Made by a program: the position numbers and the translations under genes. Shown piece by piece: positions 1 through 64,000 of a DNA stretch of 64,000 bases. Source of the DNA: Periconia sp. R9002 (Eukaryota > Ascomycota > Dothideomycetes > Pleosporales > Periconiaceae); the NCBI GenBank assembly GCA_023627715.1, contig JAMAHW010000007.1:558001-622000 (forward strand). The letters are read 5' to 3'. The notes beneath the pieces are model-generated. The model was given only the letters and a program-made list of their open reading frames with translations, was not told where the DNA came from and ran no database searches. Position 1 is the first letter of the stretch. Each line of letters begins with the position of its first letter.

Positions 1-1
1 C

Positions 2-121
2 CACAAGCAGTTGAGGGGTGGTGTTGTTTTCTTGGATGCGATTCCTAAGAGCCCGAGTGGCAAGATTTTGAGGAAGGATTTGAGGGTGCTGGCGAGGAGG
101 GAGAAGGGGGCGAAGTTGTAG
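2..121 (+). CDS. 3' end of an AMP-forming acyl/aryl-CoA ligase (4-coumarate-CoA ligase-like), partial
   Basis: Only the last 39 codons are in the window; the gene starts upstream of base 1. The visible peptide contains PKSPSGKILRKDL, the A10 motif of the ANL (adenylate-forming) superfamily. Its lysine after SG contacts the acyl-adenylate in the known enzymes. The protein ends in AKL, an accepted variant of the peroxisomal targeting signal PTS1, which is common among fungal 4CL-like ligases. I infer a peroxisomal ligase activating an aromatic or fatty acid with ATP and CoA. The substrate cannot be read from this fragment. Confidence 0.85.
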   Translation, partial: HKQLRGGVVFLDAIPKSPSGKILRKDLRVLARREKGAKL

Positions 122-1450
122 GGTTGTTTGTTTGGAGCGGGGATTGAAGTTGGTGTAGTGTGTGTGCAGCTGGGGTGGGTGTGGTACGTGGTAAGAGGTG
201 ATTTTTTGTTCCTAGAGTTCGTAACTCCTTTTCCGAGGGTGAGTGCCGTTTTGTTGTTGTTGGAAGAAGGGATTTTTGTATGTTATGTATCTTGCGATTA
301 TCAAGAAACCGAGACGATTGAATGTCGGTGCTGGGAACGGAGTCAGTTGCTCTAGATTAGGTATTTTTTGTTACTTACTCAACCTTCTATACTTCCTTTT
401 TCTTGTGTCTACGTGGAACCCCGTTATAACAGAAAATGAAATCAGGAGACAGATGTACTAGCGGTGTACCTATATGTACTGTACGACCTCGCGTACGGCG
501 TCATTTTTCTTCTCGGACGGGACCAAACGGAACGAAACGAAACGAAGGGCGGGAAATACGTGCGATATGGTAAGGTATGGTGTGCAGGTAGGTATCTAAG
601 TACTTAGGTAGTTGCATAAAGAAAGAAGAAAAGAAATGCTAAATAAAAAATGGGATGCGAAACGTGATTTGCTTACTACATACAGTGTATATTTGATGTG
701 TGTACAATACACCCCCTACCAGAAAGAAAAAAGTCATTCCCTCCACCCTCAAATAACCACCCAAACGCACAAAAATGGTAATCAAAAATCCACCCACCAA
801 CGCACCTACCCAATCGTTCGTGTTATATATCTAGGTAAATAACCTGAGGGGTTTTCTTCTTCTTTCGTGTTCGGTTTCACATGCTGGTTTCCCTTTTCAC
901 ATGGATCCAGCCCGGCCTGACGTCCTTTCCTTTCACATGCCGACGACTTTCCGGCTCGACCTATCGCATCGCGTTGCGCCGTTGCGAGCATTGAATTAAA
1001 ATGCGTGATGACGGTTTAATAATGCTACAGCTTAGCTGCTGGGGTGGGAGATCCGGCCTACGCAAAGAAACGAAAGAAAAAGAAGATTTGGTTAGCTTTT
1101 GTGGTTCAATTCACATGTTGAGTGAGTGCGTATGTGTGTTCAAAAGCACGAACGAATGAGGGAAAATGGAGACTTATTAATGTCTTTGATGTAGATGGTA
1201 ATTTTTTTTGTTTGGTATCGTTGTTTTTTTCCTCATCATCAATCATTTTGGGGTTATTAAATGGATGGGTGACCAACGCCCAAGGAGAGACCAGCTAGAC
1301 CTTTGCGCCGTGGGGATAGGGAAGAAGAAAAACACAGGGCGTAACGATTGGTGGTTACGGAGGTGATGATACAAGACGTGACGAAGCTCTTGGAGAAAAG
1401 GGCATACAGTGCAGGGTTGTTGTTGTTGAGAAGACGGAGGTTAAGGAAAC
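122..1450. other. Intergenic between ligase and malate synthase 3' ends
   Basis: The flanking genes converge here, so this holds two 3' UTRs. ORFs are short and of low-complexity composition, and I see no RNA gene. T- and A-rich tracts are scattered through 600-1260. Confidence 0.6.
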
Positions 1451-3265
1451 TCAGAGCTTGGAAGCACCTCGTGGCGGACCTACATTCGTGATTTCATTGT
1501 AAAGCAACCTAGACCAGATTAGTAAGAAATGGTGATGAAGGAAGGGGAGAGGAGATGGAACTTACGAAGTCAAAAACTCGGAGTAATCCTCGCCAGTGAC
1601 CTGTCCTTCAAAGTACTTCGCGGCAAGCGAAAACTTGTTTCCCTTGGGCGCCTTCTTCGCCAGCGCCTCGGCCTGCTCTTGAAGCAGCTTCAATGCGTAG
1701 TCCTTGGTGACCTTTTTGCCCTCGGCGGTGGGGACTTGGTGGCGGGTCCACTGCCAGAGCTGACTGCGCGACACTTCAGCCGTGGCTGCATCCTCCATGA
1801 GGTAGTTGATGGGCACACAGCCGACGCCACGGATCCAGGCTTCCATGTACGAAAGCCCAATGTCGAGGTTCTTGCGGATCCCGGCTTCTGTGACTGAACC
1901 GGGAACGTTCATGTTGAGGAGGTCGTTGGCTGTGATGTGCACGTCTTCGCGTCGGATGTGCATTTGGTTCGGCGTCGGCATGTGCTTGTTGAACACTTCG
2001 ACGGCGATGCCGGCGAGTGCTGGATGCGCAACCCACGTACCATCATGACCTGCACGCGCTTCTCGCAGCTTATCCGCGCGTACTTTCTCCATGGCTGCGT
2101 CGTTTGCGGCTTGGTCATTCTTGATGGGGATCTGGGCTGCCATGCCACCCATGGCGTGGACACCGCGCTTGTGGCACGTCTTGATCAGGAGCTTGACGTA
2201 CGCATCCATAAAGGGGACGGTCATGGTCACCGAGTCACGGTCAGGGAGGATGAAGTTGGGGTTTTGTCGGAAGCGCTTGATGGTATTGAAGATGTAATCC
2301 CAGCGTCCACAGTTGAGGCCTGCTGAGTGGTCGCGGAGTTCGTAGATGATCTGTGTTATCCAGTGTCAGTGATATGAAATACATTGTGCCAGCTTCCAGA
2401 TAGAAAAACTCACCTCATCCATCTCAAATGCTGCTGTGATGGTTTCAATCAACACAGTTGCGCGGATTGTTCCCCTTCGCATGCCAATGTAGTCCTGTGC
2501 CACGTTGAACACATCGTTCCATAACCTCGCCTCCAGATGGCTTTCCATCTTGGGGAGGTAGAAGTACGGGCCGAAACCCCTCTTCACAAGCTCGTGTGCA
2601 TTGTTGAAGAAGTAGAGACCGAAATCGAAAAGCGAGCCAGAGATGGGCTCTCCGTCCACAGTGAAGTGCTTCTCCTCGAGGTGCCAGCCACGAGCACGAG
2701 CGATCAAAGTAGGAAGTGTGCGATCGGTTCGGAGTTTGTATTCCTTGTCGCCTTGCTTGAAGTCAACCTGGCGGCGGATAGCATCGTACAGGTTCAATTG
2801 GCCGTTGATCATGTTGTCCCATGTTGGTGCACTGGAGTCTATCGGGTGTTAGCTCACTTGCCACTTCTTTCTTCCTTTAACGTTGGAGCAAAACGACCCA
2901 CCTTCAAAATCAGCCATGTAGGTCCAGACATCCGAGTTCAAAGCATTGACAACCATCTTCCTGTCAGTCGGTCCGGTAATCTCCACTCGCCTGTCGACAA
3001 GCCCCGGTGCGGGCGGCGCACCCTTCCATGCATCATTTTCGCGGATATGCCGTGTCTCAGGTAGAAAATCGAGTAGCTGTCCCTTGTCAAGCTCTGCTTG
3101 ACGGATCACACGGCGCTGGAGCAAGGCTTTCCGGCGTTCATTGAATGTGCGATGGAGTAGAGCAAGGAAGACAGCTGCGTCCTTACTGAGTATCTTCTTG
3201 TTTTGATCATTGAGAGCCCCGAGGATGTTGACCTCACGAAGGAGGGCCTGAGGATCCGCTGCCAT
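1451..3265 (-). CDS. acuE: Malate synthase, peroxisomal/glyoxysomal
   Basis: Condenses glyoxylate with acetyl-CoA to malate in the glyoxylate cycle, needed for growth on acetate and fatty acids. Model: complement of 1451..1508, 1566..2350, 2414..2838, 2902..3265, which is 1632 nt and 543 aa, the usual fungal length. The start at 3265 sits in a good context (CACCATGGC) and the N-terminus reads [16 protein letters not shown]. Visible motifs are [21 protein letters not shown] (about 243-264, with the catalytic Arg) and [16 protein letters not shown] (about 267-282). The last intron (1509-1565, GTAAGT, TACTAAT, TAG) joins EFLTS to a 58-nt exon ending in SKL, a PTS1 signal. If that intron is kept, translation stops at the TAA inside GTAAGT and the SKL tail is lost. 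The neighbouring ligase also ends in a PTS1-like tripeptide. Confidence 0.95.
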
Positions 3266-4283
3266 GGTGATGTCTAATATGCGTGAATGTTTATCTGTTA
3301 TGGCCAACGGAATGAAGTCGAGATAGAATGCAATTGATGTAATGAGCTAAGCAAAGGTTATGACGAAGACGACGAGAAGGCGAAAGCCGGGGGACATGAC
3401 ATTTTATAACGTCTAGACGTCACTCATGCGCTCACAGAGTGCTCTGTGCCGAGGATCACTCTTTGCTGGAGCTAGGGCTGGCCAAACGGCGAGCAACCAA
3501 GGTGCTGCAGCTCCCCTCTGTCCGAAGCTCCAGTTAGAGGTTAGTCGCCAGTGTTGGAGCTTGTGATCGGCCAAGCATTCTGCGAAATGCGGGGACATGG
3601 TCCCACTCCACCACCCAGGAATCGCTATCAAAGCATGCATCCTATCACCTTGTGCGGAGATGGCAAAGATTAGATGCGTCTTTCATGTGGCGATAGAATG
3701 TTTGAGGGTTGAAATGCGCTGGATGGTCACGGATGGACAAGGAAAGTGACGGAAGCTATGATGGAGCTTGGAGCGCTTAATCCACCTCCAACGCTCACTT
3801 CCGACGAACCTCGGAGCCATCCGGGCCATCTCGGACCCCTTACCATCTGAGAAGAGCCACCACAAACCCATTCTTGGTGTAGTTTTTTCTTTCTTATCCA
3901 GGAAATTTGATATTGCCCTTGAATAGCCGCTGCCTAAGTAGGCATTGCATTGCTTTTTGAACTAATTTAAAAGCAGGTGGAACTCAAAGGGTTCCACTTG
4001 CACAAAAAATAATTCCAAAACACATCATTAAATTCACACACTAGAATCTCACGGGCAGTACATTGAATTACGCAGACGAGAGATGAATGATCGTGAGTTT
4101 CCAATGTGAGCATTGATGAATATTCTTGGGAACGATATCAAAAGCCGTCTCCTACGCTCTCTTTCTCATATCAACGCTTGATATCTACAATACTACATCC
4201 GAATGTGGGTAAACTGCGAGAAGATAACAAACAACCTAACAAAGCCAAAAAACTGCCAAAAGCTTCCAAGCAAGATTTCTCTC
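3266..4283. other. Malate synthase upstream region / monooxygenase 3' region
   Basis: About 1 kb containing the malate synthase promoter and the 3' flank of the monooxygenase. No supported ORF or RNA gene. The stretch 3890-4110 is AT-rich. Confidence 0.55.
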
Positions 4284-6330
4284 TCAATACGAGAACGGCC
4301 TGATATGAAACTTCTCCTTCTTCTCCGGTAACGGCGCCACCGGCCGATCCACAATATCATCCTCCAGATACCACGCCAGATGCTTGCCGTCCAGCCCGCC
4401 CTGCGTCCACCCATTCCCAAGCCACAGCATGCGATTTGCTCTCTTCTTCGTACTTCCCTCGAGCTCATCCAGATACACATAGTCAAAGTCTTCCCACCTC
4501 GGACTCCTCATGGCCTCGATGCAATGCAGACAGCTTCCAGGCCACAGTCCCACAATGTCGCCTGTGGTGTTGTTCTTGTACCAGCTCCTGCACTCCTCGT
4601 CGAAGACGGTGCCCTTGAAGTACGCGTCGACGTACTCTAAAAAGTCCTCCTCGCGCTCGCGCTTGACCTCCATCTTGGCGATGTTTTCCTTTTGGATCTT
4701 GCGGATCACCTTGACGGCGTAGTCGCCCACGGTTTCGATCATCATGGTCAGGCTGCCGGAGCCGATGGCCGAGTTGGGCCCGAGCATCGTGAAGAGGTTG
4801 GGGAAGCCGGAGAAGGAGTGCGACATGTAGTTTTTGGCGCGCCTCGACCATTTGTCTGCAAGAGACAGGCCGGAAGTACCGGTGAGGGGGAACGGTGGCG
4901 CCGTGCTGGTATGGAAGCCGGTTGCACACACGAGCGCATCGATTTCGTGTTTGGTTCCATCGGCCGTGTGTATTGCGTTTTCTGAGATGTGGGTGATGGG
5001 TGAGGTGATGAAGGCGACGTTGGGCTGTGTGAGCGCCTCGAGATAGCCGGGGCCTGGCGTCAATCTCCTGCAGCCAGGCGAGAATTTGGGAAGTAGTGCG
5101 TCGTAGATATGTGGTACGGATTCTAGTCTCTTCTTCATGTGGGCCGCAAACGCTTCTTTTGCTCCTCCTTGCATTGGCGTGCCTTTCATTGTGACTGCGT
5201 GCACGCTGTTTCCGTCTTCTTCGACTGCCAACCTAAACTTGTGGTAATACTCCGGTTCGTCTATGAAGCGTTTTCGCAGGTCTTTGGGGATGGAGAAGCC
5301 TTGGAAACCATGTTTGTCCCACAAATCCTGACCGAAGGAAGGTGAGATCCACGTCTTGCTTCGAACAAACGTCGATACATGAGTTCCCGGTAGGCGCTGA
5401 AGATTCGGTACTATTTGGATGGAGGATGAACCGCTGCCTATGACGCCTACGCGCTTGTTTTCCCAGTCGTAGCTGATTCCGTGAGTGTTAGAGCATGCGC
5501 GGGTTGGTATTGAGACGCTTAGTGACATACCTTTGGTTCCACGTCGCAGAATGCATAACCTCTCCCTTGAAAGTGTTGAGGCCATCAATTTCTGGCCAAG
5601 CAGGAGTGTTCAAGTTCCCTCGGGCGCTGATAAGCACGTCCGATGTATCGTTGATGGTCTCGCCTGTTGTCAGATTTTTTACTGAGACATGCCACTTTGC
5701 AGTCGAATCGTCCCATCTGCATTCCGTGATTTGATGTGAGAGCTTGATAAAGCGGTCTGCTGAGTACTTTTTTGCGACAAACTCCAGGTAAGTTTGGATC
5801 TCGGGTGCGGGCGCGTAGAGCGACGACCAGTTCGGATTCGGCTCAAAGGAGTATTGATAGGAATGCGCTGATGCCTGTCAGACGACGATATATAGCAGAG
5901 CCAGAAGCTATGAGAACTGGAACAACGTACAAGGAACATCGCAAGCACAACCTAAATATCTATATCGTCTAGATTAGCATCTGCCCTGATGTTGATTGCT
6001 TCGCTTTTCATACCTGTTTTCATACCAAGTACCGCCAACACCAGCATTCTATCTTGCATCAGCAACCATTTTCGCTAAGTTTGCAACAACGTGCCCAACC
6101 TTTTCGTATATCACCAGCTCGACATTGCGAAGTCTCTCTGGTATCCTGATGCCAAGGTATATGCCTGAGTAGCCTGCACCGATCACGATGACCTTGAGAG
6201 GCCGGGCACTGTCGATTGGATGGTCGTGGAGTTTGACAGGTGCGGCTTTTATGCCGTTTGGACCGCCGTTTGGAACACCGTTGGTTGGCACTAAGGGGAT
6301 ATCTTCAGGTATATTTGGAATAGCTGACAT
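4284..6330 (-). CDS. FAD-dependent monooxygenase of the Baeyer-Villiger type
   Basis: Predicted flavoprotein that uses NADPH and O2 to insert oxygen next to a ketone or to oxygenate a related carbonyl compound. Model: complement of 4284..5472, 5531..5867, 5931..5959, 6014..6048, 6100..6330, giving 606 aa in one frame. Two internal exons are only 29 and 35 nt. The FAD Rossmann motif GAGYSG is at 51-56, followed by [26 protein letters not shown], which is typical of the family. FKGEVMHSATW (about 197-207) fits the Baeyer-Villiger fingerprint FxGxxxHxxxW. The NADP Rossmann motif GSGSSS is near 220. There is no signal peptide. The substrate is unknown, and no biosynthetic cluster is visible around it, so a standalone catabolic role is as likely as a secondary-metabolite role. 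Confidence 0.88.
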
Positions 6331-6947
6331 TGTGATCAGAAACGATGCACCCGGGAAGAGATGAATGTGGAGAATATATTTCAGAAGAGGCGAGTACGTA
6401 GAGCGTTGACTTGTATACTAATAGTACAGAGGATACGACCAAGGGGGGATGCTCATCCCGCCTTGTATATATTAAGAAATCTGCGTCTTGTCATGTTCAG
6501 AGCTGCAGCCATCCACATCCCTCGTGCGCATTACTCGATTACTTATTCTCGAATTGCCGAGTCGTTCTAGCAGTCATAGCGCATTCCATCCCTAGTACAG
6601 TCGGGTTCGGGATACGGCAAAGAAGTCTGGCTTGGGTGAGCCGTCCTATCAGCAGGGGATGTTCTCCGCGATTTGCAAGCTTGCGCCACCTTGTTTCCCC
6701 CACATTGCCCCCGCATAGTTTTGCACGTGATGACGGGTAACTAGCGCAAAACCTCGTCTCCGAGGAATCCAGTGACCTTCGGCTTCCTACGTCCGTACAA
6801 GCGCCACCGCAAGTTGCTTATTCTTCTTCTTCTCATCCTTCGTAGTTTGCACCCAGGGTTCCAGATCGTGCAACATGGCAACTGACCTGTCCAGCAGCTT
6901 TTATGTCGGATTGTTGATTTACTCCAGGAATACAATCTGGCGCACAA
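6331..6947. other. Intergenic, no gene seen
   Basis: Promoter side of the monooxygenase and 3' side of the WD40 gene. Only short ORFs without recognisable features. Confidence 0.5.
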
Positions 6948-8915
6948 CTACCTCTGGACGGGAATGATGGCAATCTGTAACATATGTAAGCACTCACAAA
7001 TCAATGAATCGAGGAATGTGTGTAGGGACCCACCTGGTTTCCAAGAGCGATGGACATCCGCGATCCATCAGGGTCCCACCCAAGACTAAACTCCCCATCG
7101 ACGCTTGGGTCCCATTTGTCCTTCCCCCATTCTCTTGCACGCCAACTAGCGATGGGGACCTCTCTCTTCTCCACATCCCACACAGTGACAGCGTCAGGCC
7201 CCGCCGCCGCTAGCAACGCTCCATCAGGTGAGAAACATGTCTTAAAGGCCTGACTGTCGTCGGTGGTTGGCAGTCTCCTCACACACGTGAAGGGCGCATT
7301 GGCATCCCATATTCGTACCACCCCTGACATGGAGCAAGTAGCCAACAGTGTGGGGGGTGAAGGGCTTTTTCCAAATGGAGCATCGGCAAAGGTGGTGTTA
7401 TCTGTGCCGATTCTGAAATCCAGGTCCGTGGGGTATTCGTCTGGATATTTATGGCTCTGGAGGTTCAGAGAGTCGTTGGGATGTAGGATGCCCAGATAGC
7501 TGGACTGATTCTCAATACCCAGTGCGGCAATGATGCCCGAAGAAGGATCGAATTTTAGGGTTTCCCACGTCACTTGAGTATCCAGAGTTCGCTGAGTAAA
7601 CAATGTATCCCCAATTTCGTAAATTTTGAACAGGCTGATGCCGCACACCACAAAAGCCGTCTCGCTTATCCAAAGGGCATCGAATATGGCAGTATCGGTG
7701 AACTCTGTCCAAGCAGGAATGGATTCGTTGCTGTTCTTCCATATTTTGATGGATCCTCGCTCCCCGTCAGTGGATATGGATAGCAGCAACTCTTTCTCCT
7801 TGTTCCAACGGAGTGTATTGACCAAGCCTGCAGTGGATGAAATCACTCTATAATCATCGCCGCCGTCCATGATTTGGATCAATTTATCGATCATCATTTT
7901 TTCACCAGTCTCGTTGCTGCATTCCTCACGGGCAGAGACGGTGATCTCGGTGCTCGAGTTCCAAGATAGGGCAGTGATGGAATAGTTGTTCATGGGTAGT
8001 TTGAGACCAACTGTGTTGACGGCAGGAACCGAATTTTTCCCAGCGTCTTTGGAAATGACGTTGATATTGAGGAGAGACTTGCCAGCGGTTAGCAGCACGG
8101 GAGCTTCGGCAGGGCCCCACGAAGTATGCTCGACGGCCTTTTCCAGATGTTTGAGGCCTGGAATAAACGTGGTATTAGGGGCTAGATTGGCGATGACTTC
8201 TGTTTGTATCTCGGTGCTTTGACCGATACTAAGGGTCGATAGAGGGATTTCGGCCACAGTGGGAGATTCAGTTTCCGACACAACGGCCTCCGACTCGGCG
8301 CGCACGCTGTTGGTGACATGAGTGGCGCCGTTCTGATCCAGCTCCATAGCATCACCATTGACCAAGTCAGCCACGCGCGGCTCCGCGACCCCGTTTGGTT
8401 TTGGTTTCGACTTCTTTTTTACACCCTTCTTGGGCGGAGGTTCCTGCACAGCTCCATCGCCATTTGCCTGCTCGGCAAGTACGTGGGCCGGAATGCCTTG
8501 GTCTAAGGTGAGAAGGGACCCGTTGCGCACCGAGTATGGACGGCCGTGGTCACGACCAAATCGGTAACGCTGCTCGCACTAAGGGTCATGTTAGCTATGT
8601 GTAGGGTGAATCGCGTTAGGAGTAAGTACATTGCCTGCTTCAGCTTGTAGCTTGTCGAACCAAAGGCCGTCCTGGAGGAGATTGACCAGGGTATGCGGTT
8701 GTACATTGGGCGCAAAGGGCAGCGATTCTGGATCACGGTTCCAGCAGCGCGAAAGATGGAGCGCGGCATTACCGTAGCCTGTGTGGTGTTGGGTTCAGCA
8801 TGCCGTCCAGTGCAGCATCAGACGGAAGAAGCGGAGGGCGGAACGTACCGGCTTCTTGTAGATAGCGCCATACGAGATAATTCAGAACATTGCTGGACAG
8901 TGGCTCGATGGTCAT
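6948..8915 (-). CDS. LisH and WD40 repeat protein, TBL1/Sif2-like corepressor subunit
   Basis: Model: complement of 6948..6974, 7034..8578, 8630..8778, 8849..8915 (595 aa, in frame). The N-terminus LSSNVLNYLVWRYLQEAGYGNAALHL (about 6-31) is a LisH dimerisation motif. It is followed by LVNLLQDGLWFDKLQAEAG, which corresponds to the F-box-like segment of TBL1/Sif2. A basic lysine-rich, low-complexity linker (KKGVKKKSKPKP) comes next. The second half contains WD40 blades, recognisable from ITALSWN, SGVVRIWD, FSPDGALLAAAGPDAVTVWD and LGWDPDGSRMSIAL. Sif2/TBL1 proteins scaffold histone deacetylase complexes (Set3C, SMRT/NCoR), so I infer a nuclear chromatin role. The blades are more diverged than in TBL1, so a different LisH-WD40 protein is possible. 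Confidence 0.8.
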
Positions 8916-9428
8916 TGCGCATCGTCGCAGGCCGCGCGCCGAGGCCTAGAGGGGAAAGAAAGAATGCAGCGCAGGCAGATGGAAGGGCGAGTGGTAGCAC
9001 ACAAGATGGGCTGGTGGAGGTTTTGGGTCGAGGAGCAATCGGAAGCGGGCGGTGTTGGTGAAGATGGAGCAACTGTGTGGGCGGTGATGGCGGAGTAAAG
9101 GATATGTAGGTGGATGTAGATGTATGTAGTTCGTTCTGTACTGGGTGGAGTTTGGATGTATGCAAGCCCGCGGGCCGTGCGCAGATATGTACTATGCACA
9201 GAACAAGGTCGGCAAGCAGGCACCAGTCAGCCCGGCCCAGCCCAGCAGCAGCCCCAGTTTCATTCGTTTGTGCCCGTGGCCTGGCCGTGACCGTCGCTTC
9301 AGCCCTCACCACATCCCGACCAAGCTAACCATGTCCTCGTCCACGTCGACATCCACGACCGACAACATCACCACCACCACCGCATAATCGTCGCCGCCGC
9401 TGCCGTCGCTACCACCGCCATCGCTGCC
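8916..9428. promoter_or_regulatory. Shared divergent promoter region
   Basis: This 513-bp gap separates two divergently transcribed genes, the LisH/WD40 gene (minus) and the TMEM115-like gene (plus). It must hold both promoters. I see no clear TATA box and no gene in it. Confidence 0.45.
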
Positions 9429-10607
9429 ATGGCTCGCATCAACCTACCCCCGTTGACTCGCAGCCTGCTCGCATCGCTCATCCTCTTCACCTTGGTCAAC
9501 TTTGCGCTTCGTCCAACCCCAGACTGGCTGCAAAAGGCCGAGAAGCCCTTTGTCAGCGTCGGCAATGGTGTGCCGTATCTCTCCATCGTCCCCGGTGTAT
9601 CCATCGTCTATCCCTGGGTGTTTCTGTTGGCTACCGTGGTCGAACAAAACGTCTTTGGCCTGATCGTGACCGGCCTGACCGTCTTTTATGGCGGCCGATA
9701 TCTGGAGCGCGCATGGGGCTCCACCGAATTCACAAAGTTTATCTTGTTTGTGGCCATGATTCCAAACCTCCTGAGTTTCTTGCTTTACATCTTTGGTTAC
9801 CTTCTTTCCAAGAATGAAGCCGCCCTGTGAGTGATGCTACCCCCATCCATGTACAAGTATCCATGCCACTAACACAACCTGCGCAGTAACACCACCATCT
9901 CCGGGGGCATCGCCATACAAGCTGGCTTTCTCGTTTCCCTCAAGCAGCTCGTCCCGGAACATACCGTGGCAATCGCAAAAGGCGTTATTCGCATGCGCGT
10001 TAAGCACTTCCCCGCCATCTTCCTCCTTGCCAACACTATATCAGGCCTCTTGCTGGGCACCGAGACGGCCATGTTCCTGGCCTGGTTTGGTTTCTTTACC
10101 GCCTGGATATACCTGCGATTTTACCGCATTAGTCCTTCTATATCTTCGGCCGCGACTGGTGATGGTTCTGTGATCAAAGGGGACGCTTCCGATACCTTTT
10201 CCTTCGCTCACTTCTTCCCCGAGCCTCTACAAACGCCTGTTGGCTCCATAGCCGATCAGATCTACAATACCCTTGTTTCGATGAAAATATGTACACCCTT
10301 CTCCGCTGAAGACATCGATGCAGGGAATGAGCAGGCGACTGCTCGCGCTGAAGGTGGCCTGCCTAGCATCATGAACCCAAGCAGCCGAGGCGGCAAGGGA
10401 GGTACAACACGTGCCGAAGCAGAAAGGAGACGTGCGCTGGCGTTGAAGGCTCTCGATCAGAGGCTGCATGCCGCGGCATCTCGTCCTCAGGCTCCAACAC
10501 CGGCACCCACTGCTCCTGCACCTGCGGTACTATCGACGTCGGGCATGCTGGGGGAGACGAATTACGAGCCTGAACGAAGCGACGAGCCCAGTAAACCCAT
10601 TTCATAG
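9429..10607 (+). CDS. TMEM115-like (DUF1751) rhomboid-fold Golgi membrane protein
   Basis: Two exons, 9429..9826 and 9887..10607, give 372 aa. The intron carries GTGAGT and GCAG ends. Several hydrophobic segments follow in order: LLASLILFTLVNFAL, VYPWVFLLATVVEQNVFGLIVTGLTVFYGG, FILFVAMIPNLLSFLLYIFGYLL, GIAIQAGFLVSLKQL, HFPAIFLLANTISGLLLG and AMFLAWFGFFTAWIYLRFY. The signature YGGRYLERAWGS followed by HTVAIAKGVIRMRVKHFPAIFL is characteristic of DUF1751/TMEM115. These are catalytically inactive relatives of rhomboid proteases that act in Golgi-to-ER transport and glycosylation. The cytosolic tail is rich in Ala, Arg and Pro. The family call is firm; the function is by analogy. Confidence 0.88.
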
Positions 10608-11577
10608 CGTCACATCAGGTTTCTCGAAGGCGTCGTAGCCTAGAAGCCTATACTGTATCGGTACTTGTATTTTTTGGCGGGAGTCTAGCGCATGGCGTTC
10701 AAAATTGCTTTATCTTGTTTGGCCCAGATTCTGATTTTGGCCCTTGGGGGGCACGAAGATACCACTAGCCGTACGTGTGGCACGTACCGCTTTTTCCATT
10801 GATAGACTAAGGCTCAAACAGCAAGAAGACGATTTTATCACCTTCAACTTTTGTGGTGTTGTGCCCTGCATCAAGTCCCAGCCGCGACAATTGACCTTTC
10901 TCGGTGGCTTGTGTCACCTTACCTGGCACCGGGGAATGCAAGTCACAAAGCTGTAATGGCTGTATGTCCATCGACTGTCATAACCAAAACTCTTGGTTCA
11001 CTGTGGCTTGCTATACGCACAACGGCGTGTTACCCGAGCAACTGCTTCACACTGATGCAAAGCTTTAGAAGGTAGAATATCTCTTCTATCCCTTACCAGG
11101 GAAGTCCTAGCTGGCGGCAAATGATGCACAAGATGCAATGCCGTCGGACTATCCGAATAGGTGCTATACTTGGGATTCACTTACCCACATCCACCCTCTA
11201 GCCATAACCAGCAGTCAAACCACACCCATGCACAAACAGGAATCTTGCGGCTGTCTCCTTGTTGCACTTGCTCGACCTGATCCTGCGCACACTGGTGTTG
11301 AAGGCATGGTACAGTCTAAAATCTTTTCACTCAGACCACCCATTGGTGTTACAGTATGCCCAACGACAAAAACTGGATTCTAACAAAGGAAACGCTTGCT
11401 GGGTTGCTCTTCTTGTTTTCTCTTCTCTTCGACTGTCTAGTATAAATACTCTACTCATCTGAGACAATCAATTTTGTCGTGTTCCTTACCCTCTTTCCTG
11501 TCCATTCAGCTACCCCATTTCCAACTACTCTTTGAACCACTAAACTGCTTTGCCTCTTTCTTCAAGCCTCTTCGAAA
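10608..11577. other. Intergenic, promoter of the small secreted protein gene
   Basis: Nearly 1 kb without a convincing ORF. The last 150 bp are pyrimidine-rich, and TATAAATAC at about 11441 may be the TATA box of the downstream gene. Confidence 0.5.
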
Positions 11578-12247
11578 ATGCTCTCTCAAGCATCCCTCTC
11601 CCTCCTGGCGCCTTTGCTTCTCATCTCTACCCCAGCAGCGGCGGCGCCACCCTTTCCAATTGTACAAAACGGCATCGTACCACGAGCTGGAAACGCTTCA
11701 GTAATCATCCCCCTTTCCGTCTTTGCTAGCCAGTCATGGCTTTCTCCGTTGTTCCGGCAGAGTAGAAGTGGTCAAGGTAAACAATGATAATAACTGGAAA
11801 AAGGTTTTTGTCTGCGATGACGTCGACTGGAGCGGAAACTGCGCTCGATACCCTTACGCACTTGGCTCCGGCGAGTGCGCGCAATTGAATGGGAAGGCAT
11901 CGAGCATCGGGCCCGACAAAGGTTACATTTGCGTCTTCTACAAGTGAGTTTTCTTTTCCTCGTTCCCTTTCGGTCAATCCCTTTTGTCTTTTTGTTTTCT
12001 GTTTATTTTTTTTTAAATCCCCAGCGTCTCTGGGGATCATTGATACTATCAGATATTGTTTCCCCCGTCTCTCTCGCTGTTTGGTTTACTAACTGGCGAG
12101 CGCCAAAACAGAAACGGCGTGTGTCGCAGTTTTAAGGACAACGACGCCCTCACACTTGTGTGGCCTGGAGCGGAGAACCTACTGGTTACTGAGAAGGGAG
12201 ACTTCAATGATGCTGTGTGGGGGTTTCAGTGTTTCGAAAAGCAGTAG
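11578..12247 (+). CDS. Small secreted cysteine-containing protein, effector candidate
   Basis: I do not recognise the family. The best model is 11578..11700, 11777..11943, 12112..12247 (141 aa). The N-terminus MLSQASLSLLAPLLLISTPAAAA is a signal peptide. The mature part carries six cysteines, spread over CDDVDWSGNCARYPYALGSGEC, YICVFYKNGVCRSF and FQCFEK, so three disulfides are possible. The second intron (168 nt) has a perfect TACTAAC branch site. The first intron is less certain: only a CAAG acceptor at 11776 keeps frame with the GTAATC donor at 11701. If that splice is wrong, the gene may be broken. Small size, secretion and even cysteine number fit an apoplastic effector or antimicrobial-type protein, but nothing here proves it. 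Confidence 0.6.
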
Positions 12248-12866
12248 ATGTCCTGTGGGTGGCATGATAAAGACCATGTTGAGTCTTACCCAGGAGGTTG
12301 ATGATAGTTTGGTATGAGGTCTGTTCTTGTTCCTGGTGGCTCTTTTCCTTTGACACCCCTACGGTCGCTTTCTGATGCAAGGATGGTACTGTACACACCT
12401 ATCTATTTGGTAGAAAGAATGATGGAAAGCATTGCACGTAGGTTTTCTTCCCTGGATTCCCTTGTCAGTGACGCATGCGTCTCTCGCGCATACATTGGAA
12501 AGCTGGAATATACTATCAATACGATGATTTACAAAGCGAAGGATACCAAGGCGCACAGTACTATGTCAAAAAATGGGTTCATTGATATATTATGGACGGA
12601 AGCTGTATGCCTGATGTGGTTAGGCAATCTGCGGGATGGGTGTGGGGAACGGCCGGCCGAGGTTCAGTCAGTACAGGCCCAGTTCACATGTTCGCAGGAC
12701 ATGACGGTTCATTACATGGCATTGTCATGTGTCTCCAACGCACAGCACCATGAGAAACGATTGAACGACGGCGTCAGTTCAAAATAAGCAAACACATCTC
12801 TCTTATGTGGATGAAGGCCAGCGTCGAACCCGAATGACGAGCCCATGTTAGCAGCTCCTCTCCACC
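12248..12866. other. Intergenic, no gene seen
   Basis: It contains a 157-codon open frame (12314-12787) without motifs, which I take as chance. The rest is the promoter of the ABC transporter gene. Confidence 0.5.
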
Positions 12867-15164
12867 ATGGCCGTCCTCTCCAAGTTCGCACCAGCGCGGG
12901 ATCGACTCTCTACAGCTTCCATTACATCCATCGTTAACAATTTCACCAAAATATACCTCGAAAACAGAACCCGCATCTCGCGCGCCGTCTACCTAACCCT
13001 CTTTATAACCCTCATCAACCGCATTCGCAATGCCATTGCCGAGCAAAAGGCCGCCTCCGCCCGCGCCGCCTCCCGCAACACATCTACCACGTCTGGCGCC
13101 GGCGAAGCGACGGGTCGCAAGAAAGTCGAGCTCAACCGGGAGTTCTTCAAGAATTTGCTGCGTCTTTTGAAGATTTGCATACCGGGGTGGAAGAGTAAAG
13201 AGTTTAGGCTGTTGATCGGGCACAGCGTGTTCTTGGTACTCAGGACTATGATCAGTCTGTACGTGGCCGAGTTAGATGGAAAATTGGTTAGCAACCTGGT
13301 GAGAGGGAAGGGACGAGATTTCCTGGTCGGTCTGGTGTGGTGGATGACGGTCGCTATACCTGCGACATTTACCAATTCCATGGTATGTTGCTTCCCGTCG
13401 CAAAATACTGAACAGTGAATGGTGCTAACCGCAACAGCTGTCATATCATCAGTGCAAACTCTCCCTACAGTACCGGACCAGACTCACAAACTACATACAC
13501 AATAAATACCTCTCACATATGACCTTTTACACGCTGTCAGCACTCGATGACCGGATCAAGAATGCGGACCAGCTCATCACGGTTGATGTCGCGAAATTCT
13601 CAAACAGCTTGGCGGAGCTCTACTCCAACATTGCAAAGCCTGTTCTGGACATGATAATATACAACTACTCTCTTTCACGTTCAGTGGGTGGCGAAGGCCT
13701 CTTCTTCATGTCGCTTTTGGTTCAACTTTCCGCCAATGTTATGCGTGCCCTCACGCCACCATTTGGCAAATACGTTGCGGATGAAGCACGACTAGAGGGC
13801 GAGTTCAGGTTCCAGCACTCAAGGCTGATCGATAACAGTGAAGAGGTTGCTTTGTATCATGGACACGAAGCAGAGAAGGATACGCTGGATAAGGGATACT
13901 TCACACTAATCAAACACGTCAACCGTATTCTGAGGAGGAGGTTCTACCACGGAGTTATGGAAGATTTCGTCATAAAATACTTCTGGGGTGCCCTGGGCTT
14001 GTTACTTTGCAGTGTGCCAGTTTTCTTCAATGTACCTGGAGCAGGCGCAAAAAGCACGGGTGACAGGACAGAAAGTACGTCTCAAAGAAAATGCATACAT
14101 GGAACCTCTTGTGCTAACAAAAATTTGCAGGCTTCGTTACCAATCGTCGCATGCTTCTCATGTCATCCGACGCCTTTGGCCGTGTCATGTTTTCATACAA
14201 AGAGATCTCTGAGCTAGCAGGCTATACCTCCCGTGTTTCAACCCTCCTTGACGTTATCGATGACATTCAAGCCGGTCACTTCGAGAAGAAGCTCGTCTCT
14301 TCTGCCGATACAGAGGAAAATGCAGCAGTACTGAGGGGGCGTGGCACAGTCACTGAAGGGGAAGACATAATGTTCAAGGACGTCCCTATTGTCTCGCCCA
14401 ACGGCGACGTGCTTGTCCGCAAGTTGACCTTCACCGTTAAACCCGGCGACCACCTCCTAATCGTCGGACCCAACGGCTGCGGTAAAAGTAGCCTTTTCCG
14501 AATACTCGGCGGTCTCTGGCCTGTTTACGGCGGCACAGTCCGAAAACCCCCATTTGAGGATATCTTCTACATCCCACAACGTCCATACCTCTCGCGCGGC
14601 TCGCTCCGTCAGCAGATCATCTACCCGGACTCCCTTCGCGAAATGCACGACAAAGGTATAACGGATGCTGACCTCCTTTCCATTCTCTCGGTTGTCGAAA
14701 TAGAGTCCATCGTTGACCGACCCGATGGTTGGGACGCCGAGCAAGAATGGACCGATGTACTGTCAGGAGGTTTGCAACAGCGCGTCGCCATGGCACGTCT
14801 GTTTTACCACCGTCCCAAATATGCTATCCTGGATGAATGCACAAGCAGCGTTACTCTAGAGATCGAGAGGGTCATGTACGAGGAAGCGAAAAAGCTCGGT
14901 ATAACTCTCATGACCGTCAGTCACAGGCGGAGTCTGTGGAAATATCATGAGAGGATTCTCCAATTTGATGGGCAGGGTGGGTTTGTATTCGCGGAGTTGG
15001 ATGCAGAGAGAAGATTGGTTCTTGAGGAGTAAGTTTACACTTTTCTCTCTTTCTATTGAGTGAATATATGCTAACTTTTGTGCAGTGAAAAAGAGGAAAT
15101 TGAATTGCAGCTAAGAGCGGTACCGGAGATTGAGGAGAGGATAAGAGATTTGACTTCCCAGTGA
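12867..15164 (+). CDS. pxa2: Peroxisomal long-chain acyl-CoA ABC half-transporter (ABCD family, Pxa2-like)
   Basis: Imports activated long-chain fatty acids into peroxisomes for beta-oxidation; the family works as a heterodimer of half-transporters. Exons 12867..13382, 13438..14074, 14131..15028, 15086..15164 give 709 aa. The membrane domain contains the ABCD EAA-like motif [15 protein letters not shown]. The nucleotide-binding domain has Walker [10 protein letters not shown], signature [30 protein letters not shown] (with Walker B) and the H-loop [15 protein letters not shown]. The size fits Pxa2 better than the longer Pxa1. A short coiled tail ([19 protein letters not shown]) is encoded by the last exon. 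The canonical ATP-site residues are present. Confidence 0.93.
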
Positions 15165-15800
15165 AACGTTATATAATGGATTCTGAACATTTGGCCACAT
15201 GACCTTGAATTGGAAGTATTTTGGGAAAAATAGAGGGCATCGTAACAAGAGATGTACTTGTATTCATTATATGTCACTGGTGTATGCTGTGGTTCTGTAT
15301 CGAACCGTTTAAGGTGTTGATTTATGTAGCTCAATGAAATTATGTAACAGTCGGCAATGTGCCTTTATTATGGATGCATAATTCAGCTCAACCGCAACAG
15401 TTCGACACCTTAGTGATCCTTCTCGTTCAATAAAATGTTTGATCTAGATGTCGCGTATGTGGAGCGTTCTCACGTGCAAGCTGCCCCTGTCCTGCAGCCT
15501 GATTGGGACTGGCGGGCTCGGAGAAGCCAAGACATTTCCGACTGCATTGCTCCATGTGTTTATTGAACAACACACCCTGCCTCGACACGGTTGTTCAATG
15601 TGTGCACCACCAGACGCATCACCGCACGTCGCATCACACTCGAGGTGAAGAGGAGGGCATCAATTCGGCCGACGCATCTAATAGCGTTGTTTACCGGGGG
15701 GGAGCTTGATAAACGCGATCCCCTGTCTTGCATTTACAACATTTGGAACTACCCCCACGATCTCAAATCGACGTCGATTCCCGCAAAACCATAGTCGAAG
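15165..15800. other. Intergenic between pxa2 and dynactin
   Basis: The genes are in tandem. An AT-rich 3' flank lies to about 15440, then the dynactin promoter. No ORF with support. Confidence 0.5.
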
Positions 15801-18800
15801 ATGGAGTTCGAGGTTGGCGACTTCGTCAAAACGGCCAACAACCGGCAGGGTACTGTTCGATACATCGGAGGGGTGACGGGGAAACCAGATATTTGGGTCG
15901 GGTTGGAATTGGATGGGCCTGAAGGGAAGAACGATGGATCTGTTCAAGGCGAACGATATTTCGATTGTGCCCCTTTACATGGCATATTCACCAAATATTC
16001 AGATATCACACAGCTGATTCAAAGTGCATCGATGCCAGCACCGTCACCGTCACCTGCTCCACGGAAGGCACCCTCGAGGCTCGGTGCAAAACCCCCGGCA
16101 AAAGCTCCTGCAACGCGACCACCCTCCACCACGACTACAAGAACGCAACGGCTATCGAGTGTTGGCTCAGCTTCTGCTGCCGCTGGAACAAGATCGCCGA
16201 CCAAACCAGGCTCAAGACTTTCGGGGGTTGCGTCGCCAACGAAGCCACCTCCACGACGCCTTTCTGGAGTCGGGGCCAGTGCTGCGGCCGCAGCCGCCAA
16301 ACACCCTACACAAACGCGGCCCTCACTCAGCCAGACGCGATCACCAGCTGTTGGTACGACAAGACCTACATCGCAATCCGCGCGTCCTTCAGGTGTCAGT
16401 GCTACAAAATCTGCCGCGCCGCAACCATCACTTACCAAACGACAATCGATCGGTGGGTCGTCTGCTGGAGGGGTCCGGACTGGTCTTACTAGAAAACTTA
16501 GCGCTACTGGGTCCTCTACATCGTCTGTAGGTGCCGCAGCACGGAATGCAGCCCCGAGCTCTACAACATCGGTGGCAACTTCCAAAACGCCCAAAGATCC
16601 GGCATCGCAAGCATTGGAAACTAGGGTCCGACAACTCGAGAAGCAGCATGCTGAACAGCAGGCTACCATTGAAGAGTTGATGCCTTACAAGGCAAAGTCG
16701 GAGAAACACGAGGCACTCGCATTGAAAGTCTCGAAGAAATATCAGGACGTACATCAGGAGCTTTTAGAGGCAAAGCGCGAAGCTGCTAGTGCTAAGGCAG
16801 AATCCGAAAAGGCGAGAGAGGAATTTGAGATCAACCTCGAAAATGCAATTCTGGATAAAGAAACGGCAGAAGTTGAGAGAGACCAGCTTTTAGACCAGAC
16901 GGAAATGCTGAAGGCCACCATCGAGGAGCTTCAACTAGACAAAGAAATTTATGAGGCGGAAGCGGAAGCATCGCTTATCATTGACGAAAATATGTCAGAC
17001 GAACAGGCACAAGCAGTGCACATACGTAAATTGCAAGCAGAGAATAAACGACTCCGTGCGGTCATTATCGACTTCAGAGATATTGATAAAGAGCGACAGG
17101 CAGACACCAAGAGGCTTAGGCATGAGCTCGAAACTACAACCGAGGCTGCCGAAGAGAGTGCGAAGCAGTGTACTGAATTGAGTCTCAAGGTTGAGCAACA
17201 CGAGTCTACTATCACCACATTACAGGAACAATTGGATGCCAACAATGAATGGGAGGAGATCCTCGAAGATGTCACTCAGCGAGCGAACAATTTGGAAGAG
17301 AAGAATATGCGACAATCGCTCGAAATCAAGGAGCTTGAAACAGTGAATGAGGTCAGCACCGAGACCATCGCCGAATATGTAGAGTTCACAAACGATTTGC
17401 AAGCCGAAGCCAGTCTTCGGGAGACAGAACTTGCGGAATTGTCCAGAGAACTGGAGCAGGAGCGCATTCAGAACGCGCAGAAGGATATGACTTTGGCTAA
17501 GTATAGTGAAGCATTTGCAGAGTTCCAGCACCAGCTGCAGGATCAAGATATGCAACAACTCATGAGTGAAGAGAGGGCACAGGGTATGACGGACAAGTTC
17601 AACAAGATGATGGATCTACACCGCACACTCCAAGCAGATCGCGCCAAAGACACGGCTAAGACAATCGAGACCGAACTCACGAAACTGTCGGAGCAGGAAG
17701 CCCGGGAAGAACTGGAGATCCTGAAGAACTATCTGCCCGAGACTTCGACTGACTACATGGATAACTCATTACGCACCTATTTCAGAGCAAAGAAGATTGC
17801 TTACAAGGCCTCTTTGATCGGTTCCGTGCTGACAGGCATGGAAACGTTTACAAACGAAGGGACCGAAAAGGTTTTGACCAATGTTTATCGACACGACACC
17901 GTACACCACCTCGACTACATCCGAAGCCATGGTGAGCACTTCGTAGCCACGCTCGCGAACTGCACGCTGGAGCAGTTCAGAAAGGCCGTTACAGAATACG
18001 AAGATATTTCCGTGGTAGAAACAACAATTGACCGCACGCTAGACAATCTCAAGAGGGATGAGCTGAACATGAAGGATCTTTCAGAGTCCATTCGTGGGAC
18101 CGATAAGATCATGCGTGGTATTACCTCAATCTCGCAGCGCCTTTCCAGTAACCGGCCGGACAACCATCTCGTACTGTATGTCTCACTGCTTCGGCCAAGT
18201 CTTGAGCGGATCCGGGCTTCGTTCGATGCAGTAAAACAATACACACAGCTGGTTGCCGACTTCGAACCAGAGACTGAAGACCGCCTTGACGCTCTCGTCG
18301 AACGGCTCCGGAAGCCTCAAACTTCTGCCTTGGAGTGCATTGCCGTTGTCGGGAAGCTCAGCCAAGCTCTTCTCACTCTCCAAAACGATGATCTGTATCC
18401 GCAGTTCCCGTCCGGTGCGCAAGAAGTGTTGGAGCTCAGCGACAACTTATCATCTTATGCAGACAAAGCTCATGAGTTCACGAGACAAGTGATAACTTTC
18501 GATCCAAATGACGAGGATGAAACGCCGTCTGTCGACATTGACGAATTGACAAGCACTATAGACGATGCCATGAATATCTTTTCGCCAAAGGATATTGATG
18601 GTCTGCTTAAAGACATCAAGAGCAACGTCGCGCACTGGTTCGAATATGCATCTATCTTGAATAACACTGCTGAGATAGAACGTCTACCCTCACCATGGAT
18701 TGTTCGTGCCCAAGAAATCGAAGCCAGCAAGAAACACGCCATCGATTCCGAAAAGAAACTCCAGCTCCTCACAGCCGAACATCAATCAACCCTCATTCAA

Positions 18801-19502
18801 ATCCGCGAGCGCGAAGAAATCATCGACACCAAGGATCTCGAAATCGAGCACCTGCGCGCCAAACACAAAGAAGCCGTCGCCAAAACCGAAGTCTTGGACC
18901 AACTTCAAAAGGAGCTCCAGGACGCCAAAACCGAGCAAGCAACGTACAAGCGCGAGATCAAGAAACACGTGGACGAAATCGAGCAGCTCAAACACAGCGC
19001 CGCCGAAATGCTGCGATCCTCACCCAACGCGTCAACACCCAACGCTGCCGTACCCACCGAGAACGCGACGCCCACCGGCACCGCGGCGACGCACAAGGTC
19101 GACAAAAAGAAGCCCGCGCTCGACAGCGAACTCGTTTCGGGATCGTTTGCAACCTTCATCAAGGCGCTCAAGCAGGAAAACACTTGGCTTCGTCAACGCG
19201 AGTATGCTACCTCCATGGCGCGCGCCGCCGAGTTCCTACCTCCGCTGCGTAAAATACCAGATTCGCGACACAAAGTGGCGAGGGCGGAGGAGCTTCTGGA
19301 AATGGCGTGGAGCTTACCATCTCCTTCATCGCCAGACGCTGTTGGCAATGAGGAAACACGCCCGTCAAAGAAGCACGGCAAGCCTTCTTCGCTACGTATT
19401 TACGATGCAGATGTCTCGCTCGTGGATGACTTGTGCTTTGTAGATCTCGAGCCTGTTGCGGATGGATTCGATGAGTTGTTACTTGATGAAATGATGAGGT
19501 AG
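15801..19502 (+). CDS. nip100: Dynactin large subunit p150Glued
   Basis: Single exon, 1233 aa. The protein begins with a CAP-Gly microtubule-binding domain (about residues 3-70), with VGDFVKTANNRQGTVRYIGG, WVGLELDGPEGKNDGSVQGERYF and HGIFTKYSDI covering the conserved Gly-rich core. Residues 75-270 are basic and rich in Ser, Pro, Ala and Thr, as in p150 proteins that have an extra microtubule-binding stretch. Long coiled coils follow (about 270-650 and 990-1090), with a globular central region between them. Length and domain order match fungal p150Glued, which links dynein to cargo and microtubule plus ends. The ATG at 15801 is the first in frame and directly precedes the CAP-Gly domain. Confidence 0.95.
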   Translation: MEFEVGDFVKTANNRQGTVRYIGGVTGKPDIWVGLELDGPEGKNDGSVQGERYFDCAPLHGIFTKYSDITQLIQSASMPAPSPSPAPRKAPSRLGAKPPAKAPATRPPSTTTTRTQRLSSVGSASAAAGTRSPTKPGSRLSGVASPTKPPPRRLSGVGASAAAAAAKHPTQTRPSLSQTRSPAVGTTRPTSQSARPSGVSATKSAAPQPSLTKRQSIGGSSAGGVRTGLTRKLSATGSSTSSVGAAARNAAPSSTTSVATSKTPKDPASQALETRVRQLEKQHAEQQATIEELMPYKAKSEKHEALALKVSKKYQDVHQELLEAKREAASAKAESEKAREEFEINLENAILDKETAEVERDQLLDQTEMLKATIEELQLDKEIYEAEAEASLIIDENMSDEQAQAVHIRKLQAENKRLRAVIIDFRDIDKERQADTKRLRHELETTTEAAEESAKQCTELSLKVEQHESTITTLQEQLDANNEWEEILEDVTQRANNLEEKNMRQSLEIKELETVNEVSTETIAEYVEFTNDLQAEASLRETELAELSRELEQERIQNAQKDMTLAKYSEAFAEFQHQLQDQDMQQLMSEERAQGMTDKFNKMMDLHRTLQADRAKDTAKTIETELTKLSEQEAREELEILKNYLPETSTDYMDNSLRTYFRAKKIAYKASLIGSVLTGMETFTNEGTEKVLTNVYRHDTVHHLDYIRSHGEHFVATLANCTLEQFRKAVTEYEDISVVETTIDRTLDNLKRDELNMKDLSESIRGTDKIMRGITSISQRLSSNRPDNHLVLYVSLLRPSLERIRASFDAVKQYTQLVADFEPETEDRLDALVERLRKPQTSALECIAVVGKLSQALLTLQNDDLYPQFPSGAQEVLELSDNLSSYADKAHEFTRQVITFDPNDEDETPSVDIDELTSTIDDAMNIFSPKDIDGLLKDIKSNVAHWFEYASILNNTAEIERLPSPWIVRAQEIEASKKHAIDSEKKLQLLTAEHQSTLIQIREREEIIDTKDLEIEHLRAKHKEAVAKTEVLDQLQKELQDAKTEQATYKREIKKHVDEIEQLKHSAAEMLRSSPNASTPNAAVPTENATPTGTAATHKVDKKKPALDSELVSGSFATFIKALKQENTWLRQREYATSMARAAEFLPPLRKIPDSRHKVARAEELLEMAWSLPSPSSPDAVGNEETRPSKKHGKPSSLRIYDADVSLVDDLCFVDLEPVADGFDELLLDEMMR

Positions 19503-19912
19503 GAGGATCTTGGTCAATTCTTTGGTGGTGGTGTCATCTCTCTGTAGTTGCTCGTTTATGCTGGGTGGAAGTTCTGCCTGTCGTGTATTTGTTTAGTTTG
19601 TTTAGAAACGCTTTATACCCCCTCCCCCTCCCCATACAGACCCCTGCCCTTCAAAAGGCTTATGCATTATAGAGAGAACGTGAAGGAGGATATATATGTA
19701 ATCTATGGTGGAGTGAGTGTACTGTAATACTATAATTCACTCAATTTTCGATTCTATTACCCGCAAAAGCGAAAATGAAATGTGTATATATTCTTTTTAT
19801 TCCTGCCGTCGCAAAAAACACAAGTTCGAATTCCAATCGTGATTTTTTTGGTAGCTATACATTTTTCATCTCTATCTAATTTCATCACACATTCTTTCAG
19901 GAAACACTCTTG

Positions 19913-20098
19913 AAAATAAACTGTCGACTACCAGATGTCCTATAAGGCATTGAAAAGTACTATGAAGATCACAAAAGGGCTGAGGTGATGTGGATTTTAA
20001 AATATGGCAAAATACATCCTGACATCTTAAGACACCTCCATCATACATCCAAAACAGCCTACTTTAATCGAGGGGGGCATGGTAAAAGGGTCTATCTA
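19913..20098. repeat. Repeat relic, copy A (less mutated)
   Basis: About 185 bp that align with 20154-20336 in direct orientation. Shared anchors are AAAATAAACTGT, CTATAAGGCATT, ACTTTAAT and the end GTCTATC/ATCTATC. Copy A keeps more C and G. Confidence 0.75.
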
Positions 20099-20153
20099 CC
20101 TGGCATTAGAAGGGTATATTATCTATCGAGGTAAATGAATTAGTTGATTCTTT

Positions 20154-20336
20154 AAAATAAACTGTTACCTACTAGATATTCTATAAGGCATTAAATAGTA
20201 TTATAAAAGTTGTAAAAAAGGCTAAGATAATATAGATATAAATTTCGCACAATGCATCTGAACATCTTGATACATATCTAACATCTATCTAGAATAGCCA
20301 CTTTAATAGAGTGGGGCAAGGCAAAAGGATCTATCC
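20154..20336. repeat. Repeat relic, copy B (AT-shifted)
   Basis: The second copy of the element at 19913-20098. Most differences are C to T or G to A relative to copy A, for example GGGCTGAGGTGATGTGG against AGGCTAAGATAATATAG. This is the pattern expected from repeat-induced point mutation. Confidence 0.75.
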
Positions 20337-20366
20337 CAAAACAACGCGTAGGCAAATCTAACAGGG

Positions 20367-22265
20367 CTAGTATTCAAAACTAGGTTCGACGACCTTCTTC
20401 CCAGTCACGAACTCGATATCCCGTATAACCAAATCAATAGGGGTCATGAGTGCAGTTCCCTCAGTCGTTCTCCCGAAAGCCAATCCCAGCCATTTCCCCG
20501 TCTCTCTGTGCATGACAAGGCTGCCGAAATCGCCGGCAGAAATGAAATCCGGATCGCCGTGTTTGAACGCTATTTCCACGGCTACTCCTACTCCTTCCTT
20601 GTCTTTCGTGAACCCGTATGGTGCAAGTCCGGCCCACTTCGGAAACTCGCCGTTTATTCTCACTGTCCCTCGAATCTCCCCTGTGGTGACCGCTGATGTG
20701 CGACCGTACTTGATAACCTTGAGTTCGTCGAAAACTTCAGCTGGTTTATTCATCGTCGTCCACTTGTCATAATGAGAAAAGGTGTTGAGAATCTCCCATG
20801 ATGGAGAAGGTTTGAAGCGTGGCTGAGTGGGCATCTGGTTGACAAACGAACGATGGTTTGACATTTCCGTGAGACTCCAATCTAGGACCGCGAGTTGAGA
20901 TCTCTCGTTTTTCCCAACAGCTGCGGCGTGACCTGTATTGGTTGACTGATAAGGAATCCTCTTGATTTCAATGGTACGAAACCCTGATGATGCGTATACG
21001 CTGCCCGCGACACGCTGATGTTCAAAGGACCAAATTTCATTAAGTCTCTTGTTTGAATTGTCCCTGACAATTCTCTCGGATCTCAGTCCCGCGTCTGCGG
21101 AACCTCCTGCGGGGGTTTTTTGTATGTAGGTTAACGCATGTTGCAAACTCCTTTGTAATTCTGCTTGACATTCGTCCTTGTCTTGATCTGAGGGAGAAAC
21201 AACCATATGTTGATTCCCATTGGATTGGCGAAGATATGGAACAGATGTACCCGCGGTTTGAGACATTTTTCCAAGTTCTATAAAATTATTAGTTAGCTGG
21301 CGAGAATGGCAAGGATCAATGACTTTACCTATCTCTAAACCACTACTGGGCTTCTCTTTCCTATCAAGGCCAACAACATGGTGGTTGGATAGACCATAGG
21401 TCTTCCCATCGTCCAACTTGATTGCCCCGCCGAATGTTCCGCAATGATAGATGCCCTTGCGGCCCATTGAACTACCCATGACGATTTGAGGATGAAAATC
21501 TTCCGACTCTAACCCGCGACTGGTAGGGTTCTCGTCGGCAGCGTAGAGCGAGTCAAGGAATAGAACCTCAACATTAAGCTTGACTCCGTTCTTGAAACAC
21601 AATTCTTTGACGTTCTTGCATATTGTGACCCAAACATAATTGTCGGCGGTTGGGGTCTCTACGACGAGGGTCGGTTGACCTTCAGCTTGGTTCGTAGTAA
21701 GGGAATAACGACAGAAGCGAAGTAGTATCCACGGTTGTCCGGCCGCCCTGATCGCATTAATCATTGTGTCATATATGTTGTCTGTGTTCGCGATAATTTG
21801 GGCATCTGCTTCTTGTAATAGGGGAAAGGCACGGATTAAGCCGTTCCGACCAGCTTCTTGTCGTATGAGCTCAATCCTTAGTTTGCCGAAGGTCGCCTCG
21901 TGGCCTTGCGTCAGGAACAATTGCCTCATAGCCAGAATTGCCCGTTTAGCCTTATTGTGTGGAATAGGGCCCCAAATAACAATCACAATGCTGAGGTATC
22001 TGTTCCGGTCCCTTGGGTTGGGCTTGCGAGGTTCCCTGTGCGCCCAGTGCAAATGGGATGCCTGGAGACCCTCGGTAGCAACGGTCGACAAAATTTCATC
22101 TTTCACGAGTTCGGCAACCTCGAGGCTTACCCCGATCTCCCGAACGCTGCCCAGCTCGGTCTGAATTGGTAGTGCCGCTAATTTGGGCCAGCCTACACGA
22201 TAATCTCGAGAGAAATCGATTTCCTCTTCGGTCTCTGGGCTAGAAAACGTGAGTGTAGACGGCAT
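20367..22265 (-). CDS. Trypsin-fold (S1-like) protein with catalytic Ser replaced by Phe
   Basis: Open frame of 632 aa from the ATG at 22265; the frame continues upstream only from non-ATG codons. The C-terminal half looks like a chymotrypsin-fold domain: YHCGTFGGAIKLDDGKTYGLSNHHVVG (about 281-307) holds the catalytic His, and FISAGDFGSLVMH (near 590) is the place of the GDSG serine motif. Here the Ser is Phe (codon TTC; TCC would be Ser), so the domain is probably inactive. The first 250 residues form an unknown domain. A 51-nt segment (21278-21328) has intron ends and a GCTAAC branch site yet stays in frame, so two isoforms are possible. It lies next to a large ankyrin gene and a RIP-marked repeat, an accessory-type setting. 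The function is unknown; a scaffold or sensor role is a guess. Confidence 0.7.
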   Translation of the reverse strand: MPSTLTFSSPETEEEIDFSRDYRVGWPKLAALPIQTELGSVREIGVSLEVAELVKDEILSTVATEGLQASHLHWAHREPRKPNPRDRNRYLSIVIVIWGPIPHNKAKRAILAMRQLFLTQGHEATFGKLRIELIRQEAGRNGLIRAFPLLQEADAQIIANTDNIYDTMINAIRAAGQPWILLRFCRYSLTTNQAEGQPTLVVETPTADNYVWVTICKNVKELCFKNGVKLNVEVLFLDSLYAADENPTSRGLESEDFHPQIVMGSSMGRKGIYHCGTFGGAIKLDDGKTYGLSNHHVVGLDRKEKPSSGLEIGKVIDPCHSRQLTNNFIELGKMSQTAGTSVPYLRQSNGNQHMVVSPSDQDKDECQAELQRSLQHALTYIQKTPAGGSADAGLRSERIVRDNSNKRLNEIWSFEHQRVAGSVYASSGFRTIEIKRIPYQSTNTGHAAAVGKNERSQLAVLDWSLTEMSNHRSFVNQMPTQPRFKPSPSWEILNTFSHYDKWTTMNKPAEVFDELKVIKYGRTSAVTTGEIRGTVRINGEFPKWAGLAPYGFTKDKEGVGVAVEIAFKHGDPDFISAGDFGSLVMHRETGKWLGLAFGRTTEGTALMTPIDLVIRDIEFVTGKKVVEPSFEY

Positions 22266-22977
22266 TTTAGATATAGAGAGACACAAGCTGGGAGGGAGAT
22301 AATGGTTGAATATTGGAAACGGGGCTCTGTTCAAATTTATACATCTACGGGGTACTTCCGCAATGCTGGCGTGGTGTGGTACCGAGTACCCAGGTGTCAA
22401 AATAGCCCGCACTCACAACACTCACTACTCATATATACAACGCTTGGAGAATCTTCTCCCCCTAGGATTATAAATCTCTTGGAGGTAAGTAGAATACCAG
22501 GAGACTACTTCTATATAATGGTTTTGGTGTTTGTCCTATGGTATTACTACTTCAGAATCAATAAATATAGTAAAGGCATCTCACAAGCAAAAGTATTACC
22601 TGGCTAAAAAGATACTTTTAATGCTATCTTTCGAATGCTGGATATATTGACATCTGCGTGGTAAGGCCACAGCCTGATGGTTTTGTAGACTGCGACGTGA
22701 ATTTGTGGATTTTACTGATCATTTTTTTTTGTTTGAATACCCTGGTTGCATGTAGCTAAATTTGTACACGCGATACCTATAGGAATAAGCGGTTGGAGGA
22801 TTGTTATTAGGATCAAAAAAGGACTAACATGGCGGCTTCAAAGATAACGTGTATTTAAAATCTCGCAGAAGTCTTGGGAGAAGAATTTTGACTCTAGTCT
22901 ACATGGCATGAGAGCCAGTGACCCTCCTGTTTTTCGGGAACTTCTTGTCCCCTTCCAATTTTTTCATCAATGCTCAC
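22266..22977. other. Intergenic between protease-like and ankyrin genes
   Basis: AT-rich, 712 bp, with no supported ORF. It holds the promoter of the protease-like gene and the 3' flank of the ankyrin gene. Confidence 0.5.
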
Positions 22978-25900
22978 TCAATCCACACTTCCCCACTGCG
23001 CCTGCTCAATGGCCGGACGGTCTTGCCTAAGCCGCGCGTGCAACTCGGCGCTCTCATCCACGCGCTTCGTAATCTGCAGCTGCCTCTTGACGTTGCGCTC
23101 ATACAGCTCCTCCTTCTCCTTCAATGCGCGACGCTCGACATTGGCGCGGTGCTCGACCTCGCTTTTGCGCGCCTCAATCAGGCGCCTCTCGTGCGCCAAC
23201 GTTTGAGACGCCTTGCGGTCTTCAACGCCGGCGCGCAGCTCCGCGGCTTCCCGCTCTTGATCTTGTAGCAGGCGGTGCCACGTCTGCTTCTCGGCACGCT
23301 TCATGGCCTCGGCCTCGCGCACGCGCTGGATCTCAAAGTCATGCCGCTGCTTCTCGAGGGCTTGCGTGTGCGACGCCGAGAGCGCTGCGGCGGCGAGTTC
23401 GGCGTCCTTGGCTTCCTTTGCGCGGCGAAGGTTGTCGCGGTGCTTGGTCTCGTCAAGCTTGCGCGCGTGTTCGGACGCTTCGGTTGCGAGTTTGAGCGTG
23501 AGCTCGTGCTCTTTTTGGCGGTCGGCGAGGCGGGCGATGGGCACAGGCAGGCCTATTGCCCCCGGCGGCTGGTTCTCGGTTTCGGAATAGTATTTGGGAA
23601 GACAAGCTTTGTCGCGAAGGAGACCGAGGAGCTCTGTTTGCGAGCGCACACGACCGGGGGATGGGTAAAGTTCGACGTATTTCAGGGGTGAATACCAGAG
23701 GCCTGTGGCCGGGTCACGGAACATGTGCTCCGCGTCGTTGAGATCTTGCCAGGTCTCCGTCTCCAAGAGCGCGTCGGTGACGTCCAGAGCGCTGTAGGGG
23801 TTATCGAGAGCAAGGAGGACGCACGATTTTTCGTTACGGGCTTGGAATTTGGCAGTAGCGCCGTTGTCGAGGAAGAGACGGATCAGCTGGCGAAGTTTTG
23901 TTTGCTGGGCTCCGGTTGTGACTTGTGCGTTCAAGCATAATTCGCCCAATGCACTGCGTCCGTTATGGAGTCTGGAAGGGAAATTGGGATTATGCCCCTG
24001 CTGGACGAGGATTTTGGCAATGTCGAGATGCAGGCCCCTGGCGGCTTCGTGGAGACTTCCATCATTCCTCAATGCTGTCGGTGCTAATAGTTCTGCAGTT
24101 GACGGTACAGAAACACTGCTGGCGTAGAACAACGGAGAGCGATTCCATTTGTCGCGGACGGAGGGATCAGCTCCACGACTCAACAGTACCTGAACAATGT
24201 CTGCACGTCCTTCTCGTGCTGCAAGAGCGATAGGAGACAACTCAGAAACTGATGTTGGCCTGGTGGGAGAAACACCTGCGTCGAGAAGAGCCAGGATGAC
24301 AGCGCTGGAGATCAATTTTTGTGGTTGTGACAGTGCCCATGTGAGGGCCGACAGTGTTTCTTCACCAACAGCCTCATCGGCGGTGTCAATAACAGAAACA
24401 TTCGGATTGCACCCCAATGTGAGCAATAACAGTTGCACTAGAGACTCGCTTCTAGGATATTTGCTTAGCACTGATATCAGCAATGGTTTGTTATTTGCCA
24501 GGTCACGACTAGCATCTAGTTGTTCTGCCGTGCAACTGTGCTCAAAACACAACTCCAATAATTCGATCAAATGTGTTGGGTCTAGGTCAGCATCAATCAG
24601 TTTGGGCAACAGTCGAACAAAATTTGGTTGATATCCAAGGAGTTGTCCAAATAAAGCGCGGTCGCCTCTCTTTGCTGCGAACATGAAGCAAATGCCGTCT
24701 GAAGCATTCACATTTGCATGCCAGCGAAGAAGGAGATCGATAAGTGGCTGGTCCATGGCATTCAGGTCTGCAGGCTCAATCACCGTAGGCAGAGCTGAGT
24801 CGATAGCAGACTGGTCTACCCCAAGCTCCAGTAGATCTTGTGCAATACCAATGCAATCACTCAATCTCCCAGACCTGCAATGAGACTTGTAGTCGTAGAA
24901 CAGGGTCAGGAAGGCTTTTGTGATTAGGGCTCCAGATGGACGGTCTTTTCCACCCAGATGAAGCTTTACGAGTGAACGATCTGCCACAGACACGGCTGTC
25001 TGTAAAGCCTCGCCTTCATTAGCGATAGAAGATGCTCCATGCTGCATGAGAAGCTTTACGAGAGTGGTATCCTTGCTCCTGATAGAAGATTTTGTCTCAG
25101 CGGCTAACGCACGATTGAGTGCGTCTTGCGAAACTCCCTTCGAAAGAAGTTCCTGCATTATCGGTGCCTTTGTATTTATTGTCTCCGACATGGCGATATA
25201 TTGAAATGCATATTCAGTGAATTTCGGCTCTTTCGTGAGAAAACGTTCGATGATGTCCATGTTTTCAGGACCTCCTTGAACAGCTGTCCGCAGGGCCTTC
25301 TGTACTGGCTCGTCGTCGATACCGTTTGCCAAAAGTATGTCAATCATAGGAATAGTGGCATCATTTCTCGTTCCGTCTGCATCCATCGCAAGAGGTAGGG
25401 CAGTCGAGGTGGCATAGGACGATGGATTATTACCACAAAGCAGACGTAGGATGGCTACGTCACGCTGAATCACCGCTAGATGGATCGCTTTCCCTCCTTC
25501 GTGATTGACGTTTGCACCATGAAGAACCAATTCTTGGATAAGAGCCACATCCCGAGATTTTGATGTATCCCCAACCGCATCGATCAATGCTTGATCAACT
25601 TCCACACCACGAGCGCCATGTTGAAGGAGAATTCTCGCAATTTCGATCCGCTCTTCCGCAGCGTATCCAGAGTGTATGTAAGAAAAAGCTTTCGACAAGG
25701 ATTGTGGCGATAGGCGGGATCGAAGGAGCATCCTGAGACTGTTGAAATCCTTTCGTATTACAGCGGCTTGAATGGCACCACCGTCTTCAGGTATAACGGT
25801 TTTATCCGCATTAAGCAAGAGGTCTACTAGGGCGGCATCGCCATCTTCCACTGCTCGGACCAACCATCGTTGAAGTGGTTTCCCTTTAGCTCCACGAGAC

Positions 25901-27126
25901 ACGAGTGCAGTAATGACACGGAGTCTTTCAGGGGGAGCAATTTCAGGTGAAACTACTGCAAGAGCCACAGATGCTTGGGCCGGCGATACCGAAGCGTTAA
26001 GTATTGCGTCAGAAACCTTCCAGTTACAATGCTCTATTGCGTTCCGTAAACATTCTGCCTGATTGAGTTCTGTAGAGACCCCGTTGGCAAGTAGTAATTG
26101 GGCCATAGCCGTGTCATTTCGCTTCGTTGCAGTTATCAGCAATTCGGCTAGATGAGGGCTGGTTGGAGGTAGTCCACAGCAAAACAGTAACTCCATGAAC
26201 TTGTAAAGTATTTGAGCAGTTGGCAAGGCCAAAGTAGTCGCCAGCAGGTTTTGTAGTGTCGAAGGAGACAAGGGGATGGGGCCTGCTACTAATGCAACTG
26301 CCAATCGATATTCTCTCTGTGAAATGACCGTCTTGAGAGCGCTAGCATTATCAAAGTTGGAATTGGCACCATAGCCTATTAATAATGATACAATGGTTTC
26401 AGATTGTTGCTGCACTGCTGCCGGTAGACATGAGGATATGACTTCGGGTCGTAGTGCCTTGGGAGCTCGTAGAAGCAATCGGACGAAGTTTTGATCCCCT
26501 GACCGTACAGCATCTGCAAGTGCGTTTGGAAATTTGCCAAGATCTGCACCATGGCGAAGAAGTTCCTGCACGCATGGGTAATCGTGAGCACCAAGGGCAA
26601 CTTTGAGCCCTTCATCCAGAGTAGTCTGATCGGCGCCAGAGCTTGCGAGCAAGCTCACGGAATCTGCTCGTCTCGTGGTGGCGGCTCGCTGTAGCACTGT
26701 ACTTCGTCTCCGAGCAGCATTGTTAGACTGGGTTGATTTGTTCTTCTTTCCGGATGTTTCCACAAAGTTGACCTTCGCGCCAAGATTTAGAAATGCTTGT
26801 ACCAGACCTGGACTTGTCGCAGGCTTTTCGATTACTGAAGATAATGCTTGATCCAACTCTTCTTGCGAAAATATCCACAGGCTTGTGTCTTGGAGCTTTT
26901 CTTTTTCCTTGGAGCTCTTGAAGATACGTTTCAATTGCTTGCTGGGGTCTTTGTATTCTGGGCTGTTTCTCCTCTGTTCGACCAACAGTTGATGAGCTAG
27001 GGTGTGATCCTCCTCGCTGCTCAAAACTGCAGGTTGAGACGCGGCAGGAAGGCAGGGATTGCGCTCACGGACGGGGTTGACTTGAGCTTCACGCACTATG
27101 TCGTCGAGGGTGCGTCTGGCCTCCAT
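22978..27126 (-). CDS. Large ankyrin-repeat protein with C-terminal coiled coil
   Basis: Uninterrupted frame of 1382 aa from the first ATG at 27126 (MEARRTLDDIVREAQ). The frame is open a little further, but only from a TTG. From about residue 140 to 1130 it consists of many degenerate ankyrin-like units of the form LLxxGAxxxxxxALxxAV. The clearest copies are near the end (SPIALAAREGRADIVQVLLSRGADPSVRDKWNRSPLFYAS). The last 190 residues (RQKEHELTLKLATEASEHARKLDETKHRDNLRR and following) form a long charged coiled coil rich in Ala, Glu, Arg and Lys. There is no N-terminal NACHT, kinase or HET motif, so it is not an obvious NLR. The role is unknown; a scaffold for protein interactions is likely. 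Confidence 0.82.
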   Translation of the reverse strand: MEARRTLDDIVREAQVNPVRERNPCLPAASQPAVLSSEEDHTLAHQLLVEQRRNSPEYKDPSKQLKRIFKSSKEKEKLQDTSLWIFSQEELDQALSSVIEKPATSPGLVQAFLNLGAKVNFVETSGKKNKSTQSNNAARRRSTVLQRAATTRRADSVSLLASSGADQTTLDEGLKVALGAHDYPCVQELLRHGADLGKFPNALADAVRSGDQNFVRLLLRAPKALRPEVISSCLPAAVQQQSETIVSLLIGYGANSNFDNASALKTVISQREYRLAVALVAGPIPLSPSTLQNLLATTLALPTAQILYKFMELLFCCGLPPTSPHLAELLITATKRNDTAMAQLLLANGVSTELNQAECLRNAIEHCNWKVSDAILNASVSPAQASVALAVVSPEIAPPERLRVITALVSRGAKGKPLQRWLVRAVEDGDAALVDLLLNADKTVIPEDGGAIQAAVIRKDFNSLRMLLRSRLSPQSLSKAFSYIHSGYAAEERIEIARILLQHGARGVEVDQALIDAVGDTSKSRDVALIQELVLHGANVNHEGGKAIHLAVIQRDVAILRLLCGNNPSSYATSTALPLAMDADGTRNDATIPMIDILLANGIDDEPVQKALRTAVQGGPENMDIIERFLTKEPKFTEYAFQYIAMSETINTKAPIMQELLSKGVSQDALNRALAAETKSSIRSKDTTLVKLLMQHGASSIANEGEALQTAVSVADRSLVKLHLGGKDRPSGALITKAFLTLFYDYKSHCRSGRLSDCIGIAQDLLELGVDQSAIDSALPTVIEPADLNAMDQPLIDLLLRWHANVNASDGICFMFAAKRGDRALFGQLLGYQPNFVRLLPKLIDADLDPTHLIELLELCFEHSCTAEQLDASRDLANNKPLLISVLSKYPRSESLVQLLLLTLGCNPNVSVIDTADEAVGEETLSALTWALSQPQKLISSAVILALLDAGVSPTRPTSVSELSPIALAAREGRADIVQVLLSRGADPSVRDKWNRSPLFYASSVSVPSTAELLAPTALRNDGSLHEAARGLHLDIAKILVQQGHNPNFPSRLHNGRSALGELCLNAQVTTGAQQTKLRQLIRLFLDNGATAKFQARNEKSCVLLALDNPYSALDVTDALLETETWQDLNDAEHMFRDPATGLWYSPLKYVELYPSPGRVRSQTELLGLLRDKACLPKYYSETENQPPGAIGLPVPIARLADRQKEHELTLKLATEASEHARKLDETKHRDNLRRAKEAKDAELAAAALSASHTQALEKQRHDFEIQRVREAEAMKRAEKQTWHRLLQDQEREAAELRAGVEDRKASQTLAHERRLIEARKSEVEHRANVERRALKEKEELYERNVKRQLQITKRVDESAELHARLRQDRPAIEQAQWGSVD

Positions 27127-29151
27127 GTTCTCGCATGGGATGGTTTTGACTCCAACGAGAGACAAACGACATTATATGAGAGATAAAATAATAACTACAT
27201 TTAGAGCTTTGCGTAGTATGAATGGGGCTGGGACAAAGGAGTACGTAAAGCGAGGCAGTGCAGTCGTAGTTGACTCTGCGCGCTAGTCCTCGATCGGCTG
27301 AAACGGCTCTCGATCGGTTAGTCATCATCCCCCATGAAGACATTCGCGAACAGCTACCCAGATACAGTATACATGATGTTCACTCTCAAAAGAAAGTGAA
27401 AGTTGGATTTTAAGAAAATGTTTAGTGTTACTTCACAGATTATACGACTTCCGAATACCCTGTTTCGGTCACTATTTGCCTTGAATGCTACTCAGAAGAC
27501 CCCGAAATAACATGAACAAGGCTCTCTTTCACCATCTCAACTCTTGAAATTCCTCTTCAATTATCGGATCAATATATATATATACTATGTGGTATTTTGA
27601 GGGAGGTTGCTGTGGCATAGTAAGGCTGCTAGAAGCGAAGTTGATCAAGCAAGCCAATGAGCTCAAACTACATTTCTAAGTTAGATTGATGCAGCTTCTG
27701 AGGTGTTGAAAATAATGGCAGAGTGACTAACGGGGAAGAGTAATGGCATTTTTCGGAAGATGAACGAATAGTAAATTTTGCGCGACTAATAATTTAGAAG
27801 GGAGTAGCCCGATCACTTAAAAAATGAAATGTTGCGTTGATGGTCACTACTTTTGATGATACGATCGGCGCTTCTCAGATGATAACTCCTCTGGGTCCAA
27901 CGCCTACGCATATTAAGATAATGTTTTCTTTTGCAGTAAGATTTTACTGTGCTTACGTCCTCAGCTAGGGCGTTATTGTGAATCTCTGGATTGTGTTGAT
28001 ACCGCGGGCAAATACATTGCCACGCGATGATATCATTCTCTTGGTGGTACAATTTTAAGAGGGGGAATTCGCGGAAAAATAAGAAGCCGATTATACTCAG
28101 GGTGAAACGGAGAGCTCTAGCGTGTGCGTACTGAGTTTCTGCTTTCCCAGTGCTGGCTATTTGTTAGTGATCAATGGGAAAAGAAATATGAGAACATCAA
28201 CGTAATATATGCAGTACCACACGCAACTCGTGAAAATTCTACTAGTGTGCTGTGAAGGCTATTTTAAATTATTTGTTCTATGATACTGTGATCGGTATGT
28301 AATAGTAATGATATAATATCGTTGAAAAGTGGCCATGTGGAGCAATTGAGGTTTACAGATCCTCACTTTGCGGGCAAGAACTCGCCCCTTTCGTCCCTCC
28401 ACTGAACTCACACGCTAAATCTCGTGTTTAACTGAAAAAGCTGACTCGCCGTACTGTACATTTCCGCGTGCGATGCGGCTGTTTCATAAGTGATGGTGAG
28501 AATTTAGCCACTTTTCGTTCACTATCGACGTCTGTAACATCTAGTTGTAAGAGATCTGCAGGTACGGTCTCGAATTTATCCAGAAGCTTGCGCAACATTG
28601 TTGGCTGGACAGTCTGGACCCCATCAGGAACACTCCAGATCGATTCCCCGGACCATCTCTTTTATCCAGGATAGGCATAGGTCAAAGCTGTAATCCCGGC
28701 TGTCACTCATGTTTCAAACATTTGGCCCCAGATTTTAACTGTTTTCGGGAGCTGCCTGCTCTGCACAGGTTGTCTACGCGGAAACTATAGCTGTCAGACC
28801 TCTTGGAATCAGCTGTTTGTACAACTACATCAAACAGTTCTTCATGTCAGGGGAACGACATGTGTTTGAAGACTGCAGAACTCCAAAAGGATGATGTGGC
28901 CCCTCCGCAATATATCGCTTACTGCCCAATTGGGCAGATTCCGTGTTCTAGATAGGACTATTTATTGGAAGCTGGTGCCGCCTCATCAACGTCCAACTGC
29001 CATAGCTCTTAAAAGCAATCTTATCAAGCAACCTTCTTCTTTCGTTACTTTCAATTCTAGGGCTCCGGAAGCTCAACTGTTATTATACAATTTATTCTCT
29101 CTCTTTTCCAACCTATCCAAAACCAAAAGTTTCATCTTCATTCATTTCAAA
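27127..29151. other. 2-kb gene-poor, AT-rich region
   Basis: Between the divergent ankyrin and DUF3455 genes. Only short ORFs are present, and I find no tRNA, transposase or reverse transcriptase motif. It may hold decayed repeats, but I could not identify one. Confidence 0.5.
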
Positions 29152-29817
29152 ATGCATTCTACTTTCGCTATTGCGGCCCTGGCTCTTCCTCTCGTATTCG
29201 CGGCTCCTTCCCGTCTCCCTGGCGAAATCTTCCGTCGCCAACAAAATGCTACATGCAACCTGAGCGAGACTCCCCAGCCATCGAATACTCTTACACCCCC
29301 AGGCGCAGACCTCACTCTCGCCTTGATTGCTGTGGGCCATGGGACACAAAACTACACTTGCGCCAACTCCTCCGCTGCAACTGTTCCCTCCGCCATTGGC
29401 GCAGTTGCTTCTCTCTTCAACGCATCTTGCGCTGTCGCAGACAACCTCCCCGAACTCGGAACTATCGTTGAAGATGCAACAGCCATAGGCGCGCACTTCT
29501 TCGTTGACAACACCACGCCCGAATTTGACGTCATCGGACTCGGTCAGACTCAAGCTAAGAAAGTAGAGTCAATGGCCGCCCCTTCCCCTACCGACGTGCC
29601 ATGGTTGAGGCTTGAAGCTCAAAAGCAAGGCACTACGTCGCCGGTCAAAGAGATCTACCGTTTGAACACAAAAGGTGGTGTCGCGCCTAGCAATTGCGAG
29701 GGACGAGTGGCTGGTGAGACGGTTACTGTTGAGTACGAGGCGCAGTACTGGATTTACGCATCTGAATCCGAACTGGCTGCTAGGAAGAAGAGAAGCTTGG
29801 GTACTCCGGTTGCTTAG
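29152..29817 (+). CDS. Secreted DUF3455-like protein
   Basis: 221 aa from the ATG at 29152, intronless. A signal peptide (MHSTFAIAALALPLVFAAPS) is followed by a possible dibasic processing site (RR at 30-31). The mature part has LTPPGADLTLALIAVGHGTQNYTC, FDVIGLGQTQAKK, DVPWLRLEAQKQG, VKEIYRLNTKGGVAPSNCEG and VTVEYEAQYWIYAS. These are conserved blocks of the fungal DUF3455 family, known as abundant secreted or spore-associated proteins of unknown function. The frame is open upstream to 28891, but that part lacks a signal peptide and is probably 5' UTR. Confidence 0.85.
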   Translation: MHSTFAIAALALPLVFAAPSRLPGEIFRRQQNATCNLSETPQPSNTLTPPGADLTLALIAVGHGTQNYTCANSSAATVPSAIGAVASLFNASCAVADNLPELGTIVEDATAIGAHFFVDNTTPEFDVIGLGQTQAKKVESMAAPSPTDVPWLRLEAQKQGTTSPVKEIYRLNTKGGVAPSNCEGRVAGETVTVEYEAQYWIYASESELAARKKRSLGTPVA

Positions 29818-30373
29818 ATGCTACCTGACTAACCTGGCGGTGTTTGTGGAAACACGGCGCTCGTTGTTGAGCATCTTTCAAACGAATCTACTGGGTAATG
29901 GCGCGTACTCAAAAGTATAGCCGTGGTTTGGCCTCTTGGGGATAGGCTCCATTGATTGATTTTGTATTTCATATGTGTTGACACTTTATACCTCTTTTTG
30001 TACATAAATGGCAGCGGATTCCTGCCGAAAAAAAACGATCACGACTGCACTTTATCATATTCTTCGTAGTTCGGCGTCAATAAGATATTGTATCATACAG
30101 AGATTGTGTTGTATTGCTGTGCTTCCTTGTGTAGAGTTTCAAGTCGATGAAAATAGTTGTGAGAGCTCCATCCGATATGGAAGTGATTCAACAAGTCACT
30201 ATAGAATCTGCGACAAGCATATTATTGAACCCTATGTATGAAAGATTACGTAAAATGGATATCTCTTTTGATTTATCTATTATTCCTCATAAAACTAAGT
30301 GCTTCCATGCCTTCCCAAGAACACCATGCTAAAACATGATTCCAACCGACCTAGATGAAAATAGACTCTTACT
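29818..30373. other. Intergenic between convergent genes
   Basis: 3' flanks of the DUF3455 gene and of the membrane protein gene. No supported ORF. Confidence 0.5.
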
Positions 30374-31438
30374 CTAAAAGGGACCTTTATATGTGCCTGG
30401 CAGCTCCACCGGCGGGGGATAACGCCCAGTATTAAATCCATCCAATTCCGGTGGTCGATCAGTCATAGCCTTCTCAACCCTCACGGCCGACCCATCCATC
30501 TCATGAGTCGGCGACGATGCCTCGTACCGATACTGCACTGTAGACGTAGGCGAAATTCCCTTGTACGTATTTGCACTCATCATCGCAGCCGCCGCTATAT
30601 CTTTGTTTTTCTTTCTCCGACGTAGCAGTAGGAATATAATGGTTATAAGTAGCCCTAGAACTACGACCCCTACCCCAGCGCCGATGCCTATACTTGTGCC
30701 GGTTCCGGGGGATCCTGATTTCTCGTTTGCATTTCCTTGTGTGTTTCCTTGCGCATTTCCTGCCCCTGATGTTGCGCTTCCAGCTGTCACGCCTGAGTCG
30801 GAGCTTCTGGTCGAACTGGAGTTTGTGTTTGCACTGTTGCTGGAGGTGGCTGTGGGGCTTGCACTATTGCTGTTGAAATCGAAGTTGTTGCGTCGAACGA
30901 GCACGGCGTATGCATTTATTGCGTTGTACATCGTCACTGATGTGACTTTCCAACTTGCCTGCCCGGTCGCGGTGGAGGTGGCAGTTACACCTATTGGAGT
31001 CGGTATGATGTGCTCGCACAACAGAGTTGTCAAGAACGGGTGTTGGGTATTGGTGTTATCTTGTGTTTGTGGCCGGAATAATGATCCTGTAGGGCAACAC
31101 ACTTCACTGGTTTCGGTGACGGAGCCTGTTATCACCCTTGACGTCCCGCTAGCTGCTGTGTACCCACTAGGGCATATCGCCGGTGAGTAGTAAGATATTG
31201 ATGCTGGGTTGTAGCCTGAAGGGAAGCAGCCCTGTGCTGCGTCTAAAGGTTGCCCAAAGAAAAAGTACTCGTGTATAGCCGTGGATGTTGTGCGAATAAC
31301 CCTTTCTTCAACTTAGTATCGTAACACTTGTGTAAGATGGAAGCTCTTTCTGAGAATGCGTCAAACGAACCAAAGATTATAAGTCGCGAGGCAGGACGGG
31401 GCAGGCGTGAATTGCGTTGTCAGCGCGCCCAAAGACAT
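30374..31438 (-). CDS. Single-pass membrane protein with Cys-rich ectodomain and Ser/Thr/Asn linker
   Basis: Likely model: complement of 30374..31301 and 31371..31438 (331 aa). The main exon encodes CFPSGYNPASISYYSPAICPSGYTAAS, then ETSEVCCPTGSLF, a Cys pattern frequent in fungal surface proteins. A Ser/Thr/Asn-rich stalk follows, then one membrane segment (IGIGAGVGVVVLGLLITIIFLLL), an RRRKKNK stop-transfer and a cytosolic tail with YRYEASSPTHEMDG. The first exon (MSLGALTTQFTPAPSCLATYNLW) was chosen because LTTQFTPAPSC resembles the start of this protein type and keeps frame. Its intron ends (GTTCGT and AAAG) are weak. I do not know the function; the architecture suggests a cell-surface sensor or adhesion protein. 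Confidence 0.65.
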
Positions 31439-32372
31439 AGCGAATTCAGAGTTGCTATGCAGCAACTGCTACTCAGATAATATACCGTCTACAAGCAATG
31501 AACCAATGCTATATGATAGATTATAGGATTAGAAAGAAACATGCTTGGTACGAGGACTTCAGGAAGGTGAGAGCATCGATACGAATAGATACTAAGCAGG
31601 AGAAGGAAGTGCCAAAGTACGGGCGCCGGTGTACTACAATGCAATGTATATATTCCTGGGGTGCCCAACAAGGCTCAGCAGCTTGGAAGCGAACGGCAGA
31701 AGGCCTGGCGCCTGGCTACGTGGGGGGCCAGAAGTCTTCGCTCAGTTCATTGGCTACTGGCAGGCATCGGACAAAGTATTGATGGCTGTCAAGTGTCAGA
31801 GATCTGTGTTGGCGCCCTTAGGTCCGAAAATGGAGTGTAACCCGTCTGGCATCAAGATTGGAGGCTTTCGCTTATCCTCGTATAAAACCAGATTTGGCGT
31901 TCGAATTGCAAGTGAGCTGGTAAAGCCAGCCCCCAAACGAGTTTGGATCATGTTTGATTAGCATTATGCTGAGGTTTAAAAGCATCTAATTGGGCGATTT
32001 AACGACGGTATGGTCTTCGCACGAAAGTGTGCACGTTCCAGCGGAGGCCGTCTTGTTTGGGATGCATTACCTGTGGCGATACCGCTTGTGATCTGATTAC
32101 AATTGCGACGCCAATCCTTCGTTTCATATTTACACGTGGTGCTGTTGGTAGTGTTCATGTACCATCTGCCTATATAGGTATAGGAACGATCGCACATCAT
32201 TTATGGGGCTTTAAGATCTTTTCCAGTATTCTTTGCACAGCTTGAGGTATACGTAGTCTTGGAAGGCATTCAAGAGGTTCATGCTACGAATGAAGTACCC
32301 CAGTCTTAATTTCTCAATTTCCATTTCGCGGAAACTCTTATAACAACTCCAATGTTTACACTAGTAGTTTGT
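31439..32372. other. Intergenic, no gene seen
   Basis: Promoter of the membrane protein gene and 3' flank of the beta-galactosidase gene. Small ORFs only. Confidence 0.5.
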
Positions 32373-35300
32373 TCACGCATACTGCAACCTCTCCTTTGAC
32401 CACCCAGGTCTGAGCTGCTCGGCATCGAACCTCGAACTCCAACTACTCTCGACCACATATTCTGTTTCCATGGTTATCTCCACCTGCGCAGCACCATCGT
32501 CTTCCTGAGCCCAAATACTCAATCCTACCGTATTCTCCCCCGAGTAATTGAGTATACCTGGTGGGACCGGGAACCTTCTCTCATTGCCCACAAACGGATT
32601 GAACCTTGCATATTGATATCCATTGATCCACAGAAGCACTCTGATGCTCTTTGACTTTGGTGCGTTTAACAAAAACGCAAATGAAGCATCCACGCCCTCT
32701 GGAACGTCTAAAGAGAACGTGGTACGGTAAAATTGAATCCCAGCCACCGCAAAACCTATAGAAGGGCTACTGCTACTCCAGGAAGAGTCATCGAAGCCAG
32801 GAAGGTGCCAGCCTAGACGCTCAGCTGAGAGGCCACCTTCGTTTAAAGGACCCCGCACAGGATCGAGCTGCGTGCGCTCACCATTGGCTTCCCCTGCGAT
32901 CTTCCACTTCGAGAAGGAGGGGCTATTGGAGCCTTCGAGACTAGCTGAAAGAATCCCACGCGGGTCAAGTGCAGCGGCTCGCAAGTCGTGTCCAGTGTTA
33001 TCCTGGGCAATAAGTAGGACGTTGGTACCGTTTGCGGCGAGTACTTCTGTGGGAAGAGGGAGGGTTAGATTTCCGACACCTACGGAAGAATTGCCGAGAT
33101 AAGATCCGAGGAAGTGGCCATTGACCCATGCACTCCACCCAAATGCCATTCCTCCCTGTACAGAGAGTCGTACGGCTGAAGCTGTACTGCCGGAGAAGTA
33201 GCCACGGAAGAGATGAAAACTGTTGTGAAAACCGTAATCGTCAACGTAAAGTACAGGAAGGGTGTCAGGTTTGGTTGGGTTAGGGGTTGTCGTATGGTTG
33301 GTCTCCACCCAGGCAATGCCCGAATCAGAATAATTCGCAAACCTTTCGGGGAGGCCATCGTGCACTTTCCATGTGGTCAAGGAGGGCGGGGTTAAAGTGG
33401 AGTTCAAGGCTGAGACTGTTGCTCTTAAGCTACCGTAAGAAGTCCTGGATGCATTCACACTTCTTCCGTTCCATTTGAGAGAAGTGGCGTTCAGTGGTGC
33501 GAAAACTTCGACAACAGTGTTCTTGCTCAGGTCTCCCTTCAACGAAAGAGTAGCACCGTCTAGAGAGGCGCTACGTACAAGGTAAGGACCATGCACAAGA
33601 ACTTCACAGGATATCAGCTTTGCATTCATTTATCCACTATTTTTGTGAACGCAGACTCACCAGATTTATCCACAGGGGCGAATGGATTGGCCTCTAGATT
33701 GGGCGCCCATAACAGATAACCAGTCGGTTTGTCGGTAATGACGACTTTCACACCGTTGTCGAAAATGATAACAGAGTAGCCATTAACCGCTTCAATAGAA
33801 ACAGTGATACCGTTCAACTCGGCGTGCAAAGTCGCATTTGAACGGCTTGCACTGTGTACAGCACCTTTACTTGCTCCTTTGACATGAAACTCAGCAGCCT
33901 CCCCTACACCTGTCCATAGGACCACCACTGGTGCACCATCAATTACAGCATACGTTAGAACTTCCGCCGTGGAATATGTTAACAGGCTATCACCAATGCT
34001 GAAGTCTGTAACGAGAACCTTGGATTGGTGGCCGTTCAAGACAATTGATCCGGCATGTTGAGGAACGGTTAAGTTCCCAGCCGAAGTGCTCACGTGAAGC
34101 CTGAAAGATTCAATTGACGACGAGGAAGACTGCTCATGAATTACGACGTAGAACGCCGCGTTCGTGTCCGGATTGCGCAATTCAGTCGCAGTAACGGCAG
34201 TGTTTGTGGTGTAAGACGTGCTGTTACCGATTCGATTCGTCACCGTGAGGTCTTTCGCCACCCTAGTGAACATTGCCAAATTCTTTGTTTCGTAGTACTT
34301 GCTGTCAATTTTTCGATTCTCGCTGATTGGACTTGAATAGTCGTAGCTGGTAGCCACCACAGGAGCGGCGAAGGCTCCCCAATTCGTACCGCCGTACATC
34401 ATATACAAACTGATGGCAGTAACACGTTGAGAAATGAGGTTTCTGTAAAATCTGCAAGGGTTCAGCGTCATATAGCATTAATGGGGGATTCTAGAACTCA
34501 CAAATTGGCGAAGTCGGCTCCAATATCCCCGGGGCATCCTCCCTCTGGTCCTCCCCAAGGGTTGTAGCTCCCACCTTGGAATTCTGGCAGAAATCTAGGC
34601 TGAGTATTGGACGTTTCGATGAAGTGATCGTAATAGTTTATGGTCTGATACGCCACATAATCGCCGTTCGTTCCGGTGCATTCGTCAAGGTTACAGGACC
34701 AGCAAGAGGGATAACTATCAAGCCCGGCTACATCAACATTCCCCGTAGCATTCGGGGCAAAGTCTTCCGACCAGGACTTTGTATTCATGTTCGGATCATT
34801 ATGAATCAATGGGATATCGATACCATTGTCTATGGCTGAATTCTCAAGGGCCTGCATGTACCTGCCCGCATATCCATTGGGTATACGATCGTTTGTGGTT
34901 GCGCCGGCGGTCCTGTTCCATTGCTCGCCATATTCGTTCTCGATTTGATAGACAAACGCATTTCCGCCATTGGTAACGAGGTGCTTGCTCGTGATTTCAG
35001 AGAATTTCGAAAAGTACGGTGTCCATGCTGTGGTGTATCTGGGATCGTCATCGCGCAGTTTACCGTAAGCACCTGTGGTAACCCACAGCGGAAAGCCACC
35101 AGCATTGGCTTCAGCATTCACATAGGGACCTGGTCGTACAATGACGTAGAGGCCAACACGTTTTGCGATCTCCAGAAGGCGTTCGAATCTATGCGCACCT
35201 GTCTCAAAATCGAGAGTCTCGTTGTTGGCACTGTGCCAAGCCCAGTTGCCGTAGAAAGCGACTGTCATAAGGTCAGCAAATATTGAAACAAGAACTATAT

Positions 35301-35614
35301 AGTACGAAATTTGTCGTGGGACAACGAGAAGTTTGAGCGACGGTGTACTCACAACTGGTAAAGCCAGCTGCTTTGATCTTTTCCAACAAATCCTCCCAGA
35401 CTTCAGGAACTGGAATCCTCCAGTAGTGCAGCTCGCCTGAGAAGACGAACAGCCTCTCCCCATTTATCTTGAAACTGTAATGATCCCACTGCACCACCTT
35501 ATTAAGGCCGTTATCATGAAGCGGCCATTGGCCTACATCGCCATTTGTCTGACCACAAGACCCCAATAAAAGAGCCGATAGCGTTAGCCACGACAGGGGA
35601 TGCAAAGCCCACAT
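32373..35614 (-). CDS. Secreted beta-galactosidase, glycoside hydrolase family 35
   Basis: Model: complement of 32373..33601, 33661..34451, 34502..35261, 35353..35614; 3042 nt and 1013 aa, the usual size of fungal LacA-type enzymes. The ATG at 35614 opens a signal peptide ([22 protein letters not shown]). The catalytic barrel contains [57 protein letters not shown] (acid/base Glu near 197) and [14 protein letters not shown] (nucleophile Glu near 297). MMYGGTNWG is a further family signature. The C-terminal part has jelly-roll blocks such as [16 protein letters not shown] and [14 protein letters not shown]. It should release galactose from plant galactans or xyloglucan outside the cell. The last intron has a GAAG acceptor. 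Confidence 0.93.
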
Positions 35615-36513
35615 CCTTGGAGGGATTGGCTCGAATTGCAACGGGTATGGGGTGAGAGAAGGTTTGTATAGCGACGCTGTGCTAAAAACATTGGATTAGA
35701 AAGGCCATACTTGTCTTCGTATATGTACTTTGTGTCGCTGGGAGCTTTTAGCCTCGGAGCCGGTATAGCGACGACATGCATGTAAGTACTAGCAGCTTAG
35801 CCCATCTAACGATATGCAGGATATTTACCGCTCTAGCTTCTGCGTACCTGACATTGAAGCTCTAGTGTTCTGGAAGTATACCATTCGGAAGGAAGGATTT
35901 GCATCGAAGGATGATATTCGTGCCCTGCAAGTTTCGAACACCATCTGATAATAAACCAATACATTGATACAAGCCGATTCATGTTCAATTTTCTCGATTA
36001 CTAAAGCATGTCCTCTGAGAATGTTTTATGAACATGTCCTTATCCAAATCGCGAAGCATGGCTGTGCAGGAAGTCCAGTCCTGCGGCATCGTCATGATTC
36101 CGGGGAGATGACGGCTGACATGTGGGGTAGCAGTCTAGCAAGTATCTGATCCTAGACGCAAGCAGATGCTTAAATTGGTGGAAGATTGACGGTGGGGAGG
36201 AACCGGGAAAATTCGAAGGAGTGCGGCAAGGGCAAAAACCCCCAAGTCCAAGGCTCGGAGTAAATGGAACCGATTTGTCGGTTCTTGGGAGCACTGCACA
36301 CTCGTGGAATAGCGCCTTGGTTAAGAGTTGAGCAGAGTGGGAAAACTTTGGGCATCCAGAAGGAGACACAGACATATTTTTATTCAATCCACACGCATTC
36401 ATGGAAGCTTTCAGTTTAGGTCATGTTTTGCGGCGATACAGCGAATGAATTTAACGCAAAGAAAAAAGATCACTGCTTCACTATGGTATACCCTCTTAGC
36501 TACATATAGGTGT
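35615..36513. other. Intergenic, no gene seen
   Basis: Upstream region of the beta-galactosidase gene, followed by the 3' flank of tRNA-Lys. No supported ORF. Confidence 0.5.
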
Positions 36514-36535
36514 GAAAAAAAAATACAAAAAGAAA
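36514..36535 (-). terminator. Pol III terminator of tRNA-Lys
   Basis: On the minus strand, two T runs of five and nine bases follow the tRNA 3' end within 7 to 28 bases. This is a normal RNA polymerase III stop. Confidence 0.75.
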
Positions 36536-36541
36536 GTTTGT

Positions 36542-36709
36542 AGCCCGATGCGGGGGTCTGGTAAACTGTTAGTTTGTGTTGTGATTCGAACCGCGCACCA
36601 GTTGTATGAACTTACCGAACCCGCAACCTTGAGATTGCTTAAATCAATCGTTTTCTGAGAAAGTGATCTCTATAAGAGTCTCACGCTCTACCGATTGAGC
36701 TAACCAGGC
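36542..36709 (-). tRNA. tRNA-Lys(CUU) with two intervening sequences
   Basis: Read on the minus strand, the gene has acceptor GCCTGGT, D-stem GCTC/GAGC, anticodon stem TGAGA/TCTCA with loop CTCTTAA (anticodon CTT), and T-stem GCGGG/CCCGC. The 3' acceptor strand is ATCGGGC with discriminator T. All seven acceptor pairs form, two as G-U wobbles. A 37-nt intron (36636-36672) sits after position 37, the standard place. A second 58-nt insert (36558-36615) splits the T-loop between positions 57 and 58. Together, 73 + 37 + 58 nt make exactly the 168 bp. An A box (TTAGCTCAATCGG) is intact; the B box is interrupted in the T-arm but a copy, GGTTCGAATCA, lies in the second insert. A TATATA-like element lies about 36-43 bp upstream and a T-rich terminator follows. 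It looks functional rather than decayed. Confidence 0.88.
36558..36615 (-). other. 58-nt spliceosome-like insert in the T-loop of tRNA-Lys
   Basis: On the minus strand it begins GTAAGT, has ACTAAC 11-15 bases before its end and finishes TTTACCAG, matching fungal pre-mRNA intron signals. Its ends can also pair (GGTAAGTT with AGTTTACC, counting one exon base). It contains a Pol III B-box match at about 36582-36592. Its exact excision restores TTCGACC, a standard T-loop. Confidence 0.8.
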
Positions 36710-36978
36710 TAGTGAATTGATGAGAGAATTTGGCTTTGTTCATAATATATAGCAAGAAAAAATTGGTTATTCACTTGAGGTGAGACGAATGTGGAAACGA
36801 ATGGTGCGAACATTTTGCATGTCAGCTGAATGTGCGGGAGTTCGGTGGCTAGTGCTCGCGTGCGTCTCCACAGTCAGGCCCCGGTAAAATAGGAACTGAG
36901 CCACTCGCGAGTCATAGCTCCGAACTTTCTTTCACTTCGCGAGCGTCTACCAACATCCGACACAACCCCGCCGCAAAC

Positions 36979-38336
36979 ATGGCGGACGAGGATGAAGACG
37001 TACCGAATCTACAGGCGCAAGATGCGGAGGAAATTGAAGATGAAGAAGGCGGCCAAGAGTACTTGCGCACATTGAATAAACTAGCGTAACCAGCCCGACG
37101 AATGTCCCATGCGTTTACAGTCAATGCTAATTCAGAGGTAGAGGCACGCCGCAGAACATCAGTTCCCTGAGTCTTCCCAAGCGCGGTGAGAAGGACTTCG
37201 AATCACATTCTACTCAGCTTCAAGTGTCGACCCTCGAGACCTCGCGCGCGGCAATGCACAGCGTTCTTTCCTGGCAGCGCACACATACCGTGAAGAACCA
37301 TGTGATCGCCATGTACCATGAAGCCTCGAACATGGCTTTTGTGGAAAAAGTGAAGACTTCGCTGTTCAATACAATGGGTCGATCGAAAGGGGGACAGGAA
37401 TGGCTGTTACCGGAGGAAGCCCTGTTCATGATCGAACGTGGGAGCTTAGACTGCCGGTGGCCGGTGAACACAGACGAGCACGAAGAGGAGGAGGAAAATG
37501 GGGGAAAGAAATTCGACATGCGATTGGGAGCCCCTATGAGTTTGCAAGGTGCCTATGCAGCCTTCCTGGGGTTTGAGGGCGGCGTTGGAGGAAAGCTGAC
37601 TATGGAGATGTATATTGTATATGCGGGATTGAAAAGAGCTGGCTATGTGGTCTTTCGACATGGAGATTGGGACGATGACCGCGCTGGATTAGAACATCTA
37701 TCTCCTGCAACCTCGGAAAAAGACACGGGACCGGGACTCATATCCCGCTTCTTCGCGCATCTCTGGCGGCGCATCACGCAGCCGATAACCACCATTCCCG
37801 CCGCAAACCTAGCCTTCGGGCCGCTCATCAAACCCGGTCTATACAGATCCCATGCCGACATTTACCGCCTCCTACACTTGATCCCTGCACACACCAAATA
37901 CACTCCACCGCACTTCATCCTCCCGCCCGACCCATCCAATCCCTACCGCATCCACTTCAACGTCTGGAAAACGTCCGGCAGCCAGAAATTCCGCAAGGCG
38001 AATCGCCCCCCACCTGATTTCCGCATCTGCGTCGTCAACGCTCGCGAGACTTCCATACCGACGGCAGCACAGCTGAATGACCTCTTGGCCACGGTGCCCG
38101 ACGACCCACCGCCGTCGACGAGCACCAACATCTTCCAGAAATTGAAGCACGGGAAACGCAATGCCATCCTTGCAATCGTGGATAACGGGATTCCGAGCTA
38201 CCTGACGCTAACAGATGCATCGTTTTCCGAGGAGAAGGTATATGAGAGGGGTGTGAAGGCGGGGAGGGGGAAAGGAGGTGGGAGAGGAAGAGGTGGTGCT
38301 CGAGGTCGGGGAAGAGGAAGAGGCCGAGGCAAATGA
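36979..38336 (+). CDS. sen54: tRNA-splicing endonuclease subunit Sen54
   Basis: Structural subunit of the SEN complex (Sen2, Sen15, Sen34, Sen54), which cuts introns out of pre-tRNAs. Exons 36979..37085 and 37136..38336 give 435 aa; the intron has GTAACC, TGCTAAT and CAG. After an acidic start (MADEDEDVPNLQAQ), LPKRGEKDFESHSTQLQ is the conserved entry of the Sen54 N-terminal domain. WLLPEEALFMIERGSLDCRW (about 125-144) is its hallmark. MSLQGAYAAFLG and YIVYAGLKRAGYVVFRHG continue the domain. The C-terminal part (FNVWKTSGSQKFRKANRPPPDFRICVVNARETSIPT) corresponds to the nuclease-like fold. The last 25-30 residues are almost only Gly and Arg (an RG-rich tail), which I do not expect in the family. 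The gene is divergent from the doubly interrupted tRNA-Lys, 269 bp away. Confidence 0.9.
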
Positions 38337-39068
38337 AGCGCATGGTCTCAATTTGTGATGCACGCTAGAATGACGCTGTATCACTAAAAAACCATACCGA
38401 ATCACAGTATGCTGCACAAAGACCATCATCATGGTCGTCCTTCGCGATCAAGAGTTCGATGCGGCAGTCGGAAACACTACAAACACGATCTCGCTGATAA
38501 GCAAGTGGTGCATCAACCTGGCATTCGACATTCTTGTCGAAATGGAAGCTAGAGACGCAATCACACATCGTCAAAGGCGAAATGATAGTTTCGGACGAGA
38601 TACCCAGAGGTCTCAGACACACTGGATGTATGTCAGATGGCATCTCTAACACCTCACTCCGGTATACTACAAGGAGCTTGGAAGATGATGAAACAACGTT
38701 GTATGTATCGGCGAAACGATGGTTATGTATTTACGCGGGTGTAAGGAAAATCTACATAGTGATTGAAGGAGTTTGTGGTACTGCGATGCCCGGCAAAAAA
38801 AAAAAAAAGAAAAAAAAAGTTTAATACGACCTATATCCATATTCACTGAATTTGCGTAATCGTTGTGCAGTGGGAGGGGAGGATTTCTCACGACTTATTT
38901 CAAAGGTAGTAAAGTCGATTCTTGTAGTTGCATAGGGTGGGGAGTCGTAAACCTCCATACATAACCACCATCATCATCTCCAACTAGGTATGTACAAGAA
39001 GAAAATCCAGTGAGAATTCCCCATAAATCATTATCTCCCTTATGAGAACAGCCATACTCAGCATTCCC
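38337..39068. other. Intergenic with A-rich tract
   Basis: 3' flanks of two convergent genes. An A-rich tract (two A runs broken by one G) lies at 38795-38818. No supported ORF. Confidence 0.5.
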
Positions 39069-39578
39069 TCAACCCTCCCATACATCCTCCCAATCTTCAA
39101 CCATATCCTCCTCGTCCATCTCCTCTCCCTCATCCTCATCCATTTCCTCGTCCTCACCCCCCTCTCCTTCTCCTCCTTCTTCTTCCTCTTCCTCTTCGTC
39201 CTCCCATCGCCTCTCACCATCCCCATCGCGACCATAAACCCAGTACTCGCTGAACCCATACCCGGTACAAGTCTGACGCAATTGAGACACGTCGCTGGGA
39301 TCTGCCGGGTCAAGCGGGTACCCTTCCAGGTGGAGGACTGGCTGTTTGCCCTCCTGCTCGTCTTCTTCTTCGTCCTCTTCGTCGATGTCGTCGTCGTCGT
39401 CTTGCTCAGAGGTAGAGGAGGAGGAGGAGGAGGAGGAGGATGAGGACGGGGCAGGATGGGGGGTTCTTGGTGGCTTGGGTGGTGGGGGAGGCATACCTTG
39501 TTGTTTGTTGGTGTTGTTGTTGATGCTTGTGGCTTTGGGGTTGGGGCAGGTGTTGTGGTGGCGCTGAGGCTGGGTCAT
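39069..39578 (-). CDS. Hypothetical acidic low-complexity protein
   Basis: 169 codons from an ATG at 39578, intronless. The order is a Gln/Asn-rich start, a Pro run, a Ser run, an Asp/Glu tract, one ordinary stretch (QPVLHLEGYPLDPADPSDVSQLRQTCTGYGFSEYWVYGRDGDGERRWED) and a long Glu/Asp/Gly tail. The ordinary stretch reads like real protein and supports coding. The antisense frame is also open but encodes only complementary low-complexity repeats. Function unknown. Confidence 0.5.
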   Translation of the reverse strand: MTQPQRHHNTCPNPKATSINNNTNKQQGMPPPPPKPPRTPHPAPSSSSSSSSSSSTSEQDDDDDIDEEDEEEDEQEGKQPVLHLEGYPLDPADPSDVSQLRQTCTGYGFSEYWVYGRDGDGERRWEDEEEEEEEGGEGEGGEDEEMDEDEGEEMDEEDMVEDWEDVWEG

Positions 39579-40743
39579 TGTGGTATTTTTTCGATGGGAT
39601 GTATTTTTTTGTAGAAATAAGAGACGTTGGTGCTGATGTGTGAGGAGTGGAGGCGATGTTGATATCGGACAGATGAGCTTGTGTGAAACCTTTTGTTGGT
39701 AGAGTAGAGAAATATAGTCCTGGTGGGCGCTGAAAGTGGCAGTGGAAATGGTGTGCAGGAGACGAGATTGTGGGGATGATGGAGAAGTGGCTATTTAAAT
39801 AGTAGACAACTCAAGGTGAAGGGCGGTGCGGTGTTGATGATCGAAGTTGAGGTGACACCAGATAATGAAGTGGAGTTAGTTGGACAATTGGTAGTATTGT
39901 CGAGCTGCTGAAAAGAATTGTTTATTCTCTCGATCTCTTATTCGTGTTGCGCTATTGATCAACTTATTCAGCTTCACCCATCTTTTCTATCGACTGACCT
40001 TGATTGCTACTAGGGATATTTGCTATATGGCACAGGCCTTATTGATAGTCACTGTTTGCTCGTCAAGGAAATTGAGTTGAAAAAAAAAGGAAAATCGGAG
40101 GGTGATACGTATTGTGCGCAGAACAACCAGTAAATGTAATGGTGGTAGACACTTTAAATAGTACGAATACTACCTAGGCTGCCTAGGCCCAGTTCAAAAC
40201 AGTGTTTTATAAAGGTGGTGACGATACCCAGGGTAGCAATACTCTGTGAGAATCAGTTGAAATTTCAATTGAAATTTCGTAAAGGTGGTGATAAGTAGAT
40301 TTAGCCATTTCATAAAATATGGAAATGGCAGACTACGACGTAACGAACGGACGTTGAATTAGACCCCGATATCGCTTGCAGAAGATGAGTGAATGACGAG
40401 AGTAGGGAGCGTTTGATTCTCAAAACTATTCCGTTTTTACGGATTTCCGAATGCTGATGCGCAGCGAGCATGCCAACGCAGCACTTTCTCCTTTCCGTTT
40501 GCGATTGTTGGTGGGCATGAACTCTGTAGTATCAGTTAAGGCTTCCTGCGCTTACACTTGTCGGGGCAGTTATGTACAGAATGACTTTTTTGAGCGAGCC
40601 AAAGCTATGACCATTGACCTTTGTATCTCGAACGTAGTTTGATTGCACGGGTCTGGCAGTATATACAAAACAATAATTGATCCGCCCACGCTTCCTACAT
40701 ACTTTCTTCCACTATGTCTCGTTATATACAGCACCAAGATATC
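39579..40743. other. Intergenic, contains a 20-bp perfect palindrome
   Basis: Upstream of the acidic ORF and downstream of the transporter. It contains GAAATTTCAATTGAAATTTC at 40259-40278, and AAAGGTGGTG occurs twice (about 40211 and 40281) on either side of it. No supported ORF. Confidence 0.55.
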
Positions 40744-43700
40744 CTATGAAGCGGTGACAAGAACGTAACTGTTCAAAAGTTAGTCTCTTGAGCATGAAAG
40801 ATTGGTGAAATGTAGTACGTACGAGGTAATCGCATCCATTCTCTCCTTGGTTAGCTTTAGTCCAACTTTGAGAAGTTCAGAAGCAACATCAGGGTGCTGT
40901 TGCTCGAGCTCTTTGTACTTCTGACGCGTGAGAAGCCAGGCCACTGAATCATTCTCGACTGCTACAGTCCTAAACACAAACAGTCAGTTCTCACCACCCA
41001 AAACATATTAGCAACTTAGATACTCACCCTGTCCGATCTGTCTCTGAGAAGAATGGAAGCTCTCCACACGTTGTACCCGGCAGTATGACTTCATAGTAGT
41101 TTCCTTGTTCGAGCTCATACTCTGCCCGGAAGCGCCCTTTTTCCAGAATGTAAAAGCCATTCGGCTCATCGCCGCGTGAATATAGCACCGTTCCCGCCGC
41201 ATACTCTTTCCGCTCAAAGTAGGATGCTGCCATGTGCCAAAAGTCTTCGTTCTTAGTCGATACATCTTCGAATGTTTGGAGCATAATTTTGATGGGCTGT
41301 GAGAAATTCTTCCACTTTGAGGGCAGCAGGATTACGGATTTGTCCTGGTCGGATTCCTCGAAAGATCCAGAATGACTACCCTGCTCACGGAATGTTGAGG
41401 CGGCAGCCAGATAACGCGCACCTCGCCGCGGCGAAGCAAAACCTGGGTCCAATGCACCAAATCCAAGCGATGAAGTAGGTGAGTCTGAAATTTCTCCCTC
41501 ATTAGAGCTGGATGTAGTATTACTGATAGATTTTGGTGGAGTGGCCTGTCGTTTGCGAGGCGGCGAGTTGCAATGCTTGTAAAAAATCTCCAATAACTCG
41601 TTTTCACAGCCTTCCAACGCAGTATTCAAGTCTTCAAAGACCTGTGGCGGAGGGCAGGCCTCATCTCCTCTTTCTTCGTCAAGTAAACCCACATTTTGGA
41701 GGGCTTGTCCGACCTTGGTTGTGAAAGATATTCCGGATATAATCATCTTGACGTCCCTGCGATTCAGAATTCGATTGATGCGTTGGAATCCCTCCGAGCT
41801 AGAAAAGTCAACATCGGCGACATGAGAAAAGTCGACGATGATGAAGCTGATCGGCTGTTTCTGGAATGTGTCTTCTTCGATTAGAGAACGCATGTACTCT
41901 TCGACGGACACGATGGTACCGAAGAACAGAAAACCGCTGAGTTTGATCACCCGTATTTGACCTCGTACTTTGTTGAGATAACGGCGATCGGCACGAGGAC
42001 GTCGCACGGTCGATTCGGCAACTTCGCCGCTATAAGTTGCCCTGACAGCTGAGACGCGTGATGATTGGACGACATAACTGACGCAGGCAAGAACGATCCC
42101 GACGAAAATACCCACAACAAAATCGTAGACGCCCATGACAAGAACGATGGCAAGAATAGTGAGGTACTCTAGCTTATGGCATTTGCCAAAGGTGTCCCAG
42201 ACAGCTTCCTCCATGAGCTCAATGCCAAGCAAGAATATCAAAGCGCCAACAAGGCAGATGGGAATATATCCGATCATGGCTGGCCCTGCTATCCAAACTC
42301 CAGTGGTTGCGGCAGCAAGCAAGCCGCCAGCGAGTCGACTGTCCCCACCATTGTCAATGAACATGATACTGTTGGCATATACAAGATAGTTCTGCCATGA
42401 TTAGCCATACGACAAGTGTTAGGAGTGTTGGGAACATACCTGAATGCTGCCGACACATCCCGAGATGGTGTTCGAGATGCCGTGCGCAATCAGTTCGCGA
42501 TTAACATTAACATTATCCTCTTTGACGGCAGCTCCAAGAGCGGGCACATTAATAGGCACATGAATAATGCCGAAGAAAGAAAGAGCAAACATGGTGGGGA
42601 TTGTGCTAACAAGAGCCACCCCATCGATCTGACTGAATTCTGCGAATTTTTGTTAGCGACGTCACGCATAGACTGATTTCGAAACTTACTAAAATATGAG
42701 TAAAACCTATAAAATGGGACGCCAGCTTCTGGTTGTTCGAATATCCATCCTGCGTTACGGACAGGCTCCAAATCCAAACGTAGGATACCCTTGACGATGA
42801 TGTAGAAAACAGCAAAAACACCGATAAAGAAGGCAGGAAGAACAACCGGGCTTTTGATGTACCGTCGCATGACTAAAATCACAATAGCTAGAAACAAAGG
42901 TAACATCCACAATGCTACAGTGTCCTTGGCAAACAATTTGTGTAGCGTCGCCATATCGTAATTCAAATTCCCCTCAATGCGTGCTGATACCTCGATTCCG
43001 GTGACAATCAAGAAAAACCCCACGCCTCCGATGCAGCCAATCAGGATATGTCGAGGGAAGAAGCTCACTAGGTTTCCTAGCTTGAAGCCACCGAGTGCAA
43101 GGAAAATGAGCCCAGTGACGATGGAACTCAAACAATACGACGTTATCGTTGTAGCCATGATAGCTTCCGCGCTCTGCCCTTTCATTTTTGCCATGATGGA
43201 GTATGCCATCTTGTGGAAGAATGGCACTACCTCAATCATTTCGGACCCTACGCCTCCTCGAAAGACCGATAGGCCAAACGAATAGGACAGCTGCGCGACA
43301 ATGCAGCTGACGAAGAAAATAGAAATACCATCAGGACCCGTTTGACTGAATATTGGGCTCCCGAGAGGAAACAGAATATAACCGTAGGAGAGAGCATCGA
43401 GAATGTTGAGCAGCAATCCGAGGAAAACGGCCGATGACATCTGCAGGCTTGCCACGAGTCCTTTCGCAACAGCATCCTTGGTGTAATTGTTCGGATTCGT
43501 TGCTGACCGTCGGAGTCGTATCAGGTGCTCATGGCCTGCGGCGATTGATTGCTTAATTCGGCCCTCGAAGCCCCGAGAGCTTGGTGAAGAGGCGAAAAAG
43601 CCATTGTGCTTGGGTAGAGAGTGCGTTCGACTGAGCCTGGTCTTGGGGAGGAGCGGAGTTTCTTCGTTATCATCAACAATGATTTCCGGGAGTGAGGAGG

Positions 43701-44232
43701 AAGGCAGCTGCGAAAAGGTGCCGGAGCCGGGGTGCCCAGCTCGCCTTTCAGGTCCAATTACGGTTTCGGGGCTCTCGGGCTCCTCATCTATTGTGATAGT
43801 TTCCGCATCATACGAGTCCAGCGACGACCGCCCCTCTGGATCTGTGGGTGTTGCACGCCGTGAGGAAGCAAAGTCCGAATCCACCGCACTTGTTCTCCTC
43901 CGCGGGCCCTGGTAGGCCTCTGATTCTAGCGCATATGACGCAAGCTCCTGTGTTCTTTCCCTTACGCCATGCGATGAGTACTGAGGGGCCTCGGCGGCGG
44001 ACGACGATGCCTGGTGGGCAAAGGACCGAATGGGGTTTCGTTGGGAGTATGAAGAAGACAGAATGCCGGAGGTGTTGGCTGAGGCTCGAATTGGGCGCGA
44101 TCGGGGTACTGTGTTAGAGCCGTGGTCGTCTTGCTGCTCGAATTCGGCATCGGTGACGGTGTCGTTGGTAAAAGGAAGGTGATTGTGCGCAGAGCTGTAC
44201 TCTTCGCGACGCGGAAGTAGACGCGAGGGCAT
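40744..44232 (-). CDS. SulP-family vacuolar-type transporter with STAS and cyclic-nucleotide-binding-like domains
   Basis: Model: complement of 40744..40768, 40823..40969, 41028..42391, 42440..42639, 42690..44232 (1092 aa, in frame). A Ser-rich cytosolic N-terminus of about 250 residues ends with [19 protein letters not shown], which contains an acidic dileucine-like sorting motif. The SulP core starts at about 265 ([32 protein letters not shown]) and runs through 10 or more membrane segments. A STAS domain follows ([26 protein letters not shown] ... [23 protein letters not shown]), then a cNMP-binding-like fold ([35 protein letters not shown] ... [23 protein letters not shown]). This order matches yeast YGR125W/Vsb1, linked to vacuolar storage of basic amino acids. 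A sulfate permease role is therefore less likely. Confidence 0.9.
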
Positions 44233-45254
44233 GTTGGATATGGAGACGTGTATTAGCCAAGGAAAACAACTAGTTACAAAGAATACACCAGAGCTGGCAT
44301 CCTAAGGGTCCAGATGAGTACCACTGTAGCGTGGGCTTGGAACGAATTGGAGAAGATGGCGGCGGTGGGTAGGCAAATTATAGTGGGAAGAGACTGCTTG
44401 ATAGGCAATGGCCATACGCCGGCCGACTGGTCAACTAATTCCCCAGTAGGTCTAGGCAAATGGTGAACGGAGCACGGTATGGCATTGGGCTATCGAAGCA
44501 TGATAGTCCAAGTGGGCATGCATCTAAAAACGGCTGGGATGCATGGGTGAGGTGAAATTTTTGTTGACATGCTTGCTTCCTGTCTGTCCGAGCACCAGAG
44601 TTCGCTCCTCCCGCCCACCCCAGCTTCATGCGTCATTCGCCAAGGCCAGCCCTATCGCCGTTGGAGACTTGACAACACCCCAAGCGTGTACAGCAGAGGC
44701 TTGCGTACTACAACACCGCGACAATTGCTCATGATTTGCACCCATTGCGAGCAATCGCACCACGCGCTCCATGGATAACGACAAACATTTGGCGACTGCA
44801 CGTACATGTGAATTGACCTCAGCTGCATGACACCCACTCTACTTTTTTAGCGAATAACGCCACCGCCGCACTGCTCCGCAAATCACCATAACAAAAACTC
44901 CCAGTCCTCCTGTCCACGAGAGAGCGGGATGCTTTGGATCATTCCACCTCAATTGCTGTCTACCAACCAGATCGCCAATCTTCATCCCGTTTATCCTCCA
45001 CCACCCGGCTGTCACCATCCCTGCTTCTAAACCCCCGCGTGGTTCGCAATGGGTGGGGCGGGGAACGGTTAAGTTCCATATGGTTTGCGATGTGCATCGT
45101 GCATGACCATGGCATTCTGTCATTCGTACAAGTAACATATCCGAGACCGGACGCACAGCTCCGTTTGCGGGAGCCTACAGCTCGCTCAGGCACATGGTCA
45201 TTGTATAGGCTCAGTTGTGACGGCTTTGCAGCCATCGTACCTTTGTAGCAAGGT
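44233..45254. other. Intergenic between the transporter and PSF1
   Basis: About 1 kb holding the transporter promoter and the PSF1 3' flank. The only candidate is the small ORF listed separately. Confidence 0.45.
44839..45138 (-). CDS. Possible small membrane protein (weak)
   Basis: 99-codon frame just downstream of PSF1. Its end (RWNDPKHPALSWTGGLGVFVMVICGAVRRWRYSLKK) reads like natural protein: a short hydrophobic segment followed by a basic tail. I do not recognise it, and the N-terminal half is unconvincing. It could equally be PSF1 3' UTR. Confidence 0.25.
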   Translation of the reverse strand: MLLVRMTECHGHARCTSQTIWNLTVPRPTHCEPRGGLEAGMVTAGWWRINGMKIGDLVGRQQLRWNDPKHPALSWTGGLGVFVMVICGAVRRWRYSLKK

Positions 45255-46004
45255 TCAGCTCAAGCGTTGAAGATAACCTTGCTGGATCAACCGTTCTACA
45301 TCCCCTTGACGTACGTAGAACTGGCTGTTTTTTGTCAAGGTGATGGCACTGCAGGGGAAGTCAGACAATCATCATCCTGGCGGAAAGGAACGCACCGTAC
45401 CCGTATTCGGTTTGGATCTCGCCGGCATCTTTCAGCACACGGACATCAATGAACAAGTCCTTTGGTGGTTCAAGACTGCCTGTGAGATCAATGTCGGTCC
45501 ACTGTCCCTTGTATGCAGCCAGCAAATCGCTATACTGCCGGACGTATTCCTCCTCTTCCGGGCTCAAGCTGCTGGAGCCTCCGTCAGCGCTCGAATTTCC
45601 TCCTTCTTTCCCGTTCTTGACCGTCTGTTGTTGACGCTCTAGCACGTCGATGCCACTCCAGCACATTTCCTCAAGCTTATCAGTCCGGTTGCGATGGTAA
45701 GCAAGCAGACATCGCTTGTTCCTCCGCATACATAGGTGGTTGGTCAGGAGGGCGCAGGCAGTGGCTGGCTCGGAAGATGGGTTGAAGGATCCCGCAAAGG
45801 GTTCGAGAATGACCGCAACATCTTTGTCTAGGTCGCGGACTTCGCGTGTGGTCGCGCGTACGAGCTCGGTTTGATACGGTGGTAGGTGAGGAAGTTTCAA
45901 TGTGCGCTTAGCATGCTGGACCTGTAATGTGTGAGTGGGCTTCGTGCAAAGAGAAGAGAGCATCAGTGGGGTCATACCAGCTTCAAGCCAGATTCTCCAT
46001 ACAT
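45255..46004 (-). CDS. psf1: GINS complex subunit PSF1
   Basis: Part of the GINS tetramer that, with Cdc45 and Mcm2-7, forms the replicative CMG helicase. Model: complement of 45255..45348, 45401..45921, 45978..46004, giving 213 aa, the normal PSF1 length. The 27-nt first exon encodes MYGESGLKL and splices to VQHAKRTLKLPHLPPYQTELVRATTREV, the conserved PSF1 N-terminus. The linker region is rich in Gly and Ser (GGNSSADGGSSSLSPEEEEYVRQYSDLLAAYKGQWTDIDLTG). The C-terminal B-domain ends TEYGAITLTKNSQFYVRQGDVERLIQQGYLQRLS, as usual. GC-rich inverted sequence (GGCGCG ... CGCGCC) at about 46147-46166 in the promoter could bind a cell-cycle factor, but this is only suggestive. Confidence 0.93.
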
Positions 46005-46484
46005 CGGGGGCGCGGCTGCACTTTTGTGTTGGGATATTCTAGATGAACTCTATCAAAACTCAGATCTAAGTGCTATCTTTTGCACCATGTGGGATCGAAA
46101 TCTTCGCAAAGTTATCGAGATACCTCGTTCCCTCGGCGGGGAAGGCGCGTTCCCGCACGCGCCTCTCTAGCCTAGCCTAGTATGGTTTCGCCTTCTAGAC
46201 CTATCAACGTCCTTTATCTGACCTCATCACTCTTCACAATAACGACGTGAGCCTATTGTCCTCAAAGCAATTGAATTTGATCATCGCTAAAGAATATACG
46301 TGCACTAACAGGATATACTATGAGAAACAGTTACCGCCCAATCTCACTGGACGATAGGGTATCCCGAGAACCAAAACACAATTCTACTACTCAGCAAGTA
46401 CATACTTATCTATACATACATGTATGGGTCGCATGAACTCGGTATAGAATATCATGCCATTTTTGAGAAAGGCTTACTTGGAGT
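46005..46484. other. PSF1 promoter / HMG-box gene 3' flank
   Basis: 480 bp, no supported ORF. A GC-rich patch lies near 46135-46170 and AT-rich sequence follows. Confidence 0.5.
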
Positions 46485-48164
46485 TCAAAGCTGTTGATCC
46501 CCTACAAGCCCCCATTTGTCGAACTCTGACTCTAACTCTATCGTCTCGATGCCAGTGTCAGGCTGCCACGGATCAGATCGATACTCGTCTTGCGATAAGG
46601 CTCTATCGATATATTTATCGACACTCTGCTGATCAAACTCCCTATCGATCATGGCCATATGCCCATTTCTAAATTCCGGGTTCTGGGCTGGAGATGCCCC
46701 CATGTGATGAGTATTGTCGAAAGCCAGAAGCATGGGGTCGACCTGAGGTTCTCCTCCAAGCGGCGTGCCCGGGTGAGAGTTCAGTTGCTGCATCAAATCA
46801 ACTGCATGTCCACCGGGAAGGCCCAGCAATGCATGGTCAGGAGCAAATTGGATGGTTGAGCTGGGTGAATCAACACGCCGAAGTCGCATATCCTCCATCG
46901 TTCCCGGAGTCATGCCCATGCCCGCGTGCATCGGAGCCTGATAGTACTGGTTGTACGGATCTTCATGAGGCATGGGCATTGGTCGTCCCTCATAGCTCAT
47001 CTCCCAGCCTGGCTTGTTCCTACGACCCCCATTCGATCGAAGGCTTGGATGGAAGAAGCCTCCATCCATGCCACTTGCTAAGTAACCTAAGTCCTGGTTT
47101 TCCTGCCTCGGCGGCTGATATTTGGTCCGCCTGTGGCCTGGTTTCCACTCAGTATCATCTAGATCACTTGGTTCCTCGTCGGAAAATTCCCCTTTACGCT
47201 TCCGCGCCGGCGCTGCGGTTTTACTTGGGGAAAATTTATATTCCGGATGGGCGCTTTGATGGTTCAGGCGTTCGATCTTAGCATAATCGTTATACAGATC
47301 ACGGATTTCTGGGGGCTCGAGGGGCCAGCTTTCTCCTGAAACCGAGGAGACTACCTGGTGGTTGTTCTGAAGGCACCATTGCTTTGTCCTTTCAGCGTAC
47401 GCAGACCGGTAGAGCATGAACGAATTCATCGGCCTGGTGATATAACCATTGCGCTTCTCAACCTCTTTTCGTCTTGTCTCTGGCGAGCGTTCCACCCATT
47501 CTTTCATATTTCGAACTGGTATAGAAGACATGCCTTTGGTCAACTCACTCAGTGGTGCAGTCAGCTTTGGAGTCTTCGGTTTGTCGCTCTTTTCGGTTTT
47601 TGCTTTCCTGGATCTTGGAGTGGCTTTTGGTTTGGGTGTTACCTGCTCCTGCGGTGAAGTAGAAGAGCCAAGTGCTCGACCACTTCTTGTCCGTCTTCCA
47701 GCTTCATCAGCCTCGGTCGCAGATCGTGGAGTGGGTGGTGAGCCAGAGAATGCGACAGGGTTATTCTTTGCAGCATCAGCATTAATTCTTACTTCATGAT
47801 GTTAACAATGCTTACTGGGTATCCATTTCCATGGGCATCTTGATAATAGCTCGATCCTTGGCCGGTTCCATCCTAGTCTCGTCAGCAATTCCATTGAGGA
47901 GTCTTAGACGGCAACACCGACATATTGTATATTGTGTCCAAAGCCATCGCCAACCTGGCCCCTTGCCTGCGTCGGATGTTGGAGTAACTGATCGTGTGCT
48001 ATTGAGGCTGGAGGGGCATAACCAACCCCGTAGTCACCAGGCTCGTCATACGAGTATACATGATGGGCATTATACTGTGCGAGGTGGTGGAAGCCGGAGT
48101 GTAGATCGACGTTCATATTTGGTGGAGTGGGAGGGTGTTGATGGATCAATGTCTCAGTCTTCAT
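46485..48164 (-). CDS. HMG-box transcription factor of the mating-type (MATA_HMG) class
   Basis: Likely model: complement of 46485..47765, 47816..47872, 47922..48164 (526 aa). The HMG box (about 205-280) reads NGYITRPMNSFMLYRSAYAERTKQWCLQNNHQVVSSVSGESWPLEPPEIRDLYNDYAKIERLNHQSAHPEYKFSPSK. The RPMNSFMLYR start, NHQVVS and HPEYKFSPSK place it in the MATA_HMG class, with STE11/FMF-1/PaHMG5-type regulators of sexual development the best guess. A basic stretch (PKPKATPRSRKAKTEKSDKPK) precedes the box and may be a nuclear signal; the C-terminal 240 residues are rich in Pro, Met, Gly and Asn. The donor of intron 1 (GTCGGT at 47921) is non-consensus, so the exon 1 end is uncertain by a few codons. Intron 2 (47766-47815) is better supported. 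Confidence 0.82.
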
Positions 48165-51100
48165 CGCGGAGTCTTAGCCCTAGCGGCTGCTTTCCCGGCG
48201 TGTATCTCAGTGTTTGAGGTGCGAATCAGCTTTATGAAAGTGCCTCACAAGAAGTCCAGTCGTCCAGTCGCAATACAAAACAGTTACAAAGAGCAATGCG
48301 CCGGGGCCGGAACCAATTGAAGTTATTTTCGGAACAGCAGTCGAAGCTTTCAAGTGTCGATGCTTGTTGATTTTGTACATGCACAGATATGCAGCGGTTT
48401 TGCGACGATGTTTCAGGCGACTGATGACGTTTCCTGCGCGTCTCCAGAATGGTATGTGCTGGTCGTACGAGTTGGAAAGGCCGTCTGTATATGTGTGTCA
48501 GTCTTGATGATATAGTCTGACGGTGCGCATTCGGGTCGGTTTGCTCCTGCCGCAAATACTCGTCCCGGGCAGCAGAATTCCAACCAGGTAACGATTGCAG
48601 ATACCCGCTTCTCACCGGTACGTACCTTGGATCTAAGACAAGCAACACGATCAACAACAGACTTCACACGAGTTGCTCAAAAAGAACGTTGATGTCTGGA
48701 TTTGATGGTTTCGCGAGTCGGGTGGATTTCTTTGTCGAGGACAGCCACCTAGGAGATGGCGAAGAGGCAAAATGGACAGACAGCAGTTCTTTGTCTGGTG
48801 AGTTGCGTCCCCAATAGGTATTTGTAGCGGCACTGAGGTTCTCGAGTTCGATCGCTCGCGTAGTTTGTAGCTCATGTCCTCGCTGAAGACGGACAAAGAG
48901 GACCGGATCCGTGAAGACTTTTGAAGCTTTGCCACATCTGGCACTGACCGCTGTTTCTGGAAGTAGTTCTCACTTTCACAGACCAGAGTATAGAGATGAC
49001 GAGAAGTCGTTCTACTGGAGCTTCCATTCGTTTTTGAGCCGAAGAGATAAGAGGTACGCTTCCAGAGATGGTTGAAAACGGCCGACCGTACCAACACGGT
49101 AGGAAACGATGGCATAGAGCGCCACGATTTGCATATGGTTACGCCTATGCCAGATTTGGTCTGCAGTCCACATGGTGGAGGCTCCTACGAGCTCTAGCAT
49201 TGTGGCTGTCGATCTGGTGGGACCTGCTTTCCTATGGCCAATGGCGGTCCTATTCCCTCGATACTTAGCAGGACAAGATGTGTACCCTCACAGCCTTAGC
49301 ATCTGGTGTGAGTCCAAAGAGACGAGAGAAAGTCCTGTCGTACAGAGTCTGCGGCCCACATTCCTCGTAGCCAATCCCAGCGGTTGGCATCCACACCAGT
49401 CTTTCCAACATTCCCTCCAAATCCAATGAGAAGGGAGCAACACGGCTTCTGTTTCAATCCATGCCCAAAGAAGCCACCAATTTCTTTCCTACGGGCATCC
49501 AAACAGGCCCGAGCGTCCATGTACAGCGGCTACCCGCATCACAGTCAGGTCAGGGTACTCATCAGCATGGAATAGCAGGGGCTACAACATTGGTACCTCA
49601 TCATGGTAGCATGTTCTCATTGCATTCGAGGGGGCCGTTCACAGCATGATTGAGATATGGCAGGGTTACGTGAAAACCGTCACACATTGGGCAATTAAAC
49701 AAATGACATATACAACCTTGGGATGTGTCTCTCAATTCCCGACACAGTGGGTACACTTGCCAGCTCTGGCGTCCTGGCTGCAAGCTGCATCTCAGTATGA
49801 ATGTATGTGTACATGCGAAGGGGCTAGCACATGACCGCAGCCGGGAGCCAAAGAATACACGGCACAATGTTCAATCAGATAGGACGATTTGCTGTATGTG
49901 GGAATCGTTCGGCAGCTCCGCTTTGGTAGACTACCTGGCAAAGGCTCAGTCAAGGCCAAAGCCAGATCAGATGGTAGCCCTGCCATGGAGCCGTATCAGT
50001 ATTTACACCCGCATGGCCCCATGGTCGCATGCATCTAATTTTCTGCTAACGCTCGGTTGCTTCCGGACGATCAGCGCATTCTAGCTCAACGTGTGCGAGC
50101 CAGTTGCGATATTTTCGGTCGCTCCAGCTCGGGCGTGGGAATGCACACTATGTCCCGATTCGGATGACAGCCCCAAACAATTCTGTTTTCCGTCCGTCCT
50201 GTGTGTAACCAGCCCTAGTCGCCCTCAAGCATGTGATTGGGTTTGTCCGAGAGCAAACGGGGGGTCATGCCTGCTTGGTAAATTGACATGTACACATGTT
50301 TGAATCAGGGGGTCGCTTCTCTTCACCGGAGAGATGCCTCTGAAATTGTTCTTCAAACGCCACTAAACTATTCTCTCAGTTCCTGTCGACCATACCACCA
50401 TCTCCCTCTGTGGGCCATTTGTTCTTCCAAAATTCGAGTGGGACTTCCACCTTGTCTCGTGCTGTGGTTATGTCTATGTCTGTAGGTGTAGACAACGGCG
50501 TCTCACCACCAGGGTATGCGTATGTAATAGATAACCGGCGTACATGTTTACATGTAAGCTATTAAAGAGAAAGGTGTGACAAGCGAACGCTCGTCGCAGC
50601 GTATCGAGTGCCTCTACACGTTTCACCCATATCTATCTTTCTTTCTCTATCCTGCATATCCAGTCACCGTCAGACCAATCGGTCAATCTTCAAATGGGAC
50701 GAGTACCACAACAAGGAACATAACCGACGAACATCGTATACGGACGAAATCAACTAACAAATCAGCCCTCCCAACCGAGGGTGAAAGGTAAAGATAAATT
50801 TTGAATTCAGAAAATGCTTTCGCCAATCAACAAAGCTCACCCCGAGGAACTTGTCCCAGTACCGTGGGGAGTGAGTCAATTGCCAGCCTATACGTGTTTC
50901 CCCCCGCTTTTGACTCGTCGTCGATGACAGCAGATCCCCCTACCGAATGTGCACGCTGAGTTCATTTGTTGCTTTTCACAACGTTTTCGCGTACATGCGT
51001 GGTATGAAACCAGATGTTTTGTAGGAGTCGGAAGAAACGCAAGTGGATATAGAAGAAGGAACAATCAAAGATGGAGAGGGATGTGAAATTAGACGAAGAA

Positions 51101-53445
51101 GTTGTTATGAACAGGGTGGTTGCAAGCACCCAATCCTCCATCTAGAAAGGCAATTACAAGCCCTGCTCATCACCCCATCGTCCTCACAACCATCCAACAC
51201 TTCTTTTCCCAAACGTTCTCACTGCCAAAATTCTATCATGCCTGTTCTTAACCAAACTCCCTCCGATCATCATCCCAATCATCCGATTTCCCCTCCAAAA
51301 CCCCCCATCTCGTCTCTTCTCTTCCCTTTCCTAGCCTTCCTTCCGACACACCTCCCCTGCTATACGTACATATGTACCTGCCCCCTGCGAACCACGGTTC
51401 GCATACCCGTCCTTCACGTCAGAAATCAGGTGATGCGGCATGATGCGGACATGGAGCCTGATGTTTAGCCCCATGTGTCTCCGTTCCGTTCCGTCCATAC
51501 GTAGTTGCTTGACTTGTCCTTTTATCGTTAGTTAGGTAGGTACATCGCATGGTGCTCTAGTTCACCATTTCTGCACAGGTAGTATAGTTTCAGACGTTAG
51601 ACGACGCCTGGGGAAGTTATCTGTCTCCCGTTTTGGTATTTCCTGGGCGCTTAGGGAGGGTAGTTCGATGTGGTGATAGTATGGGTGTGTGGGGGGGAGG
51701 GGAGGGAAGCGAAAGTGCGATCCGAACCGCGAACCAAACTTTCGATTTTGCTTGCCTGATTTTTTTTTCTGTGTTCTAGTGTTTCTGGTAAGTAGGTTGG
51801 CTGGTTCGATATTTTGCAAGACTTGTAGGTTTGTATGTGAGTGACGGATGGATGGTGTGTTATCAACGATAGAGAATCGAGCAACTGGGACCTTCTCAAC
51901 TGATCCCTTTAACCACTATGATAGAAGGAAGTATATTGACAAACAGCCTCCAACCTCATCTCCAAATTCCCACTGAAACAAAACCCCATGCGCGTTCTCA
52001 CCCTTCGCTTATTCTATCTCGTTTCTGCATAGCTACGATCCACGCAAATCTACACCGATTCTTCACCCATCTCTTGGCGTGCATACATTCTCTAGCATTC
52101 ATCCTGTCTGCCACAAAACCTGCACCTCGCTGTTCGTTTACCGCTCACTCACTAGTTCGATCAGCAGTCTCCTTGCTACCAGGTAGCACGGAGGTAGGAA
52201 GGATTACCGCAAGGAGTTAGGAAATCAATTTCTGTCCATTCTTTGGATGAGTATGTAGGCTGCAGAGGCAGGCTGTTCGCACGTATCCAAGGATCTGCAA
52301 TTAGTCAGTGAGACCATAAGGCGCGTCAGAGCGGTATACTTGAACACTGAAACGAAACCTATTGAGATTTCGGTACCCTAGAAACACGTCATAGCCGTTT
52401 CCCCTCGCTGACTGACGCCGTATCTCGCCTGACCGTCCTGCGTGTATGTGTACATACACCCGTGCAGCTCAACTATTCGACTCCTATACAACCATAGAAT
52501 CATCTGTCTTCTCTTGGTACAGATCTCTCGGATTCATCAGCAGACGGCTTCAATTTGACTTTATTTTGTCTGTTCCTCTGCCTGATCTGTCATCGCGATT
52601 GTCATCCTCATCTGTCTCGCTCTATTGTTGGTTACCGAACCGTTTTTATATATCCGGGTCTGGCGTACCGTACCGTACCATACTTGTTTGTGTGTAGGTG
52701 AGCAAGGCGGTATTACTGTATACCTTTTTCGGTATAGTTAGCGGGGCTAAATACTCTTAATTTGAAGGGGAAAGTGGTGGTAGGTGAGGTGTTCGTGCGT
52801 GTGGGTGAGCGCGAGCGAGCGAGCGTGGATGTCGGAGATTGTCAAAGGAGACTATTGGGTTAAGCGAAGAGCTGAACGCACAGTATGAAGAGCTTCTCGC
52901 GGCACATTTGGTAAGGGCTTTCTTTTACTGTGGCTAGAATTGAAAGATAGAGTTTACAAATGGGTTTGCTCGGTGTGGAACGTGTAGGCTAAGGTCTGAC
53001 GCAAATTTGCATGAAGATAATGTATCGCTAATGCAAATGGACATGAAAAATCATTAACCTACTACTGGATTAAATCTCATCAAAATGTATCATTTCAAAA
53101 GTACTGGCATTTGATATGATTTTCTACATTTACTTAATCTTTGCTAGACAATAAGAAATGGGAGACTAGAAGGAAAGCAAAGCCACGTTATGGGGTAATG
53201 GCTGTCGAAGGCTCTGGACAAAGAGGATTTGACAAACAAAGACACGTGGAGAGGCTTTATAGGAAAAACCATGAAGATTAATGCTGCGCCACAGAGATGC
53301 ATCGAGAACAAAGGGAGCTTTTGGAGTCACGCCAATTTCATCCCTTCGTGAAGTAACGACACTTATTCAATTTTTCACTTTCGCTGCAACTTACTAGGCG
53401 ACCGTAACTCTTATTTATCGCCCATTGGACACTCCTCATCTCAGA
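48165..53445. other. 5.3-kb region without a convincing protein gene
   Basis: Lies upstream of the HMG-box gene (minus) and upstream of the coiled-coil gene (plus). ORFs are all under about 155 codons and have no domain, signal peptide or splice logic I can support. Pyrimidine-rich and microsatellite-like patches occur (for example 51170-51360 and 52800-52825). It probably holds a long regulatory and 5' UTR region of the HMG gene and possibly non-coding transcripts. Confidence 0.5.
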
Positions 53446-55464
53446 ATGGACCCAGAAAACAAGCATAGTCACGATGATAGCAAAACTCCATCAAACCGGC
53501 CTTCAACCCCGAGTAAAGGGAAGCCTTCCCAGGGAAAGGAAAAGAGCATTCATAGGACTTACAGCGTTAGGAAGGATGCCGCAGATACCCAGTCGCAGCC
53601 ATCACCAAGAACTCCCAGTACCCCGTTCAGGGATTTTATGGCCGATACTACGTCTTCGAAGAACAAACACAGAGATAAAGTGCCGTTAACTCCAGGTGTT
53701 CCTGCCGAGAGGGTGGAGTCTCCTTCCTCACTTACTCATTCGCAGTCATCGCCACGAACTCCTGCTACTCTTCATGGAGATTACAAGGACGACACTACGG
53801 CTTCCAAGAATAGGCACAGAGACAAAATCCCGTTGAGTCCAGGTGTTTTTGCTGAGAAGGCGGGAACTGTTGGGCCTTCGTATGGTACCGATCACTCCCA
53901 TCACGAGCCTGCACCTTCTCGTCCGCGCAGGGGTTCCAACACTAACCGGGATGCTCGTAGGCCTATACCATTGAGAATTAAGACCGCGGTTGAGGATACA
54001 GGTAGTTGGGGCTCTCCACTTAGATCTGCAGTATCTATTGAGGAGGAAGACGCTTCAAGCTCAGATATATTTGGGGATTATGATTTCCCACCTGGGTCCG
54101 CGCCAGCCACGGTGAGACTGCAGACTTTTAGTCCGAACATCCAATCTCCAGAAGATGTTTCGCCAGCAGGACCTCTTCATCCTCAAAGCGGCCGGGGCGG
54201 AGATCAATCACCCGATGAGCAGACCGAGAAAGATGCCATGAGCAGAATGACCAATACACCAGAACTAAAAATTAAGCTGAATGAGGTAGAACAGCAGTTA
54301 GCCCAAGCAGTTGCTGAAAAGGAGAGGTTGCAAACACTGCTCCAACAGCGTGACAAGGAGGGAATGTATCTATCAGAAGAGAAATGGCAGAGTCTAGCCA
54401 AGGAAACGCTGGGAATACATGAACGGAACGAAGCATTGGAAGCGAGGCTTCAGCAGTACTCGGGCGACATCGGAATGTGGAGGACGAAATGGGAGCAAGC
54501 TCAGCAACAGCTGGAGGAGCAAGAGGAGCGACAACATCGACAACGACGGGAAAGATCACTTGTATTGTCCCCAACAAAGCGGGAAGGCGAAAAAGTTTAC
54601 ATGGTTCCGATGAATGAAGACCTAGGCGCCGCGTACGATGATCTTCGCCTAGACTACCAAGACACGCGTGCCATTGTCCACAAGTTGCGGACTGAGAACA
54701 AGAGTTTGCACGATGGAGTGCCAAAAATGCGGCGTGAGAATCAAGATTTAAAGCAGCAACTTGTCTCTTGTGAGGCGCACAGTGTGATCATTCAGGAATC
54801 GCTGGACCGGGTCACTGCGGAATCTGCAGCGTGGGAAGCTGAATACAAGGTCACGCTTGAAAAGTTAGAAAAAGAGCGGTTCGAGTTCGATACACAGTCG
54901 GAAAAAAAGAATTCGGAAATGGAGAAGTGTGTCCGGGAATATCGTGATCGAATGCCCGAACATAATGAGGAGTGGTGGGATATTCAAAGCCTACAGAGGA
55001 ATCTTGTAAAGGTGGAGCAGGACAACAATGAGCTTGGCCAGCGACTAGAGGCCACCCAGAAGGCCAAACAAGCCGCATACCAAGAGGGTATCAAATTGAG
55101 AAAGGCGCTCGGTGAGTTGAAGAAGGCAGCGGGTGAAGATGCGAGGAGCGGGTACAACACTTCCTCAAGGAAGTTAGCCCGTGGATCGTGGGACAGGCCT
55201 GAAGCTCGCGCCGCACGCGAACAGGCCATGAGTGAGTTTCGCAAAGAGAGGCGTAGGGAACGTGAGCGGGACGACAGAGAAGAAGAGATCTTGGATCAAA
55301 TACGGAAATGGTACATGAAGCAATCATATCCACCTTTCAAGAGATCGTATGCAAAACTGCCGCCAAAATCATGGCACAGGTGGCACGGCGACGAATGGCT
55401 GGATCGTGGCGCAACAGGTGTAGATGCGAGAGATAGGGAAGTCATAGACAGGTTGAGAAGATGA
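53446..55464 (+). CDS. Coiled-coil protein with a tandem Ser/Pro/Thr-rich repeat
   Basis: Intronless, 672 aa from the ATG at 53446 (the frame opens slightly earlier only at a TTG). The first 280 residues are disordered and rich in Ser, Pro, Thr and Lys. They contain a tandem repeat of about 45 residues: SPRTPSTPFRDFMADTTSSKNKHRDKVPLTPGV, then SPRTPATLHGDYKDDTTASKNRHRDKIPLSPGV. Its SP and TP sites suit proline-directed kinases. From about 280 to 570 it is coiled coil (LKIKLNEVEQQLAQAVAEKERLQTLLQQRDKE and later heptads). The C-terminus is basic, with ARAAREQAMSEFRKERRRERERDDREEEILDQIRKWYMKQSYPPFKRSYAKLPPKSWHRWHGDEW. I do not recognise the family. Confidence 0.82.
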   Translation: MDPENKHSHDDSKTPSNRPSTPSKGKPSQGKEKSIHRTYSVRKDAADTQSQPSPRTPSTPFRDFMADTTSSKNKHRDKVPLTPGVPAERVESPSSLTHSQSSPRTPATLHGDYKDDTTASKNRHRDKIPLSPGVFAEKAGTVGPSYGTDHSHHEPAPSRPRRGSNTNRDARRPIPLRIKTAVEDTGSWGSPLRSAVSIEEEDASSSDIFGDYDFPPGSAPATVRLQTFSPNIQSPEDVSPAGPLHPQSGRGGDQSPDEQTEKDAMSRMTNTPELKIKLNEVEQQLAQAVAEKERLQTLLQQRDKEGMYLSEEKWQSLAKETLGIHERNEALEARLQQYSGDIGMWRTKWEQAQQQLEEQEERQHRQRRERSLVLSPTKREGEKVYMVPMNEDLGAAYDDLRLDYQDTRAIVHKLRTENKSLHDGVPKMRRENQDLKQQLVSCEAHSVIIQESLDRVTAESAAWEAEYKVTLEKLEKERFEFDTQSEKKNSEMEKCVREYRDRMPEHNEEWWDIQSLQRNLVKVEQDNNELGQRLEATQKAKQAAYQEGIKLRKALGELKKAAGEDARSGYNTSSRKLARGSWDRPEARAAREQAMSEFRKERRRERERDDREEEILDQIRKWYMKQSYPPFKRSYAKLPPKSWHRWHGDEWLDRGATGVDARDREVIDRLRR

Positions 55465-55970
55465 CAGGGTGTTTGAGGGTGGTGGATAGATGCTTGGATA
55501 GACTCGATTGATGCTGTCAACATGAATTTTCAGCTGCCCAGCGCGCCTTCCTACCGCATTGGTGATGCATGGTGGGGTTGATGTGGCGCGTGCCATCGCC
55601 TCGTTTCCCTTCCCTTGTGTGTCGTATACACCCTTGCATGCATAAGGCTTCCTCCACCAGTTTTCGCTCGTTACGGCGGTAATTAAAGCAGCTATTACAT
55701 AAATAAGTGTGGTGTGAAGTTAAGAGCTCAACGACATGAGCAGCAGCGCCTTTATGTTATGTTGTTGTGCATCTATCACTGCCCCTCCCTTGCAAAAAAC
55801 TAGTCTACGTCATGCGCTGCACCGCCACACCTCCTACCAGAACCTGACCTTAGGTAGCACATACCCGTGGACATGCATAGGTAGAGATTATATGAGCTTA
55901 CCTTGCCCGAACCACTTCCCACTCACTTCGTACTCTCCCTCCCCTTCCCACTTTGCGCCCTGCCTGGATC
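55465..55970. other. Intergenic, het-c promoter
   Basis: 506 bp between tandem genes with no supported ORF. Confidence 0.5.
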
Positions 55971-58785
55971 ATGGAAAACTCTACGAAATACGTTTTGCTC
56001 ATCGCCCTGGCGTTGCTGGTGCTTCTACCAGGCAAAGCTGAGGCCTTTGGTGCGGGCAACATCGCATCCATATCAGCCATTGAAGGCAAAAATTGGCGTC
56101 ATGGAGATATCGAGGACATGTTGGCCACGGTCGCGTGCTTGAGGGGACACAAATGGAAATCTATGATGATCAAGGTTTGCGCCTCTCGTCCGCTTGCTAT
56201 ACTTACGCACGCTAATAGTCACCTAGCGAGTATACTTTGGAAACTGGCTTCGCGATTATTCTCAGGTAGGGAAACTGCTGTCTAGAATAGTATGTTGGGG
56301 AAGCCTAACAATTTGGACAGGCCGTTGATACTGCAACCTTGAGCAAAGTCCAGGTGAGTGGTTAGCTGTGCCGGTGCCGTGTTTCCGAGTACTAACGAAC
56401 GCTAAGGGCGAGACAATTCGTATCCTTGTATGGGTGCTGTCTTTCATGTCCTTTGGGTATGCTACTGGCGAGTTCGAGGTCACTGCCGATCGACTTGGTG
56501 TTTACAGGCCAGAGGAACATATTGGTACGTTGCCCAGCTTTCGACTGGCAGCTTCAACTAATACGCCATAGATAACCCCGTAAGAATCAAGGCAAACTCT
56601 GTGATGTTCTAACAGGAAGCTCATTATGACTAGAAAGATTATGCTGATAATGTGGACGCGAGGAAATTTGACCCCCGACTTCGTGGGCCAGTTTCAGACG
56701 CTGAACTCGCTATTGATTATCAGACGGGTATAGACCATTTCTCCATCACATGTATCGAGCAAGAGTTGACTTGAAAAAGGAATGAAGAATTACATTGCCA
56801 ACGAACAGGGAGGTTGGGCTACTTCGGCAGGCTATGTCAAATTCTCCTTCGCTAGGGCCATTCATTATGGACGCCTGTACACGCACGGCGGATCAGGAGA
56901 TCGCCACAACGAAGACCATCTTGCCGAAGCGCTTCGATGCCTTGGACAAGGTCTTCATTGTCTAGAGGACTTTGGGGCTCATACTAATTACACTGAGCTC
57001 GCTCTTCGTGAACTTGGCTACCACAACGTATTCCCACACACCGGAGTACAAACCCAGATCAATCTTCATGGCAAGCAAGTATTTCCGCTGGTTACTGGAA
57101 CATTTGGTGGTGTCGACTTCTTTCACTCAGTCTTGGGCGAAGCTACCGACCACTTTACGCAGACGCAGGTCGATGAATCGGAGCTTGCTCAAATGAATGC
57201 CACGCTTCAGAACGCGACGTGCGATAACAAAACCAAGCGGGGTGGAGAGGGTGGCGACCCTACTTCATCACTTTGCTCAGCCCTTGGGCAGATTCCTGGC
57301 ACTGGGGGTCTCGTCCAAGAAGCCTTGAAACTCAAAGCGTCATCTGATGAACAAGCCGCGGCCAATGCGCGCAGTGAGTACAATAATACTCGAGCTGAAC
57401 CGACATTCGATGCTCCCCCTGGTTCAGTTGGTGGTCCACCGGGTCCGGACATCCCAGGGACTAACACAGACCCTGCCACCATCGTCCCCAAGATCTATCC
57501 CATACTAGAATTTCGAGATAAGGTTGTCAAGTCCATTTCCGCCATCATTTCAAAGATCCCAGGTCTTGAGAAGCTAATCGAGACCATCACGGAGCGTGTC
57601 ACCATCTTCGTCTTCGCTTTACTTGCTCCTTTCATCATGCCGATCATCAACACGGCGTCGAAGCAGCTTAAGGAGGGCTCATCCGCGGTTGTTGAATCAG
57701 CAGCAAAGCATCAATTCGAGGTCTGGACGAACCCGCAGTCTACTGATCCTACCCACAGTATGCTATCAAAGGATCATTTCTCAAACATCTTGAATCAGCC
57801 AGCTGGACAGGTAGCTGTTGCTATATTGCAATACGTCGCTCCCCGTGTGGTACGTAAAATCTAATTCCACAGTGAATCACTAGTGACATACTCGAAAACG
57901 AAGATTTGCTAACTTTGCAATCTCAACACTAGATCTATGCCTGGGATCATACTGATGTACCCGTCGACCAAGTCCTCAATGACTGCATATCCGTTTTCCA
58001 CCACCCTGCCATCCGTAACAACAACAATGAAGCACACCGAAACATGTTTGCTGTTGTCGAAAAATGGGCCCACAGCTACCACGGCAAGGATCTCAATGAC
58101 ATCCTTAGCTCTGAATCTGTAAAGGCTGGCAAGAACCACCTAGCCTCTAACGATCACTCAAGCGGTAAGTCGGAATTCCAAAGCAACATTAGAGCAGTCC
58201 ATTGTCGGAATATCGTCCACTAACCCCAAAATTTCATGTTCAGGCCACGGACACGGTGCGGCAAATGCAGGATCTTTCATGGGTCACAGCCATGGTGGAC
58301 ACTCTCACGGCGGCGGACAACCCCAAAGTAGCGGCGGACAGTCTCATGGAGGTAGTGGTGGCGGCGGCAATGGTGCAGCAGGTCTTCTGGGCGGCTTCGC
58401 CGGCAAGATTCCCGGTCCATTGGGCGGCATACTCGGCGGAACCCTTAACTCCTTCAGCAAGACCCGCGACGGTCCTGGCGACGACGACGATGGCCCACTT
58501 ACTGGTACATCCTCCCACTCACAACCCACGCATGACTGGGGCTCCTTCCAACCATACCAGTCCCAGTACGCTGGCGGTGCGCCTCAGGGGCAGTATCAAG
58601 GCGGCCAGGGCGCGGAGCCTGCCTATGCGGTACCGTCTGCTTATCAGCAGGGCTACGAGAACTATGGCAGTGGTCCTGGAGGATACCAGCAGCCTCAGCA
58701 GGGAGGCTACGGCGGGGGTTATGACCAAGGTGGTCCACCTTCTGGTGGAAGGCCCTGGGGACAGGGAGGTAACTCGGGTTGGTGA
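55971..58785 (+). CDS. het-c: HET-C family heterokaryon incompatibility protein
   Basis: Nine exons: 55971..56174, 56227..56265, 56321..56353, 56407..56524, 56572..56579, 56634..56727, 56780..57849, 57933..58164, 58244..58785; 2340 nt, 779 aa. Signal peptide MENSTKYVLLIALALLVLLPGKAEA is followed by FGAGNIASISAIEGKNWRHGDIEDML, then FGNWLRDYSQAVDTATL and GLHCLEDFGAHTNYTELALRELG, all conserved in HET-C. A hydrophobic segment near 490 (ITIFVFALLAPFIMPII-like) and a Gly/His/Ser/Gln-rich tail (GHSHGGHSHGGG to PWGQGGNSGW) complete the usual architecture. In Neurospora, allelic differences in het-c trigger incompatibility after hyphal fusion; which allele group this is cannot be told here. The fifth exon is only 8 nt, which is exceptional. 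Confidence 0.93.
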
Positions 58786-59240
58786 TCTCTCGACCAAGGG
58801 CTCTCTTTCCTGTAGTGGGCACGCTGCCAATTGGAGGATTGTGTGGTTCCCAAGGTGTATGGTTGGTGGATAATTGACCGGCTTGTTCTCAGCCAGACGA
58901 GCACAATGAATCAACTTAATGAATCTTCTTGGAACTGGAGAGGAGAGACTTGATGCATTATATCTTCACCCTCCTTAATCCCTCCACCATCTTGAATCAC
59001 ATAATCACTACACGTATTTATTGACAATCAGAATGCCTGATATCTTTCCCATAAAATACAAAAATGCTCAAATGCACAATAAAGCCTTTATAATACCAGT
59101 TTGAACGCCGGCCGGTGAATGCTAGCGGTCATGGTTCCTGATGAATAGGCGGGCCAATGGTGGTGTTACATAGAGATACAGAAAGCGATCGCGACGGCGG
59201 TAGACTCGAAGCGAGAGCCACTACTATGGATCGCATACAT
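58786..59240. other. Intergenic between convergent genes
   Basis: 3' flanks of het-c and hsp10. No supported ORF. Confidence 0.5.
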
Positions 59241-59897
59241 TTATTCGTTGATCTTGGCAAGGAGTCTATAGGGGAAACAGTCAGTTTTGGATATCACTGG
59301 ATTTGATGGACGGATGGATGGTTGGTTAGACACGTACTCGTGATCCCGGAAAAGCGAGAACTCCTCCTCTCCGACCTTAAGGGGGCTTCCACCGAACTGC
59401 GCATACAGTTAGCATCGTCTTCAACTTCATTGAAATTCACTCCATTTCCAAAATCCAAACCCCCATCTCCTTCCAACCTGTTCATCACCCCTCCTCTTCC
59501 ATCTCCTTATCTCTTTCATTCATCTCATTTTCTCCTCCTGATGATGATTGCTTGAAAAACGTACCTGAGGAATCAAGACCTTGTCACCGGGAGCAACACT
59601 GGGAGTGATCCTCTTGCCATCCTTGTCCAAAGCGCCGGGGCCGACGGCGAGCACCTTGGCCTCGTTGAGCTCCTTAACAGCGCTGTCCGGGAGGAAGATT
59701 CCGGTTGCGGTCTTAGCCTCGGGCTTGATGCGCTGCACGAGGATGCGGTCGAGGAGAGGAGCGATGTTGCGGATGGACTTGATGGCAGACTACGAGTGAT
59801 GTTAGCGGATTCTTCGGGAGAGATTGGGTATCGCGCAGTTTGCGATACATGAGGTGAGAGGTGGGACAGGAATGCGGTTGTTGTGAGTACATACCAT
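59241..59897 (-). CDS. hsp10: Mitochondrial co-chaperonin Hsp10 (GroES family)
   Basis: Forms the lid of mitochondrial Hsp60 and assists protein folding in the matrix. Model: complement of 59241..59265, 59338..59396, 59565..59789, 59895..59897; 312 nt and 103 aa, the family length. The first exon is only the ATG; the intron begins directly after it (GTATGT). The protein reads MSAIKSIRNIAPLLDRILVQRIKPEAKTATGIFLPDSAVKELNEAKVLAVGPGALDKDGKRITPSVAPGDKVLIPQFGGSPLKVGEEEFSLFRDHELLAKINE, and matches Cpn10 throughout, including the mobile loop. The N-terminus is positively charged as in other Hsp10 proteins imported without cleavage. A perfect heat-shock element lies about 135 bp upstream. Confidence 0.96.
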
Positions 59898-60220
59898 TGT
59901 GATGGAGATGAAAAAGGGGGTATCTTAGAAAAAGAAGATGACGTGGATATGTGAATTGGAAAGACTCGATTGATTAGGTGTGAAGCTTGGGGATGGAGGA
60001 GAGGATGGGGATGTTTTTGTTAGGTTTCCTAGAAAATTCGAGAACGGAGGCTACAGGGCCCGTGCACTCTTCCCCGAGAAGCTTTGGTCAAACCTCGGAA
60101 CTTGAGTCCTAACGCGCCGCATGGGATCATCCGAGAAGAAAAGTTGACTGCACGGCAGACTTCGTTGATCTCATTTGTTCCATTTCTTTTTCAGAGTGTT
60201 GCCTCGTTCATGTGTCTTTT
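59898..60220. promoter_or_regulatory. Divergent promoter region of hsp10 and the tilS-like gene
   Basis: 323 bp shared by two divergent genes for mitochondrial proteins. It contains the heat-shock element listed separately. Confidence 0.55.
60032..60044. promoter_or_regulatory. Heat-shock element
   Basis: GAAAATTCGAGAA is three perfectly spaced alternating units (GAAnnTTCnnGAA), the consensus for Hsf1 binding. It is 135 bp upstream of the hsp10 start codon, which fits heat induction of hsp10. It could also influence the divergent gene. Confidence 0.75.
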
Positions 60221-62574
60221 ATGTGGAGATGCAATGCTCCCCGTATAAGGGGCTCATTACCCACACCCCAGAAGCACGCTCTCATAATAAAAAAAAGATG
60301 GTATAGTTTAGGGAAGCTTGGGGAGGAGGCCCTCCCAATTACAGAAGATGAGTTCGAAAGTTCTTTTACGGACCTAATCAGCAGGCATGTATGGAAGGAA
60401 AACACGGCCATTGGTGAGTGTCCAACATTGGTACAAAGAAGCACGGCACTTTCGCTGAGACTGACTGGAGTGTAGGCCTTGCGGTCAGCGGCGGCGTAGA
60501 CTCAATGGCACTGGCAACGCTATATCAAAGATTTCGCGAATCGCAATCCATCAAGGGAAACACAAGCCTTCCCCCTCAATTGCACGGTTTCATAATAGAT
60601 CATAAAGCGCGCGCGGAGAGCACTGAGGAAGCAGAATGGGTTGCCGAACAGTTGCGCTCTAAGCGTATGTAAACCATTTGCAACCACAGATACCATGCTG
60701 CTTATGACTAATGGACTGTAGTCGAAATTTCCACAACTATCATTCCTCTCACCTGGCCATCCCCTACAGAGCCCCAAGCTTTCGAAACTCACGCTCGTAC
60801 ATTGCGTTACCAGGCCCTTGGACGAGCTTGCAGGGATAACCACATCAATTCGCTGATGGTGGCTCATCATGCCGACGACCAAGCAGAAACAATCATGATG
60901 CGTCTGTTAGCTATGCGACATAGGTCGGGACTTCAGGGCATGCGGAAGACCTATGGTATTCCCGAGTGCGAAGGCATTCATGGTGTATATTATAGTGGAG
61001 GGGACACGTACAAGTCTTCGCCGCAAACTGGGAAGATACCGTTTGAGATTGAGCGAGGAGGCGTGCAGATCTTAAGGCCACTGCTAGGATTCAACAAAAG
61101 TAGGCTTATAGCCACTTGCAAGCAGCATGGAACGTCATGGGTTGAAGACCAGACGAACCAGGACAGGACCCTTACCCAACGGAATACAATACGGCATATT
61201 TTTGGGAATCACGTGCTTCCACAGGCATTATCAAGCTCATCTCTAGCCCAAGTGGCAGAGCGCATGCAAGCTCGCGTGGAAGCGCGGAAATTGTTTGCGA
61301 AGAAGCTCTTCGCTCGTTTACCGCTCAAACTTGATCTGCAAACGGGCTCTTTGGTCGTGCGTTTTCCTCCATACGAATCATTGCTCGAAAGGCCTATTTT
61401 GTCTTCTACGGACAGAGCAGAAGCGATGGATAACGCTTATTGTCTCTTGAGAAGAATTGCAGAATTGATCTATCCAATAACCCAACCTGTGGTCAGCTCA
61501 GTAGCCGGAATTATACCACACATCTGGCCTGAGTTAAGGTCCATTGAAGAGGTATCCTCCCCGGATCCTCCTCCGCAGCATAATTTCACCGCTCTTGGCC
61601 TATGGTGGCAGCCAGGGGAAGGCAATACGACCCCACCCCTTTGTGGTAATGTTCAATATGGGGAGCATTGGTTACTTTCACGCGAACCGCTAAATCCCAG
61701 AGACCAAGCATCACCCAGTCTTCAAATATCATTCCCTCCTGCGCTACTCTCTCAGCGCTCAACCTCACATATTGGAGAGTCGGCAGATCTGCAGTGGCAT
61801 TTTTTTGATAACCGTTACTGGATTCAAGTCCGAAACAACACAGATCAAGAACTCGTACTGCGGTTCATGACTCGCGACGAAGTCCAGTCGCTTTCCATTA
61901 AGAACAGAGGAACGTCCAAAAACCGGGGGGAGATTTCATCCTCCAAATTTTACTACCTTAGATCTGTTCTCTCCCTTGTGAAACCCAACTTTCTTCTTCA
62001 GTGTCTCCCCGCACTCTTTGCACGCTCGAGTGACGGAAAAGAGACAATGATCGGTCTGCCTACGCTCGACCTGGACATCGCCAATAGGCAGAAGTCTGGT
62101 GAGACTTTATGCGACTGGCAAGTACGGTACAAGAATATCGATTTGGAAGAAAGATCCATCTCTGATGTAATTGTTCCGGGTATTACCAAAGACGTTGCTT
62201 TTGCAGCTGCTGCGACAAAAAGATCAGAGAGGCGAAATGCTAAGAAACTCAAACGTGAGAAAGCAAAAGTGCTGGAAGAGCACTTTGAACGCCAACCAAG
62301 GCTGGAACCTGAGTCGTGGCAAAAAGAGAAGAACATCTCTAAGCCCAGAAAACCCCAGGTACAAGGAAAGGGTGGCGATGCTCAAAGATCTGGTGATCAG
62401 CTAGATGACTCCAGTGAGCTAGGTCACCAGAATAAGCTCAAGCAGTTGATCAGGAAGCTCGCGGTTATCGACACGAGTGCCTTGAAAATCGATGACGTGC
62501 AGGATTCCAGCGAAGTGTTGGACAGGATCCTGTGGGGGAAAGAGGGTACTAAGTCGGAAGAAGACAAAAAATGA
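60221..62574 (+). CDS. tRNA(Ile)-lysidine synthetase-like protein (TilS family)
   Basis: PP-loop ATPase family that converts C34 of tRNA-Ile(CAU) to lysidine, so that it reads AUA. Exons 60221..60413, 60476..60664, 60722..62574 give 744 aa. The N-terminus MWRCNAPRIRGSLPTPQKHALIIKKRWYSLGK is basic with no acidic residue, like a mitochondrial presequence. GLAVSGGVDSMALATLY (about 65-81) is the PP-loop SGGxDS motif. HHADDQAETIMMRLLAMRHRSGLQGM (about 175 onward) is the TilS signature, and RPLLGFNKSRL and WVEDQTNQD continue the family pattern. Cytosolic eukaryotic tRNA-Ile does not need lysidine, so a mitochondrial substrate is likely. The C-terminal 150 residues are charged and fungus-specific. 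The divergent neighbour, hsp10, is also mitochondrial. Confidence 0.9.
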
Positions 62575-62986
62575 GATGCAGCCGGTTGCTAAGGAGCGAA
62601 GATTCGGGGAATCGTCTTCATCTTGTTCCTGTATTTGTATTAAAATTTTCATGTGCATTAAATATCAAGGTCTTTCAAAGAGCGCTGGATTTCCAAGATT
62701 GTTTCATTCAAAGTCCTGGGCCAATACACCCTCCCAGACAATTATGTGTATCATACAACATGCTGAAGGCTCGCGGGGATGTATACTTTCTCATTTAACA
62801 CCAATAGCTCGGTAGTCTAACGACGCAGTAAAAAATGTCGATACAGTTCGTCAAGAGCACATTAACATGACTCCAAAAAATAGATGTTGGTAGCAGACGC
62901 AGTCGAAAATAGGCAGGATGCTCATTACAGTAGTGTCCATCTTCTTTAACTTCTTTGAACAACGAAGGAAAAAGCAAAAAGAATCA
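62575..62986. other. Intergenic
   Basis: 3' flank of the TilS-like gene and of the convergent tRNA-Cys. T runs on the minus strand just downstream of the tRNA (62966-62980) can serve as Pol III terminator. No supported ORF. Confidence 0.5.
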
Positions 62987-63091
62987 AGGACTGAACCGGA
63001 GTCGAACCGGTGACTTCGGGAAGGCGGTTTTGGATGTTGTGCTTCACACAACCCACTGCAGTCCTACACTCTACCACTGAGTTACCAGTCC
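62987..63091 (-). tRNA. tRNA-Cys(GCA) with one canonical intron
   Basis: Minus strand: acceptor GGACTGG pairs with TCAGTCC (one G-U). The D-stem is ACTC/GAGT, the anticodon loop starts CTGCAG (anticodon GCA), the T-arm is ACCGG TTCGACT CCGGT and the discriminator is T, the cysteine identity base. A 33-nt intron (63023-63055) follows position 37. The anticodon stem has one A-C mismatch and one U-G pair. The B box (GGTTCGACTCC) is perfect, and a TATATATT element lies about 40 bp upstream. Confidence 0.85.
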
Positions 63092-64000
63092 ACTTGACAT
63101 TTTGATTATTCTCAATCATAAACTCAATATATACTATAAAATCAACTGAGGAGGAATTTCGAAACCGACAAAAGCGAAGCCGAGCAGCTGAACAAAGGGA
63201 AATAGATGTCGGAGTGGGGCTCGGTGAGGGGGGAAGCCCGAGATTACGTTGGTGTGGGTGGGGCTTAGCTAGCTACCTAGGCTTGGTCTTTTCTGGACTA
63301 CGTCTTAGGATGGATTGGGTTTGGTATGTACTTAACGATGTAAGGGAGAGATTCGGGGAATGGATTCTTAGAGTATGAATCACCGTTTACTTGTTCGGGA
63401 TGAAGATACTATAGGGAGAGAAACTGGGGGCGATTCAGAGCATGGACTCTTTGAATTATTGGTATCGATATTGATACAATCATTTGGTGATACAATCATT
63501 TGTAAGACCCTCGTATTGTCTACCTGGGTAACTATATGCAGCTGGAACGAACGAACCCTTAATAACAGATTTTAAAAGAGAAAAAAATAACGGATTATCA
63601 TATTCATCCCTCGGAAACAGTCAAGTAATGTTTTTTTCCGTGTTGTAGATCTGCTCGAGTTGGCAGAGACTTGAAAAGGGGATGGAGATTGAGAGTGACA
63701 TATGCCGCCATTTACTTTCTATTTCTATTCCACACAGAGAACGTTGATATACGTACAATATACGTACAATACATGGTGAGTATATAGGCATGTATGGTGC
63801 TACGACGTGCACTTGACGATTTTTTTGCTAAAAAAAATGTGAATCTCTAGAGCGTGATAGCATCGTTGGGTGGAATTCTTCCTTTCGTGAAAATAGCAAG
63901 AAGACGAGGATACGCCAAGTTAGGTAAGAAATTAATAGAGAATTTATCGGTAGTGATTTTTGCAAGTGGAAGGGTACATGAGATACCAATTAAATTGCGT
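63092..64000. other. Intergenic to the window end
   Basis: No supported ORF. Two short direct repeats are visible: GATACAATCATTTG twice near 63473 and 63488, and ATACGTACAAT twice near 63770. Confidence 0.5.

Follow-up and report, generated by a model that had tools for sequence, protein, structure and literature searches.

Candidate spliceosomal introns in RNA polymerase III tRNA genes of Periconia sp. R9002

Results

A tRNA-Lys(CUU) gene interrupted twice

The analyzed window, a stretch of 64,000 nucleotides (C7:558001-622000 in an assembly of 42.9 Mb and 267 contigs), carries a tRNA-Lys(CUU) gene with two interruptions, one in the anticodon loop and one in the T-loop. The features of the locus, in window positions, are the following:

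36542..36709, minus strand: tRNA-Lys(CUU) gene (pre-tRNA span without the trailer), with exons of 37, 20 and 16 nt that are the same in five copies
36746..36751, minus strand: TATATA element, 42 nt upstream of the tRNA-Lys(CUU) gene
36636..36672, minus strand: canonical tRNA intron of 37 nt at 37/38, its length the same in all five copies
36558..36615, minus strand: candidate spliceosome-type intron of 58 nt in the T-loop at 57/58 (between G57 and A58), GTAAGT...ACTAAC...CCAG
36610..36615, minus strand: putative 5' splice site GTAAGT of the 58-nt intron (GTAAGT in 3/4 Lys inserts, GTACGT in 1/4)
36582..36592, minus strand: B-box-like GGTTCGAATCA within the 58-nt intron, with GTTCGAATC invariant in 4/4 Lys inserts
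36568..36573, minus strand: branch-site motif ACTAAC, 10 nt ahead of the end of the 58-nt intron
36558..36560, minus strand: putative 3' splice site CAG of the 58-nt intron
36515..36531, minus strand: T runs (T5, T9) resembling a Pol III terminator

The coordinates, lengths and motifs that the original prediction gave for the insert at 36558..36615 proved exact to the base on re-reading. Removal of both introns leaves 73 nt, the minimum-energy fold of which is the standard cloverleaf, and the earlier claim of a 73-nt tRNA with complete stems is thus borne out. The split gene scores 25.8 bits with the Rfam tRNA model, under the cut-off of 29, and an ARAGORN scan of the whole window found no tRNA, missing the window's own tRNA-Cys as well. 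In positions 34000-39000 of the window, searched with Rfam at E values up to 1, the tRNA match was the only one and no group I or group II intron was found. A self-splicing intron of either group was rejected because the inserts described here, at 50-59 nt, are too short; the Rfam scan covers the region of the Lys copy in the window.

The window also contains a tRNA-Cys(GCA) gene (62987-63091, minus strand; a relative lies at C59:23941), the anticodon intron of which is 33 nt long, and several protein-coding regions, i.e., a dynactin p150-like protein (15801-19502) with 94% identity to a Periconia macrospinosa protein and 82% to one of P. digitata, pieces of a GH35 beta-galactosidase in separate frames (32373-35463), a sulfate permease with STAS and cNMP-binding domains (41024-44232), and a Het-C protein (56782-57864). 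The two dynactin identities, for 15801-19499, point to a Periconia-like dothideomycete.

The tRNA-Lys(CUU) family

We searched the genome with the 169-nt Lys gene and scored the best candidates, so that the number of copies is a lower bound; all DNA comparisons are within this one species. There are at least five tRNA-Lys(CUU) copies, four of which match along the whole query and one only up to the insert. The insert at 57/58 is present in 4/5 genes, with lengths of 58, 59, 59 and 53 nt (C7, C50, C9 and C9, respectively); the remaining copy, C14:603052, has the same exons without the insert, which it may have lost or may never have had. All five copies, the insert-free one included, are identical at 73/73 exon bases; their anticodon introns of 37 nt share 86-97% identity, and their 80-nt flanks on either side only 24-47%. 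Identical exons within diverged flanks indicate, at the level of DNA comparison, that the five genes are dispersed copies in which the tRNA sequence is held fixed. TATATA or ATATAT lies upstream of all five genes, at -42 to -69, a T run of at least five begins 8-10 nt past the gene end in each, and none of the five has TTTT inside the gene. With its complete cloverleaf, conserved exons, TATA element and T runs, tRNA-Lys(CUU) has the sequence characters of a functional gene.

Compared in pairs, the four Lys inserts are 85-96% identical over the donor, B box, branch site and acceptor versus 19-55% in the remainder, and invariant columns number 22/26 in the signals versus 3/33 elsewhere; because the signal columns of the alignment were picked by eye on these same four sequences, the figures describe a pattern and are no independent test. 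Retention of signals while the remainder drifts is one criterion for a U2-type intron, and it is the pattern seen in the four Lys inserts, to which the criterion was applied, the Arg and Val inserts described below being single. Given the common site and the common signals, the four Lys inserts probably share one origin.

The insertion cuts the native B box of the Lys(CUU) gene into GGTTCG and ACCCC. All four Lys inserts contain GTTCGAATC followed by (A/G)CA, which, by the B-box consensus, we take to be a B-box core. No other invariant stretch of these inserts is as long as GTTCGAATC, and GTTCGA alone occurs in 0.7% of shuffled Lys inserts. Since the insert splits the gene's own B box, the intron appears to bring a replacement, i.e., a substitute Pol III promoter element for the displaced box.

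Inserts in tRNA-Arg(CCU) and tRNA-Val(AAC)

Two further tRNA families contain an insert of this kind. (i) The Arg(CCU) gene at C21:171737, the sole Arg(CCU) gene found in the genome survey, has a 50-nt insert at 53/54 (GTAAGT...TCTAAC...CAAG), the 3' junction of which keeps AGTTCGAGTCC unbroken in the DNA as a B box. (ii) In a Val(AAC) gene at C36:224324, the insert is 55 nt long and lies at 25/26 (GTACGG...ACTAAC...CCAG), a position outside both Pol III promoter boxes; the gene has a normal 37/38 intron as well. Four Val(AAC) paralogues are without the insert, and two of them (C60, C2) share the exon sequence when compared by eye. The acceptor AAG of the Arg insert is a weaker one and the donor GTACGG of the Val insert is off consensus at +6, both of which count against the spliceosomal reading. 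A further point against it is that neither the Arg nor the Val sequence, once freed of introns, has the standard cloverleaf as its minimum-energy fold, although the stems can be written by eye.

With the B box contiguous in Arg, the 25/26 site outside both boxes in Val, and a B box inside the intron in Lys, the insert sites as read from the DNA all leave the Pol III boxes whole or come with a substitute for one. Neither the Arg nor the Val insert matched the Lys inserts, and both lie at other positions, which makes at least three intron gains likely, one each in Lys, Arg and Val.

The two single inserts bear on the possibility that the Lys insert is kept merely for its B box, as part of the promoter, the splice-like motifs being incidental. 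That GTTCGAATC is the most extended invariant run would agree with such a role; however, neither the Arg nor the Val insert has a B box inside, yet both have the same layout of donor, branch site and acceptor as the Lys inserts, and an unremoved insert of 58 nt would wreck the T-loop. We regard this possibility as extremely improbable.

They also bear on a second alternative, according to which copies with an insert are silent or in decay and always retain it, the tRNA being made from intact copies. One intact Lys(CUU) gene and four insert-free Val(AAC) genes are indeed present, and AAG codons could be served by two Lys(UUU) genes together with the insert-free Lys(CUU) copy, so that the need for the insert-bearing Lys genes is unproven. 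A decaying pseudogene beside intact copies had been named at the outset as the finding that would speak against the proposed second removal step. There is indeed an intact copy (C14:603052), but none of the four with an insert shows decay: their exons are retained at 73/73 in 4/4 genes, each has a TATA element and a T-run terminator, and the splice signals persist in inserts that have otherwise diverged. Gene conversion could keep the Lys exons identical without every copy functioning; it would leave the conserved signals in the diverged inserts unexplained. Moreover, the only Arg(CCU) gene found is one that bears an insert, and real decay in this genome looks otherwise, as at C18:410600, where only a mutated 5' half of a Gly gene is left. 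Silence of the insert-bearing copies is therefore judged very improbable.

Splicing signals and the choice of machine

All six inserts, 50-59 nt long, have GT-AG ends (donors GTAAGT in four, GTACGT in one and GTACGG in one; acceptors CCAG, TTAG and CAAG) and a CTAAY branch motif 9-11 nt ahead of the end. The chance of a GT start, an AG end and CTAAY 8-12 nt before the end was estimated as 4.7e-5 from 1.8 million shuffles of the six inserts. As a local comparison, we scanned the protein-coding frames of the window for introns, demanding GTRNGT, CTRAY, YAG and a length of 45-85 nt, and obtained seven candidates that restore long frames, 55-83 nt long, with CTRAY 8-19 nt before YAG; because motifs and lengths were required by the scan, it tells that such introns occur here and is not a measure of how typical they are. 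By their sequence, the six tRNA inserts fit the class of these coding-gene intron candidates.

Atypical tRNA introns are known from other lineages, and the inserts could instead be oddly placed tRNA introns that are removed by SEN, by a relaxed variant of it, or by another tRNA-processing nuclease, as in Cyanidioschyzon merolae or archaea. In the accessible parts of the respective papers, C. merolae is described as having atypical D- and T-arm tRNA introns, one of them at 53/54, with the mechanism called unknown (PMC9602550), its non-canonical tRNA introns are discussed as mediated by the bulge-helix-bulge (BHB) (PMC3978253), and those of archaea are tied to relaxed BHB motifs and endonuclease types (PMC4033280). 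As far as these accounts go, the likeness is in the D- and T-arm positions, in some genes having several introns, and in the shared 53/54 site, whereas the difference is that the six inserts here are without a BHB and have full spliceosomal signals. A four-pair central helix of a BHB was found at the junctions of none of the six inserts: 1 or 2 of 4 pairs form at the exact junctions, and at most 3 when one-base shifts are allowed. RNAfold does join the ends of the window Lys insert through GGTAA/TTACC pairing, but in a comparison by eye the three remaining Lys inserts lack this pairing. The positions 57/58, 53/54 and 25/26 are not the SEN-type position 37/38, at which the separate 37-nt Lys intron does sit, and removal by a SEN-like enzyme leaves the recurring GT, CTAAY and AG without a reason. 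Such removal thus seems very improbable, and we favor the spliceosomal reading.

Survey of nuclear tRNA genes

Among 77 nuclear tRNA genes read, six contain an extra insert: four Lys, one Arg and one Val. The 77 comprise 73 nuclear places called by ARAGORN on the supplied loci, Arg and Val included, and the four Lys genes that it misses; inserts were sought by eye and with ARAGORN, without a dedicated model. Outside this count stand the tRNA-Gly remnant on C18 (L115, C18:410600-411000; a mutated 5' half without the 3' half), an AT-rich match (L060), the mitochondrial-type contig C137, pattern places without a complete tRNA, and the matched Leu places C30:120343, C35:61550, C1:321796 and C3:183642. 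A Ser gene at C65:241453, cut by the contig end, was uncalled. Two of the Leu places are unusual, C30:120343-120464 for its long span and C3:183642-183680 as a lone 5' half of tRNA-Leu, and either could contain another insert. ARAGORN also reported long anticodon introns in Gln(UUG) (L044, C22:351577-351711; 62 nt), Arg(UCG) (L056, C25:245554-245675; 47 nt) and Gly(GCC) (L150, C37:136121-136229; 36 nt).

ARAGORN missed 4/4 insert-bearing Lys genes even when introns were permitted; it also truncated the Arg(CCU) gene and labelled the Val(AAC) gene Leu. A genome-wide search with RF00005 scored 63/1247 first-look candidates and missed, among others, the tRNA-Cys of the window, for which reason it was not used to call isotypes missing. 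Yeast tRNA queries returned tRNA-Cys genes only, matched through the window's own Cys in the query.

The pattern RGTTCRGTAAGT, designed for further 57/58 introns, has 18 places versus 46 in the reversed control; those with a pairing T-stem, a branch motif and a tRNA context are three Lys genes and no others. One place, L073, passed the stem filter and was rejected as a 57/58 intron for want of a branch motif. Of two A-box patterns, one has 60 places versus 102 in its control and the other 61 versus 52; with counts near or under the controls, many of the matches are due to chance. From these 121 places, 40 were fetched, 34 for the first pattern and 6 for the second, and they include 15 ordinary Asp, Pro, Val and Gly genes with no extra insert. 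The viral contigs searched gave no match, and the prokaryote genome contigs gave eight, in records labelled bacterial. A search of the genome with all six inserts recovered, at its sensitivity, the six known places only. An introner-like element was rejected as the source: with no near-identical copy or relative beyond these six places at that sensitivity, the inserts do not derive from an abundant element of that kind.

Discussion

What the DNA shows directly is the build of the genes, the conservation of the signals, the identity of the exons, and inserts that recur in three tRNA families at sites sparing or replacing the Pol III promoter boxes. The explanation that very probably accounts for these findings is a U2-type spliceosomal intron in a Pol III tRNA-Lys gene, with an intronic B box replacing the split native one and two splicing machines together yielding a normal tRNA. 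The Pol III transcript had been predicted to depend on the spliceosome, or on some other second step of removal; the present results support that view: exons intact at 73/73, TATA and terminator elements, signals maintained in diverged inserts, and inserts in two other tRNA families. In the pathway that we envisage, Pol III would transcribe the Lys gene from the upstream TATA element, the A box and the B box carried by the intron; the spliceosome would take out the 58-nt intron as a lariat, probably before folding of the T-arm and 3' end processing; SEN and ligase would take out the 37-nt anticodon intron; and the two removals together would produce the normal 73-nt tRNA-Lys(CUU).

Textbook tRNA splicing is protein-only, carried out by SEN and ligase, and spliceosomal splicing is mostly tied to Pol II. 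The closest precedent is in the U6 snRNA genes of fungi, notably Schizosaccharomyces pombe, in which a spliceosomal intron resides in a Pol III gene and carries a B box used as internal promoter. The Lys genes would resemble S. pombe U6 in both respects, and differ in that U6 is a component of the spliceosome, whereas the Lys, Arg and Val genes encode tRNAs. In the present genome, none of the four U6 matches read (L061-L064) has an intron; a fifth match, at C6:611800, is outside this count. The U6-like gene on C107 (L064) has a 3' part unlike the others and adjoins AT-rich DNA.

Introner-like elements of Dothideomycetes are a case of recent spliceosomal intron gain in this same fungal class, to which the gains proposed here would be akin; the difference is that the six inserts have no further genomic copies. 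For intron gains in fungi, the accessible text of PMC11889510 cites Burgt et al. 2012. The same text, as far as accessible, cites Cubero et al. 2000 and Bhattacharya et al. 2000 for ascomycetes whose nuclear 18S rRNA genes contain spliceosomal introns. Its own 18S intron class, 355 bp long and found in Pleosporales including Periconia, is characterized there by a GT start and an AG end and was found by RT-PCR to be removed. To judge from that portion, the introns of the two cited studies are spliceosomal and interrupt the gene of a structural RNA that Pol II does not transcribe, as we propose for the tRNA genes; they differ in residing in a Pol I transcript, in the host RNA, and in having no promoter role. 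Nucleomorph genomes have many spliceosomal introns, and the accessible portions of PMC4494063 and PMC4035089 mention none for tRNA genes. Our literature search, which lay mostly outside subscription journals, found no earlier account of tRNA genes with spliceosomal introns. Introns of this kind are known, and their combination with Pol III tRNA genes appears to be new.

Taken over the three families, the sequence evidence makes it likely that spliceosomal introns entered Pol III tRNA genes several times independently, that they survived only where the internal promoter was spared or replaced, that transcription of Lys(CUU) depends on an intron that is later removed, and that one and the same tRNA passes through two unrelated splicing machines on its way to maturity, as tRNAs with spliceosomal introns in Pol III genes would need to. 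Natural tRNA genes with both kinds of intron would allow a direct test, within a single small RNA, of how transcription, folding, end processing and two routes of splicing are ordered. It should be noted that standard tRNA finders can miss such insert-bearing genes. A B box borne by the intron would show a way for an intron to be drawn into the promoter of the very gene that it interrupts, which would limit the ways in which it can be lost.
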